A stretch of 64,000 nucleotides of DNA from assembly GCA_016521575.1 (NCBI GenBank), contig JAEKDP010000001.1, forward strand, positions 186,001 through 250,000, in the 5' to 3' direction. Below the pieces are notes generated by a model. That model searched no databases, was not told where the DNA came from, and saw only the letters and a program-made list of their open reading frames with translations. The stretch comes from Rhodobacteraceae bacterium F11138. GTDB lineage: Bacteria; Pseudomonadota; Alphaproteobacteria; Rhodobacterales; Rhodobacteraceae. Below are positions 1 through 64,000 of the stretch, piece after piece. Position 1 is the stretch's first letter. The number at the start of each line of letters is the position of its first letter. The position numbers and the translations under genes were made by a program.

Positions 1-1055
1 TCCAACGTGCCGCCTTCGATGGTTTCCAGCCCGGCCGGAACCGGCGGATACCATTTGATGTTGTCGATTGCCTCAGGCGGGAAGCTGTTCTGGAATTGCG
101 CCTTCAACGTGTCCGAGGCGAATTCGTCCGCGCCCGCGGATGCGGTGAAGTTGCCTGCCGCCTCGGTGATCATCGCCGAGATTTCAGGGCGCATCACGAA
201 GTTGATCCAGTCATAGGCCGCATCGTCCGCCTTGCCCTTGGCAGGCAGCACGAATGTGTCGATCCATCCCAAAGCACCGGACGCCGGCGCCACAAAGGTG
301 ATGTCCGGGTTGTCGCCGTTCAGTTTCCAGCCGCCGGTGTCCCAGGCCATCGACGCGACCACTTCGCCGGACCGCATCAGACCCATCAGTTCGTCGCCGC
401 CACCCCAATAGGTTTTGACGTTCGGCTTGCATTCAATCAGCTTGGCTTCGACGGCTTCCATGATCTCGGTATAGGCGGCCGGGTCTCCATAGGCGGCGAA
501 CGGATCCAGACCCATTGCATAGGCAAACCCGATCAAGGTCGGCCGTTTCAGGCGATAGGACACCTTGCCGGCAACCTCGTCGCTGCACAGGTCGGTATAA
601 TCCTTGACCATCCCGGCCTTGGCAGTGTCCAGCACCAGCCCGCTGGTGCCCCAGATATGCGGCACGCCGTAGACATCATCGCCCACGGTCGTGTTGGCCT
701 TGGTCGCCGCCAGCATCGAATCGATGAATTGCGAACTGTCGATACGGTCCAGCTCGATCGGCTTGTAAATGCCGAACTCGGCCTGCGGGCCGGCAATCCG
801 GTCCTGGCTGGGCTGTGCCAGATCGAACCCGCCGCCTCCGGTGGCACGCAGCTTGGCAATCATTTCTTCGTTATTGCTGGATGTCACTTCCACCGTATGG
901 CCGGTTTCGGCCTCGAACATCTCGATGACTTTTTCCGGGGCATAGTTGCTCCAGGTCAGCAAACGCAACGTATCCGCGGTCGCGCCCTGTGCCAGCATGC
1001 CCAACGAGAACGCCAGACCGGTGCCGACGGTTTTTTTCATAAGAGAGTGTTTCAT
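1..1055 (-). CDS. Polyamine-type ABC transporter substrate-binding protein (3' end beyond window)
   Basis: The reading frame is open from an ATG at 1055 to the left edge, so the C-terminus is missing (about 351 codons are present). The N-terminus is a signal peptide: basic start, then a hydrophobic stretch ending in an Ala-rich site near residue 30. The mature protein opens with an LRLLTWSNYAP-type sequence, which together with later KLRATGGGGFDLAQPS and VPHIWGTSGLV stretches is characteristic of the PotD/PotF family of periplasmic spermidine/putrescine binders. It would capture polyamines and deliver them to an ABC importer whose other subunits lie outside the window. An AGGGG ribosome site lies six bases before 1055; the in-frame ATG at 1040 is a weaker alternative. 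The RpiR gene lies upstream on the same strand, and the amine-catabolic genes beyond it suit a polyamine role. The exact ligand is not determinable. Confidence 0.85.
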   Translation of the reverse strand, partial: MKHSLMKKTVGTGLAFSLGMLAQGATADTLRLLTWSNYAPEKVIEMFEAETGHTVEVTSSNNEEMIAKLRATGGGGFDLAQPSQDRIAGPQAEFGIYKPIELDRIDSSQFIDSMLAATKANTTVGDDVYGVPHIWGTSGLVLDTAKAGMVKDYTDLCSDEVAGKVSYRLKRPTLIGFAYAMGLDPFAAYGDPAAYTEIMEAVEAKLIECKPNVKTYWGGGDELMGLMRSGEVVASMAWDTGGWKLNGDNPDITFVAPASGALGWIDTFVLPAKGKADDAAYDWINFVMRPEISAMITEAAGNFTASAGADEFASDTLKAQFQNSFPPEAIDNIKWYPPVPAGLETIEGGTL

Positions 1056-1149
1056 GTCATACCCCTGATTTGTCTTGTGAATAAACGGCGCGACACTTGC
1101 CAGCACCGTGAAACAGTTTTGCGACGGTTTGCCCCGCCTTGGTCTTGTT

Positions 1150-1167
1150 TTTGATCCTTTGGTCAAA
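1150..1167 (-). promoter_or_regulatory. Possible operator dyad upstream of the polyamine-binding protein gene
   Basis: An 18-base near-perfect dyad, TTTGATC-CTTT-GGTCAAA, with one G/T mismatch, lies 95-112 bases upstream of the binding-protein start and just past the rpiR stop. The inferred role is a binding site for the adjacent RpiR regulator or another repressor. It could also be the stem of an rpiR terminator, but no T-run follows it. Confidence 0.3.
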
Positions 1168-1234
1168 CAAGGCCGCAATTGCCATGCCCTGTCAACAACT
1201 GGCTGCGCGCGCCGTCTTTGATGAATGGCTCCGA

Positions 1235-2107
1235 TCATGTGAATTTGCGAAAGAAACGGGTGCGGTCGAACATCTCTTCCAGTGCCTCCATGCGGTCGCG
1301 CGTCACATCCCACCTGCGTTCCTGGACTTCGGCGATCACGGTTTCCAGCAACAGCAACAAGGTGACCGAAGAATCCCAGGCCGACGGCACCGATATCCGA
1401 CCCGAAAACACGCATTCCGCCAGTTCATGCACAGGCGAGCGCCACTGATCGGTGAACAGCACGATCACCGCCCCCCGTTCGCGCGCCATCTCGGCCAGTT
1501 TGAGGGTCGAGTTTTCGTAGCGGCGCACGTCAAAGATCACCACAACGTCGCCCGCCTTGACGTCCAACAGATAATGCGGCCATGCGTTCGAAATCGACTG
1601 GATGTGGGTCACATCCGCGCGCAGAACCTGCATGTGCAGGAAAAAATGCTCTGCCAGCGAACGGGTGATGCGCCCGCCGACCGCATAGACCCGGCGTTCG
1701 GGGTCCGCCAGCAGGGCGCAGCAGGTTTCGAACATCGCCAGGTCGATCTGGGTCAAGGTCTGGCGGATATTGCCGATCACCGCTTCGGTGAACCGGTTCA
1801 GAATGTGTTCTTCCGGCGCTTTCTGCGCCCAGGTGTTCCGCTTGCTGATCGGATCCGAGATCTTTTCCTCCAGCTCGTCGCGCAATGCGGCCTGAAAGGC
1901 GGGGAACCCGGAAAAGCCCAGTTTCTGCACCATGCGCACCACGGTCGGGGTCGAGACCTGGGCATTCTGCGCCACCCGGGTAATCGAAGTCAGCCCGGAC
2001 ACCGGATAGTTCTGCAACAGGGAATCCGCCAGCTGGCGCTCGGCCCGGGTCAGCGAATCAAAAGACACCTGCAATCGTTCGGCAATGGTTTCTGATGTGT
2101 CCGACAC
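1235..2107 (-). CDS. RpiR/MurR-family transcriptional regulator (HTH + SIS)
   Basis: This 290-residue protein has the standard RpiR layout. An N-terminal helix-turn-helix (about residues 1-77) carries a LTRAERQLADSLLQNYP opening and the STPTVVRMVQKLGF recognition helix. A sugar-isomerase (SIS) ligand domain follows at about 125-260, with VYAVGGRITRSLAEHF. RpiR proteins usually sense a phosphosugar or, in Rhodobacterales, often a catabolic intermediate, and control neighbouring genes. Translation probably starts at a GTG (2107) preceded by a GGGGGAA ribosome site. It is divergent from the amidohydrolase-TRAP operon and precedes the polyamine-binding protein on the same strand, so it may regulate either or both. 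The ligand is unknown. Confidence 0.88.
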   Translation of the reverse strand: MSDTSETIAERLQVSFDSLTRAERQLADSLLQNYPVSGLTSITRVAQNAQVSTPTVVRMVQKLGFSGFPAFQAALRDELEEKISDPISKRNTWAQKAPEEHILNRFTEAVIGNIRQTLTQIDLAMFETCCALLADPERRVYAVGGRITRSLAEHFFLHMQVLRADVTHIQSISNAWPHYLLDVKAGDVVVIFDVRRYENSTLKLAEMARERGAVIVLFTDQWRSPVHELAECVFSGRISVPSAWDSSVTLLLLLETVIAEVQERRWDVTRDRMEALEEMFDRTRFFRKFT

Positions 2108-2238
2108 GCGTTCCCCCGCCGTTTTGCTTACAATATCGACAGATGCATGCGGCGTGAAGAAAAAATTTCAGAACGCGATTGACACCGGGCCATTGCCGAA
2201 GGAATTTGTTCACAACAGGGTGGTGACTCGAAAACAAC

Positions 2239-3018
2239 ATGACGGAAACGCACGCCAATTCAGACCGGGCGGTCAAGACCCACAATCGCGACGGGCGCGG
2301 CGGTGCGCTGATCGTGTGTGAACATGCCAGCCGCGACATCCCGGAACCATACGGCACATTGGGGCTGACGCCCGAATTGTTGCGCAGCCATATTGCCTGG
2401 GACCCCGGCGCATTGGCCGTGGCCCGGCGTCTGAGTACCGCCTTCGATGCCCCGCTGGTGGCGGGGGGCGTGTCGCGTCTGCTGTTTGACTGCAACCGCC
2501 CGCCACATGCCCCCGATGCGATCCCGGAACGCAGCGAAGATCACGCGGTTCCCGGCAATCAAAACCTGACCGACGCGGACCGCGCCAAACGGGTGCGCGA
2601 CATTCACGACGTTTTTCGCGACGGCATGGTCTCGGCGTTGGCCGGTTTCGCCGCCCCGCCGATCCTGATCACCGTACACAGTTTCACCCCGGTCTATCTG
2701 AACCGCGCGCGCAGGGTTCAGATTGGTCTGTTGCATGATACGGATGACCGGCTGGCACGCGCCATGCTGGCCTGCGCCCCGGCACATACCGGTCTGAGCG
2801 TTGCGCTGAACGATCCATATGGGCCGGAACATGGCGTCACCCACACGCTACGCCAATACGCGCTGCCGGCAGGATCGCTGAACGTGATGCTGGAAATACG
2901 AAACGACCTGATTGCCGACGCCACATCGCAGGCCCGGATGGCCGACATGCTGATTGACTGGATCGCGCAATCCACGGCAAGCCTGAACGCCCCGCTGACC
3001 GTCAGGGCCGGCACATGA
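2239..3018 (+). CDS. N-formylglutamate amidohydrolase-family enzyme
   Basis: The 259-residue protein belongs to the FGase family (PF05013), metal-dependent hydrolases that classically release glutamate from N-formylglutamate in histidine breakdown. Family landmarks are VCEHAS (Cys27-Glu28-His29), HIAWDPGA (Asp55), LLFDCNRP (Asp84, Asn86, Arg87) and TVHSFTP (His147). No hut gene is nearby. Instead its stop overlaps the dctQ start by ATGA, so it is translationally coupled to a TRAP transporter and heads an operon containing a gamma-glutamyl ligase. The context suggests hydrolysis of a glutamyl conjugate rather than of formylglutamate; that is inference. The start has only a weak purine-rich stretch before it. 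Confidence 0.82.
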   Translation: MTETHANSDRAVKTHNRDGRGGALIVCEHASRDIPEPYGTLGLTPELLRSHIAWDPGALAVARRLSTAFDAPLVAGGVSRLLFDCNRPPHAPDAIPERSEDHAVPGNQNLTDADRAKRVRDIHDVFRDGMVSALAGFAAPPILITVHSFTPVYLNRARRVQIGLLHDTDDRLARAMLACAPAHTGLSVALNDPYGPEHGVTHTLRQYALPAGSLNVMLEIRNDLIADATSQARMADMLIDWIAQSTASLNAPLTVRAGT

Positions 3019-3524
3019 TCGGCACGCTGAAAACCTATGTGAACGCCGTGGACGCCATCAACTACCGGCTGGGCCGGATCGTGATGTACGGCATTTTCGT
3101 GATGATGGGCATCCTGATGTGGTCATCGGTGTCCAAGACGTTTTTCGTCCCCTCGCTCTGGACGCTGGAGATGGCTCAGTTCGCGATGGTCGCCTATTAT
3201 GTTCTGGGCGGCCCCTATTCGATCCAGCTGGGCGCGAATGTCCGCATGGATCTGCTGTATGGAGACTGGACCCCTCGGCGCAAGGCATGGACCGATGCGT
3301 TTACCGTGCTGTTCCTGATCTTCTATCTGGTGGTCTTGCTGTGGGGTGGCATAGACAGCACGATCTATTCCTTCAAATACGGTGGCGAACGCAGCCCGAC
3401 AGCCTGGCGGCCCTATCTGTGGCCGATCAAGGTCATCATGTGCATCGGCATCTTTCTGATGCTGCTGCAATCCGTGTCCGAACTGTTCAAGGACATTCTG
3501 CGCCTCAAAGGTGAAGACATCTGA
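3015..3524 (+). CDS. TRAP transporter small permease (DctQ type)
   Basis: This 169-residue integral membrane protein has four predicted transmembrane segments, roughly at residues 20-40, 52-72, 95-117 and 138-160. The conserved small-subunit pattern around QLGANVRMD (segment 2 to the following loop) is present. DctQ partners DctM in the inner membrane of tripartite, sodium-gradient-driven uptake systems. It overlaps the amidohydrolase gene upstream by four bases (ATGA) and the dctM start downstream by one base, so the three proteins should be made in linked amounts. Confidence 0.88.
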   Translation: MIGTLKTYVNAVDAINYRLGRIVMYGIFVMMGILMWSSVSKTFFVPSLWTLEMAQFAMVAYYVLGGPYSIQLGANVRMDLLYGDWTPRRKAWTDAFTVLFLIFYLVVLLWGGIDSTIYSFKYGGERSPTAWRPYLWPIKVIMCIGIFLMLLQSVSELFKDILRLKGEDI

Positions 3525-4849
3525 TGCCCTATGAACTGATCGCCATCCTGATGTTTTCCACCATGATGCTGATGTTGCTGACCGGTCAGCGCGTTTTCGG
3601 TGCCATCGGCTTTGTCGCGGTGGTTTCCGCCCTTCTGCTCTGGGGCGACCGGGGCGGGTACGATCTGGGCTTTGCGGCGGCGATGAAGCTGATGAAATGG
3701 TATCCGCTGCTGACGCTGCCGATGTTCATCTTCATGGGCTATGTGCTGAGCGAATCCAAGATCGCCGACGATCTGTACAAGATGTTCCACGTCTGGATGG
3801 GCGGGCTGAATGGCGGGTTGGCCATCGGAACCATCGGGCTGATGGTGCTGATTTCGGCCATGAACGGGCTGTCGGTCGCAGGCATGGCCATCGGCGCGAC
3901 GATTGCGTTGCCCGAGTTGCTAAAACGCGGCTATGACAAGCGCATGGTGACCGGCGTGGTGCAGGCCGGTTCCAGCCTGGGTATTCTGGTGCCGCCGTCG
4001 GTGGTTCTGGTGCTGTATGCGATGATCGCGCGGCAACCGGTCGGACGACTGTGGCTGGCCGGAGTGGTGCCGGGGCTGATGATGGCGGGCATGTTCATCA
4101 TCTATATCGTGATCCGCTGCAAACTGAACCCGTCCCTGGGACCGGCCCTGAACGCCGCCGAGCGCAACGTGCCGATGCGCGAGAAACTGGCGCTGCTGCG
4201 TGCCGGGCTGCTGCCGCTGGGCATTTTTGCCGCGATGATGGTGCCCTTTGTCAACGGCTGGACCTCGCTGGTGGAAAGTTCCGCCATTGGTGCGATGACG
4301 GCCTTTGCCGCCGCCGTTCTCAAGGGACGGATGACGCGGAAGGTGTTCGAGGACTCGGTGCGCAACACGCTGGGGATTTCCTGCATGTTCATGTGGATCA
4401 TCCTGGCCGCGCTGGCCTTTGGCGCGGTGTTTGACGGGCTGGGCGCGGTCAAGGCCATCGAGGACCTGTTTACCGAGCGCATGGGCCTGTCGCCCTGGGT
4501 GATCCTGATCCTGATGCAGCTCAGCTTTCTGTTGATGGGTACGTTTCTGGACGATACCGCGATGCTGGTGATCGTGGCACCGCTGTACGTGCCGCTGGTG
4601 GGCGCGTTGGGGTTTGATCTGGTGTGGTATGGCATTCTGTATACAATCACCTGCCAGATCGCCTATATGACACCGCCGTTTGGCTACAACCTGTTCCTGA
4701 TGCGCGCCATGGCCCCGCCGGAAATCACCATTCAGGACATCTACAGATCCATCGGCCCCTTTGTCATTGTCATGGCCCTGGCGCTTGCGACGGTGATGAT
4801 CTTCCCGCAGATCGCGCTGTGGCTGCCGGATCTGATATATGGAAAATAA
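3524..4849 (+). CDS. TRAP transporter large permease (DctM type)
   Basis: The protein has 441 residues and about 12 hydrophobic segments, the normal length for DctM, the ion-coupled transport subunit of a TRAP uptake system. Family features include LTGQRVFGAIGF near the start, LLTLPMFIFMGY, and the proline-rich loops QAGSSLGILVPPSV and ITCQIAYMTPPFGYN, which contribute to the substrate and ion pathway. The start codon overlaps the dctQ stop. The binding-protein gene follows after 57 bases. Substrate specificity cannot be read from this subunit. Confidence 0.92.
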   Translation: MPYELIAILMFSTMMLMLLTGQRVFGAIGFVAVVSALLLWGDRGGYDLGFAAAMKLMKWYPLLTLPMFIFMGYVLSESKIADDLYKMFHVWMGGLNGGLAIGTIGLMVLISAMNGLSVAGMAIGATIALPELLKRGYDKRMVTGVVQAGSSLGILVPPSVVLVLYAMIARQPVGRLWLAGVVPGLMMAGMFIIYIVIRCKLNPSLGPALNAAERNVPMREKLALLRAGLLPLGIFAAMMVPFVNGWTSLVESSAIGAMTAFAAAVLKGRMTRKVFEDSVRNTLGISCMFMWIILAALAFGAVFDGLGAVKAIEDLFTERMGLSPWVILILMQLSFLLMGTFLDDTAMLVIVAPLYVPLVGALGFDLVWYGILYTITCQIAYMTPPFGYNLFLMRAMAPPEITIQDIYRSIGPFVIVMALALATVMIFPQIALWLPDLIYGK

Positions 4850-4906
4850 ACCCCGAGAACTCCGCGAACGGAGCACAGCAACAAGACTCAACAGAAGGAG
4901 ACGTTC

Positions 4907-5944
4907 ATGACTTCGAGACGCAGATTTTTGAGCACCGCCGGGCTGGCGGGCGCGGCGACGCTTGCGACGCCCGCCATCGTCAAGGCCCAGGCGCCGATCA
5001 AGTGGCGGTTCCAGACCTATGCCGGCGCGGCCCTTGGCGAACAAGTGACCAAACCGGCGATCGACTATATCAACAACGCCGCGAACGGCGAAATGGAAGT
5101 CGAACTGTTCTATGCTGATCAGATCGTGCCCACCGGCGAGCTGTTTCAGGCGCTTCAGCGGGGCACCATCGACGGCGTGCATTCGGACGACGATTCGATG
5201 GCTTCGCCCACGCCGCTGCGCCAGTTCGGCGGGTATTTCCCCTTTGCGACCAAACATATCCTGGATGTGCCGGTGCTGTTCAACCAGTACGGGCTGGCCG
5301 ATATCTGGCGGTCGGAATACGAAAAGGTCGGCGTGTCGTGGATCTCGGCCGCGGGTCAGGATCCTTGCAACTTCAACACCAAGAAGGAAATCAAATCCGT
5401 CGCCGACCTGGACGGATTGCGGTTGTACACCTTCCCCACCGCCGGGCGGTTCCTGTCGAAATTCGGCGTCGTCCCGGTGTCGATCCCCTATGAAGACGCC
5501 GAAGTCGCGGTACAAACCGGCGAGCTGGACGGCATGTCCTGGTCCGGCATCACCGAAGACTATACCGTTGGCTGGGCCGGGGTGACGGATTACTTCCTGA
5601 CCAACAACATATCCGGCGCGTGGATCGGATCCTGGTTCGTCAACCAGCAGCAATGGGCCGATCTGCCGGATCATCTCAAGCAGTTGGTCATGGCCGCGAC
5701 CGAGGCCGGGCATACCTATCGCAACCAGTGGTACTGGGGCGGCGAGGCGCGTCTGCGGGCCACGGGCGATCAGCTTGAATTGCGCACCGTGCCTGCGGAC
5801 GAATGGGCGCAGGTCGAAGACGCGGCCAAGGAATTCTGGACCGAAGTCGCCGAAGAAGGTGAGATTCAGGAAAAGATCGTCAGCATCTTCCGCGAATACA
5901 ACGGCGTGATCAACCAGGCCGGACCACCCTATACCAACGGCTGA
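4907..5944 (+). CDS. TRAP transporter substrate-binding protein (DctP type), Tat-exported
   Basis: The 345-residue protein begins with a twin-arginine signal (SRRRFLS at residues 3-9), a hydrophobic stretch, and a likely cleavage site near VKAQA (25-29). The mature part is a DctP-family periplasmic binder. The stretch LDGLRLYTFPTAGRF carries the arginine that in known members clamps a substrate carboxylate, and YEDAEVAVQTGELDG follows. The ribosome site is AGAAGGAGA ahead of 4907. A carboxylate or zwitterionic ligand is typical for the family, though some DctP proteins bind amine-bearing compounds. It sits between the permease genes and the gamma-glutamyl ligase, so its ligand should be the operon substrate. 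Confidence 0.9.
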   Translation: MTSRRRFLSTAGLAGAATLATPAIVKAQAPIKWRFQTYAGAALGEQVTKPAIDYINNAANGEMEVELFYADQIVPTGELFQALQRGTIDGVHSDDDSMASPTPLRQFGGYFPFATKHILDVPVLFNQYGLADIWRSEYEKVGVSWISAAGQDPCNFNTKKEIKSVADLDGLRLYTFPTAGRFLSKFGVVPVSIPYEDAEVAVQTGELDGMSWSGITEDYTVGWAGVTDYFLTNNISGAWIGSWFVNQQQWADLPDHLKQLVMAATEAGHTYRNQWYWGGEARLRATGDQLELRTVPADEWAQVEDAAKEFWTEVAEEGEIQEKIVSIFREYNGVINQAGPPYTNG

Positions 5945-6026
5945 TCCAGCACCGTGACAACACCTCGCTGTCCCGAACCGGTGTCGGGGCAGCGACACAA
6001 CCTTCATACGCCAGCAAGGACAGAAC

Positions 6027-7391
6027 ATGCCCGGATTGATGACATTTGAGACGCTCAAGGCGGCCGTGGCCGACGGATCGGTGGATACTGTTCTGGCCTG
6101 CCTCGTGGACATGCAGGGCCGTCTGATGGGCAAACGGTTCCTGGCCCAACATTTTGTCGACAGCGCCTGGGAAGAAACCCATTGCTGCAACTATCTGTTG
6201 GCCACCGACCTGGGGATGGCCACGCCCGATGGCTATGCCAGCACCAGCTGGCAAACGGGCTATGGCGACTATGTCATGAAACCCGATCTGTCCACGATCC
6301 GCCCGACGCCTTGGCTGGAGGGCACCGTGATGGTGCTGTGCGACGTGCTGGATCACCACACCCATGCCGAGGTCGCCCATTCTCCGCGCGCCGTGCTGAA
6401 ACGTCAGATCGCCCGATGCGAAGCCCTGGGATTGACGCCGATCATGGCGACGGAGCTGGAATTCTTCCTGTTCGAAAAGTCCTTTGCCGAAATTGCCAAG
6501 GGCGGGTACCGCGACCTGACTCCGATCAGCGGCTACAACGAAGACTACAACATCCTGCAAACCAGCCGCGAAGAGCATGTGATGCGCCCCCTGCGCAATC
6601 ACCTGTATGCGGCCGGAATCCCGGTCGAGAACACCAAGGGCGAGGCCGAAGCCGGCCAGGAAGAGCTGAACATCAAATATGCGGCGGCGCTGGACACGGC
6701 GGATCACCACACGATCGCCAAGCACGCCACCAAGGAAATCGCCGACCAGCATGGCCATGCCGCCAGCTTCCTGCCCAAATGGCATGCGGATAGGGTCGGA
6801 AGTTCGTCCCATGTGCATCAATCCATGTGGAAAGACGGCGAAAACGCATTTTTCGATCCCGATGGGGACCACGGCATGTCCGATCTGATGCGGCACTACA
6901 TGGCCGGGATGATCCGCTATGCGCCCGACATGACGGTTTTCATGGCCCCTTATATCAACAGCTACAAACGGTTTTCCAAGGCGACCTTTGCACCGACCAA
7001 GACAGTCTGGTCGGTCGACAACCGCACGGCCGGGTTCCGCCTGTGTGGCGAAGGATCAAAGGCGGTGCGCGTGGAATGCCGGATACCGGGATCGGACATG
7101 AATCCCTATCTGGCGATGGCCGCGCAGCTGGCCGCCGGGCTGGCGGGGATCGAGGAAAAGCTGGACCTGCAGGCCCCGACGTCGGGCGATGTCTATGATG
7201 CCGCAGAAGCAGGTGAAATCCCCCGCACCCTGCGCGACGCGCTTGGCACGCTGCGCGCATCGACCATGTTGCGCGCGGCGATGGGGGATGATGTGATCGA
7301 CCACTACTGCCGCGCCGCCGAATGGGAAATCGAAGAGTTCGACAAGGTGGTTACCGACTATGAAATCGCGCGCGGCTTCGAGCAGGCGTAA
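6027..7391 (+). CDS. Glutamine-synthetase-like gamma-glutamyl ligase (PuuA/GlnA-like)
   Basis: This 454-residue protein has the glutamine synthetase fold: beta-grasp at about 15-110 and a catalytic domain at 115-450. Metal and glutamate-site motifs are visible: ELEFFLF (143-149), GEAEAGQEELN (205-215), GSSSHVHQS (258-266) and the ATP-site stretch NRTAGFR. It matches the branch that joins glutamate to amines, such as gamma-glutamylputrescine synthetase PuuA, rather than the main ammonium-assimilating enzyme. The expected reaction is ATP + glutamate + amine to gamma-glutamyl amide. It is followed by aldehyde and alcohol dehydrogenase genes on the same strand. The PuuB-type amine oxidase of the classical Puu pathway is absent, pointing to a different amine. 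The start follows an AAGGA site. Confidence 0.85.
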   Translation: MPGLMTFETLKAAVADGSVDTVLACLVDMQGRLMGKRFLAQHFVDSAWEETHCCNYLLATDLGMATPDGYASTSWQTGYGDYVMKPDLSTIRPTPWLEGTVMVLCDVLDHHTHAEVAHSPRAVLKRQIARCEALGLTPIMATELEFFLFEKSFAEIAKGGYRDLTPISGYNEDYNILQTSREEHVMRPLRNHLYAAGIPVENTKGEAEAGQEELNIKYAAALDTADHHTIAKHATKEIADQHGHAASFLPKWHADRVGSSSHVHQSMWKDGENAFFDPDGDHGMSDLMRHYMAGMIRYAPDMTVFMAPYINSYKRFSKATFAPTKTVWSVDNRTAGFRLCGEGSKAVRVECRIPGSDMNPYLAMAAQLAAGLAGIEEKLDLQAPTSGDVYDAAEAGEIPRTLRDALGTLRASTMLRAAMGDDVIDHYCRAAEWEIEEFDKVVTDYEIARGFEQA

Positions 7392-7472
7392 CCGGAGGGC
7401 GCGGGGCCACCCCCTGCCCCCGGGGCATTGTGAGCAAAATGGGCCCATGGCCCCGAGGTTTGGAGGTTTGGC

Positions 7473-8855
7473 ATGGGTCAGACGATAAAATGCATCTCAC
7501 CGATCGACGGTTCGGTCTATGTGGAACGCGCGGCGCTGGAGTACGAGGCTGCGGAACAGACCGTTGCCACGGCGCGCAGCGCGCAAAAAGCCTGGGCCGC
7601 GCGCCCGTTGGCGGAACGGATCGAACTGGTGATGAAAGGCGTCGCCATTATCGGCGCCATGAATGACGAAATCGTGCCCGAACTGGCGCATCAGATGGGC
7701 CGCCCGGTGCGCTATGGCGGCGAATTTGGCGGATTCAACGAACGCGCCAGCCACATGGCACAGATCGCGCAAACCGCATTGGCCGATATCGTGATCGAGG
7801 ACAGCGACGCCTTCAAACGTCATATCGTGCGCGAAGCACATGGTGTGGTGTTGGTGATAGCGCCGTGGAACTATCCCTACATGACCGCGATCAACACGGT
7901 TGCTCCGGCGCTGATTGCCGGCAATACCGTGCTGCTGAAACACGCCAGCCAGACATTGCTGGTCGGCGAACGCATGGCAGACGCGTTTCACCAGGCGGGC
8001 ATCCCCGCCGAGGTGTTCCAGAACGTGATTCTGGATCATGACACCACATCGGCGCTGATCGGCGCGCGGGCCTTTGATTTTGTCAATTTCACCGGCTCGG
8101 TCGGTGGCGGCAAGGCGATCGAAGCCGCCGCGGCGGGTACCTTCACCGGACTGGGGCTGGAACTGGGCGGCAAGGATCCCGGCTATGTCTGTGAAGACGC
8201 CGATCTGGACGCCGCGGTGGACACCCTGATCGACGGCGCGATGTTCAACTCGGGGCAATGCTGCTGCGGGATCGAACGGATCTATGTGCATGAAAGCCTG
8301 TTCGACGCCTTCGTGGAAAAAGCCGTCGCCATCGTCAGCGCCTACAAGCTGGGCAATCCGCTGGACCCTGAAACGACGCTGGGTCCGATGGCGCAGGCCC
8401 GGTTCGCCGACCTGGTGCGCGCCCAGACCGCCGAGGCCGTCGCCGCGGGCGCGACGGCGTTGATCGACCCGGCGCTGTTTCCACAGGATGGCGGCGCCTA
8501 TCTCATGCCGCAAATCCTGACCAATGTGGACCACTCCATGCGGGTGATGCGCGAAGAGAGTTTCGGTCCGGTGGTCGGCATCATGCCGGTGACGGACGAC
8601 GCCCAGGCCATTTCGCTGATGAACGACAGCGATTTCGGCCTGACCGCCAGCGTCTGGACCAAAGACACCGCCCGCGCCGAAACCATTGGCGCGCAGATCG
8701 AAACCGGCACCGTGTTCATGAACCGCGCCGACTATCTGGACCCTGCCCTGTGCTGGACCGGATGCAAGGACACCGGACGCGGGGGCGGATTGTCTGTCAT
8801 CGGGTATCACAACCTGACCCGTCCCAAATCCTATCACCTGAGGAAACTGCCATGA
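7473..8855 (+). CDS. NAD(P)-dependent aldehyde dehydrogenase
   Basis: This 460-residue protein is a member of the aldehyde dehydrogenase superfamily, which oxidises aldehydes to carboxylates. PWNYP (131-135) and Lys156 belong to the cofactor site, NFTGSVGGG (205-213) is the Rossmann loop, and ELGGKDP carries the general-base Glu230. The nucleophile is probably Cys264 in the unusual triple cysteine NSGQCCCG (259-266). A GGAGG site lies ten bases upstream of the start. The stop codon overlaps the next start (ATGA at 8852-8855), coupling it to the alcohol dehydrogenase, so the two probably oxidise an alcohol to an acid in sequence. The aldehyde may be a gamma-glutamyl amino aldehyde; that is inferred from the ligase gene just before. 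Confidence 0.9.
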   Translation: MGQTIKCISPIDGSVYVERAALEYEAAEQTVATARSAQKAWAARPLAERIELVMKGVAIIGAMNDEIVPELAHQMGRPVRYGGEFGGFNERASHMAQIAQTALADIVIEDSDAFKRHIVREAHGVVLVIAPWNYPYMTAINTVAPALIAGNTVLLKHASQTLLVGERMADAFHQAGIPAEVFQNVILDHDTTSALIGARAFDFVNFTGSVGGGKAIEAAAAGTFTGLGLELGGKDPGYVCEDADLDAAVDTLIDGAMFNSGQCCCGIERIYVHESLFDAFVEKAVAIVSAYKLGNPLDPETTLGPMAQARFADLVRAQTAEAVAAGATALIDPALFPQDGGAYLMPQILTNVDHSMRVMREESFGPVVGIMPVTDDAQAISLMNDSDFGLTASVWTKDTARAETIGAQIETGTVFMNRADYLDPALCWTGCKDTGRGGGLSVIGYHNLTRPKSYHLRKLP

Positions 8856-9997
8856 CTCTCACCGCAAACTGGTCTTATCCCACCGCAATCCGGTTTGGTG
8901 CGGGCCGTATTTCCGAACTGGCCGAGGCCTGCACGGCGGCGCATATCACCCGCCCGTTGCTGGTCACCGACAAGGGGCTGGCAAATCTGCCGATCACCCG
9001 GACTGCGCTGGATATTCTGGATTCAGCCGGGCTGGGCCGGGCGATGTTCTTTGAAGTCGACCCGAACCCGACCGAACTGAACCTGGCCGCCGGGGTCGAG
9101 ATGTTTCGCAATGGCGGCCATGACGGGGTGATCGCATTCGGCGGCGGCTCGGGGCTGGATCTGGGCAAGATGGTCGCCTTCATGGCCGGGCAGGACCGGC
9201 CGGTCTGGGATTTCGAGGATGTCGGCGATTGGTGGAAACGCGCCGATGCCGACGCCATCGCGCCGATCATCGCCGTTCCCACCACGGCGGGCACAGGGTC
9301 CGAAGTCGGACGGGCTTCGGTTTTGACCAACTCGGTCACGCATGAAAAGAAGATCATCTTTCACCCGAAGGTGCTGCCCGAAATCGTCATCGCCGACCCG
9401 GAATTGACGGTGGGCATGCCCCGCGCGATCACGGCAGGCACCGGCATGGACGCCTTTGCCCATTGTCTGGAAGCCTATTGTTCGCCGCATTATCACCCGA
9501 TGAGCCAGGGAATTGCGCTTGAGGGGCTGCGCCTGGTCAAGGATAACCTGCCCGCCGCCTATGCCGATGGCACGGACCTGACGGCACGGGCCGAAATGAT
9601 GAGCGCGGCAATGATGGGCGCGACCGCGTTCCAGAAAGGGCTGGGCGCAATCCACGCATTGTCGCACCCGATCGGGGCGGTCTACAACACCCACCACGGC
9701 ACGACGAACGCGGTCGTGATGCAGCCCGTATTGCGGTTCAATCGTCCGCAGATCGAGGACCGGCTGGACAAGGCGGCCGCGTATCTGGGCATCAAGGGCG
9801 GGTTTGACGGGTTCTATGCCTATGTCGGTCAATTGACCGAACGGCTGGGCATTCCCGCCACGCTGACCGAACTGGGCGTGACCGATCCGGATATCGACGC
9901 CTTGGTCGCCTCTGCCCTGTCCGACCCCAGTACCGGCGGCAATCCGGTGAAGATGACCACGGAAAACACCCGCGCATTGCTGGCCGATTGCTTCTAG
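8852..9997 (+). CDS. Iron-type (group III) alcohol dehydrogenase
   Basis: The 381-residue protein is a metal-dependent alcohol dehydrogenase of the FucO/AdhB family. The nucleotide-binding GGGS is at 97-100, and TTAGTGSEV is at 144-152. The metal ligands fall at the expected spacing: Asp200, His204, His268 and His282. It would interconvert an alcohol and aldehyde with NAD(H), upstream of the aldehyde dehydrogenase it overlaps. I chose the ATG at 8852 because it forms an ATGA overlap with the preceding gene and follows a GAGGAAA site; an in-frame ATG at 8750 lies inside the aldehyde dehydrogenase gene and is unlikely. It is the last gene of the operon. Confidence 0.88.
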   Translation: MTLTANWSYPTAIRFGAGRISELAEACTAAHITRPLLVTDKGLANLPITRTALDILDSAGLGRAMFFEVDPNPTELNLAAGVEMFRNGGHDGVIAFGGGSGLDLGKMVAFMAGQDRPVWDFEDVGDWWKRADADAIAPIIAVPTTAGTGSEVGRASVLTNSVTHEKKIIFHPKVLPEIVIADPELTVGMPRAITAGTGMDAFAHCLEAYCSPHYHPMSQGIALEGLRLVKDNLPAAYADGTDLTARAEMMSAAMMGATAFQKGLGAIHALSHPIGAVYNTHHGTTNAVVMQPVLRFNRPQIEDRLDKAAAYLGIKGGFDGFYAYVGQLTERLGIPATLTELGVTDPDIDALVASALSDPSTGGNPVKMTTENTRALLADCF

Positions 9998-10089
9998 GCC
10001 GACCGGCAAGCCCGCGGCCTTGGATTTGTATGGAACAATGGCGGCCCCGCCCGCGTTGAGCGGCTACATGAACGTAGAAAGGGAACGCT

Positions 10090-10287
10090 ATGAATATGGA
10101 TCAAATCCAAGGCAAGTGGAAACAGCTCAAGGGTTCGGCCCAGTCCAAATGGGGCGAATTGACGGATGATGAGCTGGACCGGATCGAAGGCGATCGTGAA
10201 CAGCTGGAAGGGCTGATCCAGGCGCGCTATGGAAAATCCAAGGAAGCCGCGCGCGAAGAAGTCGATCAGTGGATGAACTCGCTGTAA
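10090..10287 (+). CDS. CsbD-family stress protein
   Basis: This small, charged 65-residue protein has the CsbD/YjbJ signature: an N-terminal stretch [15 protein letters not shown] followed by [20 protein letters not shown], and a helical Lys/Glu-rich tail. CsbD proteins are abundant under general stress in many bacteria, but their molecular role is not known. It has its own AAAGGGA ribosome site and is a single-gene unit, ending before a strong hairpin at 10355-10384. Confidence 0.92.
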
Positions 10288-10354
10288 CCGACCGCACCGA
10301 AATGGTGAAACGGGCGGGCAGATGGCCCGGTCGACATGATCCTGCCGACACCAA

Positions 10355-10384
10355 CGGACCGCCGGAGTTGATCCCGGCGGTCCG
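10355..10384 (+). terminator. Terminator-like hairpin after csbD
   Basis: A perfect 11-base stem (CGGACCGCCGG at 10355-10365 with its complement at 10374-10384) encloses an eight-base loop. It sits between csbD and the tpa promoter. No long T-run follows, so it may be an imperfect or factor-assisted terminator. Confidence 0.55.
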
Positions 10385-10429
10385 GTTCGTTCAGCAGTCT
10401 GCGCGGGGCGCGAACGGTCGGCCCTGATT

Positions 10430-10462
10430 TTGGACTTATTTCAAGGTTTGATCTGGACCTAA
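10430..10462 (+). promoter_or_regulatory. Paired TauR-box-like direct repeats upstream of tpa
   Basis: Two direct repeats resemble CTGGACTTAA: TTGGACTTAT at 10430-10439 and CTGGACCTAA at 10453-10462. They start 23 bases apart, about two helical turns. They lie 100-132 bases before the tpa start codon, where an activator site for a MocR/TauR protein is expected. The same element occurs twice in front of the tauR gene in this window. The consensus is recalled from work on Rhodobacter capsulatus TauR. Confidence 0.65.
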
Positions 10463-10561
10463 GACACGGCCCCGGTTCCGGCACAAGATAGGCATGTACG
10501 ACTCTGACGGGGGTCTGCACCCGCAGTCATGCCCGGCACTCATTCCCGGAAAGGAGCTGTT

Positions 10562-11959
10562 ATGGACGGCACGTTCAACGAAAACGATATTTCCCGCGTG
10601 GTCGAGGCCGACAAGGCGCATATCTGGCACCATCTGATTCAGCACAAGCAGTTCGAAACCAACGATCCGCGCATCATCCTTGAAGGCAAGGGAATGCGGG
10701 TCTGGGACCAGAACGGCAAGGAATATCTGGATGCGGTTTCAGGCGGGGTCTGGACCGTCAACGTGGGCTATGGCCGCGAAAGCATCGCCAAGGCGGTGTA
10801 TGACCAGTTGATGAAACTATGCTATTTCGCCCAGAGCGCCGGTTCGATTCCGGGCTCGCTGTTTGCCGAGAAGCTGATTGAAAAGATGCCCGGCATGAGC
10901 CGCGTCTATTACACCAACTCGGGCTCGGAGGCGAACGAGAAGGCGTTCAAGATGGTCCGTCAGATCGCGCACAAGCGGTATGGCGGCAAGAAACACAAGA
11001 TCCTGTATCGCGACCGGGACTATCACGGCGGCACGCTTGCCACGATGTCGGCGGGCGGTCAGGACGAACGCGTGATGCAATACGGCCCCTTGGCGCCGGG
11101 TTTCGTGCGTGTGCCGCATTGCATGCAGTACCGCGCCCATGAACAGGGGCTTGAGCATCTGAGCAGCGAGGAATACGGCGTCGCTTCGGCAAACCTGATC
11201 GAAGAGGTGATCCTGCGCGAAGGGGCCGATACCGTTGGTGCGCTGTGTCTTGAACCGGTGACGGCGGGCGGCGGCGTCATCACCCCCCCGCCCGGATACT
11301 GGGACCGCGTGCAGGAGATCTGCAAAAAATACGACATCCTGCTGCATATCGACGAAGTGGTTTGCGGCATCGGACGCACGGGCACCTGGTTTGGATACCA
11401 GCAATATGGCGTGAAACCCGATATGGTGACCATGGCCAAGGGGGTCGCCTCGGGCTATGCGGCCATCGCCTGTTGCGTGACCACCGAAGAGGTGTTCGAG
11501 CTTTTCAAGGACGACGCAGCGGATCCGCTGAACTATTTCCGCGATATCTCGACCTTTGGCGGCTGCACCGCCGGCCCTGCGGCCGCACTGGAAAACATGC
11601 GGATCATCGAAGACGAAAACCTGCTGGATAACTGCACCGATATGGGCGAACGGATGCTGGGCAACCTGCGTGGCCTGATGGACAAGCACAAGGTCGTCGG
11701 CGATGCACGCGGCAAGGGTCTGTTTCTGGGGGCCGAACTGGTCACCGACCGCACCAGCAAAGAGCCGGTCAGCGAAAAGCAAATGGCCCAGGTCGCGGCC
11801 GAATGCGGCGCACAGGGCGTCATCATCGGCACATCCAACCGCTCGGTCCCGGGCAAGAACAACGTGCTGTGTTTCTCGCCCGCATTGATCGCCACCAGCG
11901 ATGACATCGACCGGATCACGGATGTGGTCGACAGCGCATTGGGCAAGGTGTTCGGGTAA
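10562..11959 (+). CDS. tpa: Taurine--pyruvate aminotransferase
   Basis: This 465-residue class III aminotransferase has its PLP lysine at about residue 293 in TMAKGVASGY and the Asp-containing LHIDEVVCGIGRTG just before. The N-terminal sequence IWHHLIQHKQF and the stretch GGVWTVNVGYGRES match Tpa, which moves the amino group of taurine to pyruvate, giving sulfoacetaldehyde and alanine in the cytoplasm. The start at 10562 follows an AAAGGAG site; an upstream in-frame ATG at 10529 precedes that site and is unlikely. The assignment is strengthened by paired TauR-type boxes in its promoter and by tauR and soeABC nearby. The next pathway gene, xsc (sulfoacetaldehyde acetyltransferase), is not in the window. 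Beta-alanine or another omega-amino acid remains possible as substrate. Confidence 0.78.
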   Translation: MDGTFNENDISRVVEADKAHIWHHLIQHKQFETNDPRIILEGKGMRVWDQNGKEYLDAVSGGVWTVNVGYGRESIAKAVYDQLMKLCYFAQSAGSIPGSLFAEKLIEKMPGMSRVYYTNSGSEANEKAFKMVRQIAHKRYGGKKHKILYRDRDYHGGTLATMSAGGQDERVMQYGPLAPGFVRVPHCMQYRAHEQGLEHLSSEEYGVASANLIEEVILREGADTVGALCLEPVTAGGGVITPPPGYWDRVQEICKKYDILLHIDEVVCGIGRTGTWFGYQQYGVKPDMVTMAKGVASGYAAIACCVTTEEVFELFKDDAADPLNYFRDISTFGGCTAGPAAALENMRIIEDENLLDNCTDMGERMLGNLRGLMDKHKVVGDARGKGLFLGAELVTDRTSKEPVSEKQMAQVAAECGAQGVIIGTSNRSVPGKNNVLCFSPALIATSDDIDRITDVVDSALGKVFG

Positions 11960-11986
11960 ACCAGAACCCTGCGGCACATACTGTAC

Positions 11987-12010
11987 CAGCCCCGGCCATG
12001 GCTGGGGCTG
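11987..12010. terminator. Hairpin between convergent tpa and permease genes
   Basis: An 11-base stem with one G/T pair (CAGCCCCGGCC against GGCTGGGGCTG) and a two-base centre lies 28 bases after the tpa stop and 60 bases from the stop of the opposing permease gene. Being near-symmetrical, it could serve both transcripts, but it lacks a T-run. Confidence 0.45.
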
Positions 12011-12069
12011 TCTGTTGTGCGCGATGGCCCGTTCACATCGCATGGACGATGGGCCTGCCACGAAAGGCG

Positions 12070-13104
12070 TCAGATCGACTGATAAACGATCCCGGACAGG
12101 ATAGCCCCGGTCAGACCCAGCCCAAGATACATTGCAAAGACCCGCGGTTTGACCAGCGACCAGACTGCCGCCATGGCCGGGATCGAACTGACCGACCCAG
12201 CGATCATAAAGGCCATCGCTGCACCCACGCTCATACCCTGATCGATCAGCCCCGCCAGCAGCGGAGGCGCGACATAGCCGTTCAGATAGGCGGGCATCCC
12301 GACCACCGCAGCGGTCGCGATCGGCACGATGCCTTCGCCACCGACGACACCGGCGATCAGATCGGCGGGAACGTAGTGCACCAGCAGCGCCTCAAGCGTA
12401 TAGGCCAGGGCCAGCCATTTGAACAGAAACAGCGCGTTGTGGCCGAACTCCTCGCGGAAGCGCGCACGACGCGGTGCTTCGGTCCAGAACCGCCACTGCG
12501 GCTTGCCATCCAGAGCGGGACCACCGCCGCCGCAACATCCGCTGCGCTGATAGACCCGCAGCGGGCTGCCGAATGCCCCCTGTGCCATCAGAAACCTGAC
12601 GACGAAGCCGCCAAACAGCCCCAGCGCCACGGCCGCGACAGCCTTGGCGATGGCAAAGGGCCAGCCCAAGGCCCCGGCGGTGATCAGCAGGGTCGGCGGG
12701 TCGATCAGGGGCGAGGACAGCCAAAACGCCATCACGGCGGAAAGCGGCGCCCCCAGGGCCAGCAGCCCGGCAATGAAGGGGATCACTTCACAAGAACAGA
12801 AGGGTGCCAGACCACCAAACAGGGCGGCCAGGAAAATCATTCGCGTTTCCCGTCCCTGAAAGGCCTGCGCAACTATGGTCTCGGCCCCGGTCGCCTTGAG
12901 ATAGGACAACAGCAGAACGGCAAACAGGATATATGGCGCGGTATGTGCCAGCGCCCGCGCGGCAAATTCAACTGTCGCCAACAGGTTGCCCGGGTCCAGC
13001 ACCGCCACCAGGCCAAAGACGGCGGCGATCACGAACCAGGGCGTTTTCAGGTATTTCAGGCGACGCGACAGCGGGCCAATCGGATGTTGCGACAGCTCAG
13101 CCAT
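12070..13104 (-). CDS. ArsP/YraQ-type permease (PF03773), putative metal or metalloid exporter
   Basis: This roughly 344-residue polytopic membrane protein belongs to the permease family that includes ArsP and the SO_0444 Cu/Zn efflux protein. The hallmark LAPFCSCEVIPFIAG lies in an early hydrophobic segment, followed by LSSPLIDPPTLLIT. A duplicated second half contains VVGMPAYLNGYVAPPLLAGLID. A loop carries the cysteine-rich motif SGCCGGGG. The cysteines suggest thiol-binding ions such as trivalent arsenicals, Cu or Zn. The ATG at 13104 overlaps the end of the arsR gene by eight bases, indicating coupled translation; an ATG at 13143 lies deeper inside arsR. The actual cargo is not determinable. 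Confidence 0.82.
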   Translation of the reverse strand: MAELSQHPIGPLSRRLKYLKTPWFVIAAVFGLVAVLDPGNLLATVEFAARALAHTAPYILFAVLLLSYLKATGAETIVAQAFQGRETRMIFLAALFGGLAPFCSCEVIPFIAGLLALGAPLSAVMAFWLSSPLIDPPTLLITAGALGWPFAIAKAVAAVALGLFGGFVVRFLMAQGAFGSPLRVYQRSGCCGGGGPALDGKPQWRFWTEAPRRARFREEFGHNALFLFKWLALAYTLEALLVHYVPADLIAGVVGGEGIVPIATAAVVGMPAYLNGYVAPPLLAGLIDQGMSVGAAMAFMIAGSVSSIPAMAAVWSLVKPRVFAMYLGLGLTGAILSGIVYQSI

Positions 13105-13414
13105 TGCTGACCGCCTGTTGCGGTGCATCCGCACAGCATTCATCCAAAATGAAATCCGCCAGAATTCGCAATTGGCCGTAATCGGCGCGGTTGATCACGC
13201 TGCGGCCGGTTTTTTGCTGCACGATCACGCCTCCGGCGGACAGGTATTTCAGGTGATGCGCCAAGGTCGAAGGTGCGATACCGGTGCGTTCCTGTATCTC
13301 GCCGACGGTCAGACCGGTCTCGCCGGCGCGCACCAGTGCTTTCAGCACCCGCAACCGGGCTTCGGATCCCATGGCTGCAAATGCCTTTGCAGTTGTGTCC
13401 CACATTCGCTTCAT
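13097..13414 (-). CDS. ArsR-family metal-responsive repressor
   Basis: This 105-residue winged-helix protein has the ArsR core: MGSEARLRVLKALVRAG, then TVGEIQERTGIAPSTLAHHLKYL as the recognition helix and the wing VIVQQKTGRSV. Near the C-terminus a Cys pair (DECCADA, about residues 91-97) could be the inducer-binding thiols, as seen at varied positions in ArsR/SmtB proteins. It is the first gene of a two-gene operon with the permease, with an AAGGA ribosome site and a dyad-rich promoter directly upstream. It most likely represses its own operon until the toxic ion binds. Confidence 0.88.
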   Translation of the reverse strand: MKRMWDTTAKAFAAMGSEARLRVLKALVRAGETGLTVGEIQERTGIAPSTLAHHLKYLSAGGVIVQQKTGRSVINRADYGQLRILADFILDECCADAPQQAVSNG

Positions 13415-13422
13415 CCTTATTA

Positions 13423-13446
13423 AACTAGCAATCTAGTTATATAGAT
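13423..13446 (-). promoter_or_regulatory. Operator dyads in the arsR promoter
   Basis: Two overlapping perfect dyads occur in an AT-rich patch 9-32 bases before the arsR start: AACTAG-CAAT-CTAGTT (13423-13438) and ATCTA-N6-TAGAT (13431-13446). AT-rich dyads next to the promoter are the usual ArsR/SmtB operator form, so autorepression is likely. Confidence 0.55.
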
Positions 13447-13519
13447 TTGTCTGCCCCGTCAAGGCTGCCCATCAGCACCGTGTTCGACCTTGCGGACCGC
13501 AGCAGGATGAGCCGAACGA

Positions 13520-13551
13520 CTAAGTCCAGATTGATTTTAAGTTAAGTCCAG
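13520..13551 (-). promoter_or_regulatory. Paired TauR-box direct repeats upstream of tauR
   Basis: On the minus strand two copies read CTGGACTTAG (13529 to 13520) and CTGGACTTAA (13551 to 13542), starting 22 bases apart. The nearer one ends only 13 bases before the tauR start codon, so binding there would more likely block than help tauR expression, consistent with autorepression typical of MocR regulators. The orientation is opposite to the pair before tpa relative to each gene. Confidence 0.65.
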
Positions 13552-13564
13552 TGTATGCTGCGCC

Positions 13565-15022
13565 ATGGCCATCTCCGTCGACACCTTCTTTCTGAACCCC
13601 GGCGGGCAGGGCACACTTCAGTCGCAAATTCAGCAGATGATCGCCGAAGGCATTCTTTCAGGCCGGTTTCATCGTGGCGAAAAACTGCCCTCGTCGCGCA
13701 AGCTGGCGCAACATCTGGGCGTCAGCCGGATCACCGTGACGCTGGCCTATACGGAATTGCTGTCCAACGATTATCTGACATCACGCGGGCGGTCCGGGTA
13801 TTTCGTGTCCGACAACGCCCCGGTTCCGCCCGTATATGCGCCGTTGCCGCGATCACGCGACCGGGTCAACTGGATGCGCGTCATCCGCCACACGCATACC
13901 GGTGGCGACACGCCGCGAAGGCCGCTGGACTGGCAGAAATACCGCTACACGTTCAACTATGGCCAGACCGACCCGACCCTGTTTGATCATGCCAACTGGC
14001 GTCTCTGCGCCCTGCGCGCTCTGGGGCAAAAGGACATCTCGTCGCTGACGGCGGACTATTATGATCAGGACGACCCGTTGCTGGTCGAATTCATCGCACG
14101 GCACACGCTTCCCCGTCGCGGCATTTCGGCCCGGCCCGAGGAAATCCTGATCACGATGGGGGCGCAGAACGCTCTTTGGCTGACCGCCCAGATCCTGCTG
14201 GACACCGACCGGACGGCGGTGATCGAAGACCCCTGCTATTATGCCCTGCGCGATCTGCTTGGGCCGACCGGATGCCGGCTGGCACCGCTGCGCGTGGATG
14301 CAGACGGTCTTCCGCCCGATGCGTTGCCGTCGGACACCAACGTGATCTTCACCACCCCCAGCCACCAGTCTCCGACCACCGCGACCATGCCGCTGACCCG
14401 CCGTCACGCCCTGCTGGAACAGGCCCGCTGGCTGGACGCGCTGATCGTTGAAGATGACTATGAGTTCGAACTGGCATTCATGGCGGCACCATCACCCGCG
14501 CTCAAGTCGCTGGATCAGGACGGCCGGGTGATCTATGTCGGCAGTTTCTCGAAATCGCTGTTTCCGGGATTGCGGTTGGGCTATCTGGTCGGGTCGGAAC
14601 CGTTTATCCGCCAGGCCCGCGCCCTGCGCGCCAGCGTGCTGCGCCATCCGCCCGGGCACCTGCAACGCACCACGGCCTATTTCATGAGCCTTGGGCATTA
14701 TGACGCCCAGATCCGCCGTATGTCCGGTATTTTGCACGCCCGGCGCGAGGCTCTGGAAACCGCCATTGCCGACGCCGGTCTGACAATCGCCGGACGCGGT
14801 GTTTATGGCGGATCATCGCTGTGGATGCGGGCGCCGGACGGGGTGAATACGGCCGAGCTGGCGGCGGATCTGCGCAACGACGGGGTGCTGATCGAGCCGG
14901 GCGCGCCGTTTTTCGCCGGACCTGACCGCCCCTCGGAATTCTATCGGCTGGGATATTCCTCGATCCCCGAGACCCGGATCCCCTCGGGCATACAGCGCAT
15001 CGCGCGCCGGCTGAACGCATGA
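13565..15022 (+). CDS. tauR: MocR-family regulator, probably TauR
   Basis: This 485-residue protein fuses a GntR winged helix (about 15-80, with KLPSSRKLAQHLGVSRITVT) to an aminotransferase fold (about 110-480). The PLP lysine is at about 330 in YVGSFSKSLFPGLRLGY. This is the MocR/GabR architecture, in which an amino-group ligand reacts with PLP to switch DNA binding. The N-terminal sequence and the nearby tpa point to TauR, the activator of taurine degradation in Rhodobacter and relatives. Both its own promoter and that of tpa carry paired boxes matching the recalled TauR site. No conventional ribosome site is obvious, because a box occupies that stretch. GabR- or EnuR-like regulators are alternatives. 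Confidence 0.75.
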   Translation: MAISVDTFFLNPGGQGTLQSQIQQMIAEGILSGRFHRGEKLPSSRKLAQHLGVSRITVTLAYTELLSNDYLTSRGRSGYFVSDNAPVPPVYAPLPRSRDRVNWMRVIRHTHTGGDTPRRPLDWQKYRYTFNYGQTDPTLFDHANWRLCALRALGQKDISSLTADYYDQDDPLLVEFIARHTLPRRGISARPEEILITMGAQNALWLTAQILLDTDRTAVIEDPCYYALRDLLGPTGCRLAPLRVDADGLPPDALPSDTNVIFTTPSHQSPTTATMPLTRRHALLEQARWLDALIVEDDYEFELAFMAAPSPALKSLDQDGRVIYVGSFSKSLFPGLRLGYLVGSEPFIRQARALRASVLRHPPGHLQRTTAYFMSLGHYDAQIRRMSGILHARREALETAIADAGLTIAGRGVYGGSSLWMRAPDGVNTAELAADLRNDGVLIEPGAPFFAGPDRPSEFYRLGYSSIPETRIPSGIQRIARRLNA

Positions 15023-15225
15023 CAGCGCGGATAGGTGCGGCGGCACGGTGAATGCCCCGCATCCGCGCCCCTTCGCACCGCGACCGAACGCGCCCCCGGA
15101 TCAGAACAACGTTCCGCACAACCCGCCTGATGCAAAATCGCATCCCGGTTTCAGGCGATCATACGGAATGTCTTTACCACACCCCCCCGTCCGCCTAGCC
15201 TGCGCCCGACAGGGAAGAGAATGGA

Positions 15226-18021
15226 ATGACCACACACCAGCCAGTGCTTGACACATCGCCCAAGGTGTCCGACGAAATTCGCCGCACGACATGCTATATG
15301 TGCGCCTGCCGATGCGGCATCAACGTGCATATGAAGCAGGGCAAGGTCGCCTATATCGAAGGCAATCGCGACCACCCGGTCAACAAGGGCGTGCTTTGCG
15401 CCAAGGGATCGGCGGGAATCATGCAGCACAACGCGCCCTCGCGCCTGCGCAAACCGCTGAAAAGAGTAGGGCCGCGCGGATCAGGCGAATACCGCGAAAT
15501 TTCTTGGGACGAAGCGATATCCACGGCAGTCGGATGGTTGGCCCCGCTGCATGAGACCGCGCCGCACAAGCTGGCATTCTTCACCGGGCGCGACCAGAGC
15601 CAGTCCTTCACCAGCTACTGGGCGCAGAATTTCGGCACACCCAATTATGCCGCGCATGGCGGGTTCTGTTCGGTCAACATGGCCACGGCGGGTATCTACA
15701 CCATGGGCGGGGCGTTCTGGGAATTCGGCCAACCGGACTGGGAGCACACCAAACTGTTGCTGTTGTTCGGGGTTGCCGAAGATCATGACAGCAACCCGAT
15801 CAAGATGGGCCTGGGCCGGATCAAGGAGCGCGGCGCACGGGTGGTCGGGGTGAACCCGATCCGCACCGGGTATAACGCCGTGGCAGATGACTGGTACGGG
15901 ATCACGCCTGGCACCGACGGGCTGCTGGTGATGTCGCTGATTCATTGCCTGCTCAAGGCGGGCAAGGTCGATCTGGATTACCTGGCGCGCTGGACCAATG
16001 CCCCGGCGCTTGTTGCGCCCGATGGCTTGTTGCACCGCGATGAGAATGACAAGCTGTTGGTGGTGGATCGCGCTGACGGGGTGCTCAAACCCTTTGACAC
16101 CAAGGGCATCCGCCCCGATCTGGCCGCCACACGCGACATCGACGGCGCGACCTGCCGGACCGTGTTCCAGCATCTGTCCGAACGCTATTTGTCATCGGAT
16201 CACGCCCCCGAAGCCGTGGCCGAACGCACCGGGCTGTCGGCGAAACGCATCCGCGCGCTGGCGGGCGAACTGGCCCGCGTCGCCTTTGACGAAGCGTTCG
16301 AGATCAACCAACCCTGGACCGATTTTCGCGGCGAGACCCATGCCACGATGACCGGTCGTCCCGTCGCCATGCACGCCATGCGCGGGGTGTCCGCCCATGC
16401 CAACGGGTTCCAGACCTGCCGCGCCATTCACCTGCTGCAGATCCTGCTGGGCACGGTCGAGGCACCGGGCGGGTTTCGCTTCAAACCCCCCTACCCCAAA
16501 CCCGTCGAAGGCCATCCCACGCCCCACGGCCAGGGCCGCCCCGGCCGCCCGCTGGACGGCCCGCATCTGGGGTTTCCACGCGGCCCCGAAGATCTGTTGC
16601 TGGACGATGCCGGCAATCCGAAACGTATCGACAAGGCATTCTCATGGGAAAACCCGCTGTCCGCCCATGGCCTGATGCATATGGTGATCTCCAATGCCCA
16701 TGCCGGGGATCCCTATCGCATCGACACGCTGATGATGTACATGGCGAACATGGCGTGGAACTCGTCTATGAACACCAGAGGGGTTATCGACATGCTGACC
16801 GCCCGCAACGATGACGGCGGTTATGTCATCCCGCGGATCATCTATTCCGATGCCTATTCCAGCGAAATGGTCGCCTATGCCGACCTGATCCTGCCCGATA
16901 CGACCTATCTGGAACGCCACGACTGCATCAGTCTGCTGGACCGCCCGATCTGCGAAGCGGATGCCGCCGCCGATGCGATCCGCTGGCCGGTGGTGGAACC
17001 CGACCGCGACGTACGCGGTTTTCAGTCCGTTCTAGTGCAACTGGCCAACCGGATCGGATTGCCCGGCTTCGTCGAATCCGACGGCACGCCGAAATGGACC
17101 GATTATGCCGATTACATGGTCAATCACGAACGCCGCCCGGGTGTCGGCCCCCTGATGGGTTGGCGGGGCGAAGGCGACTCTACTGGCCGCGGCGCGCCAA
17201 ACCCGCAGCAACTGAATCGCTATATCGAGAACGGCGGCTTTTGCACCCATCACATCCCGGACACGGCGCAGTATTACAAACCCTGGAATGCCGGCTATCA
17301 GGACTGGGCGGTGAACCTGGGACTGTATGACAGCCCGCAACCCTATCTGTTCTCGCTCTGGTCCGAACCCTTGCGGCGCTTTCAGCGGGCCGCCGAAGGC
17401 CACGGTCCGCATCAGCCCCCCGACCACCTGCGAGAGCGGCTGAAATCCGCCATGGATCCGTTGCCGGTCTGGTACGAAACCGATCAAACCGGCAATGACG
17501 GGTTCACCGTCAACGCCCTGACCCAGCGTCCGATGGCGATGTACCACAGCTGGGGCAGCCAGAACGCCTGGCTGCGGCAATTGCATGGCCACAATCCGCT
17601 GTATGTGCCGACCAAACTGATGCGACAGCACGGCCTGCAAGACGGGGACTGGGCGCGCGTTACTTCTCCGCATGGTGAAATCACCGTGCCCGTGATGGAA
17701 ATGGCGGCGCTGAACGACAACACCGTCTGGACCTGGAACGCGATCGGCAAACGCAAAGGGGCCTGGGCGCTGCACGACAACGCGCCGGAAACCGCCAAGG
17801 GCTTTCTGCTCAACCATCTGATCCATGAGCTGCTGCCACCCAGGGGCGACGGGCTACGCTGGGCCAACTCGGACCCCGTGACCGGTCAGGCGGCCTGGTT
17901 CGATCTGAAGGTGCGGATCGAAAAAGCACCGCCGCAGACCGAAAGCCAACCCGTATTCCCGCCGACCGGCTCGCCGGTACCGGACGGCCCGTCCGAACTT
18001 GTCTGGAAGGTCGCGGACTGA
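15226..18021 (+). CDS. soeA: Sulfite dehydrogenase, molybdopterin catalytic subunit
   Basis: This 931-residue member of the DMSO reductase superfamily has an N-terminal [4Fe-4S] motif at Cys23, Cys26, Cys30 and Cys58 and a probable molybdenum-ligand Cys148 in HGGFCSVNM. A molydopterin-dinucleotide-binding C-terminal domain lies at about 780-915. There is no Tat signal, so the enzyme should stay in the cytoplasm. This matches SoeA, the catalytic subunit of the membrane-bound, cytoplasm-facing sulfite dehydrogenase SoeABC known from Allochromatium and reported for taurine degradation in Ruegeria. It would oxidise sulfite to sulfate. soeB and soeC follow, and tauR and tpa precede. Polysulfide or thiosulfate reductase catalytic subunits are similar but are normally Tat-exported. 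Confidence 0.85.
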   Translation: MTTHQPVLDTSPKVSDEIRRTTCYMCACRCGINVHMKQGKVAYIEGNRDHPVNKGVLCAKGSAGIMQHNAPSRLRKPLKRVGPRGSGEYREISWDEAISTAVGWLAPLHETAPHKLAFFTGRDQSQSFTSYWAQNFGTPNYAAHGGFCSVNMATAGIYTMGGAFWEFGQPDWEHTKLLLLFGVAEDHDSNPIKMGLGRIKERGARVVGVNPIRTGYNAVADDWYGITPGTDGLLVMSLIHCLLKAGKVDLDYLARWTNAPALVAPDGLLHRDENDKLLVVDRADGVLKPFDTKGIRPDLAATRDIDGATCRTVFQHLSERYLSSDHAPEAVAERTGLSAKRIRALAGELARVAFDEAFEINQPWTDFRGETHATMTGRPVAMHAMRGVSAHANGFQTCRAIHLLQILLGTVEAPGGFRFKPPYPKPVEGHPTPHGQGRPGRPLDGPHLGFPRGPEDLLLDDAGNPKRIDKAFSWENPLSAHGLMHMVISNAHAGDPYRIDTLMMYMANMAWNSSMNTRGVIDMLTARNDDGGYVIPRIIYSDAYSSEMVAYADLILPDTTYLERHDCISLLDRPICEADAAADAIRWPVVEPDRDVRGFQSVLVQLANRIGLPGFVESDGTPKWTDYADYMVNHERRPGVGPLMGWRGEGDSTGRGAPNPQQLNRYIENGGFCTHHIPDTAQYYKPWNAGYQDWAVNLGLYDSPQPYLFSLWSEPLRRFQRAAEGHGPHQPPDHLRERLKSAMDPLPVWYETDQTGNDGFTVNALTQRPMAMYHSWGSQNAWLRQLHGHNPLYVPTKLMRQHGLQDGDWARVTSPHGEITVPVMEMAALNDNTVWTWNAIGKRKGAWALHDNAPETAKGFLLNHLIHELLPPRGDGLRWANSDPVTGQAAWFDLKVRIEKAPPQTESQPVFPPTGSPVPDGPSELVWKVAD

Positions 18022-18118
18022 TGCGCCCCGATATTGCACCGCCTGAAACGACCACAGAATTTCCGGAAACGGCGCGGGGCCGCACCCCGGTCCGGACCCA
18101 CAACCAGAGCATTCGCCC

Positions 18119-18865
18119 ATGACACAGCTACCGGAAAAAACAGACCGCAAACTGGGGCTGGTGATTGATCTGGACACCTGCGTGGGCTGTCACGCCTGTG
18201 TCATTTCCTGCAAGGGCTGGAACACCGAAAACTATGGCGCGCCCCTGTCCGATCAGGACCCCTATGGCGACGCCAGCGGCACCTTTCTGAACCGCGTGCA
18301 CAGCTATGAGGTACAGCCAGAGCAGGGTGTCGCCCAGTTGATCCATTTCCCCAAATCCTGCCTGCATTGCCAGGATGCGCCTTGCGTTACGGTCTGTCCG
18401 ACCGGGGCCAGCTACAAACGGGTCGAGGACGGGATCGTTCTGGTCAACGAAAGCGACTGCATCGGCTGTGGTCTCTGTGCCTGGGCCTGCCCTTACGGTG
18501 CGCGGGAACTGGATCAGGCCGCCGGGGTGATGAAGAAATGCACCCTCTGCGTCGACCGGATCTATAACGACACCCTGCCACAGGAAGATCGCGTTCCGGC
18601 CTGCGTGCGCACCTGCCCCGCAGGCGCGCGGCATTTCGGGGATTTCGCCGATCCCGACAGCAACGTATCCCGGCTGACCGCCGAACGTGGCGGTATGGAT
18701 CTGATGCCGGAACAGGGCACCGCACCGGTCAACAAATACCTGCCGCCCCGCCCCAAGGACCAGATCGCCAAAGACATCGACGTGCTGGCTCCCTTGCTGG
18801 CCCCGGTCGATGAAAACCCGGGCGGGTTCCTGGGCTGGCTCGACAAGGCGTTGGAGAAACTCTGA
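18119..18865 (+). CDS. soeB: Sulfite dehydrogenase, iron-sulfur subunit
   Basis: This 248-residue ferredoxin-type protein has cysteines for four [4Fe-4S] clusters: Cys21/24/27/31, Cys81/84/89/93, Cys114/117/120/124 and Cys141/144/162/166. This is the DmsB/NrfC-like electron-wire arrangement. It would pass electrons from the molybdenum subunit to the membrane subunit and quinone pool. The start lies 97 bases after soeA, and its last base is shared with the soeC start (TGATG), so soeB and soeC are coupled. The roughly 60-residue tail beyond the last cluster probably contacts the other subunits. Confidence 0.88.
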   Translation: MTQLPEKTDRKLGLVIDLDTCVGCHACVISCKGWNTENYGAPLSDQDPYGDASGTFLNRVHSYEVQPEQGVAQLIHFPKSCLHCQDAPCVTVCPTGASYKRVEDGIVLVNESDCIGCGLCAWACPYGARELDQAAGVMKKCTLCVDRIYNDTLPQEDRVPACVRTCPAGARHFGDFADPDSNVSRLTAERGGMDLMPEQGTAPVNKYLPPRPKDQIAKDIDVLAPLLAPVDENPGGFLGWLDKALEKL

Positions 18866-19737
18866 TGCATCCGGCGCCTTCTGTCATCATCTTCACCACC
18901 TGTTCGGGCCTGGGGTTCGGCCTGCTGATCTGGCTGGGACTGGGGTATCCGGCGGTCACGGGCTGGGTCGCTTTTGCCTTCTTCACCATCGCCTATGTGC
19001 TTGCGGTGGGCGGGCTTCTGGCGTCGACGTTCCATTTGGGCCGCCCGGAACGCGCGCCCAAGGCCTTTACCCAGTGGCGCACAAGTTGGCTCAGCCGCGA
19101 GGCGTGGTGTTCGCTGGCAGCCCTGCTGACGATGGCGCTTTACGGGGGCGGGCTGGTCTTTCTTGACACCCGCTGGAGCGGTCTGGGTCTGCTTGGTGCC
19201 GCCGCCAGCCTTGCCACCGTCTTGACGACCTCGATGATCTATACCCAGCTCAGGACCGTCCCGCGCTGGCACACGCCCCTGACCCCGGCCCTGTTCCTAT
19301 CGCTGTCTCTCGCCGGGGGCGCGCTTCTGGCGGGGCAAACGGTCATCGCGATCTGGCTGCTGGCGTTTTCCGGCATCGTGCAGATCGCCCATTGGATGCG
19401 CGGCGACGGGGCGCTGAACGCATCGGGCACGAACATCGCCAGCGCCACCGGTCTGGGCAACATTGGCACCGTCCGTGCCTTTGAGCCACCCCACACCGGC
19501 ACCAACTATCTGCTAAGCGAATTCGTCTATGTCGTCGGGCGCAAACACGCGGCAAAACTGCGGGTGATCTCTTTCGCCCTGATGATCGCGCTGCCGATCG
19601 CGCTGCTTTTGCTGCCCTTCAACCACTTGTTCGCCGCCTTGGCCGTGCTGTCGCATCTGGTCGGGGTGGCCGCGTCGCGCTGGCTGTTCTTTGCGCAGGC
19701 CGAACACGTCTTGGGCCTGTACTATGGAAAGCGTTGA
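18865..19737 (+). CDS. soeC: Sulfite dehydrogenase, membrane anchor (DmsC/NrfD-like)
   Basis: This 290-residue hydrophobic protein has about eight transmembrane segments. The opening IFTTCSGLGFGLLIWLGLG and the loop STFHLGRPERAPKAF are typical of DmsC-type anchors; the latter has the HLGRPERA pattern conserved in the family. It would anchor the SoeAB dimer to the cytoplasmic membrane and hand electrons to quinone. It is the last gene of the soe operon. A convergent dapA ends 30 bases downstream. Confidence 0.87.
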   Translation: MHPAPSVIIFTTCSGLGFGLLIWLGLGYPAVTGWVAFAFFTIAYVLAVGGLLASTFHLGRPERAPKAFTQWRTSWLSREAWCSLAALLTMALYGGGLVFLDTRWSGLGLLGAAASLATVLTTSMIYTQLRTVPRWHTPLTPALFLSLSLAGGALLAGQTVIAIWLLAFSGIVQIAHWMRGDGALNASGTNIASATGLGNIGTVRAFEPPHTGTNYLLSEFVYVVGRKHAAKLRVISFALMIALPIALLLLPFNHLFAALAVLSHLVGVAASRWLFFAQAEHVLGLYYGKR

Positions 19738-19767
19738 TCCGGACAACCCGGACACACAAGATGTGCC

Positions 19768-20643
19768 TCAGTTCAACAGCCCGGCATGGCGCAGACCCTC
19801 ATCCACCAGCGCCTTGGTTTCATCCAGCAGCCCGGTGAGGGGCAATCGCACCTCTTCGCTGCACAGACCGAGACGGGACATGGCATATTTGACCCCGACC
19901 AGACCCGGTTCGGCGAATATCGCCTTGTGCAGCGGCATCAGCCGGTCCTGCAATTCCAGCGCCTTGGTGTAATCCCCGGCCAGCGTCGCCGCCTGCACCT
20001 GGGCACACAGACCCGGCGCGACATTGGCCGTCACCGAAATGCACCCGGTCCCGCCCTGGGCATTGAACCCATGCGCGGTGGCGTCTTCGCCCGAGATCTG
20101 CAGAAAATCCGGCCCGCAGGTGATGCGCTGATCGCAGACACGCGCCAGATCGCCAGTGGCGTCCTTGACACCGATGATACGCGGCAGCCTGGCCAGTTCG
20201 CCCATGGTATCGGGCATCATGTCGACCACCGAACGCCCGGGGATGTTGTATATGATGATCGGCAATTCCGTGGCATCATGCACCGCGGTGAAATGCGCCA
20301 CCAGCCCGCGCTGGGTCGGCTTGTTGTAATAGGGCGTCACGACCAGAACCGCGTCCGCACCGACGTTCTGGGCGTGGTGGCTGAACCGCAGGGTTTCCAG
20401 CGTGTTGTTGGACCCGGCACCGGCAATCACCGGAACGCGTCCGGCTGCGGCCTTGACCACTTCGGTCACAACGGTTTCATGTTCCTCGTGGGTCAGCGTC
20501 GGGCTTTCCCCGGTCGTCCCCACGGGCACCAACCCCGAGGAGCCTTCGCTGATGTGCCATTCAACCAGTCGTTTGAGCGTTTCCAGATCCAGCTCACCGT
20601 TGCGAAACGGGGTGACGAGGGCTGGCATAGAGCCTTTGAACAT
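19768..20643 (-). CDS. dapA: 4-hydroxy-tetrahydrodipicolinate synthase
   Basis: This 291-residue protein, close to the usual 292, condenses pyruvate with aspartate semialdehyde in the lysine and diaminopimelate pathway. Diagnostic residues are in place: GTTGES with Thr44/Thr45, Tyr132 in IIYNIPGR, and the Schiff-base Lys160 in IGVKDATGD. The ATG at 20643 is preceded by AAAAGGAG; the reading frame runs upstream to 20733 but that stretch has no family similarity. It is divergent from the lytic transglycosylase gene, with a 138-base gap containing both promoters. Diaminopimelate supply links it loosely to the cell-wall gene next door. Confidence 0.95.
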
Positions 20644-20781
20644 GGGCACGCTCCTTTTCTGTCCGATTGCCGCGGTTTTCCGGTGCTGACCTTGCGACAG
20701 TGCCGCGAATGTGTGTTGATCCCGACAGGCCACGGATTATCGTCTCAGGCTCTAGCCTTGGTTGCTCGGGAAATGCAAGTG

Positions 20782-22740
20782 ATGTCGCGCATTCTGGCAG
20801 GTGTGATCTGTCTCTTTATACTGTTGGCCGCGCCTGCGGGGGCCAACGGGGCACAGAACCTGGCGCAGGCCTTTGACGCCATGCGCAAAGGCGACTGGAC
20901 CCAGGCCCTGACCACCGCCGGGGGGGCCGGCAGCATCCCGCGCGATATCATCGAATGGCACCGCCTGCGCGCGGGCTTTGGCACCTCGGGCGAAGTCACC
21001 GCCTTCCTTGAGCGGCGCGCCGACTGGCCGGGGCTGGCCTGGCTGCGCCGCAAAAGCGAATCGGCCATGGACGTGCTGCCAGACGAGGCGCTGCTTGCCT
21101 TTTATGCCGATCAGCCCCCGCAATCGCCCGAGGGCGTGCTGGGACATGCCCGTGCCCTGATCGCCACCGGCAAACAGGGTGACGGCGAGGCCGAACTGGT
21201 CCTGGCCTGGCGCACCATGCCCATGGGACGGCTGATTCAGGCCAACTATCTGGAACGATACAATGACCTGCTGACACCGCATCACAACGCCCGGCTGGAC
21301 CGTATGCTGTGGGACAACCACATGGTCAGCGCCCGACGCATGCTGCCCCTGGTCGACGACGCCCATCAGGCACTGGCCGAGGCGCGCATATCCCTGCGGG
21401 CTATGGAACCGGGGGTGGATGCGCGCATCAATGCCGTGCCCGAGGCGTTGCGCAACACCCCCGGTCTGGCCCATGACCGCTTTGTCTGGCGTCACCGCAA
21501 GGGACGCGATGCCGACGCCATTGCGCTGCTTCTGGAACGCAGCGACAGCGCATCGGATCTGGGAGAACCGGGAAAATGGGCCTATCGCCGGGCCATTCTG
21601 GCGCGTGAAACGATGCGCGCCGGAGATGCCGAAACGGCCTATCGTATCGCCTCCAGCCATCATACCCAGAGCGGGTCGAACTATGCCGATCTGGAATGGC
21701 TGTCCGGCTTTATCGCCCTGCGCCAGCTGAACGATCCCCAAACCGCCCTGATTCATTTTCGCAATTTCGAGGCCTCGGTCGCGACGCCCATATCGCGCGG
21801 CCGGGCCGGATATTGGCTGGGCCGCACCTTCGAGGCCCTGGGCGACAGCGAAGGTGCGCACACAGCCTATGCGATGGGGGCAGAGCATCAGACCTCGTTC
21901 TATGGTCTGCTGGCGGCAGAGCGAATCGGCCGCCCCTTCGATCCGGTGCTTGCGGACCCGCCCGATCTGCCGCCGTGGGAACAGGCGGACTTCATGTCTT
22001 CAAGCGTGCTGAAGGCCGGAATGCTGCTGTTTGAGGCCGACCAGCCCGACCTGGGCGAACGATTCCTGACCCATCTGGTCGAAACGCTGGACCCGGTGCA
22101 GGCCGGTCAACTGGGCCAGATGGCCATCGATCTGAACCAGCCCCATCTGGCGGTCATGATCGCCAAACGCGCGGCACAACGCGCATTGGTCCTGCCGGCC
22201 GCCTATTACCCACTGCACCCGGTCGCGGACCATGATCTGCCGATGGCGGCCGAGATGACGCTGGCGATTGCACGGCGGGAAAGCGAATTCGACCCGCAGG
22301 TGATCAGCGGTGCGGGCGCGCGCGGGTTGATGCAGGTCATGCCCGCCACCGCACAGGCCGTTGCCACGGATATGGGTATCCTGTCGGCCCACGCCACCGG
22401 GCGGCTGACACAGGAATGGGATTACAACGCCAAGCTGGGCGCGCGCTATCTGGCCGGGCTGGCCGGAGAGTTCAACGGAAACGTCGTGCTTATGGCGGCG
22501 GCCTATAACGCCGGTCCGGGACGGCCGACACGGTGGATGGAGCTGTATGGCGATCCGCGCACAGATGCGGTCGACGTGATCGACTGGATCGAATTCATCC
22601 CGTTCAACGAGACCCGGAACTATGTCATGCGGGTCACCGAAAGCCTGCCGGTCTATCGCGCAAGGCTTGACCGGCAACCGTTGCCGATTCCGTTTTCACG
22701 CGAACTGGCCGGATCAACTCTTGACGCGTTCGCGCCATAG
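20782..22740 (+). CDS. Soluble lytic murein transglycosylase (Slt70-like)
   Basis: This roughly 652-residue periplasmic protein starts with a signal peptide (MSRILAGVICLFILLAAPAG). It has a long helical superhelix region (about 30-470) and a C-terminal SLT domain with the catalytic Glu500 in RRESEFDP, then GARGLMQVMPATA and AAYNAGPGR. It cleaves the MurNAc-GlcNAc bond of peptidoglycan to give anhydro-muropeptides during wall turnover. The frame is open far upstream, opposite dapA, but family similarity and the signal peptide begin here. A GGGAA stretch lies before 20782; an ATG at 20773 is the alternative. The last 27 bases overlap the end of the convergent DMT transporter gene. Confidence 0.9.
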   Translation: MSRILAGVICLFILLAAPAGANGAQNLAQAFDAMRKGDWTQALTTAGGAGSIPRDIIEWHRLRAGFGTSGEVTAFLERRADWPGLAWLRRKSESAMDVLPDEALLAFYADQPPQSPEGVLGHARALIATGKQGDGEAELVLAWRTMPMGRLIQANYLERYNDLLTPHHNARLDRMLWDNHMVSARRMLPLVDDAHQALAEARISLRAMEPGVDARINAVPEALRNTPGLAHDRFVWRHRKGRDADAIALLLERSDSASDLGEPGKWAYRRAILARETMRAGDAETAYRIASSHHTQSGSNYADLEWLSGFIALRQLNDPQTALIHFRNFEASVATPISRGRAGYWLGRTFEALGDSEGAHTAYAMGAEHQTSFYGLLAAERIGRPFDPVLADPPDLPPWEQADFMSSSVLKAGMLLFEADQPDLGERFLTHLVETLDPVQAGQLGQMAIDLNQPHLAVMIAKRAAQRALVLPAAYYPLHPVADHDLPMAAEMTLAIARRESEFDPQVISGAGARGLMQVMPATAQAVATDMGILSAHATGRLTQEWDYNAKLGARYLAGLAGEFNGNVVLMAAAYNAGPGRPTRWMELYGDPRTDAVDVIDWIEFIPFNETRNYVMRVTESLPVYRARLDRQPLPIPFSRELAGSTLDAFAP

Positions 22741-23601
22741 GGTGAACAGCCCGGCGCAGACGATGATTGCCGTACCGATCGCCACGTTCGAGCGCAGGGT
22801 CTCACCAAACATGAAGATGCCGATCGCAGACGTGAACACCAGCTGGAAATAGGCAAACGGCTGCACCGCGCTGGCCTCGGCCACCTCGTAGCAGCGGATC
22901 AGCAGCCAGTGCCCCGTCACCCCGGTGATGCACAATGCGATCATCCAGCCCCAGTCACGGACCGCCATCGGTTCCCAGAACCACATGCCAACGGCGGTCA
23001 TGGCCACCGCGCCCACGGTGCCGGTCCAGAAGAAGCTGGTCGCCGTGGTGTCGCGCCGCGCCGCATAGCGATTCAGCAAGCCGTAGACCGCGAACATCAC
23101 CGCAGACACCAGCGGGATGATGGCCGCCGGATCGAACACACCCAGACCCGGTTGCAGGATGATCAGCATCCCGATGAACCCGACTCCGATGGCGCTCCAG
23201 CGGCGCCACCCGACCTGTTCCCCCAGGATCGGCCCGGACAGCGCCGCGATCAACAGCGGGTAGCAGGCGAACACCGCGTGGCTGTCCACCAGGCCCAGAA
23301 CCGTGAAACCATAGACCGCGACACAGATCTCGGCCGCCAGCAACAAGGCACGCGTGATCTGGATGCCCGGCTGGGACGTGCGCGCCGCCGCCCGGATGCC
23401 CCCTGCGGCGCGCGATGCGATGGCAATGACAAAGGCGGCAAAGAACCAATAGCGGATCATCACCACCATGATCGTGTTGTATTCGCTGGCAAGATGGCGC
23501 GATATTCCATCCTGCAGCGCAAAGACGATCGTCGTGGCGATCATCAGCACGATGCCCAGCGGAACATTGTTGCTTTGGGGCGTGGTGGTGGGTGTGCTCA
23601 C
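22714..23601 (-). CDS. DMT-superfamily (EamA) membrane transporter
   Basis: This 295-residue protein has about ten transmembrane helices arranged as two EamA repeats (about 12-145 and 160-290). LVDSHAVFACYPLLIAALSGPILGE in the first half and ASAVQPFAYFQLVFTSAIGIFMFGE in the second are typical of the repeat ends. DMT proteins export or exchange amino acids, nucleobases or other metabolites; the substrate is unknown. The start overlaps the mnmD stop (ATGA), so it is the second gene of an mnmD operon. Confidence 0.88.
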   Translation of the reverse strand: MSTPTTTPQSNNVPLGIVLMIATTIVFALQDGISRHLASEYNTIMVVMIRYWFFAAFVIAIASRAAGGIRAAARTSQPGIQITRALLLAAEICVAVYGFTVLGLVDSHAVFACYPLLIAALSGPILGEQVGWRRWSAIGVGFIGMLIILQPGLGVFDPAAIIPLVSAVMFAVYGLLNRYAARRDTTATSFFWTGTVGAVAMTAVGMWFWEPMAVRDWGWMIALCITGVTGHWLLIRCYEVAEASAVQPFAYFQLVFTSAIGIFMFGETLRSNVAIGTAIIVCAGLFTLWRERVKS

Positions 23602-24266
23602 GTCAGAATCCCCCGGGTCATGTGACGTTTGCGCCCATATCCGGGCGTGCGGCTGACTGTAAACCCGGCATCCTGCAACCCCCGGCGCACGAAACCGGCG
23701 GCGGTATAAGTGGCCACCGTCCCGCCCGGCACCGTATGCCGCGCCACCTGCGCCATCAGGTCACGATCCCACAGCTCGGGGTTCCGGGCCGGGGAAAACC
23801 CGTCCAGAAACCAGGCATCGGCGCGCCCGTGCCAATCCGGCAGCATTCTGCGCGCATCGCCCTGCACCATGCGCAGATGCAGGCTGCCCAGATCACAGAA
23901 CCCCGATCCTTGCCATGCAGCCAGAAAGCGATCCCGCCAGCGGGTCAGCGCGGGGAAAGCGTCAAGCGCACGCGCCATGTCGGCGGGCGTCATCGGATAG
24001 GCCTCGAAACTGGTGAACCGCAGCGGCGTATCCTGTTCCGCCTGTTCCCATGCGGCCCAGGCGGTCAGCATGTTCAACCCGGTGCCGAACCCCAGTTCGG
24101 CGATATGGAACCCGTCGCGAAACCGCTTTGGCAGATCGTTGCCATCCAGAAAGACGTGCCGGGTTTCCGCCAGGCCGTCATCAAGGCTGAAATACGGATC
24201 GTCGAACCGGGTCGAAACCGGCACACGCCCATCGCGCCACTGCAGTTCTGCCCGCTGGTCCTGCAT
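23598..24266 (-). CDS. mnmD: tRNA (5-methylaminomethyl-2-thiouridine) methyltransferase MnmD
   Basis: This 222-residue SAM-dependent enzyme corresponds to the N-terminal half of E. coli MnmC (DUF752). The SAM-site motif is FHIAELGFGTGLNMLTAW (residues about 53-70), and the signature DAWFLDGFSPARNPELW lies near 145-161. It performs the last step in making mnm5(s2)U at the wobble base of several tRNAs. In this genome the MnmC activities appear split: a separate FAD oxidoreductase gene stands divergently 64 bases away. The start is an ATG at 24266. Confidence 0.9.
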   Translation of the reverse strand: MQDQRAELQWRDGRVPVSTRFDDPYFSLDDGLAETRHVFLDGNDLPKRFRDGFHIAELGFGTGLNMLTAWAAWEQAEQDTPLRFTSFEAYPMTPADMARALDAFPALTRWRDRFLAAWQGSGFCDLGSLHLRMVQGDARRMLPDWHGRADAWFLDGFSPARNPELWDRDLMAQVARHTVPGGTVATYTAAGFVRRGLQDAGFTVSRTPGYGRKRHMTRGILT

Positions 24267-24330
24267 GATAAGAGTCCATAAAACATCTGGGAACCGCGTC
24301 GATCATTGGCGCAGCCGAAGGGAATTGGCA

Positions 24331-25365
24331 ATGACGGATGTAACGGTACGGGGCGCGGGTATCTTTGGCCTGTCCATCGCCTGGGTCTGCGCGCGGCGCG
24401 GAGCCAGGGTGCGAATGATCGATCCCTTTGGTCCCGGAGCAGGGGCTTCGGGCGGCGTGGTCGGCGCATTGGCCCCCCATGTGCCGGAAAACTGGAACGA
24501 CAAGAAGGCGTTTCAACTGGACAGCCTGTTGATGGCCGAACCCTTCTGGCAGGATGTTCAGGCCACCGGCGGCGTGTCAGCCGGTTATGGCCGCACCGGG
24601 CGAGTGCAGCCGATCAACGACAGCCACGCCCTTGATCTGGCGCGGCAGCGCGGTGAAAACGCAAAGGATCTGTGGCGCGGTCAGGCCCTGTGGCAGGTGC
24701 GCTCGCTCGACGATATCGGCCATTGGTCCCCGCCCAGTGCCACCGGCATGGTCATTCACGACACGCTCAGCGCGCGCATACATCCACGCCGCGCCTGTTC
24801 TGCGCTGGTGGCCGCGCTTGCGGCTCTGGGCGTTCAGATCGAAACCGAAGCCCGCGATCAAGGCGTCGTCATTCACGCCACCGGCGCTGCCGGTCTGGCC
24901 GGGCTAGGTGCCGCGTTGGGCAAACCGGTCGGAAATGCGGTCAAAGGCCAGGCGGCGCTGTTGCGGTTTGATGCAGGCAATGTGCCGCAGCTGTTTGTGG
25001 ACGGGCTGCATCTGATACCCCATGCGGACGGAACGCTGGCGATCGGCTCGACCAGCGAGCGGGAATATCAACACCCCACCGCAACAGACGCGCAGCTGGA
25101 CACGGTGATCGAGCGCGCGATGGCGCTGTTGCCCATCCTGCATGGCGCACCGGTCATCGAACGCTGGGCCGGATTGCGCCCCCGTGCCAGAAGCCGCGCA
25201 CCGATGCTGGGGCCCTGGCCGGGCCGTGCGGGTCACTATATCGCAAACGGAGGCTTCAAGATCGGGTTCGGCATGGCCCCCGGGATCGCACAGGTGATGG
25301 CCGACCTGATCCTTGACGGGCACGATGCTATCCCTGCCGATTTTCGAGTCGAAGCGTCGATATGA
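24331..25365 (+). CDS. FAD-dependent oxidoreductase, probable stand-alone MnmC oxidase domain
   Basis: This 344-residue DAO-family flavoprotein has the FAD-binding GAGIFGLSIAWVCARRGA at about residues 8-25. The C-terminal IANGGFKIGFGMAPGIAQ resembles the second FAD-contact region of glycine/D-amino acid oxidases. Its position divergent to mnmD, and its size match to the C-terminal half of MnmC, suggest it removes the carboxymethyl group from cmnm5U34 of tRNA before MnmD methylates. A general amino-acid oxidase is the alternative. The frame is open upstream to 24013, opposite mnmD, but the protein family begins at the ATG at 24331, after a GGGAA stretch. Confidence 0.75.
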   Translation: MTDVTVRGAGIFGLSIAWVCARRGARVRMIDPFGPGAGASGGVVGALAPHVPENWNDKKAFQLDSLLMAEPFWQDVQATGGVSAGYGRTGRVQPINDSHALDLARQRGENAKDLWRGQALWQVRSLDDIGHWSPPSATGMVIHDTLSARIHPRRACSALVAALAALGVQIETEARDQGVVIHATGAAGLAGLGAALGKPVGNAVKGQAALLRFDAGNVPQLFVDGLHLIPHADGTLAIGSTSEREYQHPTATDAQLDTVIERAMALLPILHGAPVIERWAGLRPRARSRAPMLGPWPGRAGHYIANGGFKIGFGMAPGIAQVMADLILDGHDAIPADFRVEASI

Positions 25366-25387
25366 CCCGCCGGGCACCCAGCAAAGA

Positions 25388-25930
25388 TCAGCGCCCGATC
25401 TCGGCCCGCAATTTCTGCATCAGGTCGCCCAGGGTTTTTTCATAGATCTCGCCTGTCAGCCGACCCTCATCGTCAAACTGCTTGCCAGAGTCCGCAAGAT
25501 GCATTTCCGGCCCCGGCAACAGCCGCGGCTGAAACGGCACCATGCATGTGCGCAGAACCAATTGCGAACGTTCGCCACCGGCGCGGCCCGCCGCCGCGGA
25601 CATGACGGCGACCGGTTTGTCCTGCCACGGGTTGGTCTTGGTGCGGCTGATCCAGTCCAGCGCATTCTTCAGCACGCCGGGAGGGGCCTTATTGTATTCC
25701 GGCGTTGAAATAACCACCGCATCCACCTGCGATACCTGATCTGCCAGATGCTGGACCGCTTCAGGGATACCTTCGGAGTCTTCCAGATCCGCGTCATACA
25801 GCGGCAGGCGCAAATCGGCCTCGATCAACCGGCATGGCCCGAACAATCGCGCCGCTTCGCGGATCAGCCTGCGGTTGGTCGACGCCTTGCGCAATGCGCC
25901 CGCGATACCCAGTAGTACCGGTTCAGTCAT
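25388..25930 (-). CDS. NADPH-dependent FMN reductase family protein
   Basis: This 180-residue flavodoxin-fold oxidoreductase has LGIAGALRKASTNRRLIRE (residues about 7-25) as the FMN phosphate loop and STPEYNKAPPGVLKNALDW at about 74-92, which is diagnostic of the PF03358 family (chromate/quinone/azo reductases). The likely role is two-electron reduction of quinones or other acceptors in the cytoplasm. The ATG at 25930 follows AGGACAA; an upstream in-frame ATG at 25963 precedes it without family similarity. It is convergent with the FAD oxidoreductase, and its upstream region faces the ompA-like lipoprotein gene in the same direction. Confidence 0.88.
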   Translation of the reverse strand: MTEPVLLGIAGALRKASTNRRLIREAARLFGPCRLIEADLRLPLYDADLEDSEGIPEAVQHLADQVSQVDAVVISTPEYNKAPPGVLKNALDWISRTKTNPWQDKPVAVMSAAAGRAGGERSQLVLRTCMVPFQPRLLPGPEMHLADSGKQFDDEGRLTGEIYEKTLGDLMQKLRAEIGR

Positions 25931-25994
25931 TTGTCCTGTTCCCCTTTCCGTGTTTCGGAACACATAGGGGAACAGGCGCGTCGCGACCAGTCGC

Positions 25995-26654
25995 TTAGCC
26001 GTTCTTCGGAATCACCACGATCTCGACCCGGCGGTTCTGGGCGCGCCCTTCCGGAGTCAGGTTCGACGCCAGCGGCTGTTCTTCGCCACGTCCCGCGGTG
26101 CTGATACGGTCAAAGCGAACCCCGTCCGCCTGCAGGATGTCCGCCACCGCATTGGCACGGCGCAGAGACAGGCCCAGATTATAGGTCGCATCGCCGGTGT
26201 TGTCGGTATGGCCAACGACCTGCACCCGACTGTCGGGGTAATTGTTCAGGTTGCGCGCCACCGCCCCCAGATCCGCGCGCAGCGAACTGCGCACCGTGGC
26301 ACTGTCGGTGTCGAACGTGATGTCCTGCGGCAGCGACACGACCAGGCTGTTGCCGGTGTTGGTGACCGAAATCCCGTCATTGGACAATTCGCTGCGCAGA
26401 GCGGCGGCCTGTTTGTCCAGATGGTTGCCAACCAGGCCACCCGCCGCCGCGCCGGCCGCCGCGCCCAACACCAGATTCGCGCCTTCGCCGCCGGTCAGGG
26501 CCGACAGGGCAACGCCGCCCGCAGCCCCCAGCAAAGCACCTTGCTTGGCCTTGGCGTTGGGATCTGCCGGTCCGCCCAGCATCGCCGGGTCGTTGCAAGC
26601 ACCCAGCAGGGTAATAGCCGCCACAGCCGCAATCAGAGAATGTTTCAGGATCAT
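25995..26654 (-). CDS. OmpA-family outer-membrane lipoprotein
   Basis: This 219-residue lipoprotein has a lipobox LLGAC with Cys20. A glycine/alanine-rich segment (about 38-80), similar to glycine-zipper regions, follows. A C-terminal OmpA-like peptidoglycan-binding domain (about 105-216) carries VVGHTDNTGDATYNLGLSLRRA and the closing RAQNRRVEIVV. It would tether the outer membrane to the cell wall. The layout is that of YiaD-type proteins. It is a stand-alone gene transcribed from its own promoter. Confidence 0.9.
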   Translation of the reverse strand: MILKHSLIAAVAAITLLGACNDPAMLGGPADPNAKAKQGALLGAAGGVALSALTGGEGANLVLGAAAGAAAGGLVGNHLDKQAAALRSELSNDGISVTNTGNSLVVSLPQDITFDTDSATVRSSLRADLGAVARNLNNYPDSRVQVVGHTDNTGDATYNLGLSLRRANAVADILQADGVRFDRISTAGRGEEQPLASNLTPEGRAQNRRVEIVVIPKNG

Positions 26655-26778
26655 GGATCAAATGCCTTCTGCTCGTTTCCCGTTTGTCGGGATTGTTGGC
26701 GACACTATAGCACAGGTGCCGCCCCCACGCTCAAGCCACAAATTCAGCCATCGGCCGAAACCCGTCTTCGTCCCTGTT

Positions 26779-27630
26779 TCAGCCCTCGGCGCGGGCCGAT
26801 TCATAGGCCAGCATGGCGCGTTTCACCGGCAGGCCCCAATGGTACCCGCCCAGCCCACCGGATTTGCGCAAGGCGCGGTGACACGGGATCAGCCAGCTGA
26901 TCGGATTGCGTCCCACCGCCGTGCCCACGGCACGCACCGCGCGGGGCTTGCCGATCGCCTGCGCGATCTCGGAATAAGTCGTGACCCTCCCTGACGGGAT
27001 GGACAACAGCGCCTCCCAGACCTTGATCTGGAACGGCGCCCCGATCAGAAACAGCGGAGCCTTGTCCAGTTGCGGGATTTCGGACCCGAACGCCGCCTCA
27101 ACCCAGGGCCGCAACATCGCGGGGTTCTCGACAAACGTGGCATCGGGCCAACGCGACAGCAGATCCTGCATCGCCGGATCCTCGCCGGTTTCGGCGGCAA
27201 AGCCGACGCCGCAGATACCCTTGTCTGTCCCCATCACCAGCGCGGGACCGAACGGGCTTTGGAACCATCCCCAATAGATTGTCAGCCCGGCACCCCGGCG
27301 GGCGAATTCGCCCGGGCTCATCGACTCCCAGCGCAGGAACAGATCATGTAGCCGCCCGGTGCCCGACAGGCCCAGGCTGTTGCTGGCCTGCAATGTCGTG
27401 AACCGTTCACGCAACAGCGCCTTGGCATGGCCAAGCGTAAGATATTGCTGAAACCGTTTTGGCGACACCCCGACCCAGCGGCTGAACACGCGCTGAAAAT
27501 GTGCCGGGCTCATGTCCATCCGCGCGGCCAGTTCTTCCAGCGTCAGTGCTTCGCCCCCCTGATCGATCAGTTCGATCGCACGGCGCATCACGCCGTAGTG
27601 GTACCCGTTTTCCTGTGTCTGAACATTCAT
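26779..27630 (-). CDS. AraC-type HTH / methylated-DNA--cysteine methyltransferase fusion (Ada-like)
   Basis: This roughly 283-residue protein joins an AraC helix-turn-helix region (about 12-112) to an O6-alkylguanine-DNA alkyltransferase domain (about 120-278). The alkyl-acceptor is Cys250 in the IPCHRAL motif, with GRVTTYSEIAQAIGKPRAVRAVG as the DNA-contact region. It repairs O6-methylguanine and may act as a regulator. Unlike E. coli Ada, it lacks the N-terminal zinc/phosphotriester domain. I chose the ATG at 27630, after a GGAGGG stretch; the open frame to 27759 overlaps the nth start. It is divergent from nth, so two DNA-repair genes share a 121-base promoter region. Confidence 0.88.
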   Translation of the reverse strand: MNVQTQENGYHYGVMRRAIELIDQGGEALTLEELAARMDMSPAHFQRVFSRWVGVSPKRFQQYLTLGHAKALLRERFTTLQASNSLGLSGTGRLHDLFLRWESMSPGEFARRGAGLTIYWGWFQSPFGPALVMGTDKGICGVGFAAETGEDPAMQDLLSRWPDATFVENPAMLRPWVEAAFGSEIPQLDKAPLFLIGAPFQIKVWEALLSIPSGRVTTYSEIAQAIGKPRAVRAVGTAVGRNPISWLIPCHRALRKSGGLGGYHWGLPVKRAMLAYESARAEG

Positions 27631-27751
27631 CGCAACGCCCTCCGTCTGTTCCGAAACTACTGCCCCGCGCACGACAATACGACCCGTTTCCTGCGCAACC
27701 GCGCCATGCTGCTCTCTTGCCCTGCGGCGCAAGGACGGGCATAGCTGCGCC

Positions 27752-28396
27752 ATGGCCAAGCAGCTTGATTATCACACGATCCGCGAGATCTTTACCCGCT
27801 TTCACGCCGCCGAACCCGAACCCAAGGGCGAGCTGGACCATGTGAACGCCTATACGCTTGTCGTGGCTGTGGCATTGTCTGCACAGGCCACCGATGCCGG
27901 CGTGAACAAGGCCACCCGCGCCCTGTTTCCCATCGCCGATACGCCACAAAAGATGCTTGATCTGGGGCTTGAGGGGCTGACCGAACATATCAAGACCATC
28001 GGCCTGTTTCGCCAGAAGGCCAGGAACGTGATAAAACTGTCCCGGATCCTGGTTGATGAGTATGACGGCCAGGTGCCCAATTCCCGCGCCGCGCTGGAAT
28101 CCCTGCCCGGTGTCGGACGCAAGACCGCCAACGTGGTTCTGAACATGTGGTGGGGCGTGCCCACACAGGCCGTGGACACCCACATCTTTCGCTTTGGCAA
28201 CCGCAGCGGGGTGGCACCGGGCAAGGATGTCGTCGCCGTCGAACGCGCGATCGAAGACAACATCCCGGCCGATTTCCAACAGCACGCGCACCACTGGATG
28301 ATCTTGCACGGACGCTATCACTGCAAGGCCCGCAAGCCGCTTTGCAATACATGCCTGATCCGTGATCTCTGCCAATACGAGGACAAAACCCTATGA
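27752..28396 (+). CDS. nth: Endonuclease III
   Basis: This 214-residue DNA glycosylase/AP lyase removes oxidised pyrimidines. The helix-hairpin-helix LPGVGRKTA (118-126) includes the catalytic Lys124, and Asp142 in VDTHIFR completes the active site. A C-terminal [4Fe-4S] cluster is bound by Cys191, Cys198, Cys201 and Cys207 with the normal 6-2-5 spacing. The stop overlaps the start of the PfkB kinase gene (ATGA at 28393-28396), so it leads an nth-kinase-GNAT operon. Confidence 0.95.
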   Translation: MAKQLDYHTIREIFTRFHAAEPEPKGELDHVNAYTLVVAVALSAQATDAGVNKATRALFPIADTPQKMLDLGLEGLTEHIKTIGLFRQKARNVIKLSRILVDEYDGQVPNSRAALESLPGVGRKTANVVLNMWWGVPTQAVDTHIFRFGNRSGVAPGKDVVAVERAIEDNIPADFQQHAHHWMILHGRYHCKARKPLCNTCLIRDLCQYEDKTL

Positions 28397-29382
28397 AAAC
28401 CTACGAACTGGTCGGCATCGGCAATGCGGTGGTCGATGTGATCACCCAGTCAGATGACGGCTTTCTGTCCCGGATGGGGATAGAGAAAGGCATCATGCAA
28501 CTGATCGAACAGGATCGCGCCGAACTGTTGTACGCAGCAATGAATGGACGGGTGCAGACACCCGGCGGGTCGGTTGCGAACACAATCGCCGGAGCCGGGG
28601 CACTGGGCTTGGATACCGCATTCATCGGGCGGGTGCGCGACGACGCGCTGGGACAGTTCTATGCCGAGGCGATGAACGGTTCCGGCATCGATTTCGTCAA
28701 CCCTCCGGTGCCGGACGGCGACCTGCCCACGTCCCGCAGCATGATCTTTGTCTCGCCGGATGGCGAACGCTCGATGAATACCTATCTGGGCATCTCGACG
28801 GGGCTGACCTCGGCCGACGTGCCGCCCGATGTATCCGGCAACGCCAGGCTGATGTTTCTCGAAGGCTATCTGTTCGACCATGACGCAGGCAAAACCGCCT
28901 TTCGCGAAGCCGCCCGCGCCACCCGCGCCGGAGGCGGTCTGGCAGGCATCGCCATTTCCGATCCATTCTGTGTCGACCGCCACCGCGCGGATTTCCTGTC
29001 GTTGATCCAGAATGATCTGGATTTCGTCATCGGCAACGAGGCCGAGATCCGGTCGCTGTTCGAAACCGATGATCTGGACGATGCGCTCAACCGGACCGCT
29101 GCTATGTGCCCGTTGGTGGTTTGCACCCGTTCGGGCGACGGGGTTTCGGTCATGGAGGGCAAATCGCGCATCGATGTGGCAGTCGAGCGTATCACCCCGG
29201 TTGACGCCACCGGCGCGGGCGATCAATTCGCCGCCGGGTTCCTGTACGGGCTTGCCAACGGGCGCGATCTGCAAACCAGCGCCCGGATCGGCTGTGTCTG
29301 CGCCGCCGAGGTGATTTCGCATATCGGACCGCGCCCGGAAACCGACCTGCGGGTGCTGCTGCGCGACAAGGGGCTGATCTGA
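28393..29382 (+). CDS. PfkB-family kinase, probable adenosine kinase
   Basis: This 329-residue ribokinase-fold enzyme has the PGGSVANTIAGAGALG (57-72) sugar-binding motif and the PfkB signature 2, DATGAGDQFAAGF (271-283), whose catalytic base is Asp277. Similar alphaproteobacterial proteins are annotated as adenosine kinases, which phosphorylate adenosine to AMP for salvage; other nucleoside or sugar substrates are possible. It is coupled to nth upstream by an ATGA overlap and to a GNAT gene downstream by a one-base overlap. Confidence 0.85.
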   Translation: MKTYELVGIGNAVVDVITQSDDGFLSRMGIEKGIMQLIEQDRAELLYAAMNGRVQTPGGSVANTIAGAGALGLDTAFIGRVRDDALGQFYAEAMNGSGIDFVNPPVPDGDLPTSRSMIFVSPDGERSMNTYLGISTGLTSADVPPDVSGNARLMFLEGYLFDHDAGKTAFREAARATRAGGGLAGIAISDPFCVDRHRADFLSLIQNDLDFVIGNEAEIRSLFETDDLDDALNRTAAMCPLVVCTRSGDGVSVMEGKSRIDVAVERITPVDATGAGDQFAAGFLYGLANGRDLQTSARIGCVCAAEVISHIGPRPETDLRVLLRDKGLI

Positions 29383-29978
29383 TGCTGGGCGACGGGTTTC
29401 ACGACGTTCCGCCCGGCAAGGTTGCCGCCGTCGTCACGCATCTGGAAATGCGCCAACCCGCCGAAAGCCGGTCGGTACCCGAACCCAAGGGCGTCACGCT
29501 GAAACGCATCGAAACCCCGAATCCCGACTGGTATCGCGATCTGTTTCAGCGCGTCGGCGCACGCGACTGGCTGTGGTTTTCGCGCCTCAACCTGAGTGAT
29601 GCGGAATTGACAGCCATCCTGCACGATCCGCTGGTCGAAACCTGGGCCTTGATGACGCGCGATCATGCGGTTGGGCTGCTGGAACTGGATTTTCGTCCGG
29701 CAGATGCATGTGAACTGGCGTTTTTCGGCGTTACACCCGACCTGATCGGTGCGGGGGCCGGGCGTTTCATGATGAATCACGCCATCGCCCGCGCGTGGCA
29801 GCGCCCGATCAACCTGTTTCATGTGCACACCTGCACGCTGGACAGCCCGGCGGCCCTGCCGTTCTATCGCCGCAGTGGCTTTGTTCCCGTGCGCCAGCAG
29901 ATCGAAATCGCCGACGATCCGCGTCTGACCGGCAAACTGCCCAAAGACGCCGCCCGTCAGGTGCCGATTTTCGAATAG
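29382..29978 (+). CDS. GNAT-family N-acetyltransferase
   Basis: This 198-residue protein has an acetyltransferase core at about 50-180. The acetyl-CoA loop is recognisable in TPDLIGAGAGRFMMNHAIARAW and is followed by HVHTCTLDSPAALPFYRRSGF, the usual end of the fold. The substrate is unknown. The start overlaps the kinase stop (TGATG), so it is the third gene of the nth operon. Confidence 0.85.
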   Translation: MLGDGFHDVPPGKVAAVVTHLEMRQPAESRSVPEPKGVTLKRIETPNPDWYRDLFQRVGARDWLWFSRLNLSDAELTAILHDPLVETWALMTRDHAVGLLELDFRPADACELAFFGVTPDLIGAGAGRFMMNHAIARAWQRPINLFHVHTCTLDSPAALPFYRRSGFVPVRQQIEIADDPRLTGKLPKDAARQVPIFE

Positions 29979-30086
29979 TAGCGCGCGTTCCGGACCTGTG
30001 CAGATCGGCTGTGCAGGCCGCAACCACGAGCGGGCAAATTTCAGGAATGGCCCGCCGGAAAACGACGGCCGGTCATCCCCGCGAAA

Positions 30087-30587
30087 TCAGCCCTTCGCCC
30101 GTTGCGTCAGATGCGGCGCAAAAGCAGTCAGCACCTGTTCATACACGGCCCGCTTGAACGGCACGATCTCATGGATCAGGCGGTCCGGGCTCTGCCATTT
30201 CCAGGTCGCGAACTCGGGGTGTTCGGTTTGGATATACACCTGATCGTCGGTGCCGTTGAACCGCATCAGGAACCATTTCTGTTCCTGCCCCCGATAGCGC
30301 CCCTTCCAGATCCGCGGCACGATGTCGTGGGGCAGATCATACGGCAGCCAGCTTTCGGTTTCATCGATGATCTCGACCAGGTCCGCGGTCACGCCGGTTT
30401 CTTCCCAAAGTTCGCGCAGCGCCGCGTCGCGCGCCGGCTCTCCCTTGTCCACCCCGCCCTGGGGCATCTGCCAGGCATCTTTGGGGCCGTCATTGCGCGA
30501 CCCGACGAAAACATCGCCCGCCGCATTCATCAGCATAACGCCGACGCATTTCCGATAGGGCAGTCTGGCAATCTCTTGCGGGGTCAT
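30087..30587 (-). CDS. rppH: RNA pyrophosphohydrolase
   Basis: This 166-residue Nudix hydrolase has a complete Nudix box at 44-66 (Gly44, Glu50, Arg58-Glu59, Glu62-Glu63, Gly65). Flanking features are those of RppH/Ial[12 protein letters not shown] at the start, DAWQMPQGG, and EQKWFLMRF in the second half. It removes pyrophosphate from mRNA 5' ends, triggering decay; family members were also described as invasion-associated Ap4A hydrolases. The ATG at 30587 has AAAGGAG upstream; the longer frame to 30641 has no similarity. Confidence 0.93.
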
Positions 30588-30687
30588 GGACGGGCTCCTT
30601 TTGTCGCCGCATCTGTGTAGCGCAGCCGCATCGAGACGCAAGAGATTGACGCGGCGTTTGTGGTGACATGAACCGTCACCGCGCTAA

Positions 30688-33079
<2,392 letters not shown>

Positions 33080-33083
<4 letters not shown>

Positions 33084-33403
33084 GTGCTGTCTCCGTGTGG
33101 CGTCGAGGCAAGCTTCAGCCAGGTCCGGTCCTCGCGCAACAGGAACCGTTCCTTTTGCGCGAATTCATAGTTCTCGCGGCCCAGTGGATCATCTGCAAGC
33201 CGCGTGCGATAGGTTTCATATGCGGCAAGGCTGGGAATATGATAAATCCCATAGGCTTGGGTGGCCGACCCTTCATGCGGAGCAAAATAGCCGACCAGAT
33301 CCGCACCGCAACGTGGAATCGCCTGCCCCCAATTGCGCGCATATTGCCTGAACTGATCGGTTTTGGCCGGATCGATCTGATATCTGATTATGCGTGTCAG
33401 CAT
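33080..33403 (-). CDS. NIPSNAP-domain protein
   Basis: This 107-residue protein opens with MLTRIIRYQIDPAKTDQFRQYA and contains VGYFAPHEGSATQAYGIYHI and YETYRTRLADDP, characteristic of NIPSNAP proteins (PF07978), which share the ABM-like ferredoxin fold. The molecular function is unknown. The ATG at 33403 has AAAGGAG directly upstream; an ATG at 33430 has none. It leads a two-gene unit with the ABM protein and is divergent from the regulator at 33476, across a gap holding a perfect dyad. Confidence 0.82.
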
Positions 33404-33456
33404 GGACTCTCCTTTCAACGCGGGCCCCATCGATAGACGATTGCAAACGTCGTATG

Positions 33457-33474
33457 TTTCGATAAAGATCGAAA
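33457..33474. promoter_or_regulatory. Perfect dyad between the NIPSNAP gene and its divergent regulator
   Basis: TTTCGAT-AAAG-ATCGAAA is a perfect seven-base inverted repeat with a four-base centre. It ends one base before the ATG of the ArsR-like regulator and 54-71 bases before the NIPSNAP start. The spacing and symmetry fit an operator through which the regulator controls itself and the divergent pair. Confidence 0.6.
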
Positions 33475-33475
33475 T

Positions 33476-34153
33476 ATGAAAACCGGTCCGGATTTTGCTG
33501 CAATCGCCGCGCTGATTGGCGACCCCGCCCGCGCGAACATGTTGACCGCCCTGATGTCGGGCAAGGCCCTGACGGCAGGCGAACTTGCCACCGAGGCAGG
33601 CGTAAGCGCGCAGACGGCCAGTTCACACCTGCACAAGCTACAGAATGCGGGGCTGCTCAGGTTGCAACAACAGGGGCGGCATCGGTATTTTTCGCTATCC
33701 GGCGACGAGGTCGCGCAAACGCTGGAACGGCTGATGGGACTGGCTGCAGGTTTGGGGCATTTGCGTACCCGCACCGGCCCCCGCGATCAGGCGCTGCGCA
33801 CCGCGCGGGTGTGTTACAACCATCTCGCGGGCGACATGGGGGTGCGGATGTTCGCCACGATGCGCCGGCGCGGCTGTTTCGACTTTGGCGACTCCGGCAT
33901 GGTGCTGACGGATGCAGGGCGCGAATTTGTCGCCGCACTGGGGATCACGCAAGACCGGATGCCGCGCAGCAAAGCCCCCATGTGCCGCGAATGCCTGGAC
34001 TGGAGCGCGCGCAAATCGCATCTGGCGGGCCGGCTGGGCCGGGCGATGCTGACACGATTCGAGACGCTGGGATGGGCGCGCCGCGTACCCGAAACACGCA
34101 TTGTGCAATTTTCGTCCCGGGGTCTTGCGAAATTTGACGCCATGTTTGGCTGA
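33476..34153 (+). CDS. ArsR-like winged-helix regulator with cysteine-bearing C-terminal domain
   Basis: This 225-residue protein has an ArsR-type winged helix at about 5-90 (ARANMLTALMSGKALTAGEL, then SAQTASSHLHKLQNAGL, then the wing QQQGRHRYF). A larger C-terminal domain follows with Cys113, Cys134, Cys170 and Cys173 (MCRECLDW). The cysteines could sense an electrophile, metal or redox change, which is inference. It is about twice the length of a minimal ArsR protein. A perfect dyad abuts its start codon, suggesting tight autorepression, and the divergent NIPSNAP-ABM pair is the probable target. Confidence 0.82.
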   Translation: MKTGPDFAAIAALIGDPARANMLTALMSGKALTAGELATEAGVSAQTASSHLHKLQNAGLLRLQQQGRHRYFSLSGDEVAQTLERLMGLAAGLGHLRTRTGPRDQALRTARVCYNHLAGDMGVRMFATMRRRGCFDFGDSGMVLTDAGREFVAALGITQDRMPRSKAPMCRECLDWSARKSHLAGRLGRAMLTRFETLGWARRVPETRIVQFSSRGLAKFDAMFG

Positions 34154-34168
34154 GGTCTGGCGGAACAC

Positions 34169-34612
34169 CTATTCCACGGTGATGGAAATCACCTCGGACA
34201 TCACCGGCGTTGCATGTGGCACATGACCGGCATCGCCCAGCACCAGTTGCAACGTATGCGGGCCTGCGGGCATATCCAGCGTCACCTCGGTCTGACCACC
34301 CCCGAAATGAATATGGTGATCGTCCGCCGGCAGGCCGTTGGCCAGTTCCTCGGCGCCGTCTTCGCCTTCACCGAAGGGCGGGCGGTCGATCAGCAGGTGA
34401 TGGTGCCCGGTCATTTCCTTTTCTGTTCCTGCCGGGGCCACGCCCATACCGGACAGGCCAAAGATCACGGTCACCGGTGAAGACACTGTATCGCCGTCAT
34501 CAAGATTGACAAAATAGACCCGTGCATCGGGATTGGCGGGCGTCGGCCCGTCGGCCAGAGCCGGTACAGCCAACATGGCGCTCAGGGTGGCAATCAATGC
34601 GAGTTGTTTCAT
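34169..34612 (-). CDS. DUF4399-domain periplasmic protein
   Basis: This 147-residue exported protein has a signal peptide (MKQLALIATLSAMLAVPALA). The mature part contains VYFVNLDDGDTVSSPVTVIFGLSGMGVAPAG and a histidine-rich stretch TGHHHLLID plus DDHHIHFGGGQTEV, which are the DUF4399 hallmarks. The clustered histidines might bind a metal, but no function is established. The ATG at 34612 follows AAGGAG. It ends 15 bases from the ArsR-like gene on the other strand. Confidence 0.85.
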   Translation of the reverse strand: MKQLALIATLSAMLAVPALADGPTPANPDARVYFVNLDDGDTVSSPVTVIFGLSGMGVAPAGTEKEMTGHHHLLIDRPPFGEGEDGAEELANGLPADDHHIHFGGGQTEVTLDMPAGPHTLQLVLGDAGHVPHATPVMSEVISITVE

Positions 34613-34834
34613 CAGGATATCTCCTTGGGATTGGCTGGATTCAACCATAGATGGCGTGACCTTGGCCCAAATCTGCCAGATCTCATAGGAAAATCAATGC
34701 ACCGCCCGCGATGGGTGTTTCGCTGCCGCGAACGATGCCCGGGAAAACCGCGATATTATCCCACCGTCGCCGCGTTTTCGCCCAGATTGCAGCCGATACC
34801 GGTGCGGGCAGATGAATTATCCGAGGACCCGCAG

Positions 34835-35740
34835 ATGGATCGACTGACTGAAATGGAGGCGTTTGCCAATGTGGTGGACCAGGGGGGCTTCACCGATGCG
34901 GCCAAGAAAATGGGGATCTCGAAATCCGCCGTGTCCAAGCATGTGTCCAGCCTGGAGGCCCGGCTGGGTGCGCGGCTGCTAAATCGGACCACGCGGCGGG
35001 TCAACCCGACCGAAATCGGCCTGGCCTATTATGACCGCGCCCGCCGGTTGTTGAACGACGCCGGTGAAGCGGACGCGCTGGTCACGTCGATGCAATCCGA
35101 ACCGTCCGGCTTGCTGAGGATCAGTGTTGCAACCGATTTCGGGGTCAACCACCTGTCCCCAACCCTGTCCGAATTTCTGACGGATTTTCCAGAAATCACG
35201 GTGAACATGGTGTTGAACAACCGCTACGTAGAGCTGATTTCCGAAGGCTTCGATCTGGCGGTTCGTATCGGCGATCTTGAAGACAGTACGCTGCGCGCGC
35301 GTAAACTGACCGAAACCACCAAACGGATGATCGCCGCGCCCAGCTATTTCGAACGATACGGCCGCCCGCAGAAGATCGACGATCTGAATGAACATAAACT
35401 GCTGCATTATTCCAACCAGCCCAGCGGCAATGTCTGGAAACTGACCGCCCCGTCGGGCGAGAAACGCCAGGTTCGTACCGCTGGCTGGCTCAGTGTGAAC
35501 GACGGGCAATCGTTGCTGAATGCCGCGATTGCCGGTCTGGGCATCGCCTATCTGCCCAGTTATCTCTATGCTCAAGCACTACGGGACGGGATGGTCGAAG
35601 ACGCGATCCCGACCCTGCCGGTCGAGTCTCAGGGCATTTACGCGGTATACCCGCCGGGGCGGTTCACGCAGCCCAAGGTCCGCGCCTTCATCGACTTTCT
35701 GGTGCACACCTTTGCCGACAAGGGACCGACGGACTGGTAG
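34835..35740 (+). CDS. LysR-family transcriptional regulator
   Basis: The 301-residue protein has the standard LysR layout. An N-terminal helix-turn-helix (about 3-62) contains FANVVDQGGFTDAAKKMGISKSAVSKHVSSLE, and a substrate-binding-like effector domain (about 90-295) begins with GLLRISVATDFG. The effector is unknown. The ATG at 34835 follows GAGGAC; the frame is open further upstream (to 34604) across the DUF4399 promoter but has no similarity there. LysR proteins often control a divergent neighbour, here the DUF4399 gene 222 bases away. Confidence 0.92.
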   Translation: MDRLTEMEAFANVVDQGGFTDAAKKMGISKSAVSKHVSSLEARLGARLLNRTTRRVNPTEIGLAYYDRARRLLNDAGEADALVTSMQSEPSGLLRISVATDFGVNHLSPTLSEFLTDFPEITVNMVLNNRYVELISEGFDLAVRIGDLEDSTLRARKLTETTKRMIAAPSYFERYGRPQKIDDLNEHKLLHYSNQPSGNVWKLTAPSGEKRQVRTAGWLSVNDGQSLLNAAIAGLGIAYLPSYLYAQALRDGMVEDAIPTLPVESQGIYAVYPPGRFTQPKVRAFIDFLVHTFADKGPTDW

Positions 35741-35758
35741 GGCGCATTGCTGTCGCGC

Positions 35759-36688
35759 TTACCCTCCGGGCAACAGAATTGCTTCGACGCGCCGGTTGGC
35801 TTCGCGGCCCTGTGCGGTCAGGTTCGACGCCACCGGTGCCAAGTATCCCATCCCTTCGGCTTCGACACGCGCCGCACTCACGCCATGCTCTTCGATCAGC
35901 CGGGTCCGCACCGCAGCGGCCCGGCGTTTGGAAAGCGCTATATTGTCTTGCAGCGCCCCGGAGCTGTCCGTGTGACCGACCACCGCAATCCGCAGATCCG
36001 GATTTTCGCGCAAATGCGACGCCAGCCGTTGCAGGGACCTATAGGGGCCGGGCCCCAGCGCATCGGCCCCGGTGGCGAAATCAAGATCCCCTAGAACCAC
36101 ATGCCCACGCTCGGTCAGTTCGCGGATCGGATCGTTTGCATCCACGATGCCGGACCCGGTCCCCGGCTGCCCCCCGGGCGGTATCGCCGTTGCGACATCT
36201 TCGCCCGGCGCGACCGTGATGACCTGCACATAGGCCGCCGTTCTGCTGCGGCTGACCAGCAGGCTGATCGCCCGGTCCGATCCGCGCACCGCCGACACAA
36301 AGCGATAGTTGCGGATATCCACCTGCATGTCCGGCGCGGGCACAACTTCGGTCTGGAACCGAAAATCGAAACCGCCGCATTCGCGGTCCTGGCATTGAAA
36401 GACGATTTCGTACCCCGCCCGGGCAATCTGGTCGCGTAGCGGGTCCAGCAGTTGCAGAGTGGTCAGGGCGGTTCCGCTCAGACGCCAGGTGTCGCGTTCG
36501 ACCCGGCCTTCGAACTGCTGCGTTGGTACGGATTGCCCGTCAAATGGTGCAACCGGCAGGGCATAGCTGTCCAACGGGCTGACCCGGTTGGATACTTGTT
36601 GCGCCCCGTCCGGCAACGTCACGATCTGGGCCGCCACCAGGGATGGCAGCAAGGCAACGAGACAGCCAAGGACAAGGTGCCGGATCAT
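35759..36688 (-). CDS. OmpA-family envelope protein
   Basis: This 309-residue protein has a cleavable signal peptide (about 1-20, ending VAA) and a middle region of unknown fold (25-190) with a Cys pair FQCQDRECGG. A C-terminal OmpA domain (about 195-305) contains VVGHTDSSGALQDNIALSKRRA and REANRRVEAILL. It probably binds peptidoglycan from the periplasm or outer membrane. There is no lipobox, unlike the OmpA protein at 25995. The start overlaps the stop of the AhpD-like gene (ATGA), so it is the second gene of that pair. Confidence 0.88.
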   Translation of the reverse strand: MIRHLVLGCLVALLPSLVAAQIVTLPDGAQQVSNRVSPLDSYALPVAPFDGQSVPTQQFEGRVERDTWRLSGTALTTLQLLDPLRDQIARAGYEIVFQCQDRECGGFDFRFQTEVVPAPDMQVDIRNYRFVSAVRGSDRAISLLVSRSRTAAYVQVITVAPGEDVATAIPPGGQPGTGSGIVDANDPIRELTERGHVVLGDLDFATGADALGPGPYRSLQRLASHLRENPDLRIAVVGHTDSSGALQDNIALSKRRAAAVRTRLIEEHGVSAARVEAEGMGYLAPVASNLTAQGREANRRVEAILLPGG

Positions 36689-37257
36689 CGGAACTGGGCG
36701 TGGTACTCGTCGTTGGGCCGCATGGCCGTGGCGCTGGCCACCCGGTTGGTCATGTTGAAAAAACCGGCAACATTGGCAATGTCCCAGATATCGCGATCGC
36801 TGAAACCGACATCGCGCAGTGCCTGTCTGTCGGCTTCTTCGATGCTGGCGCTGGCCGTGGTCATCTTGGCGGCAAAATCCAGCATTCCGCGCTGACGCTC
36901 ATCCAGGGGGGCCACGCGGTAATTCATCACCAGCATCTCGCCCAGCATCGGATCACCCGACAATTGCCGCACGGCCGCGCCATGCGCCACAAGACAATAG
37001 AAACACCGGTTGATCGAAGAAACCACAACGGCGATCATCTCGCGTTCCAGCTTGGTCAGCCCGCTCTGCGCCAGCATCAGGTCGCTATAGATGCCGGTGA
37101 AGGCATTCAGCTTGTCGATGTCAAAGGCATTCGCCCTGAGCACATTCGGAATCATGCCCAGCTTTTCCACGCAGATATCGAAATATCTCTGCGTCGCTTC
37201 AGGCAAGGGATCTACCATCGGCAGGTCAAGGGCGGTCGGCAGGCTGTTGTCGGTCAC
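36685..37257 (-). CDS. AhpD-like peroxidase-related enzyme (carboxymuconolactone decarboxylase fold)
   Basis: This 190-residue helical protein carries the redox motif INRCFYCLVAHG (Cys-x2-Cys with a following His), the active site of AhpD-type and peroxidase-related carboxymuconolactone decarboxylase proteins. The longer N-terminal part, with PLPEATQRYFDICVEKLGMIPNVLRA, marks the peroxidase-related subgroup. The likely role is thiol-dependent peroxide detoxification, with the reductant partner unknown. It follows a GNAT gene on the same strand after six bases. Confidence 0.85.
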   Translation of the reverse strand: MTDNSLPTALDLPMVDPLPEATQRYFDICVEKLGMIPNVLRANAFDIDKLNAFTGIYSDLMLAQSGLTKLEREMIAVVVSSINRCFYCLVAHGAAVRQLSGDPMLGEMLVMNYRVAPLDERQRGMLDFAAKMTTASASIEEADRQALRDVGFSDRDIWDIANVAGFFNMTNRVASATAMRPNDEYHAQFR

Positions 37258-37263
37258 TGGGGA

Positions 37264-37995
37264 TCAGGCTCCGTCTGGAAGGTGGCGATAATGGTACTGT
37301 CCCACAGCCTGCATACCGAGGGAAGTGTAGAGCGCATTGGCCGCGGCGTTCTGCCGGGTGCACATCACTGACAGCGTGTCCGCACCGTTGTCCAAGGCCC
37401 AGAAGGCAGCGCCACGCATGAACCAGCGGCCCATGCCATGCCGCCGCTGATGGGCAAGGACCTCGACCGCATGCACCATCGCGACATTCCCGTGCACAGC
37501 GACAAAGGCCGCACCGGCAGGTTTGTCACGCGTTCGGCCCAACAGCCCGGTTTTCGGCCCGTGCGCGCGGTCCATGATGGCCATCCGGGCCGCACCGATG
37601 CCGGCCTGCATCCAGATTTCCCGCATGATCGCCAGGGGCTCCCACACGTTCAGAACGGTAACGCGGGGCAGCGGTTCATCAGTCAGATGCGCGGCGGGGC
37701 AGGCATAGATCGTCACCGGATCCTTGATCACATAGCCGCGGGCCTGCAGTTTTTCGTCCAGAACAGTGTCGCCCTGACGGATCATGAAGATCAGCGGCTG
37801 CCCCATGCGGCGCATGCCATCCTCGGCCCGCTCCAGTTCCTGGGGGGTGATTTCGGGGTCACCCGCAACCTGCGTCGTGGCCGAAACCCGGCTGCCACCG
37901 CCCTGCCCGTCCCGCAGGGTCCAGATGCCGTCATTGTGATAGCGTGCCGCGGGCCAGGTGCCGTCGATCACCTCGTACCACGACGGCGCGCTCAT
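37264..37995 (-). CDS. GNAT-family N-acetyltransferase
   Basis: This roughly 243-residue protein has a C-terminal acetyltransferase core (about 145-235) with VLAHQRRHGMGRWFMRGAAFWA as the acetyl-CoA loop and NAAANALYTSLGMQAVGQYHY as the closing strand. An N-terminal half of about 130 residues, with WPAARYHNDGIWTLRDGQGGG, may be a second, degenerate GNAT domain. The substrate is unknown. The ATG at 37995 overlaps the cinA-like stop (ATGA); the longer frame to 38106 lies in that gene. Confidence 0.83.
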   Translation of the reverse strand: MSAPSWYEVIDGTWPAARYHNDGIWTLRDGQGGGSRVSATTQVAGDPEITPQELERAEDGMRRMGQPLIFMIRQGDTVLDEKLQARGYVIKDPVTIYACPAAHLTDEPLPRVTVLNVWEPLAIMREIWMQAGIGAARMAIMDRAHGPKTGLLGRTRDKPAGAAFVAVHGNVAMVHAVEVLAHQRRHGMGRWFMRGAAFWALDNGADTLSVMCTRQNAAANALYTSLGMQAVGQYHYRHLPDGA

Positions 37996-38714
37996 ACGCC
38001 CAGATCCCGCGCCAGCCGGGTGATCGCCGCATCCACGCGCGCGCCATCCTGGCCCCGCACCACGACACTGGCCCCGAAAGCGCCGTCTTTCTGGAACGGA
38101 TAGCACCCTATGGACAGATCCGGAAAATCATCCGCCAAGGCCGAAAGCGTCGCGGCGATATCGCCTTCGCCACGCAGCACCCGCAGGGTTTGCGACAACA
38201 TCGGCGCGCCGCCCGTCAGCGTCGGCAGGACACTGGCGACCATGGCCTGAAACACCTGCGGTACACCGGCCAGCACATGCACATTTTCAATGCTGAAACC
38301 CGGTGCCATGGACACGGGATTGTCAATCAGCAGAGCACCGTCCGGAATACGCGCCATGCGCAACCGCGCGGCGTTCAGTTCATGTCCGGTCGTGGCATAA
38401 TGCGTTTCAAGGATTGCGCGCGCATCGTCGCGCACACCGATCCCGACGCCAAAGGCCTCGGCGATGCAGTCGGCGGTTATGTCATCATGGGTCGGGCCGA
38501 TCCCGCCACTGGTAAACACCGTGTCATACGCCGCCGACAGGGCCCGCACCGCGGCCACGATGGCGGGATGGTCGTCGCTGACGATACGGACCTCTTTCAG
38601 GTCGATCCCGTGTTTGGTCAGTTCTCCCGCCAGAAAGTGCATGTTGGCGTCGCGGGTGCGCCCGGACAGGATCTCGTCGCCGATCACAAGCATCGCGGCG
38701 GTGGGGTTGGCCAT
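37992..38714 (-). CDS. CinA-like molybdopterin-binding domain protein
   Basis: This 240-residue protein has the MoCF_biosynth fold at about 5-170. The motifs MLVIGDEILSGRTRDAN and FTSGGIGPTHDDITAD are those of CinA, whose N-terminal domain hydrolyses ADP-ribose or related nucleotides. The C-terminal nicotinamide-nucleotide amidase domain of full-length CinA (about 400 residues) is absent; short stand-alone versions are common in alphaproteobacteria. The ATG at 38714 has AAGGGAG upstream; the open frame to 39407 runs opposite sfsA and is not coding there. It leads a run of cinA, GNAT, AhpD-like and ompA-like genes. Confidence 0.88.
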   Translation of the reverse strand: MANPTAAMLVIGDEILSGRTRDANMHFLAGELTKHGIDLKEVRIVSDDHPAIVAAVRALSAAYDTVFTSGGIGPTHDDITADCIAEAFGVGIGVRDDARAILETHYATTGHELNAARLRMARIPDGALLIDNPVSMAPGFSIENVHVLAGVPQVFQAMVASVLPTLTGGAPMLSQTLRVLRGEGDIAATLSALADDFPDLSIGCYPFQKDGAFGASVVVRGQDGARVDAAITRLARDLGV

Positions 38715-38756
38715 GATCTCGCTCCCTTGAATGGCAGTCTGCGCAGGTATAGGCCC

Positions 38757-39467
38757 ATGGCCATGCGCTTTGAAACCCCTCTTGTTCCCGCCCGGCTGAT
38801 CCGCCGCTACAAACGATTCCTGGCCGATTGCATCCTGGAAGACGGGCGCGAGATCACCGCGCATTGCGCAAACCCCGGCTCGATGATGGGATTGGCGGAC
38901 CCGGGGCTGAAGGTCTGGCTGGAGCCAAACGACGACCCCCGGCGCAAGCTGAAATTCGGCTGGCGTCTGGTCGATCACGAAAACGGGCATTTCACCGGGG
39001 TCGATACCTCGGTGCCCAACCGCGCGCTTCGCGCCGCCCTGCAACAACGCAGGATTCCCGCGTTGCGGGACTATGATACCGTGCGTCCCGAGGTGAAATA
39101 CGGCCAATCCAGCCGTGTCGATTTCCTGCTCAGCGGACCGGGACTGCCCGACGCCTATGTCGAGGTAAAAAGCGTCACCCTGTCCCGGTATCCGGGCCTG
39201 GCCGAATTTCCCGACTCGGTGACCAAACGGGGGGCCAAACACCTGAACGAGCTGGCCGACATGGCGCAGTCCGGGCATCGCGCAATCATGCTGTATCTGG
39301 TGCAACGCACGGATTGCACAGAGTTCGACCTTGCGCGCGATATAGATCCCGGGTATGCGGCCGCGTTTGAAACCGCCAGATCGCTGGGTGTGCAAACCCT
39401 GTGTCACGGGACCCGCATCACGCCCGAAGGGATTGAACCGGGCCCCGCCCTGCGAAGCCGGGCGTGA
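38757..39467 (+). CDS. sfsA: SfsA-family DNA/RNA nuclease
   Basis: This 236-residue protein matches SfsA over its length: RLIRRYKRFLADCIL at the start, HCANPGSMMGL, VKYGQSSRVDFLL, YVEVKSVTL (with the nuclease-like acidic and lysine residues) and PDSVTKRGAKHLNEL. SfsA was named for sugar-fermentation stimulation in E. coli and binds or cleaves nucleic acid. Starts at 38757 or 38763 are equally in frame. It is divergent from cinA and followed by map after 49 bases. Confidence 0.92.
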   Translation: MAMRFETPLVPARLIRRYKRFLADCILEDGREITAHCANPGSMMGLADPGLKVWLEPNDDPRRKLKFGWRLVDHENGHFTGVDTSVPNRALRAALQQRRIPALRDYDTVRPEVKYGQSSRVDFLLSGPGLPDAYVEVKSVTLSRYPGLAEFPDSVTKRGAKHLNELADMAQSGHRAIMLYLVQRTDCTEFDLARDIDPGYAAAFETARSLGVQTLCHGTRITPEGIEPGPALRSRA

Positions 39468-39516
39468 CGCCCTACTGGTGCTTTTCGGTCAAGCGTACTA
39501 CATAGCGGACAAGATC

Positions 39517-40407
39517 ATGACGACGGAGCCACCGGTGAGAAACGAACTTCGCGGCCGCCTGACCAAGGACGGCATTCGCATCTACGAACCTTCTGATTTT
39601 TCCGGCATGCAGGTGGCGGGGGCCCTGGCGGCTCGGATCCTGGATGATGTCGCCCCACTGGTCCATGTCGGCCAGACAACCGAGGCAATTGACGCCGCGA
39701 TCACGCGCATGGTCGAAGACGCCGGCGCCAAATCCGCGACCATCGGCTACAAGGGCTATCAGCACGCCAGCTGCATTTCCGTCAATCATGTGGTCTGCCA
39801 CGGCATCCCCGGTGCTCCGATCCCGAAATCACGGGATGAAACGATATCAAAGGATCTGGAAAAGCGCCGCCCGAACGACACCCTGAAAGACGGTGACATC
39901 CTGAATATTGATGTGACGGTAGTCGTTGATGGATGGTTCGGCGATACCAGCCGCATGTATGTGGCGGGAAAACCACCGCGCAAGGCGGAACGGCTGATCC
40001 AGGTCACCCATGATTCCCTGATGAAGGGGATCGAGATGGTCAAGCCCGGCAATACGTTCGGCGATATTGGCCACGCGATCCAGGCCTATGTCGAAGCTCA
40101 CCGCATGAGCGTGGTGCGCGATTTCTGCGGTCACGGGCTGGGCCGGGTGTTCCACGCCCCGCCCAATGTATTGCACTACGGCCGTCCCGGCACAGGCGCG
40201 GTTCTGGAAGAAGGCATGTTCTTCACCATCGAACCTATGGTGAACCTGGGCCGCGCCGAAACCAGAACCCTGGCGGACGACTGGACGGCGGTCACCCGCG
40301 ACAAGTCGCTGTCGGCACAGTTCGAGCATTCCGTCGGCGTGACAGCAGATGGGTGCGAGATCTTTACCCTGTCGCCGTCGGGCCGGTTCCACCCCACCTA
40401 CGGCTGA
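39517..40407 (+). CDS. map: Type I methionine aminopeptidase
   Basis: This 296-residue enzyme removes the initiator methionine from nascent proteins. The five metal ligands are present: Asp132, Asp143, His206, Glu239 and Glu270, in DVTVVVDGWFGDTSR, CGHGLGRVFH, TIEPMVN and FEHSVGV. It is 25-30 residues longer than E. coli Map; part of the excess is a charged insert at about 101-124 (PKSRDETISKDLEKRRPNDT) between the substrate loop and the first metal strand. The ATG at 39517 was chosen because similarity starts soon after; the frame extends upstream into sfsA. Confidence 0.93.
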   Translation: MTTEPPVRNELRGRLTKDGIRIYEPSDFSGMQVAGALAARILDDVAPLVHVGQTTEAIDAAITRMVEDAGAKSATIGYKGYQHASCISVNHVVCHGIPGAPIPKSRDETISKDLEKRRPNDTLKDGDILNIDVTVVVDGWFGDTSRMYVAGKPPRKAERLIQVTHDSLMKGIEMVKPGNTFGDIGHAIQAYVEAHRMSVVRDFCGHGLGRVFHAPPNVLHYGRPGTGAVLEEGMFFTIEPMVNLGRAETRTLADDWTAVTRDKSLSAQFEHSVGVTADGCEIFTLSPSGRFHPTYG

Positions 40408-40469
40408 TCGCTGATTTGCGGCGCGATCCCGACCGGGTGGCCGCAAGCAGAGTCCCGTCTCTTCTGCGG

Positions 40470-40682
40470 CTACTTGCCTGACCGATCCGGTTGCGACAAT
40501 TTGGGTTGCAACTGTTCCAGCGTGGGTTGGCGCTTGGGCTTTCCTTCGGCCGCCGCCGCATCGTAGCAGGCCAGCCGCACCTTGGCGTTCTTGATTGCGG
40601 CACATTGGCGCACCGCTTGGGGATCCACCGCATAAAGCGCGCTTGCCGTGATCGCCAAGACCACCGTCAGAACAATTCGCAT
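40470..40682 (-). CDS. Small exported protein with a C-x(10)-RLxCYD motif
   Basis: This 70-residue protein has a signal peptide (MRIVLTVVLAITASALYA) and a short mature part containing CAAIKNAKVRLACYDAAAA. The C...RLxCYD pattern recurs in small periplasmic proteins and in VasI-type secretion-associated proteins, where the cysteines probably form a disulfide. The function is unknown. A GAGGAT ribosome site supports the ATG at 40682. It lies between map and rsmD on the rsmD strand, its start lying 56 bases past the rsmD stop. Confidence 0.72.
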   Translation of the reverse strand: MRIVLTVVLAITASALYAVDPQAVRQCAAIKNAKVRLACYDAAAAEGKPKRQPTLEQLQPKLSQPDRSGK

Positions 40683-40737
40683 GATATCCTCGCCCGTCGC
40701 TGCCCGTTCAATACCAGACCATGCTGTTTCAGACGGG

Positions 40738-41298
40738 TCAAGCCATGTCATCCCGCGCCATCATGGTGACATGGGTGTCACCATATTTGCGCCGGTCCGT
40801 CACCGAATATCCCGGCGGCGCGGACATCGGGGCGTTCTCTTCCCAGACGATCAGCGCCCCAGGCGCGATCCATCCCGTTTGCCCGGCACTGTCCAGCGCC
40901 TTTTGCCCCATTCCCATCCCGTAGGGCGGATCCAGAAAGATCAGATCAAAGGGCGCGTCAGGGTTCCTGTTCAGCCGCGCCGCATCGCGCCGGTAAAATC
41001 TGGTTTTTTCGGCGCTGCCGGTCAGGGCGATGTTCTTGCGGATCAGGTCCGCCGCGATACGCCCGTTGTCGACAAAGGTGACATGCCCCGCACCGCGCGA
41101 CAACGCCTCAAGACCCAATGCACCGGTGCCCGCGAACAGATCCAGCACCCGCGCACCCGGGATTTCCACGGTATGGGCCAGCACGTTGAACAGGCTTTCG
41201 CGCACCCGGTCCGTGGTCGGTCGCAAATGCGCGCCTGCATCGCCCTTGCCAACCGAGCTCAGCGCCCGACCCCGGAATGCCCCGGCGATGATCCTCAT
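40738..41298 (-). CDS. rsmD: 16S rRNA (guanine966-N2)-methyltransferase
   Basis: This 186-residue Rossmann methyltransferase has the RsmD pattern: MRIIAGAFRGR at the start, RPTTDRVRESLFN (26-38), the SAM motif DLFAGTGALG (53-62) and the catalytic DPPY (123-126). It methylates G966 of 16S rRNA in the assembled 30S subunit. Its start overlaps the stop of the FAD reductase gene upstream (ATGA). Confidence 0.94.
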   Translation of the reverse strand: MRIIAGAFRGRALSSVGKGDAGAHLRPTTDRVRESLFNVLAHTVEIPGARVLDLFAGTGALGLEALSRGAGHVTFVDNGRIAADLIRKNIALTGSAEKTRFYRRDAARLNRNPDAPFDLIFLDPPYGMGMGQKALDSAGQTGWIAPGALIVWEENAPMSAPPGYSVTDRRKYGDTHVTMMARDDMA

Positions 41299-42506
41299 CC
41301 GCGCAACAGCGCTTTCAGATCGGCATCCGGATCGGCGATCACCTCGGGCGCGGCGGATTTTCCGGCATCGATCAGCCGTTTTCCGATCATATAGCCGCGC
41401 GGATCGTTCATCGCATCCACGGCCAGCAGCCGATCCTTCCGGAAATACCAGAATGAAACCGCCCCCTTGTCGCCATCGCGCCGCACAACCCGGTCATATC
41501 CCGTATTCAATCCCGCGATCTGCAGTTTCACATCGTATTGATCGGACCAGAACCAGGGTTTTGGCACATATGTCCTGCCCGCGCCCAGCATGTTTTCGGC
41601 GATACACTCGGCCTGATCAATCGCATGGGGCACGCTTTCCAGCCGGATGCGCGCGCCCTGATGCGGAAAGCTGGCGCAATCCCCGGCCGCCCAGATCGAC
41701 TGATCCGACGTGCGGCCCAGTTCATCCACGGCGATACCGTTGTCCAGCGTCAGACCCGCCTGTTCCGCCAGACCGGTATCCGGCACGATCCCGACGCCGA
41801 CCACGGCAAAATCCAGTTCCAGCGTACTGCCATCGCCGAGTTCCGCGCCGCTGACGCGGCCGTCCGTCCCGAGCAAGCGCACAAGCCCGGTGCCTTCGCG
41901 TATGTCGACGCCATGACCCCTGTGCAGATCACGAAAGAAATCGCTGGTCTGCGAACAGGCCACGCGCTGCAGAATACGGTCGGACATTTCGACTAGCGTC
42001 ACCTGCACCCCGCGCCGGGCCGCCACCGCCGCCGCTTCCAGCCCGATATAGCCACCGCCGACAATCAACGCACGCGCACCATCCGTGACCCGATCCGCCA
42101 TCGCATCGACATCCGCCAGGGCGCGCACCACAAAGACATTGTCCAGATCGCCTCCGACCGCGGCGGGCAACCGGCGTGGCACAGACCCCGTGGTCAGTGC
42201 CAACTGATCATATGCGATCACCTCGTCGCCCAGCCGCACCGTGCGGGCAACCGGGTCGATCTCTGTGATCGCCTGTCCCAGCCGCAGGGTGATGTTCTGA
42301 TCGGCATAGAAACTTTCGGGACGCAGAAACAGCCGTTCCAGCGCCATGTCGCCCAACAGATAGGCCTTGCTCAGCGGAGGGCGCTGATAGGGGGGAACCG
42401 GTTCGGCGCCGATCAGCGTCAGTTTGCCATCAAACCCCAGATTGCGCAGCTTTGCCACCAGCGATGCACCGGCTTGCCCGCCTCCGATCACGACAATGTG
42501 GGTCAT
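41295..42506 (-). CDS. FAD-dependent ferredoxin reductase-type oxidoreductase
   Basis: This 403-residue pyridine-nucleotide-disulfide-family flavoprotein is of the putidaredoxin/rhodocoxin reductase kind. The FAD motif VVIGGGQAGASLVAKL is at about 4-19, YQRPPLSKAYLLG follows, and the NAD(P)H motif ALIVGGGYIGLEAAAVA and the second FAD site IWAAGDCASFPH come later. It would pass electrons from NAD(P)H to a ferredoxin serving a P450 or dioxygenase. No such partner is adjacent. The ATG at 42506 has GAGGGCAGG upstream. It is coupled to rsmD by an ATGA overlap and divergent from the peroxiredoxin. Confidence 0.87.
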   Translation of the reverse strand: MTHIVVIGGGQAGASLVAKLRNLGFDGKLTLIGAEPVPPYQRPPLSKAYLLGDMALERLFLRPESFYADQNITLRLGQAITEIDPVARTVRLGDEVIAYDQLALTTGSVPRRLPAAVGGDLDNVFVVRALADVDAMADRVTDGARALIVGGGYIGLEAAAVAARRGVQVTLVEMSDRILQRVACSQTSDFFRDLHRGHGVDIREGTGLVRLLGTDGRVSGAELGDGSTLELDFAVVGVGIVPDTGLAEQAGLTLDNGIAVDELGRTSDQSIWAAGDCASFPHQGARIRLESVPHAIDQAECIAENMLGAGRTYVPKPWFWSDQYDVKLQIAGLNTGYDRVVRRDGDKGAVSFWYFRKDRLLAVDAMNDPRGYMIGKRLIDAGKSAAPEVIADPDADLKALLRG

Positions 42507-42599
42507 CCTGCCCTCACCTGCTCTGAAAAGATTGTTCGTCGCTGCATAAATCCTATATGCCAGACAAGGGCAAACACAACTCAATGAGAGGGCCGAAGA

Positions 42600-43088
42600 A
42601 TGACGATTTCCATAGGGGACAAACTGCCGGACGCAACCCTGGCCGAAATGGGTGCGGATGGTCCCGGACCGGTGGCGCTGGCGGACAAGCTTGGAGGGCG
42701 CAAGGTCGTGATCTTTGCGGTTCCCGGCGCGTTCACACCGACCTGCCATTCAGCCCATGTGCCCAGCTTCGTCCGCACCAAGGAACAATTCGACGACAAA
42801 GGTGTCGACGAAGTCATCTGCGTTTCGGTGAACGATCCCTTCGTGATGCAGGCCTGGGGCGATGCCACCGGTGCCACCGCTGCGGGGATCACCATGTTGT
42901 CCGACCCCGAAAGCACGTTCACCACGGCCATCGGCATGAATTTCGATGCCCCCCCTGCCGGGTTGATGGCGCGTTCCAAACGCTATGCCATGCTGGTCGA
43001 GGATGGCATCGTCAAGGTTCTGAACGAAGAAGAAGCACCCGGCGTCTGCGAAGTTTCAGCCGGTGAAACCCTGCTGGAAGCCATCTAG
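42600..43088 (+). CDS. Peroxiredoxin, Prx5 type
   Basis: This 162-residue thioredoxin-fold protein has the peroxidatic Cys49 in PGAFTPTCH, the signature of the Prx5 group. Other cysteines are Cys74 and Cys150; Cys150 (PGVCEVS) is a candidate resolving cysteine. It reduces hydrogen peroxide and alkyl hydroperoxides using glutaredoxin or thioredoxin. Unlike some Prx5 proteins it has no fused glutaredoxin domain. It is a single gene, ending in a hairpin at 43095-43122. Confidence 0.92.
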   Translation: MTISIGDKLPDATLAEMGADGPGPVALADKLGGRKVVIFAVPGAFTPTCHSAHVPSFVRTKEQFDDKGVDEVICVSVNDPFVMQAWGDATGATAAGITMLSDPESTFTTAIGMNFDAPPAGLMARSKRYAMLVEDGIVKVLNEEEAPGVCEVSAGETLLEAI

Positions 43089-43094
43089 CATGCT

Positions 43095-43122
43095 GGCACC
43101 GGGATCCCCGGATTCCGGTGCC
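43095..43122 (+). terminator. Terminator-like hairpin after the peroxiredoxin gene
   Basis: A perfect eight-base stem, GGCACCGG (43095-43102) with CCGGTGCC (43115-43122), encloses a 12-base loop just past the peroxiredoxin stop. GTTTCC follows, a weak T-run. Confidence 0.5.
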
Positions 43123-43160
43123 GTTTCCGCACCGCGCGATCACCCCGACCGGAGCCCGCA

Positions 43161-43466
43161 ATGCACCGTCTGACGTATATTCCCCTGGTCGTGGTTCTCG
43201 GTGCCTGCGCCGTCTCCGAAGACAACCCGACCCGCACCACCGAGTCGGGGGTGACCGAAATTCGGCTGCAGGACGGCCGGAACTGTTATCAGAACCAGTG
43301 CCTGACCTATCATTCCCGATATGGCACCGTGTCTGTCACCGGGCGCAATTCGGTGCGCATGCCCGCCATCATCGACACCAGCGACGGCTATGTCACGGCG
43401 GGCGAATATGCGACGATGTTCCGTGACGCCAACATGGCCTTTGCCAACGGTGCGGGCCGCCGCTAG
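43161..43466 (+). CDS. Small lipoprotein of unknown function
   Basis: This 101-residue protein has a lipoprotein signal ending in VVVLGAC (Cys16). The short mature part has two cysteines in NCYQNQCLTYHSRYG and ends with VTAGEYATMFRDANMAF. I do not recognise the family. The cysteine pair suggests a disulfide in the periplasm. The stop codon forms the first three bases of a 13-base sequence, TAGAGCAATCCGC, also found at the end of the secreted-protein gene at 55045. Confidence 0.75.
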   Translation: MHRLTYIPLVVVLGACAVSEDNPTRTTESGVTEIRLQDGRNCYQNQCLTYHSRYGTVSVTGRNSVRMPAIIDTSDGYVTAGEYATMFRDANMAFANGAGRR

Positions 43467-43477
43467 AGCAATCCGCC

Positions 43478-43771
43478 CTAGGCCAGACCGTCCATCTTGC
43501 GGGCCAGTTTAGCGTCCAATGCGCTGATCCCGTTCACGTCATGGGTCGTCAGCACCACGGTCACGGATTTATAGACATTGCTCCATTCCGGATGATGATC
43601 CCACTTTTCGGCCCAGATCGCGACGCGTGTCATCCAGCCGAATGCCTCGACGAAATCCCTGAACTCGAAAGTCTTGGTCAGCGCATCGCGCCCATCAACC
43701 ATCGTCCACCCGGATTTCCGCAATGGGCCCAGCAAAGGGCCGCGGGCTTCATCTGACAGTTTCTCGGTCAT
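43478..43771 (-). CDS. phhB: Pterin-4a-carbinolamine dehydratase
   Basis: This 97-residue protein has the PCD/DCoH signature: [17 protein letters not shown] followed by [14 protein letters not shown] (His59, His60, Pro61, Trp63) and the TTHDVNGIS loop (His77). It dehydrates 4a-hydroxytetrahydrobiopterin, recycling the pterin used by phenylalanine hydroxylase. No hydroxylase gene is in the window. The start overlaps the stop of the FemAB-like gene (ATGA), and it is the last gene of a minus-strand run that may begin at the secretion genes. Confidence 0.92.
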
Positions 43772-44955
43772 TCCTGTTCCTCCACTCGGGTTTTTCTGAA
43801 CGGGCCGTAATCGGTCAGGATCTCGATCTCTTCGGTCACCGCATCACGCTCGGCCTGCAGGTAGTTGCCGACCGCATCGGCAAATCCGGGATCCGCGATC
43901 CAGTGCAGACTGTGTGTCGGCGTCGGAAGATAGCCGCGCGCCAGCTTGTGTTCGCCCTGCGCGCCGGCTTCGACCCGCTGCAGGCCCTGGGCGATTGCCA
44001 TGTCGATCGCCTGATAATAGCACAGTTCGAAATGCAGACAGGGGTGATGTTCGATACAACCCCAGTATCGTCCGAACAGCGTGGTGCGCCCGATCACGTT
44101 CAGCGCCCCGGCGATCCAGCGCCCGTCCCGTTGCGCCATGACCAGCACCAGATCATCGCGCAGGGTTTGCTGCGCGATGTCAAAAAACTGTCGGCTAAGA
44201 TAGGGCGATCCCCATTTTCGGGCGCCTGTATCCTGATAAAAGACCCAGAACGCATCCCAATGCGCAGGCTCTATGGCGTCACCTGTCAGAACATGGATCG
44301 TGCCGCCAAAGCCCTGCGCCTGTTGCCGTTCCTTGCGGATGTTCTTGCGCTTGCGCGAGGACAGCGTGGCCAGGAACGCGTCGAAATCGCCGTAGCCGTC
44401 GTTCATCCAGTGAAATTGCTGCGAAGCCCGCGTCATCAGGCCCATCTGCGCGCCGGCCCTGGCCTCTTGTGCGGTGCAAAAAGTGACATGCAACGAGGAT
44501 ATATCGTTGTTCGCCGCCAGCTGAACCGCACCCTGAACAAGCGCCGACATCCCGGCCTGTTCAAACCCCGGCCGCACCAGCAATCTGCGCCCGGTTGCCG
44601 GGGTGAAGGGCACCGCGATTTGCAGTTTCGGGTAGTACTGGCCGCCGGCCCGCTCAAAGGCATGGGCCCAGTTGTGGTCGAAAATATATTCGCCCTGGGA
44701 ATGGGACTTGGCATACATCGGCGCGCAGGCAATCAGGGTCCCGTCCTGATAGGCGGTCAGGTATTGCGGCTGCCACCCGGTGCCAGGCCCGACCGATCCG
44801 GACTGTTCCAGCGCCGAAAGAAAGCGATGGGTGGTAAAGGGATCTTGCGGACGGCCACCATCCGCGGCTTCGGGACAGGCGCACGCATCCCATTGCCGCG
44901 CGTCAAGTTGCGTCAGGGACCGGATCACCTGAATTTCGATCTGCGCCTGATCCAT
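43768..44955 (-). CDS. FemAB-like acyltransferase-fold protein (PF04339)
   Basis: This 395-residue protein belongs to the DUF482/PF04339 group, a double-GNAT fold related to FemAB aminoacyltransferases. Typical stretches are [18 protein letters not shown] near the N-terminus, [23 protein letters not shown] in the middle, and [25 protein letters not shown] near the C-terminus. The family is annotated as peptidoglycan biosynthesis or recognition, but its reaction is not established. The ATG at 44955 has a GGGGGCGG stretch before it. It is coupled to phhB. Confidence 0.85.
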
Positions 44956-45000
44956 ACCGCCCCCGTGCCTGATCCTTATCTGGGCCAAATCGGCACCAGT

Positions 45001-45771
45001 TCAACCCGGTATGTCGGCCGGATACCCTTCAAAGGTCACATTGTCCGCATGGATGCGAGCCACCGCCTCTTCCTTTCGCGAGCGGATCGTCCAACACAGG
45101 ACCGGCACCCCCCCGTCGCGCAATTCCCGAACCCGTGCGCGATCCAGGTCGTTCTTGTCATGGCTGATGAAACTGGCGGAAATGGTGTCGAAATCGGGGA
45201 TTTCGCGCAGCCGCTGACAATCCTGCGCACTCAGCGGCCAGTCCTGAGGATCATATCCGCAGGTCACCAGACCGCAGGGCACATGCGGAGCAAGCCGCGC
45301 CAAGGCCGCTGTGCTGTGCGGGTTGAAAGACATCATTGCAACCGGCCCGCCGTAACCTTCAATCGCCCGCACCGTTGCGGTCTCAAGCGGGCCGATGTCG
45401 GGACCCATCGCCCCATCCTGATCCTTGATCTCGATCAGCACCGGCACCCGTCCGTTCACCAGTTCCAGAACCTGCGACAGGGTCGGAATGGTTTCGCCTT
45501 CGCCGTGTTGCAATTGGATCTGCTGCGCCTGCGCCACGGTGCGGCCACGGACCGGGCCGGTTTCGCCGGTCAGCCGGGCCAGATCATAATCGTGAAACAC
45601 CAGCGCCTGCCCGTCTGCGGACAATTGCACGTCAATCTCGATTCCATAACCGCGCGCTATCGCCGCGCCAATCCCGGCGCGGCTGTTTTCAGGACGATTC
45701 AGAGCAATGTCATGAAGCCCGCGATGGGCCAGGGGAATGTCCAGAAAACCGGAGGGCAGAGGCGGGGTCAT
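45001..45771 (-). CDS. Glycerophosphodiester phosphodiesterase family protein
   Basis: This 256-residue TIM-barrel enzyme has the GDPD catalytic set: AHRGLHD (His16, Arg17), EIDVQLSADG (Glu45, Asp47) and VFHD (His60), then the VLIEIKD strand. It would hydrolyse glycerophosphodiesters to glycerol 3-phosphate and an alcohol. No signal peptide is visible, so a cytoplasmic role is likely. The ATG at 45771 overlaps the ridA stop (ATGA); the frame extends to 46026 inside ridA. Confidence 0.9.
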   Translation of the reverse strand: MTPPLPSGFLDIPLAHRGLHDIALNRPENSRAGIGAAIARGYGIEIDVQLSADGQALVFHDYDLARLTGETGPVRGRTVAQAQQIQLQHGEGETIPTLSQVLELVNGRVPVLIEIKDQDGAMGPDIGPLETATVRAIEGYGGPVAMMSFNPHSTAALARLAPHVPCGLVTCGYDPQDWPLSAQDCQRLREIPDFDTISASFISHDKNDLDRARVRELRDGGVPVLCWTIRSRKEEAVARIHADNVTFEGYPADIPG

Positions 45772-46226
45772 CGAACTTGAAAGATGCCTTCGATTTCCAC
45801 CGCAACGCCGAACGGCAGCGACGCCGCAGACACCGCCGACCGCGAATGCCGGCCTGCGTCTCCCAAAGCTTCGACCATGAAATCGGATGCCCCGTTGATG
45901 ATTTTGGGCTGGTCCGCGAAATCCGCGGTCGAATTGACAAACCCGGTCAGCTTGACCACCCGAACCAGCCGGTCCAGATCGCCGCCACAGGCCGCCCGGA
46001 CCTGTGCCAGCAGGTTGATAGCGCAACGCCGCGCGGCTGCGACACCGGTGTCGATCTCCATCGTGTCGCCCAGCTTGCCGGTTATCAGGCCGTTTTCATC
46101 GTTGGAAATCTGACCCGAAACATAGACAATATCGCCGACCTGCACGAATGGCACATAGTTGGCGGCAGGCGCCGGGGCATCGGGCAGGGTGACCCCCAGT
46201 TCGGCCAATTTGCTTTCAATACTCAT
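45768..46226 (-). CDS. RidA-family protein
   Basis: This 152-residue protein has the RidA/YjgF fold in its longer subgroup, with NYVPFVQVGDIVYVSGQIS near the start and ASLPFGVAVEIEGIFQV at the end. RidA proteins hydrolyse reactive enamine/imine intermediates from PLP enzymes; this subgroup lacks the typical ending with arginine-centred RVEIE but is related. The ATG at 46226 is favoured over 46232 because an AAGGA site is eight bases upstream. It is 72 bases past the secretion adaptor gene and coupled to the phosphodiesterase gene. Confidence 0.87.
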   Translation of the reverse strand: MSIESKLAELGVTLPDAPAPAANYVPFVQVGDIVYVSGQISNDENGLITGKLGDTMEIDTGVAAARRCAINLLAQVRAACGGDLDRLVRVVKLTGFVNSTADFADQPKIINGASDFMVEALGDAGRHSRSAVSAASLPFGVAVEIEGIFQVR

Positions 46227-46298
46227 CGTCATATTCCTTCAAGCCATTCAATTCACGCGGACGCTAGCCGGGTTCGAAGACCGCGAAAAGCCCCGATC

Positions 46299-47600
46299 TC
46301 AGGATTCGCGGAACGCCTTTGTGAAATAATCCGCCATCGGCTTGACCAGATAGGCAAGCGGCGACCTGTCATCGGTGCGGATGAAGGTTTCAACCGGCAT
46401 TCCGGGGATCAGGACCGTGCCTTCGGGCAGTTTTTCACGCTCGCCCTCGTTCAGCGCGATTTCGGCGCGGTAGTATGACAATTGGCTGTTGTTGTCTTCG
46501 AACGCATCGGCTGACACCTGTACAACGGTGCCGAACAATTCCGGCGTCTGACGCTGATCCAGCGCCGAAAAGCGCATGGTCACGGACTGGCCGACAAAAA
46601 TCTTGTCGATGTGGATCGGCTCGACCCGGGCGGCAATCACCAGCGGACGGTCCTGCGGGACAAGATACAATACCGGGTCCGCGGCGCGAACAACGGATCG
46701 TGGCGTGTGGACCTGCAGGCCATAGACGATGCCCGACACCGGCGCGGTGATATCCAGCCGGTCCAGCCGTTCGATCAGAGAGCGGCGCTGTTCGGCCAAT
46801 TCCAGTTCACGGTACTGCAAGTCGCGCAGGCGGGTGATCGCCTCTTCGCGCTGCCGCGTACCCAGCTTGAGAATCTCGATGTCGGTTTCGGTGACCCGTC
46901 CCTGGGCCTGCGCCTCGCTGGCGACAAGTTCGCCCAGGGTTCCTTCCAGATCGGCGGCCGTGCGTTCAAGGTTCAGGACCGTGCCGGCCTGCGCCAGGCC
47001 CCGGCTCAGCAAGGATTTCTGATTTTTCAGTTCCTTGTCGATCAACTGGATCTGTCGGTGCATCGAATCCTGTTGTGCGGTGATGCCTTCGATCTGGTTG
47101 CGGATCTGGCCGCGGCGTTTTTCCAGCTGCTCGGTTTCACGCGCGACCGAATCCCGCCGCGCATGGAACAGCCGTTTCTGGCCTTCGATCAGATCGGCGA
47201 GTTCGGGGCGTCCGTGCGCCGCGTTCAACAGGACCGGATCGAATTCGATGCTGTCCGCGCCATCGCGCTCAGCCTCAAGCCGCCCGCGCCGCGCCATCAG
47301 CTCGAACAACTGGCCTTCGGCGATGATCAGTTCGGATTTCAACAACTTGGCATCCAGCCGGATCAACACCTGCCCCAGGGCGACGTTGTCCCCTTCATCG
47401 ACCAGAATGTCGGCCACCACACCGCCATCCGGGTGCTGCACGACCTGCCTGTTGCGGTCCACCTCGATACGTCCCGGCGCGATGATGGCGCCCGCTATGT
47501 TCGTCGCGACAGCCCAGGTGCCAAAGCCGCCCAGAAGAAGAAGCAGGCCAGCCAGCCCGAAGAGAACCGGTTTACGTGCGGACCAGGTTCGATCGTTCAT
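46299..47600 (-). CDS. Type I secretion periplasmic adaptor (HlyD family)
   Basis: The 433-residue membrane-fusion protein has an N-terminal transmembrane segment (about 12-36) and a biotinyl-lipoyl-like half domain with VQHPDGGVVADILVDEGDNV. Long coiled-coil arms lie at about 95-290. The second half domain has DITAPVSGIVYGLQVHTPRSVV, and the C-terminal beta region has ILIPGMPVETFI-like sequence (VLIPGMPVETFIRT). It would link the inner-membrane ABC protein to a TolC-type channel. It is coupled to the ABC gene by an ATGA overlap. Confidence 0.93.
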   Translation of the reverse strand: MNDRTWSARKPVLFGLAGLLLLLGGFGTWAVATNIAGAIIAPGRIEVDRNRQVVQHPDGGVVADILVDEGDNVALGQVLIRLDAKLLKSELIIAEGQLFELMARRGRLEAERDGADSIEFDPVLLNAAHGRPELADLIEGQKRLFHARRDSVARETEQLEKRRGQIRNQIEGITAQQDSMHRQIQLIDKELKNQKSLLSRGLAQAGTVLNLERTAADLEGTLGELVASEAQAQGRVTETDIEILKLGTRQREEAITRLRDLQYRELELAEQRRSLIERLDRLDITAPVSGIVYGLQVHTPRSVVRAADPVLYLVPQDRPLVIAARVEPIHIDKIFVGQSVTMRFSALDQRQTPELFGTVVQVSADAFEDNNSQLSYYRAEIALNEGEREKLPEGTVLIPGMPVETFIRTDDRSPLAYLVKPMADYFTKAFRES

Positions 47601-49324
47601 TGCACGCCCCCCATCGCCGAGGATTTCTGCAACCGTTCATGGTTTGCCACGGTGTCGCGCAACACTTTTTCCTTGGGGCCGAACGCCACCCGTGCACCAT
47701 GGTCCAGCACCAGCAAAGTGTCGCATTCCTGAATCGCCGCCGGGCGGTGCGCCATGATCAGAACCGATTTCCCCGCGGCCTTGCAATCCCGGATCGCCGC
47801 ATTCAGCGCGATCGAGCCGTCATTGTCCAGATTGGAATTCGGCTCATCCAGAATGACGATCACCGGATCGTCATACAGCGCCCGCGCCAGGGCGATCCGC
47901 TGCATCTGCCCGCCGGACAGCCGTCCGCCCCCCGCCGCGACACGTGTGTCATACCCATCCGGCAACTGCACGATCATGTCATGCGCTGCAGCCTTCTTGG
48001 CGGCGGCGACGACCTTGGCGCTGTCGGGCTGCCCGCTGAGGCGGGCAATGTTCTGCGCAATCGTGCCATCAAACAATTGCACCCGCTGCGGCAGATACCC
48101 GATATGCCGTCCCAGAACGGGAGGCGCATATTGATCCAGCGACGCCCCGTCCAGACGAATGGTGCCGCCAGCCGGTCGCCAAACCCCGGTCAGGGCCCGC
48201 GCCAGCGTCGATTTTCCGGAACCGGACGGGCCGATAATACCAACCGCCTGCCCCGGCTCGACCTTGAAGCTGACGGTTTTCAGCGAAGCCCGCGTATCTC
48301 CGGGTGGCACGATGGTCAGGGATTGCACATCCAGCTTGGCGGCAGGCTCGGGCAGTTGGGTGCGCTCTGGTTCGGGCGGGATTTTTTCCAGCAGATCGGC
48401 CAGGCTGTTCCACCCCTTGAAGGCGCGCTGCACCAGGGGCCATTGTCCGATGGCCAGCTCGATCGGGGCAAGGGCGCGACCCAACAGGATCGAGGCCGCG
48501 ATCATCGCCCCCGGCGTCACTTCGTTGCGAAGCACAAGATAGGCACCCAGCCCCAGCATCGCGGATTGCAAAAACAGGCGCAATGTCTTGGTCAGAGAGG
48601 TAAAGGTGCCCCCGATATCGTTTGCGCCGATGGATTCGCGCAACGACGCATCGCGCGCCAATTTCCAACGGTCAAAAGCGGCGTCCCGCATTCCCATGCT
48701 CTGCACCATCTCGGCTTCCGAACGGATTTCTTCTGACAGCAACGACGCCTTGTGCGATGTGGCATTTGCCTGCAATTGCGGCCTGCGGGAAAACATCTGG
48801 TTCATCAAGGTTATCAGGATCAACACCGCCCCGCCCGACAGGGCAAGTATCCCCAACCATGGGTGGAACAGGGCGATACCGGCCAGAAAAATGGGGGTCC
48901 AGGGCAGATCGAAAGCCGCCATCAGTACCGGCGACGCAATCAGACGCTGCACGGATTCCAGATCCGACAGGCCGGTCTGGGCCGACGCATCCGGCGCCAC
49001 CGCCGAACGCCGCACCATGGCGTCAAACACACGACGATCCAGCGCGGACTGAAACCTTGCCCCGGCGCGGGCCATGATCCGCCCGCGCGAATAGTCCAGA
49101 ATCCCCATGACGCCATACAGAAACGCCACCAGCAACGACAGCGCAACCAGGGTTTCTTCGGACCGGCTGCCCAGAACCCGGTCATAGACCTGCAGCATGT
49201 ATAACGGCCCGGTCAGCATCAATAGATTGGCGAAAAAGCTGAAAACCCCCACGGTCCAGTACAGGGACCGGCTTTGCCGCCTGGCGCGGCGCAGCTCCTC
49301 ACGGCCCGGTGGTGACGTCATCAT
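47597..49324 (-). CDS. Type I secretion ABC permease/ATPase (PrtD family)
   Basis: This 575-residue half transporter has a six-helix membrane domain (about 20-300) with SFFANLLMLTGPLYMLQVYDRVL, typical of PrtD/AprD. An ATPase domain (about 330-560) has Walker A GPSGSGKS (365-372), signature LSGGQ (469-473) and Walker B VIVILDE (488-494). It lacks the peptidase domain of bacteriocin exporters. It would export an unfolded protein with a C-terminal signal, commonly an RTX protein, but no such gene is near. The start at 49324 or 49321 follows an AAGG site. It is divergent from mlaA. Confidence 0.93.
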   Translation of the reverse strand: MMTSPPGREELRRARRQSRSLYWTVGVFSFFANLLMLTGPLYMLQVYDRVLGSRSEETLVALSLLVAFLYGVMGILDYSRGRIMARAGARFQSALDRRVFDAMVRRSAVAPDASAQTGLSDLESVQRLIASPVLMAAFDLPWTPIFLAGIALFHPWLGILALSGGAVLILITLMNQMFSRRPQLQANATSHKASLLSEEIRSEAEMVQSMGMRDAAFDRWKLARDASLRESIGANDIGGTFTSLTKTLRLFLQSAMLGLGAYLVLRNEVTPGAMIAASILLGRALAPIELAIGQWPLVQRAFKGWNSLADLLEKIPPEPERTQLPEPAAKLDVQSLTIVPPGDTRASLKTVSFKVEPGQAVGIIGPSGSGKSTLARALTGVWRPAGGTIRLDGASLDQYAPPVLGRHIGYLPQRVQLFDGTIAQNIARLSGQPDSAKVVAAAKKAAAHDMIVQLPDGYDTRVAAGGGRLSGGQMQRIALARALYDDPVIVILDEPNSNLDNDGSIALNAAIRDCKAAGKSVLIMAHRPAAIQECDTLLVLDHGARVAFGPKEKVLRDTVANHERLQKSSAMGGVQ

Positions 49325-49531
49325 TGCATTTGCCTTGCTTTCAATGCCATTCGCAAATGGTTACTAGGGCGATACGGGCCATGGCGCAATCACGCCCAAT
49401 CGAAAGTCGCCTGTTTCCAAACTGCCACAGATTTATTAAGTGAACCTGTACTCAAGTGCGATCAATCGCTGATTGTTCTAGACACCCTTTGCGCGTATCC
49501 GCCGATTTTCGAGGCACTGAACAGGATTTTC

Positions 49532-50314
49532 ATGAAACTTTCCCATCGAACCCGGAATGTTGTGTGCGGTTTCCTGTTGCCTCTGACGATGGCGGCCTGT
49601 GCGGTACCCGAACCCGGGCAGCGCCAGAACGATGCCCCGTTCGACCCGTATGAATCGGCCAACCGGAATGTTCACAAGTTCAATCTGGCCGTGGACCGGA
49701 CGTTGTTTCGCCCCGCGTCCAAGGGCTATACCAACATCATTCCGGACCCGATCGAAGACAGCTTCAACAGCTTTTCGGAAAACCTGTCCGAGCCGGGCGA
49801 TGCCGCGAATTTCCTGCTGCAGGGCGATTTCAAACAGGCTGGCATTTCGCTGGGCCGTTTCCTGATGAATTCCACGATTGGCTTCGCCGGCCTGGCAAAT
49901 CCGGCCAGCGATTTTGGCGTGCCCGAGACCAACACCGATTTCGGCGAAACCCTGGCGGCCTGGGGCTTCAGCGAGGGCGCATATATCGAACTGCCGTTCT
50001 TCGGGCCTTCGACCCAGCGTGATTCGGTCGGGGTCTTTGTCGATTTTTTCACCAATCCGTTGAATTTCGCTCCGCAAAGGCCGGTCGAGAATATCGGTTT
50101 TTATGCCAATGCCCTGGAACGGCTCAGCGATCGCGGACGCTATTCCGACACGGTCGATTCGATTCTGTACCAAAGCGCGGACAGCTATGCGGTTGCCCGT
50201 CTGATCTATCTGCAAAACCGCCGGTTCAAACTGGAAGGTGACAGTTCGGACACCTATGTTGATCCTTATGCAGATACCTTCTCTGACCCTTATGAGGATC
50301 CATATGCCGAGTAA
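49532..50314 (+). CDS. mlaA: MlaA-family lipoprotein
   Basis: This 260-residue outer-membrane lipoprotein has its lipobox at Cys23 (TMAAC). MlaA landmarks are FDPYESANRNVHKFNLAVD, NFLLQGDFKQAG, RFLMNSTIGFAGLANPASDFG, and LPFFGPSTQRDSVGVFVD. MlaA extracts misplaced phospholipids from the outer leaflet and passes them to MlaC. The C-terminus is an acidic, repetitive stretch (DPYADTFSDPYEDPYAE) not usual in E. coli MlaA. The mlaC gene begins inside its last 11 bases. The MlaFEDB importer is not in the window. Confidence 0.93.
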   Translation: MKLSHRTRNVVCGFLLPLTMAACAVPEPGQRQNDAPFDPYESANRNVHKFNLAVDRTLFRPASKGYTNIIPDPIEDSFNSFSENLSEPGDAANFLLQGDFKQAGISLGRFLMNSTIGFAGLANPASDFGVPETNTDFGETLAAWGFSEGAYIELPFFGPSTQRDSVGVFVDFFTNPLNFAPQRPVENIGFYANALERLSDRGRYSDTVDSILYQSADSYAVARLIYLQNRRFKLEGDSSDTYVDPYADTFSDPYEDPYAE

Positions 50315-50912
50315 AAACCTGTTCCGCCGCGACTTCATGATGTCCGCAACCGCCCTGGCCGGGCTGGCGGCGTTTCCCATGCCGGCGATGGCTCTGACCG
50401 AATCCCAGGCCACGGGGCTGGTCAATCAGGTGGTGGCGGATATCAATCGCGTCATCGCTTCGGGAAAATCGGAAAGCGCGATGTTGCGCGATTTCGAAAA
50501 GATCTTTGTGACATATGCCGATGTTCCGATTATGGCGCGCTACGCCCTGGGCAGCGATGCACGCGGCGCAACGCGCTCGCAGATACGCAATTTCACCAAT
50601 GCGTTCACAGGTTATATCGCGCGCAAATACGGCAAACGGTTCCGCGAATTCATCGGTGCCTCGATCGAAGTCAAATCGGCGCGCAAGATCAAGAGCGGCT
50701 ACGAAGTCCGCAGCACCGCCAAGCTGCGCGGCGAAGCACCATTCGAAGTCACCTTTCTGATTTCGGACAAATCGGGCAAGAACAAGTTCTTCAACATGTT
50801 CATCGAAGGCGTGAACATGCTGCTGACCGAACGCACGGAAATCGGCGCGATGCTGGACCGGCGCAAAGGCAATATCGATCAGCTGACCGCCGATCTGAAA
50901 CGCGCCGGCTGA
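50304..50912 (+). CDS. mlaC: MlaC-family phospholipid shuttle protein
   Basis: This 202-residue periplasmic protein has a twin-arginine-like signal (FRRDFMMSATALAG at about 7-20). The MlaC fold shows FEKIFVTYADVPIMARYALG and FTNAFTGYIARKYGKRF, a typical MlaC pattern. It would carry phospholipid between MlaA and the inner-membrane Mla complex. The ATG at 50304 overlaps mlaA by 11 bases and has GAGG ten bases upstream, so the two proteins are co-translated. Confidence 0.92.
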   Translation: MPSKNLFRRDFMMSATALAGLAAFPMPAMALTESQATGLVNQVVADINRVIASGKSESAMLRDFEKIFVTYADVPIMARYALGSDARGATRSQIRNFTNAFTGYIARKYGKRFREFIGASIEVKSARKIKSGYEVRSTAKLRGEAPFEVTFLISDKSGKNKFFNMFIEGVNMLLTERTEIGAMLDRRKGNIDQLTADLKRAG

Positions 50913-50933
50913 CACCGGACCGGCAGCTTTCAA

Positions 50934-53150
50934 TCAGCGATCATTGGACTGGGGCGGGCGGTTGTTGCCACCGCCCCCACCGCCAAAAATATCGCGCAGC
51001 ACGCCGTCGACCACATCGCCCAGGGATTTCCCGCCGCCGCGTGGTGCCTGTTCCGGCTGGGCCGGGGCAACCGGGGCACGCATCGGCAATGGTACGGGGT
51101 CCAGCCCCTGGTGCACCCGCACCATGGTTTCACGCCAGATTTCAGCAGGCAAGCCGCCACCCGTAACCCCGGTCAGCGGCGTGTTGTCGTCATAGCCCAT
51201 CCATACGCCGGCCACATATTCGGCGGTGAAGCCGATGAACCAGGCATCCCGCGCCGCCTGGGTCGTGCCGGTCTTGCCCGCGGCCTGCCATCCCGGCAGG
51301 GCGGCGCGTTTGCCCGAACCCTCGGACACGACCCGCTCCATCATCCAGATCAGCTGTTCGGCGGCTTGTTGCTGGATCACCCGTTCACCGATACCGCCAT
51401 CCGCACCCATCAGCGGATCGCGGTCGCCCAGCAGCTTGAGTTCAGTCAACCCATAAGGGGTGACCGCAGAACCGCCATTCAGAATACCGGCATAGGCCCC
51501 TGTCATCTCGATCAAGGTGCTTTCCGATGCGCCCAGTGCCAACGCCGGTCCCAGCGCCAGATCGCTGTCGATGCCGAACTGGCTGGCGACCTGCCGCACC
51601 AGATCGCGCCCGGCCTGTTCCGACACCTTGATCGCCGGGATATTCAACGAGTCCTTCAGCGCGTCCGCCAACGTCACGGTACCATAGTAGCGATTGGTAT
51701 AGTTCTTGGGACACCACTGCCCGGAACCGGCAATATTCATGCAAAAGGGTTCATCCACCACCGTATCCAGCGGCGACCTGCCAAGATCAAGCGCCGTGGC
51801 GTAAACGAACGGCTTGAACGCGGATCCGGTCTGGCGCTTGGCCTGAATCGCCCGGTTGAACGCACCGGCGACCTTGGTTTCGCGGCCTCCGACCATGGCC
51901 CGCACCGCGCCGTCTGCGGACATCACCACGATTGCGGCCTGTGCCTTGGATCCCGGACGCACCTTTTCCTTGAATATATACTGCATCGCCTCTTCGGCCG
52001 CGGACTGCAGGCGCCGGTCCAGCGTAGTGCGGATGATCACATCTTCGGTGGTGTTGCGGGTAAAATACTCGGGCCCGCTGGACATCACCCAATCCGCGAA
52101 ATAGCCTCCGGCCCGTTCCGCCGCCGCCTGTGACAGTTCGGCGGGATGGTCGCGGGCCTGTTGTGCCTCGGCGGCACTCAGATACCCCTGTTCCTCCATC
52201 AGGTTGACGATCACGTCGGCGCGATTCTGCGAACGGGTCAGGTTGTTGGTCGGTGCAAACCGTGACGGCGCGACCAGCAAACCGGCCAGCATCGCCGCTT
52301 CGGCGGGGGTGACATCGGACGAGGACTTGCCGAAATATCGCTGACTGGCGGCCTCAAAACCGCGCGCCCCGGCCCCCAGAAAGGCCCGGTTCATGTAAAT
52401 CGTCAGGATCTCATCTTTGGTATATTTGAGCTCCATCGCCATGGCATAGATGGCCTCTTCGGCCTTGCGCTGCAGAGTCCCGCGCCGGCATTCCGATTCG
52501 TATTGCTTTTCGGTCTTGCCGGATTTGGGATCGAACGGTTCACCCAGACAAAGCAGCTTGGCCGTCTGCTGCGTGATCGTCGAACCCCCATGACCCGAAA
52601 GCGGGCCGCGCCCCTCGCTCAGATTGATGCGGACCGCGCTGGCGATCCCGCGCGGGCTGACGCCGAAATGACGATAGAATCGTTTGTCCTCGGTGGCGAT
52701 GATGGCGTTCTTGATATTGGGTGATACCGTATCCGTGGTGACCACGCCGCCAAACTGGTCCCCACGCCAGGCGAACACATCGCCGTTGCGGTCCAGCAAC
52801 GTCACCGAACCCTGTGCGCGGCCATCCAGTTGGGCGCTGACATCCGGCAAGGTCGTATAGACATACCCGACCCACAGCGCCACGATCAGGCAGACCACCG
52901 CGCCAACACGCCATGTGATCCGCCACATCAGACGCAGAACCCAACCGATCAGCCGACGAAAAAACCCACCGCCGCCCCTGCGCCGGGCCGTGGTCCGGGA
53001 CTTGCGTTTGCGCGCGGCCGGTTTGGCCGGTGTTTTCCTGGCCGACTTGGGTTTGGCCTTGGGGCGAGACGATTTTGCGCTGCTGCCTGCGGTGCCTGAA
53101 TAGCGCCTGTCAGCCACCAACGGCGGTTTTCGCGGTGTTTTTCTGGTCAT
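50934..53150 (-). CDS. Class A penicillin-binding protein (PBP1A-like)
   Basis: This roughly 738-residue bifunctional wall synthase starts with a very basic, Lys/Arg/Pro/Ala-rich cytoplasmic tail (1-65), then a transmembrane helix (about 80-100). The glycosyltransferase domain has Glu154 in ATEDKRFYRH and GGSTITQQ (188-195). The transpeptidase domain has Ser443 in SAFK, SLN (501-503) and KTG (626-628). It polymerises and crosslinks peptidoglycan. The tail is Gly/Pro-rich and ends in RPPQSNDR. Two cysteine pairs (201/221 and 470/480) lie in insertions. The ATG at 53150 is chosen; 53186 and 53267 are in-frame alternatives. It is convergent with mlaC. Confidence 0.92.
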   Translation of the reverse strand: MTRKTPRKPPLVADRRYSGTAGSSAKSSRPKAKPKSARKTPAKPAARKRKSRTTARRRGGGGFFRRLIGWVLRLMWRITWRVGAVVCLIVALWVGYVYTTLPDVSAQLDGRAQGSVTLLDRNGDVFAWRGDQFGGVVTTDTVSPNIKNAIIATEDKRFYRHFGVSPRGIASAVRINLSEGRGPLSGHGGSTITQQTAKLLCLGEPFDPKSGKTEKQYESECRRGTLQRKAEEAIYAMAMELKYTKDEILTIYMNRAFLGAGARGFEAASQRYFGKSSSDVTPAEAAMLAGLLVAPSRFAPTNNLTRSQNRADVIVNLMEEQGYLSAAEAQQARDHPAELSQAAAERAGGYFADWVMSSGPEYFTRNTTEDVIIRTTLDRRLQSAAEEAMQYIFKEKVRPGSKAQAAIVVMSADGAVRAMVGGRETKVAGAFNRAIQAKRQTGSAFKPFVYATALDLGRSPLDTVVDEPFCMNIAGSGQWCPKNYTNRYYGTVTLADALKDSLNIPAIKVSEQAGRDLVRQVASQFGIDSDLALGPALALGASESTLIEMTGAYAGILNGGSAVTPYGLTELKLLGDRDPLMGADGGIGERVIQQQAAEQLIWMMERVVSEGSGKRAALPGWQAAGKTGTTQAARDAWFIGFTAEYVAGVWMGYDDNTPLTGVTGGGLPAEIWRETMVRVHQGLDPVPLPMRAPVAPAQPEQAPRGGGKSLGDVVDGVLRDIFGGGGGGNNRPPQSNDR

Positions 53151-53403
53151 GTACAGCCCTGCCCGGCCTTGGTGTTTTGGCAACATTACCCTGCCTGTCA
53201 CCGATTGTAGAGAGGGAGTCTGACCACCGCGCGGCTTTACTTTCTGCACAAAAATGAGGCGCGCCATCTATATTGTGCAAAAATTGTGCAACTTCGCCCG
53301 ACAACGGCCCCGTTTGTCCGCTCGATTTACTTTCCAACCCGTGAACGCAGCGGTTTTCTGCACCTGCAAAACACGTCTCGATCTGCCGAGGGGAGGGAAC
53401 GAG
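53151..53403. promoter_or_regulatory. Promoter region between the divergent PBP and glnK-relic/amtB genes, with TTGTGCA repeats
   Basis: This 253-base stretch has no gene. It holds TGCACAA at 53245-53251 and two direct TTGTGCA copies at 53273-53279 and 53284-53290, 11 bases apart. The last pair reads TGCA-N7-TGCA, reminiscent of an NtrC site (recalled consensus TGCAC-N7-GTGCA), as would suit nitrogen-controlled amtB. It must also hold the PBP promoter. Confidence 0.35.
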
Positions 53404-53515
53404 GTGGCATTCATCATTGCGGCAATCAAGCCGCTCAACCCGCAAGAGCTGCGTCAGACGCTGACCCAAGCCAGCGTGCGCGCGCACAGACGAAACCAAC
53501 GAGAACGCATTGTGA
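53404..53515 (+). pseudogene. glnK: Internally deleted relic of glnK (PII signalling protein)
   Basis: A GTG at 53404, preceded by a strong AGGGGAGGG ribosome site, opens a frame reading AFIIAAIKPLNPQELRQTL, closely resembling the start of GlnK/PII (consensus roughly KLIIAIIKPFKLEEVREALT). Similarity stops after about 25 codons. From 53483, in the next frame, the bases read RTDETNENAL and a TGA at 53513-53515, resembling the RTGE-ending C-terminus of GlnK. About 75 central codons are missing, including the T-loop with its uridylylation tyrosine. glnK normally stands directly before amtB, as here. The relic cannot make a functional PII protein; its ribosome site may still influence amtB translation. 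Confidence 0.75.
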
Positions 53516-53544
53516 TGACGCGGCTCGCAAGAGGATATGACAAC

Positions 53545-54870
53545 ATGCAATTTCCAAGAACACTGACGATCGCAGCCGCAATGATCGCGCTGCCTTCGCT
53601 GGGGCTGACACAAGAGGCGGACACCACCCCGACCAACGCGGACATCGGATTCATCCTGAACACGTTCATGTTCATCGTCATGGGGGTTCTGGTGTTCTGG
53701 ATGGCCGCCGGTTTCGCTATGCTGGAATCAGGGCTTGTCCGGTCCAAGAACGTGACCATGCAGTTGACCAAGAACATGGCGTTGTTCTCGTTGGCGTCGC
53801 TGTTCTATTTCATCCTGGGCTACAACCTGATGTATCCGGGGGACGGCTGGACCATCCCCGGCCTGCTGGGGGCATTTTCGATCACGTCTCTGGAACCTGT
53901 CGGACTGGCCGGCGCGGACCCTGATTTGACCTATGCCTCGGTCGGTTCGGATTTCTTCTTTCAGCTGATGTTCTGCGCGGCAACGGCATCCATCGTATCC
54001 GGCGCCGTGGCCGAGCGCATCAAGCTGGGGCCATTCCTGATCTTCGTCGTGGTTCTGACCGCGGTAATCTATCCGATTCAGGCCAGCTGGAAATGGGGCG
54101 GTGGTTTCCTGGACGAGGCCGGATTCCTGGATTTTGCCGGGTCCACGGTGGTGCATTCGGTCGGCGGCTGGGCGGCGCTTACCGGGGCCATCATTCTGGG
54201 ACCGCGCATCGGGAAGTACAGCAAGGACGGTCGCGTCATCCCGATCCCCGGCTCCAATCTGGCGCTGGCGACAGTCGGTACATTCATTCTGTGGATGGGC
54301 TGGTTCGGTTTCAATGGCGGCTCGCAACTGTACATGGACACCGCCGCCAACGTGGCCGACATCAGCCGGATTCTGGTCAACACCAACACCGCCGCCGCCG
54401 CCGGTGCCGTCGCGGCGATGCTTCTGACCCAGACCATGTACCGGAAACCTGATCTGACCATGATCCTGAACGGGGCACTTGCCGGCCTGGTGTCGATCAC
54501 CGCAGAACCGCTGACCCCGTCGCTGATTTCGGCCGGTCTGATCGGGGCCGTGGGCGGTGTGATCGTGGTCCTTGCCGTGCCTTTCCTGGACCGTATGAAG
54601 ATCGACGACGTCGTCGGCGCAATTCCGGTCCACCTGTTCGCGGGGATCTGGGGCACCATTGCGGTGGTCTTCACCAACAGCGACGCCAATCTGATGGTCC
54701 AGATCTATTCGATCGTGGTTGTCGGTGTCTTCGTGGTCGCAACCTCGGCTGCGGTCTGGTTCATCCTCAGGGCGACCATGGGCATCCGGGTCGGGGCAGA
54801 AGAAGAAATCAACGGGTTGGACATGGCGGAACTGGGTATGGAAGCCTATCCCGAGTTCTCCAAGGGCTGA
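53545..54870 (+). CDS. amtB: Ammonium transporter
   Basis: This 441-residue Amt/MEP/Rh-family channel has a signal-like N-terminus (residues 1-22) and 11 transmembrane helices. The twin histidines of the conduction pore are His204 (STVVHSVGG) and His363 (IPVHLFAGIWG). It brings ammonium into the cytoplasm. The ATG at 53545 follows GAGGA. An in-frame GTG at 53404 belongs to the glnK relic, and read-through from it would add 47 residues before the signal, which is unlikely. AmtB is normally gated by GlnK; here that partner is deleted in cis, so control must come from another PII protein or be lost. Confidence 0.92.
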   Translation: MQFPRTLTIAAAMIALPSLGLTQEADTTPTNADIGFILNTFMFIVMGVLVFWMAAGFAMLESGLVRSKNVTMQLTKNMALFSLASLFYFILGYNLMYPGDGWTIPGLLGAFSITSLEPVGLAGADPDLTYASVGSDFFFQLMFCAATASIVSGAVAERIKLGPFLIFVVVLTAVIYPIQASWKWGGGFLDEAGFLDFAGSTVVHSVGGWAALTGAIILGPRIGKYSKDGRVIPIPGSNLALATVGTFILWMGWFGFNGGSQLYMDTAANVADISRILVNTNTAAAAGAVAAMLLTQTMYRKPDLTMILNGALAGLVSITAEPLTPSLISAGLIGAVGGVIVVLAVPFLDRMKIDDVVGAIPVHLFAGIWGTIAVVFTNSDANLMVQIYSIVVVGVFVVATSAAVWFILRATMGIRVGAEEEINGLDMAELGMEAYPEFSKG

Positions 54871-54892
54871 ACCCGGGAACAATCTGAAACAG

Positions 54893-54922
54893 GGCCTCGA
54901 TGCTGCCGCAACGGGGCCTTTT
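54893..54922 (+). terminator. Rho-independent terminator after amtB
   Basis: A seven-base stem, GGCCTCG (54893-54899) with CGGGGCC (54912-54918, one G/T pair), is followed by TTTT. It lies 22 bases past the amtB stop. Confidence 0.6.
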
Positions 54923-55044
54923 GCATCCGGCGGGCATCCGCGCATGCCCCGGTTGCATTCAACCTGACCGGGTGCATAGTGCGCACACCGGTCATCCGGT
55001 GAAATACATTGGATGCGCAATCCGAAACCTGAAAAGGAGCTACG

Positions 55045-55551
55045 ATGCCAATTCTGAAATCTGTTGCACTTGGCGCCGCTGGGGCAGCCCTGTTCGCGGT
55101 CTCTGCAAGTGCGGATACATTTGAAAAATACGGCGAAGTCGAGGGCTGGAAGGTCTTTGCCGACCAGGACAAGCAATCCTGCCTGATCGAAGCCGTGGAC
55201 GACGCGGAAAACGTCGTGCAGATGGGGCTGACCAGCGACAAGGCAGCCGCTTATGTCGGCGTCTTCACCAAAGCCAAGACCGACATCAAAAGCGGCGACA
55301 AGGAAGCCGTCGTCATCGAAATCGACGGCGATCTTTATGTCGGCGAAGCCACGGGTATGCGCGGCAACATCACCAAGGGCTATTCCGGCGGTTATGTTCT
55401 GTCCGACGACCCCAATTTTGTCGAAGATCTCGCCAAGAAATATGTCATGAACGTATTCCCCGAGAAGGAATACGGGTTCGCAGTCAATCTGGACGGCACA
55501 TTCAAGGCAATCGAGATGGCCAAGAAGTGCAATGCCGAACTGAACAGTTAG
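55045..55551 (+). CDS. Exported protein of unknown function
   Basis: The 168-residue protein has a clear signal peptide (about 1-23, ending SASA). The mature part contains EGWKVFADQDKQSCLIEAV, a GLTSDKAAAYVGVFTK strand and a C-terminal AKKCNAEL, so two cysteines (near positions 47 and 163) could form a disulfide. I do not recognise a named family, though the opening WKVF-x-D pattern is reminiscent of IalB-type periplasmic proteins. An AAAAGGAG ribosome site and a strong terminator at 55677-55712 mark it as an independent, probably well-expressed gene. Confidence 0.8.
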   Translation: MPILKSVALGAAGAALFAVSASADTFEKYGEVEGWKVFADQDKQSCLIEAVDDAENVVQMGLTSDKAAAYVGVFTKAKTDIKSGDKEAVVIEIDGDLYVGEATGMRGNITKGYSGGYVLSDDPNFVEDLAKKYVMNVFPEKEYGFAVNLDGTFKAIEMAKKCNAELNS

Positions 55552-55676
55552 AGCAATCCGCTTCAAACCTGAATCGTCTTTCGCTGTCTGAAATCAGAGA
55601 TTTCAACGCGCAAGGTGATACGGGATAGATCAGATTAAAGGCGTAACGCAATAAGGCACGTTTCAACCAGCATCCG

Positions 55677-55712
55677 GGCCGACCGTTTCAGCAGATCCGG
55701 TCGGCCTTTTTT
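55677..55712 (+). terminator. Rho-independent terminator
   Basis: A perfect nine-base GC stem, GGCCGACCG (55677-55685) with CGGTCGGCC (55698-55706), is followed by six T residues. It ends plus-strand transcription 126 bases after the exported-protein gene and just before the convergent aminotransferase stop. Confidence 0.85.
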
Positions 55713-55728
55713 AATGCACAGGCAGGTT

Positions 55729-56916
55729 TCAGATTCCGGTATCGACGATTGCCTTGGCCAAGATCGGAACCGTGGCGGCATTCAGCCCCGCGATATTCAT
55801 GCGGCTGTCCCCGACCATGTAGATGCCGTGATCCGCGCGCAGTTTTTCGACCATCGCCGGGCTGGTCCCGAGACGTGAGAACATGCCACGATGTTGTGCG
55901 ATGAACCCGAACCGGTCTGATCCGGACAGGCGTTGCAGTTCATCCGCCAGCGATTGGCGCAGCCCCAGCATGGACAGGCGCACCTGTTCCAGTTCCGCCG
56001 CCCAATCGGCACGCAACGCATCATCATTCAGGATCATGGTCACCACCCGCGCGCCGTGATCCGGTGGAAACGAATAATTCTGGCGATTCAGAAAGGCCAA
56101 TGTATCCTGGTTCAATCCGCGCTGTTCCGCGTTCCTGCTGACAGCCATCAACAACCCGGTACGTTCCCGGTAAATGCCGAAGTTCTTCGAACAGCTGGCC
56201 GCGATCAGGCATTCGGGCACCTGGCTGGCCACCATGCGGGTGGCGGCGGCATCGGCCTCCAGCCCGTCGCCGAACCCCTGATAGGCAATGTCGATCATCG
56301 GGATCAGACCGCGTTCGTTCATCAGATCGATGACCACCTGCCATTCAACCTTGTTCAGGTTGGCCCCGGTCGGATTGTGACAGCAGCCATGCAGCAACAC
56401 CACATCACCGGCGCGCGCCTTGCCGAGATCCTCGATCATGCCACCGAAATCGACACCGCGGGTTTCATTGTCGAAATAGCGATAGGCGACGGTTTCCATT
56501 CCCAGGTATTTCAGGATTGACAGGTGGTTGGGCCAGGTCGGATCCGACACGAAGACACGGGCATCCGGATTGGCCATGCGGATCAGTTCGAACGCTTGCC
56601 GGCAAGCCCCGGTTCCGCCCGGCGTCGCCGCCGCGCCCACGGTGTCGCGCGCGACCGCATCGCCCAGAATCAACCCGATCATCGCGTCGGAATACGCCGG
56701 GTCCCCGACCAGCCCGACATAGGCCTTTGTGTCCTGTTCCTGCCACAGTTTGTGCTCGGCGGCCTTGACCGCGCGCATCACAGGGGTCACCCCTTCCGCG
56801 TTCTTGTAGACCCCGACGCCCAGATCGATCTTTTCGGCGCGCGGGTCTTCGCGATAGGCTTTCATCAGCGCCAGAATCTTGTCAGCGGGCTGGGCCTGCA
56901 ATCTTTCGAACATCAT
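55729..56916 (-). CDS. Aromatic/aspartate aminotransferase (class I, TyrB-like)
   Basis: The 395-residue PLP enzyme belongs to the AspC/TyrB subgroup: DLGVGVYKNAEG near the start, NPTG at 181-184, and the PLP lysine Lys244 in SCSKNFGIYRERTG. It would transaminate aspartate and aromatic amino acids with 2-oxoglutarate. The ATG at 56916 has GGAG eight bases upstream and overlaps the sulfurtransferase stop (ATGA). It is the last gene of a smpB-sseA-aminotransferase run. Since TyrB-type enzymes can convert cysteine to 3-mercaptopyruvate, it may supply the upstream gene's substrate; that link is inference. Confidence 0.92.
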   Translation of the reverse strand: MMFERLQAQPADKILALMKAYREDPRAEKIDLGVGVYKNAEGVTPVMRAVKAAEHKLWQEQDTKAYVGLVGDPAYSDAMIGLILGDAVARDTVGAAATPGGTGACRQAFELIRMANPDARVFVSDPTWPNHLSILKYLGMETVAYRYFDNETRGVDFGGMIEDLGKARAGDVVLLHGCCHNPTGANLNKVEWQVVIDLMNERGLIPMIDIAYQGFGDGLEADAAATRMVASQVPECLIAASCSKNFGIYRERTGLLMAVSRNAEQRGLNQDTLAFLNRQNYSFPPDHGARVVTMILNDDALRADWAAELEQVRLSMLGLRQSLADELQRLSGSDRFGFIAQHRGMFSRLGTSPAMVEKLRADHGIYMVGDSRMNIAGLNAATVPILAKAIVDTGI

Positions 56917-57767
56917 GCGTCTCCGGTTTCGATGGGAAGTGTTGAAAAAGCACCCCATTCGGCCCAGGAACCGTCATAGAGCGCATAATCTGTCTTGCCG
57001 ATCCGTTCCAGCGCCAGCGCCAGAATCGCCGCGGTCACCCCTGAACCGCAGGTGGTGATGGCGGGCTTGGACAGGTCCACGCCGGCCGCCAGAAATTCGG
57101 CACGCAGATCGTCCACGGGCTTCATGGTTCCGTCCGCGTTCAACAGCCGGGTAAAGGGCAGGTTCCGGGATCCGGGGATATGGCCTGCCCGCAGCCCCGC
57201 GCGGGGTTCCGGTTCATCGCCGCGAAACCGGCTTGCCGAGCGCGCGTCGATGATTTCGTGATCGCCCAGCTTGGCCGCCTGGCTGACCTGGGTCACATCG
57301 CGCACAAGGCTGTTTTGCACCCGCACGGTCATATGGCGGTCCCGCACCACCGGCGGCAGGTCCTCGACGGCCCGGCCCTCGGCCTGCCACTTGGGCAAAC
57401 CGCCGTCCAGCACCGCGACATTGGGCTGACCCATCAGCCGGAACAGCCACCAGACCCGCGCTGCCGAATTCAGCCCGGCCCCGTCATAAACCACGACCTG
57501 ATGCCCGTCACCCACGCCCATGGCCCGCAAACGCGACATGAATTTCTCGACCGGGGGCACCATATGGGGCAGATCCGAACGGTGATCTGCAATATCGTCG
57601 ATATCAAAGAACCGCGCGCCGGGGATATGGGCGGCCGCATATTCTGCCTTGGCGTCGCGCCCGACGGTCGGCAAATACAACGACCCGTCGAGAATCCGCA
57701 GATCGGGATCCTTGAGATGCGCCGCCAGCCAGTCGGTGGAAACCAGAGTTTTCGGATCATCCTGCAT
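56913..57767 (-). CDS. sseA: 3-mercaptopyruvate sulfurtransferase
   Basis: This 284-residue protein has two rhodanese domains (about 6-130 and 160-280). The active-site loop is CGSGVTA with Cys240, the form typical of mercaptopyruvate sulfurtransferases rather than thiosulfate enzymes (which have CRKGVT). It transfers sulfur from 3-mercaptopyruvate to thiols or cyanide. The ATG at 57767 was chosen because similarity begins there; the open frame reaches 57893. It is coupled to the aminotransferase gene by an ATGA overlap. Confidence 0.92.
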   Translation of the reverse strand: MQDDPKTLVSTDWLAAHLKDPDLRILDGSLYLPTVGRDAKAEYAAAHIPGARFFDIDDIADHRSDLPHMVPPVEKFMSRLRAMGVGDGHQVVVYDGAGLNSAARVWWLFRLMGQPNVAVLDGGLPKWQAEGRAVEDLPPVVRDRHMTVRVQNSLVRDVTQVSQAAKLGDHEIIDARSASRFRGDEPEPRAGLRAGHIPGSRNLPFTRLLNADGTMKPVDDLRAEFLAAGVDLSKPAITTCGSGVTAAILALALERIGKTDYALYDGSWAEWGAFSTLPIETGDA

Positions 57768-57850
57768 GTCAGACAGCCCCCATTTGAATCGCGCCCTTGC
57801 TACGCCGCCGCTGCTATCGTTGCAAGCCTGCTGCCCGGTCGATGCCAGGT

Positions 57851-58327
57851 TCAGCGGTTGTCCTTGAGCAGCCGCTGTTTTTGACGGCTCCAATCGCGTT
57901 TGGCCTGGGTTTCGCGCTTGTCATGGTTCTTTTTGCCCTTGGCGATGCCGATCTTCAGCTTGGCCATCCCGCGATGATTGAAATACATCACGATGGGCAC
58001 CAGGGTCATCCCCTTGCGTTGGGTCGCATTCCACAGGTTGGACAGTTCCCTGCGCGACACCAACAGTTTGCGGCGACGGCGTTCTTCATGGCGAAATGTC
58101 TTGGCCTGGGCATATGGCGCGATATAGCTGTTGACCAACCACAGTTCGCCGTCTTCGACCGCCGCATAGCTTTCGGCGATATTCGCACCGCCTTGGCGCA
58201 GCGATTTCACTTCGGACCCTTCCAGCAGGATACCGCATTCCAGATCATCCTCGATGGCATAATCGAACCGCGCCCGCCGGTTTTCCGCGATCACCTTGTA
58301 ATTCGGGTCGGATTTTGTCTGTGCCAT
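57851..58327 (-). CDS. smpB: SsrA-binding protein SmpB
   Basis: The 158-residue protein matches Smp[45 protein letters not shown] and a basic C-terminal tail with [16 protein letters not shown]. It binds tmRNA and places it in stalled ribosomes for trans-translation. No classical ribosome site is seen before 58327, but similarity starts right after it. The gene is divergent from the MltB-type transglycosylase. The tmRNA gene itself is not in the window. Confidence 0.95.
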
Positions 58328-58469
58328 GGGTGGCAGATGTAGGCGCTTGGATGCACGGGCGCAAGAAGCGCCGAACAGGTCTTTTTGCGCTGTTGCCTCG
58401 CCTGACGGTTTGCCTGAACTCTGCGGTAGGGTATGTGTTCCGAAACAATTCGGGCAAAGGGCAGAAAAC

Positions 58470-59606
58470 ATGCGGATTTCACGACGGCTTGCAACCCTGG
58501 GCATCGCGGCAACGGCGCTTTCGGCCTGTTCCGGCGGGAGCGTGACACAGTCGACACCTTCGACGATGCCAACGGCCGCGAATGCGGGCTATGATGCCTG
58601 GGTTGCAGGCTTCAAATCCCGCGCCGCGGCACAGGGGATTTCGCAGGCGACCATCAACCGCGCCTTTCGGGGTGCGGGATATCTGCCCGGCGTGATCGAA
58701 CGCGACCGCAACCAGACCGAATTCAAACGCTCGCTCGAAGACTATCTGGCGATTGCCGCCTCGGATGACCGGGTTCAGACCGGGCGCGCCAAGTTGCGCC
58801 AGCATAACGCCACCCTGTCCCGCATCGAATCCACATATGGCGTCGACAAGCATGTCGTCGTCGCGATCTGGGGCCTGGAAAGCCGCTATGGCGCGCGGCG
58901 TGGCGACATCCAGGTGGTGTCGGCACTGAGCACGCTGGCCTATGACGGGCGGCGCGGGTCCTTCTTTGAAAAGCAGCTTATTGCCGCGCTCAAGATATTG
59001 CAGAACGGCGATACAACCACGGACCGCATGACCGGCAGCTGGGCCGGCGCGATGGGCCATACCCAATTCATTCCGACATCCTATCTGGCCTATGCGGTGG
59101 ATTTCACAGGCGATGGACGTCGCGACATCTGGTCAGAAGACCCCACCGATTCCCTGGCGTCGACAGCGGCCTATCTGCAGCGGTCAGGCTGGGTCACCGG
59201 ACAACCCTGGGGGGGTGAACTGGGGTCGAAGGCGGCGAACTACGGCACACCTTCAGCCGTCCTCCAACCCCAGGTGCCGGGGCCGAAATTCGCAGTCTAC
59301 AAGAACTTTTCGGTCATAAAACGTTACAATAATTCAGACAGCTACGCGATCGGTGTTGGCCATCTGGCCGACCGGATCGCCGGCGGAGGGCCGCTGAAAA
59401 CGCCGTTCGGCCCCGACGCAAACGGGCTGACCCTGGCGGATCGCAAGGAATTGCAGACCCGCCTGACCGCCGCAGGGTTTGATACCGATGGCGCCGACGG
59501 CGTGATCGGATCCAAATCGCAGGCCGCGATCAGCGCCTATCAACGCAACGCGGGTCTGCCGGTCACCGGCGAGCCTTCGTTGAGCCTGTTGAACAGGCTG
59601 CGCTGA
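58470..59606 (+). CDS. MltB-family lytic transglycosylase lipoprotein with peptidoglycan-binding domain
   Basis: This 378-residue protein has a lipobox at Cys20 (ALSAC) and an MltB-like catalytic domain (about 38-300) with Glu137 in [13 protein letters not shown] and [20 protein letters not shown]-terminal peptidoglycan-binding domain (about 315-378) has [34 protein letters not shown]. It cuts glycan strands to 1,6-anhydro products at the envelope. AAAGGG lies upstream of the ATG. The open frame to 58326 overlaps smpB and is not coding. Confidence 0.93.
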
Positions 59607-59623
59607 CAGCCGATCACCGGCAA

Positions 59624-60442
59624 TCAATCACCCAGTTTGGCGTGAACCTCGGCCAGATCAATCTGGCCGATCGGCAGCTTGTTGGCGGGGTTCTCAAAAT
59701 CGTATTTGAACAGTTCGAAATCACGTTTGTAGATTTCATACACAAGATGCATCGACAGATCGTCAAAGAAATCTTCGACCGGATGCGCCCGTTCGGGGCC
59801 GTGGGCCTGACTTTCGTTGAAGCGCGGTATTGACTTCAAGTCGACCGGATGCGGCGTTTCCACCGCGTTCAGGACCTGCTCCATGCCTTCGTCGAACGTC
59901 TCTGTCCAGAAGATGTTGTCGTAGGCCCCACCGTTCACAATGAAGGTCGACACATGGCCGGACACAGCGGACCAGTGGATGTCCGGATCCATCGGTTTTC
60001 GCCATTTGATCGTGTCGCGCGCGAACAGCAAGAACCGCCGAAACGACCGGATCTGGTCGAATTCTTCCTTGCCGTCCTCTCCGCCCACCTCGATGCCGTA
60101 ATTGGCCATCAACATCGGCACCAGATTGCCCCGGTATCTTTTTCCGTTGCGCTGGATGCCGCAGATCTTGTCGAAAAACGAACTCAGGATGCGGCTATAG
60201 GGATTGCGCACACAGGTGAACGCATAGGACCGGCGTTCGCGCACATTGCGCACGATCGGTTCATGGCTGGTCTCGATCGCCCATTTGTGCATCCCGCTTT
60301 CGGCATCATGGATATCACCGTCATAGAACTGCCCATGGTCGGAATAATACATGATCTGCCCGATGGTCGAACAGGCGCATTTGGGCACCACCCGGTATAC
60401 CATGCTTTCGGACGTGGTCATCCAGATCCCGGGAAACCCCAT
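59624..60442 (-). CDS. Sulfotransferase family 2 protein
   Basis: The 272-residue protein has both PAPS contacts of carbohydrate-type sulfotransferases. The 5'-phosphosulfate loop is VVPKCACSTI (18-27), and the 3'-phosphate motif is TCVRNPYSRILSS (76-88). This matches Sulfotransfer_2, the family of HNK-1, chondroitin and heparan sulfotransferases. It would move sulfate from PAPS onto a sugar, probably in the cytoplasm since no signal peptide or transmembrane segment is seen. The ATG at 60442 has AAGGAGG upstream. It is divergent from a GT14 glycosyltransferase 142 bases away, suggesting a shared glycan. Confidence 0.87.
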   Translation of the reverse strand: MGFPGIWMTTSESMVYRVVPKCACSTIGQIMYYSDHGQFYDGDIHDAESGMHKWAIETSHEPIVRNVRERRSYAFTCVRNPYSRILSSFFDKICGIQRNGKRYRGNLVPMLMANYGIEVGGEDGKEEFDQIRSFRRFLLFARDTIKWRKPMDPDIHWSAVSGHVSTFIVNGGAYDNIFWTETFDEGMEQVLNAVETPHPVDLKSIPRFNESQAHGPERAHPVEDFFDDLSMHLVYEIYKRDFELFKYDFENPANKLPIGQIDLAEVHAKLGD

Positions 60443-60584
60443 ATTTCTGCCTCCTTGGCCTGATCGATCCGTATCGGTTACAGGCATCATCCAAGCAAAA
60501 AAGCAAAACGTGCCGGTTTATTCAATCGTTCTTCACCGCTATCAAGATATTCTATCTGCAAATAAAAGGTGTATCGCTCTGAAG

Positions 60585-62162
60585 ATGGCAAAAATCGCGT
60601 ACATCTTGCTGTGTCACAAAGACCCTAGGGCGATCATCCAGCAGGCGCAAATGGTCACGGCTGCCGGCGACTATATGGCAATCCATTTCGACCGCCGTTC
60701 TGATGCCGACGCTTTCAACCGGATCCGTTCGGCCCTGGCGGACAATCCCAATGTCGTTTTTGCGCAGAAACGGGTGAAATGCGGCTGGGGGGAATGGTCG
60801 TTGGTCCAGGCCACCCTGAACGCGGTTCGCGCCGCGGTGGACGCCTTTCCCGACGCAACGCATTTCTACATGCTGTCGGGCGACTGCATGGCGATCAAGA
60901 CCGCCGAATTTGCTCATCGCTTTCTGGACCAGAACGACGCAGATTTCATCGAGAGCTTTGATTTCTTCAACAGCGGCTGGATCAAGACCGGCATCCGGGA
61001 AGAACGGTTGATCTATCGTCATCTGTTCAACGAACGAAAGCACAAGCGCTTGTTCTATGCCGCCCTGAACCTGCAACGCCGGTTGGGTCTGCGCCGCAAA
61101 ATTCCCCAGGACATTCAGGTTCAGGTCGGCAGCCAATGGTGGTGCCTGCGCCGCCGGACCATCGAATGGATTCTGGATTTCATTCAGGCACGGCCCGATG
61201 TGGTGCGCTTTTTCCGATCTTCCTGGATCCCCGACGAAACCTTTTTCCAGACGCTGGTGCGCCACCTGGTGCCCGAAACCGCAATCCGCACCCGCACCCT
61301 GACCTTTCTGATGTTCACGGACTATGGGCTGCCGGTGACGTTCTATAACGACCACTATGATCTTCTGTTGGCACAAGATTTTCTGTTCGCGCGCAAAATC
61401 AGCCCCGAAGCCGATGAATTGAAAGCGCGGCTGGGCCAGCTTTACGCCGAACAAGGGGTCGCGTTCCAGATTTCAAACGAAGGCCAGAATCTGTATCGTT
61501 TTCTGTCCGGGCGCGGCCGTGTGGGGCGGCGTTTTGCCACCCGGTTCTGGGAAACCGAAAGCACCCTGGGCCGGGATCGTGAATTGTTGATCGTGGTGTG
61601 CAAGAAATGGCATGTGGCCAAACGCCTGCGGGAACAGGTCGCGCCGCTGATCGATTTTCCCGTCCTCGGGTATGTATTCGACGAAGAGGACACCGATCTG
61701 CCCGACCTGGGCGGCATTCAGAGCAGCCTGGCAAAACGCACACGGCACCGCCGCGCATTGATGCGTATGCTCTATGAATTCTATGACACCAACCGTCTGA
61801 TGGTCTGCATCGACCCGGGCAATCTGGACCTGCTCCGCGACTTCTTTTCGGATCGGTCGACAACCCGCATGCTTGAAATCGAATGCAGCTATACCGACGA
61901 CGATCTGATCGGACACGCCCGTCGGATTGGTCTGACCGGCACGCACAGCAGCCCCGAAACCCTGCAACACCTGCTGCCATCCTTGCGCAACGATATCGCC
62001 CACGAAAGTGAACGGATCAACGATGCCGGGCTCAACGATCACCAAAGGCTGTCGGACCGCGATCCCCCGGAACGGATTGCCGAAAAACTGGCCAGGTTCA
62101 TGGGAATTCCGCACAATGAAGCGTTGGACATTGCGGCCACGCAACAGCTGCTGGCAGATTAA
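60585..62162 (+). CDS. GT14-type (core-2/I-branching-like) glycosyltransferase with DUF5928-like C-terminus
   Basis: This roughly 525-residue protein has an N-terminal domain (about 1-260) matching the Branch family (PF02485): AYILLCHKDP, FDRRSDADAF, FYMLSGDCMAIK and the QWWCLRRRTIEWILDF-SSWIPDETFFQTL pattern. Eukaryotic members are beta-1,6-N-acetylglucosaminyltransferases and protein O-xylosyltransferases. The C-terminal 260 residues, with FYNDHYDLLLAQDFLFARKIS and LLIVVCKKWHVAKRLREQVA, resemble the DUF5928 extension in Rhodobacterales. No transmembrane helix or signal is visible, so it probably acts in the cytoplasm. The ATG at 60585 is chosen because the family starts here; the frame is open to 60351. 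The sugar and acceptor are unknown. Confidence 0.83.
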   Translation: MAKIAYILLCHKDPRAIIQQAQMVTAAGDYMAIHFDRRSDADAFNRIRSALADNPNVVFAQKRVKCGWGEWSLVQATLNAVRAAVDAFPDATHFYMLSGDCMAIKTAEFAHRFLDQNDADFIESFDFFNSGWIKTGIREERLIYRHLFNERKHKRLFYAALNLQRRLGLRRKIPQDIQVQVGSQWWCLRRRTIEWILDFIQARPDVVRFFRSSWIPDETFFQTLVRHLVPETAIRTRTLTFLMFTDYGLPVTFYNDHYDLLLAQDFLFARKISPEADELKARLGQLYAEQGVAFQISNEGQNLYRFLSGRGRVGRRFATRFWETESTLGRDRELLIVVCKKWHVAKRLREQVAPLIDFPVLGYVFDEEDTDLPDLGGIQSSLAKRTRHRRALMRMLYEFYDTNRLMVCIDPGNLDLLRDFFSDRSTTRMLEIECSYTDDDLIGHARRIGLTGTHSSPETLQHLLPSLRNDIAHESERINDAGLNDHQRLSDRDPPERIAEKLARFMGIPHNEALDIAATQQLLAD

Positions 62163-62174
62163 GCGTCGGCGCGG

Positions 62175-62924
62175 TCAGGAGTCATTTTGCAACCGGCTCC
62201 GGCTGATCCAGGCCCACAGAACACTGGCCGCATAGGCCAGATCCAGCACGACGAGCGTGGCCCATGTTCTGGTCAACAGGGCCGCCGCCAGAAAGGCAAA
62301 ACCCAGCAGCAGAAACTTGACGTTGGTGCGGGACACCCGCGCACGTTTGAACGAATAGGTCGGAATACGGCTGATCATCAGCAGTCCGACGCAAACCATG
62401 TAAAACGCCACCACGCCGCGCGGGATCAGTTCCGGGTCGTCAAACAGGAATGACAGGAACATCGGCAGCAGGACAAGAAAGGCCCCGGCCGGCGCCGGGA
62501 CGCCGACGAAACGATTGCTCTGCTTGCCGCTCAGTTCCGATTTGCTGTCGATGTTGAACCGGGCCAGCCGCATCACACAGCTGATCCCGAAAATCAGCAC
62601 GGCGATCCATCCGCCGCTGTTGGTGCCTTGCAGCGCCCAGGCATAGACCACCAGAGCCGGCGCAACGCCGAAATTCACGCAATCCGCCAGCGAATCCAGT
62701 TCGGCCCCGATCTGGGATTCCGATTTCAGCAACCGTGCCAGCTTGCCGTCCAGCCCGTCCAGCACACAGGCAACCAGAATCAACACGACCGCCGTCTGAA
62801 ACTGGCTTTCAAAGCCGAACCGGATGGCGGACATACCGGCGCAGATGGCGGCAATCGTGACAATATTCGGCAGCAACATGACAACAGGCATGTCCGGGCG
62901 TTGCTGCGGCGAGCCCTGCTTCAT
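62175..62924 (-). CDS. pssA: CDP-diacylglycerol--serine O-phosphatidyltransferase
   Basis: This 249-residue integral membrane enzyme has the CDP-alcohol phosphotransferase motif at 56-81 (Asp56, Asp59-Gly60, Ala63-Arg64, Gly73, Asp77, Asp81) and about six to eight transmembrane segments. It makes phosphatidylserine from CDP-diacylglycerol and serine at the inner membrane. psd ends three bases upstream on the same strand, so the two steps to phosphatidylethanolamine form an operon. Its 3' end is convergent with the GT14 gene. Confidence 0.94.
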   Translation of the reverse strand: MKQGSPQQRPDMPVVMLLPNIVTIAAICAGMSAIRFGFESQFQTAVVLILVACVLDGLDGKLARLLKSESQIGAELDSLADCVNFGVAPALVVYAWALQGTNSGGWIAVLIFGISCVMRLARFNIDSKSELSGKQSNRFVGVPAPAGAFLVLLPMFLSFLFDDPELIPRGVVAFYMVCVGLLMISRIPTYSFKRARVSRTNVKFLLLGFAFLAAALLTRTWATLVVLDLAYAASVLWAWISRSRLQNDS

Positions 62925-62927
62925 CGT

Positions 62928-63620
62928 CTAGGCCGTTCGCCCGGAGCGCGCAGGCTCGGTCCCGGTCAGATCGGCCAGAACGGTTTCCCCGGCGACCATG
63001 GTTTGTCCGACACTGACCATCGGGGCGACGCCGTCGGGCAGATAGACATCCAGACGCGACCCGAAACGGATAAGACCGAACCGTTCGCCAGTCATGATCG
63101 GCTGACCCTGCGAAACAAAGCAGACGATACGCCGCGCAACCAGACCGGCGATCTGAACCACCGCGATCTGACGCTGATCGGGCATGGTGATGCACAGGCT
63201 GTTGCGCTCGTTGTCATCGCTTGCCTTGTCCAGCGACGCGTTGAAGAATTTCCCGGGCCGATAGGCCACCGCGGATATCTCACCCTCGACCGGCGCGCGG
63301 TTCACATGGCAGTTGAACACATTCATGAACACGCTGACACGGGTCAGGGGCTGATCCGGCATGCCCAGTTCCGCGGGCGGGACCGCAGGCTCGATCAATG
63401 AAACGACACCATCGGCCGGGCTGACGACCAGCCCCTCGCGTATCGGGGTTGTGCGTTTCGGATCGCGAAAGAAATAGTAGCACCAGACCGTCAGCCCGAC
63501 CCCGATCCATCCCAATTCCTCGGTGATCAGAAACAACAGGGCTGATACCACCGCGAATGCGGCGACAAAGGGGATGCCCTCGCGGTGCATCGGTTTGATA
63601 AATGTTCCGAGCATGGTCAT
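62928..63620 (-). CDS. psd: Phosphatidylserine decarboxylase (short form)
   Basis: This 230-residue protein has an N-terminal hydrophobic segment (about 15-50) and the short-form Psd body: [23 protein letters not shown] and the self-cleavage site FGSRLD (Gly187-Ser188), where Ser188 becomes the pyruvoyl group. It decarboxylates phosphatidylserine to phosphatidylethanolamine. The ATG at 63620 has GGAT seven bases upstream; 63614 is an alternative. It leads the psd-pssA operon. Confidence 0.94.
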
Positions 63621-63693
63621 CGTGGATCCAATCGCTTTTGGTGCCGCAACTTCCTAGCCCAGTCCAGCGGCCCTGTACAACGTACTTGTCACG

Positions 63694-64000
63694 TCACTTT
63701 TGCCGTCGGCCGCCCAACCATTGACGCAAACGCCCCCGCCGTTCTGCCACCGCTTCGCCGGCCGCATCCATGCTGTCGCCCAGATCTTCCAGCACCGGAT
63801 CGATCCGGGCTCGGCGGAATCGCCGCCACCGCACCCAAACGGCCCAGAAAACGGCGGCCAGAATGGTCAGGAAGATGATGTTGAACCATGGAATCAGCCG
63901 CACGTCCGGGTCCTGAATCTGACGAATTCCGACCGCATTGGGATAGATCGAAATCAACTCGTTCCGCCAGCCATAGTGCCGGATCACAACCCATTTCGGG
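63694..64000 (-). CDS. 3' end of a membrane-protein gene of unknown function
   Basis: The frame is open to the right edge with no start that must be used, so this is the last roughly 101 codons of a longer gene; a GTG at 63987 is in frame but family-unsupported. It encodes WRNELISIYPNAVGIRQI, one strong transmembrane helix (IPWFNIIFLTILAAVFWAVWV), then a basic and Asp/Glu-mixed cytoplasmic tail with many arginines. I do not recognise the family from this part. Confidence 0.65.
   Translation of the reverse strand, partial: PKWVVIRHYGWRNELISIYPNAVGIRQIQDPDVRLIPWFNIIFLTILAAVFWAVWVRWRRFRRARIDPVLEDLGDSMDAAGEAVAERRGRLRQWLGGRRQK

Follow-up and report, generated by a model that had tools for sequence, protein, structure and literature searches.

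The Csal_0678 ethanolamine TRAP system of Chromohalobacter salexigens was reportedly described by Vetting et al. in 2015. In Phaeobacter sp. MED193 the genes MED193_10021-10056 have been described as an ethanolamine operon (PMC10132767, 2023), with the order RpiR, GGAH, EtoV, EtoW, EtoX, ethanolamine gamma-glutamylase (ETAGA), gamma-glutamyl aldehyde dehydrogenase (GAADDH) and gamma-glutamylethanolamide dehydrogenase (GETADH) given in the legend of its Fig. 5; the pathways are labelled as predicted in the figure legend (PMC10132767). These genes are said to be closely related to those of an ethanolamine pathway of C. salexigens and Agrobacterium tumefaciens C58 that was "demonstrated to function" (PMC10132767), the reference cited there being, according to PMC12410723, Vetting et al. 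2015 on Csal_0678. PMC6529630, in contrast, presents the C. salexigens pathway as predicted in silico, and the enzymes of that organism are tabulated under PF00120, PF00465, PF00171 and PF05013 (PMC9397018). For relatives of the present genes, the passages of these accounts report experimentally the binding of ethanolamine by the solute-binding protein (MED193 EtoX, Kd 7.9 uM; PMC10132767), the increased abundance of five MED193 operon proteins on phosphorylethanolamine (PMC10132767), and the ligase activity of Streptomyces GlnA4 (PMC6529630).

The window, the whole stretch of 64,000 nucleotides analysed here, contains a unit (Table 1) that is almost certainly an ethanolamine operon of this gamma-glutamyl type. 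Open reading frames and Pfam matches place an FGase gene, TRAP dctQMP, a GlnA-like ligase gene, an aldehyde dehydrogenase gene and an iron-type alcohol dehydrogenase gene at 2239-9997 on the plus strand, so that PF00120, PF00171, PF00465 and PF05013 genes co-occur in the window. This is the gene set, with the coordinates, given in the first-pass annotation of this DNA, which omitted the divergent RpiR-family gene; that gene does belong to the unit. The mechanically called reading frame of the alcohol dehydrogenase begins with a GTG at 8750, and the likelier start is the ATG listed in Table 1, giving a protein of 381 residues and a 4-base overlap with the aldehyde dehydrogenase gene. From the FGase gene to the alcohol dehydrogenase gene the junctions measure, in order, -4, -1, +57, +82, +81 and -4 bases, and the overlaps noticed earlier at several junctions are accordingly found at three of six (4, 1 and 4 bases).

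Table 1. Genes of the unit in the window, with the basis of each assignment.
Feature	Position	Strand	Basis
RpiR-family transcriptional regulator (HTH_6 + SIS)	1235..2107	-	Pfam; divergent; counterpart of MED193_10021
FGase-family amidohydrolase, predicted gamma-glutamylglycine amidohydrolase (GGAH)	2239..3018	+	Pfam PF05013, E 5.8e-34
TRAP small permease DctQ (EtoV)	3015..3524	+	Pfam PF04290
TRAP large permease DctM (EtoW)	3524..4849	+	Pfam PF06808
TRAP predicted ethanolamine-binding protein DctP (EtoX)	4907..5944	+	Pfam PF03480; PDB 4uab
Glutamine-synthetase-like, predicted ethanolamine gamma-glutamyl ligase	6027..7391	+	Pfam PF00120 Gln-synt_C, E 2.2e-101; PDB 5dm3
Aldehyde dehydrogenase, predicted substrate gamma-glutamyl aldehyde	7473..8855	+	Pfam PF00171 Aldedh, E 3.7e-117; position as in PMC10132767
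Iron-type alcohol dehydrogenase, predicted substrate gamma-glutamylethanolamide	8852..9997	+	Pfam PF00465 Fe-ADH, E 5e-46; position as in PMC10132767

Two sets of loci were compared with the window. The near set comprised the best 80 of at least 588 stretches encoding a DctP relative, by record titles mostly from Rhodobacteraceae with some Rhizobiales and others, and gene presence was scored by tblastn with identity thresholds that we set. The far set was based on 398 evenly drawn genomes of the phylum, of which 27, the window's own genome included, gave a DctP match at 1e-60, and the 26 other loci were examined. Conservation of gene order had been proposed as a check on the operon, and it is borne out: 62 of the best 80 of at least 588 loci carry all eight genes in the order of the window, and for this reason the arrangement is beyond chance. 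Among the same best 80 the ligase gene was found in 77, the FGase gene in 72 and the RpiR gene in 70, in all 70 divergent and upstream, as it also is in 16 of the 26 far loci. Contig ends account for some of the gaps: the L054 contig begins inside dctM and that of L017 about 1.1 kb before dctQ, and those of L011 and L027 stop within or just past the ligase gene. Where the ligase gene is missing beside the TRAP genes (L017, L018 and L049), a ligase 67-74% identical is encoded elsewhere in the genome in all three cases. A class III aminotransferase gene at 10529-11959, 531 bases downstream of the unit, was considered as a further member and rejected; at the thresholds used it had no passing match in the best 80 of at least 588 near loci (E 1e-8, identity of at least 54%) or in the 26 far loci (E 1e-5).

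The substrate is indicated by the solute-binding protein. Among PDB sequences, DctP matches 4uab with an E value of 8.3e-142, the runner-up reaching 4.1e-20, and 200 of 316 aligned residues are identical between DctP and 4uab. The 4UAB structure is that of Csal_0678 with ethanolamine bound, and Glu 220 is described as the platform residue of the ethanolamine site (PMC12410723). Position 220 is a threonine in both the listed 4uab chain and the window DctP. The nearest glutamate, residue 217, is shared by 108 of 108 aligned sequences (the window, 4uab, the 26 far loci and the best 80 of at least 588 near loci) and would correspond to Glu 220 if the numbering were shifted by 3; the merely tentative placement of the site glutamate was counted against the ethanolamine-operon reading. 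The first-pass annotation had called the substrate unknown, with ethanolamine as the first of its examples. That example is upheld by the 4uab match and by the affinity of MED193 EtoX; because the binding proteins of two relatives bind ethanolamine in the published accounts, the substrate of the window transporter should, by analogy, be ethanolamine and hence not unknown, and a new or unknown substrate was rejected on the same two grounds. Any primary amino alcohol would suit the chemistry, and the operon could in principle serve 3-aminopropanol, alaninol or serinol with ethanolamine as a side substrate. We consider this quite improbable, as no other solved protein comes near ethanolamine-bound 4UAB in similarity to DctP, MED193 has a matching operon with an ethanolamine-binding protein, and TRAP genes of the same type adjoin EutB and EutC genes in one distant genome (locus L139, genome G395). 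Counted against the ethanolamine-operon reading is the observation that MED193 EtoX is also increased under phosphorus starvation alone (PMC10132767). The eutBC ethanolamine ammonia-lyase route appears to be lacking in the window's own genome, in which EutB gave 0 matches; EutB was likewise absent from three comparison genomes carrying the ligase operon (G080, G093 and G335).

The ligase matches the glutamine synthetase models TIGR00653 and TIGR03105 of NCBIfam with E values of 1.3e-75 and 2.6e-71, which might suggest an ordinary glutamine synthetase. Its scores of 254.9 and 240.4 bits, however, are far under the respective cut-offs of 429.15 and 469.6, its gene sits between those of the solute-binding protein and the dehydrogenases, and its nearest solved relative is PDB 5dm3 (E 8.5e-225), which we take to be a C. 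salexigens protein encoded adjoining Csal_0678. An ordinary glutamine synthetase was rejected on the model scores, and there is next to no chance that the ligase is one. Against the gamma-glutamylputrescine synthetase model it scored 210.5, the cut-off being 650. As an ethanolamine ligase, the enzyme would use ATP to join the imported ethanolamine, taken up by the TRAP transporter, to glutamate, yielding gamma-glutamylethanolamide; oxidation of the hydroxyl end, first by the iron-type alcohol dehydrogenase and next by the aldehyde dehydrogenase, would give gamma-glutamylglycine, the FGase-family enzyme would split this into glutamate and glycine, and the RpiR protein presumably controls the operon. 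By analogy with the described systems we infer the two oxidations, the amide cleavage, the role of RpiR and the transfer of the whole scheme to the window. The mechanism set out in the first-pass annotation (TRAP uptake, glutamylation, alcohol to aldehyde to acid, FGase-like release) agrees stepwise with the published proposal and is essentially right, but the pathway is not new.

A deglutamylating role for an FGase had been thought new, and was in fact already proposed: the family was put forward for the gamma-glutamylglycine step in PMC6529630 (2019), in which SCO1615, a member of the formylglutamate amidohydrolase family, is the proposed splitter of gamma-glutamylglycine, and in PMC9397018 (2022). 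PMC10132767 places a gamma-glutamylglycine amidohydrolase at the same operon position, without naming the FGase family in the passages drawn on here. Direct enzymology of this step by an FGase-family enzyme was not found in the literature searched by titles, abstract openings and passages, which beyond the papers cited here comprised reviews and studies of unrelated topics. The only relative of the operon FGase among PDB sequences at E 0.01 is 2odf, the hypothetical protein Atu2144 (E 8.3e-74). The name of PF05013 would suit an enzyme acting on N-formylglutamate in histidine breakdown and merely parked in the operon. Against such a role, PF05013 occurs five times in the genome that contains the window, the operon copy, on contig C1, being the weakest match to the model, and that copy is in place in 72 of the near loci (the best 80 of at least 588). 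Moreover, it does not lie beside a hutH-type gene; the only PF00221 (hutH-type) gene of the genome is at C23:300910-302292, and another FGase copy (C23:300110-300760) adjoins it at a distance of about 150 bases, and therefore histidine breakdown probably relies on a separate enzyme. A HutG function of the operon FGase was rejected on the strength of the five copies and of the one beside the hutH-type gene, and action on N-formylglutamate is very unlikely indeed. Residues were compared across 88 operon FGases, from the window and from 87 of the 106 loci (matches above 38% identity and 200 residues). His 29, His 51, Asp 55, Arg 80, Asp 84, Arg 87, Glu 100, His 147 and Glu 219 are among those invariant in all 88. 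When four paralogues were compared with the operon FGase by tblastn at 1e-8, three (L081-L083) went unmatched; the fourth, L084, which is 34% identical, keeps these invariant residues except that Glu 100 is Asp, and for this reason they are a signature of the family and not of the substrate. With one of four paralogues alignable, no residues distinguishing the operon FGase from its paralogues could be picked.

The FGase gene is not universal among the loci. It is absent from eight of the best 80 of at least 588 near loci, which was counted against the ethanolamine-operon reading. At L041, L045, L049, L053, L077 and L080 about 2.8 to 8 kb of sequence lies upstream of dctQ and the gene is absent there. 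A genome-wide search for seven of the eight FGase-less loci gave no match in the genomes of L045 and L053 and only matches of 31-37% identity in those of L017, L041, L049, L077 and L080. In the far set, genes for the FGase, TRAP transporter, ligase and both dehydrogenases occur together at 16 of 26 loci, and those for the ligase and dehydrogenases occur without the FGase at three (L144, L146 and L149), the ligase at L144 and L149 being only 32% identical. That these three, out of 19 far loci encoding ligase and dehydrogenases, lack the FGase was likewise counted against the ethanolamine-operon reading. In genome G382 PF05013 had no match genome-wide although ligase and dehydrogenases are present, and therefore either a different amidase has to do this work in G382 or part of the scheme is missing. 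The chances appear evenly balanced that the FGase-family enzyme genuinely hydrolyses gamma-glutamyl peptides, as predicted, and, at the same time, that an unrelated enzyme has taken over the step in relatives that lack it, such as G382.

At the remaining seven of the 26 far loci the TRAP genes have no adjoining ligase gene, one of them (L132) having a 54% identical alcohol dehydrogenase nearby. Three of these seven TRAP-only genomes encode a ligase relative elsewhere at 1e-120 (G317, 65% identity; G026, 54%; G325, 50%), and EutB was over the cut-off in another three, G042, G101 and G395. In the TRAP-only genome G396 neither a ligase relative at 1e-120 nor EutB over the cut-off was found, which was counted against the ethanolamine-operon reading; two 28-residue EutB pieces under the cut-off are present, one at a contig end. 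This distribution of ligase and EutB would be explained if one imported compound, ethanolamine, fed two alternative routes.

The unit adds another example of an established pathway through which marine bacteria obtain nitrogen and carbon from ethanolamine, a head group of phospholipids, and its remaining interest lies in the predicted cleavage of gamma-glutamylglycine by the FGase and in what substitutes for it in relatives without one, such as G382. As in the scheme proposed here, glutamate is attached, the side chain oxidised and glutamate freed again in the Puu putrescine and isopropylamine/alaninol pathways, which differ in their substrates and in their PuuD-like type of amidase, Puu also using an amine oxidase. 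In the GlnA4 pathway of Streptomyces coelicolor a ligase, two dehydrogenases and a formylglutamate-amidohydrolase member (SCO1611, 1612, 1613 and 1615) are proposed for the same four steps (PMC6529630, PMC9397018); it differs in being actinobacterial, and TRAP genes are unnamed in the passages on it drawn on here. The Csal_0678 system shares with the window the 4UAB type of ethanolamine-binding protein and the PF00120, PF00465, PF00171 and PF05013 enzymes, its DctP differing to the extent that 200 of 316 residues are identical. The MED193 operon, compared by gene types and by order of locus tags, has the same eight types in the same order, with no difference seen at that level; the window operon is an ordinary copy of this published marine-bacterial gene set, and the pathway is already known.

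At the locus L146 (genome G382) the TRAP genes are divergent from those for the ligase, the aldehyde dehydrogenase (ALDH) and the alcohol dehydrogenase (ADH), and a search of the whole genome returned no match to PF05013, the FGase family. The ligases of the loci L144 and L149 share just 32% identity with the window ligase; their ALDH and ADH show 54–58%. No FGase was found near these ligase, ALDH and ADH genes in a search of the 26 far loci (E 1e-5); both genomes carry PF05013 copies at other sites.

Conservation of the class III aminotransferase with the operon was not found among the near loci (best 80 of 588) and the 26 far loci. Elsewhere in the window, the HTH_20 and ArsP_1-type permease genes overlap, and a single protein combines DUF5928 with a Core-2/I-branching-type domain.

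Coordinates of the features discussed
Feature	Location	Strand	Remark
Variant locus with low-identity ligase	L144 (G367) 7378-8742		
Variant locus with low-identity ligase	L149 (G393) 6285-7796		
Class III aminotransferase gene	window 10529-11959	+	downstream of operon
MocR/PdxR-type regulator gene	window 13565-15022	+	downstream of operon
ArsP_1-type permease gene	window 12070-13143	-	
Small helix-turn-helix (HTH_20) gene	window 13097-13414	-	
Core-2/I-branching-type + DUF5928 protein	window 60351-62162	+	
eutB + eutC, ethanolamine ammonia-lyase	L139 (G395) 6641-8910	-	adjoining dctQMP

The TRAP genes adjoining eutB and eutC in L139 are of the same type as those of the window operon, and we infer that eutBC provides an alternative route downstream of the same TRAP uptake system.
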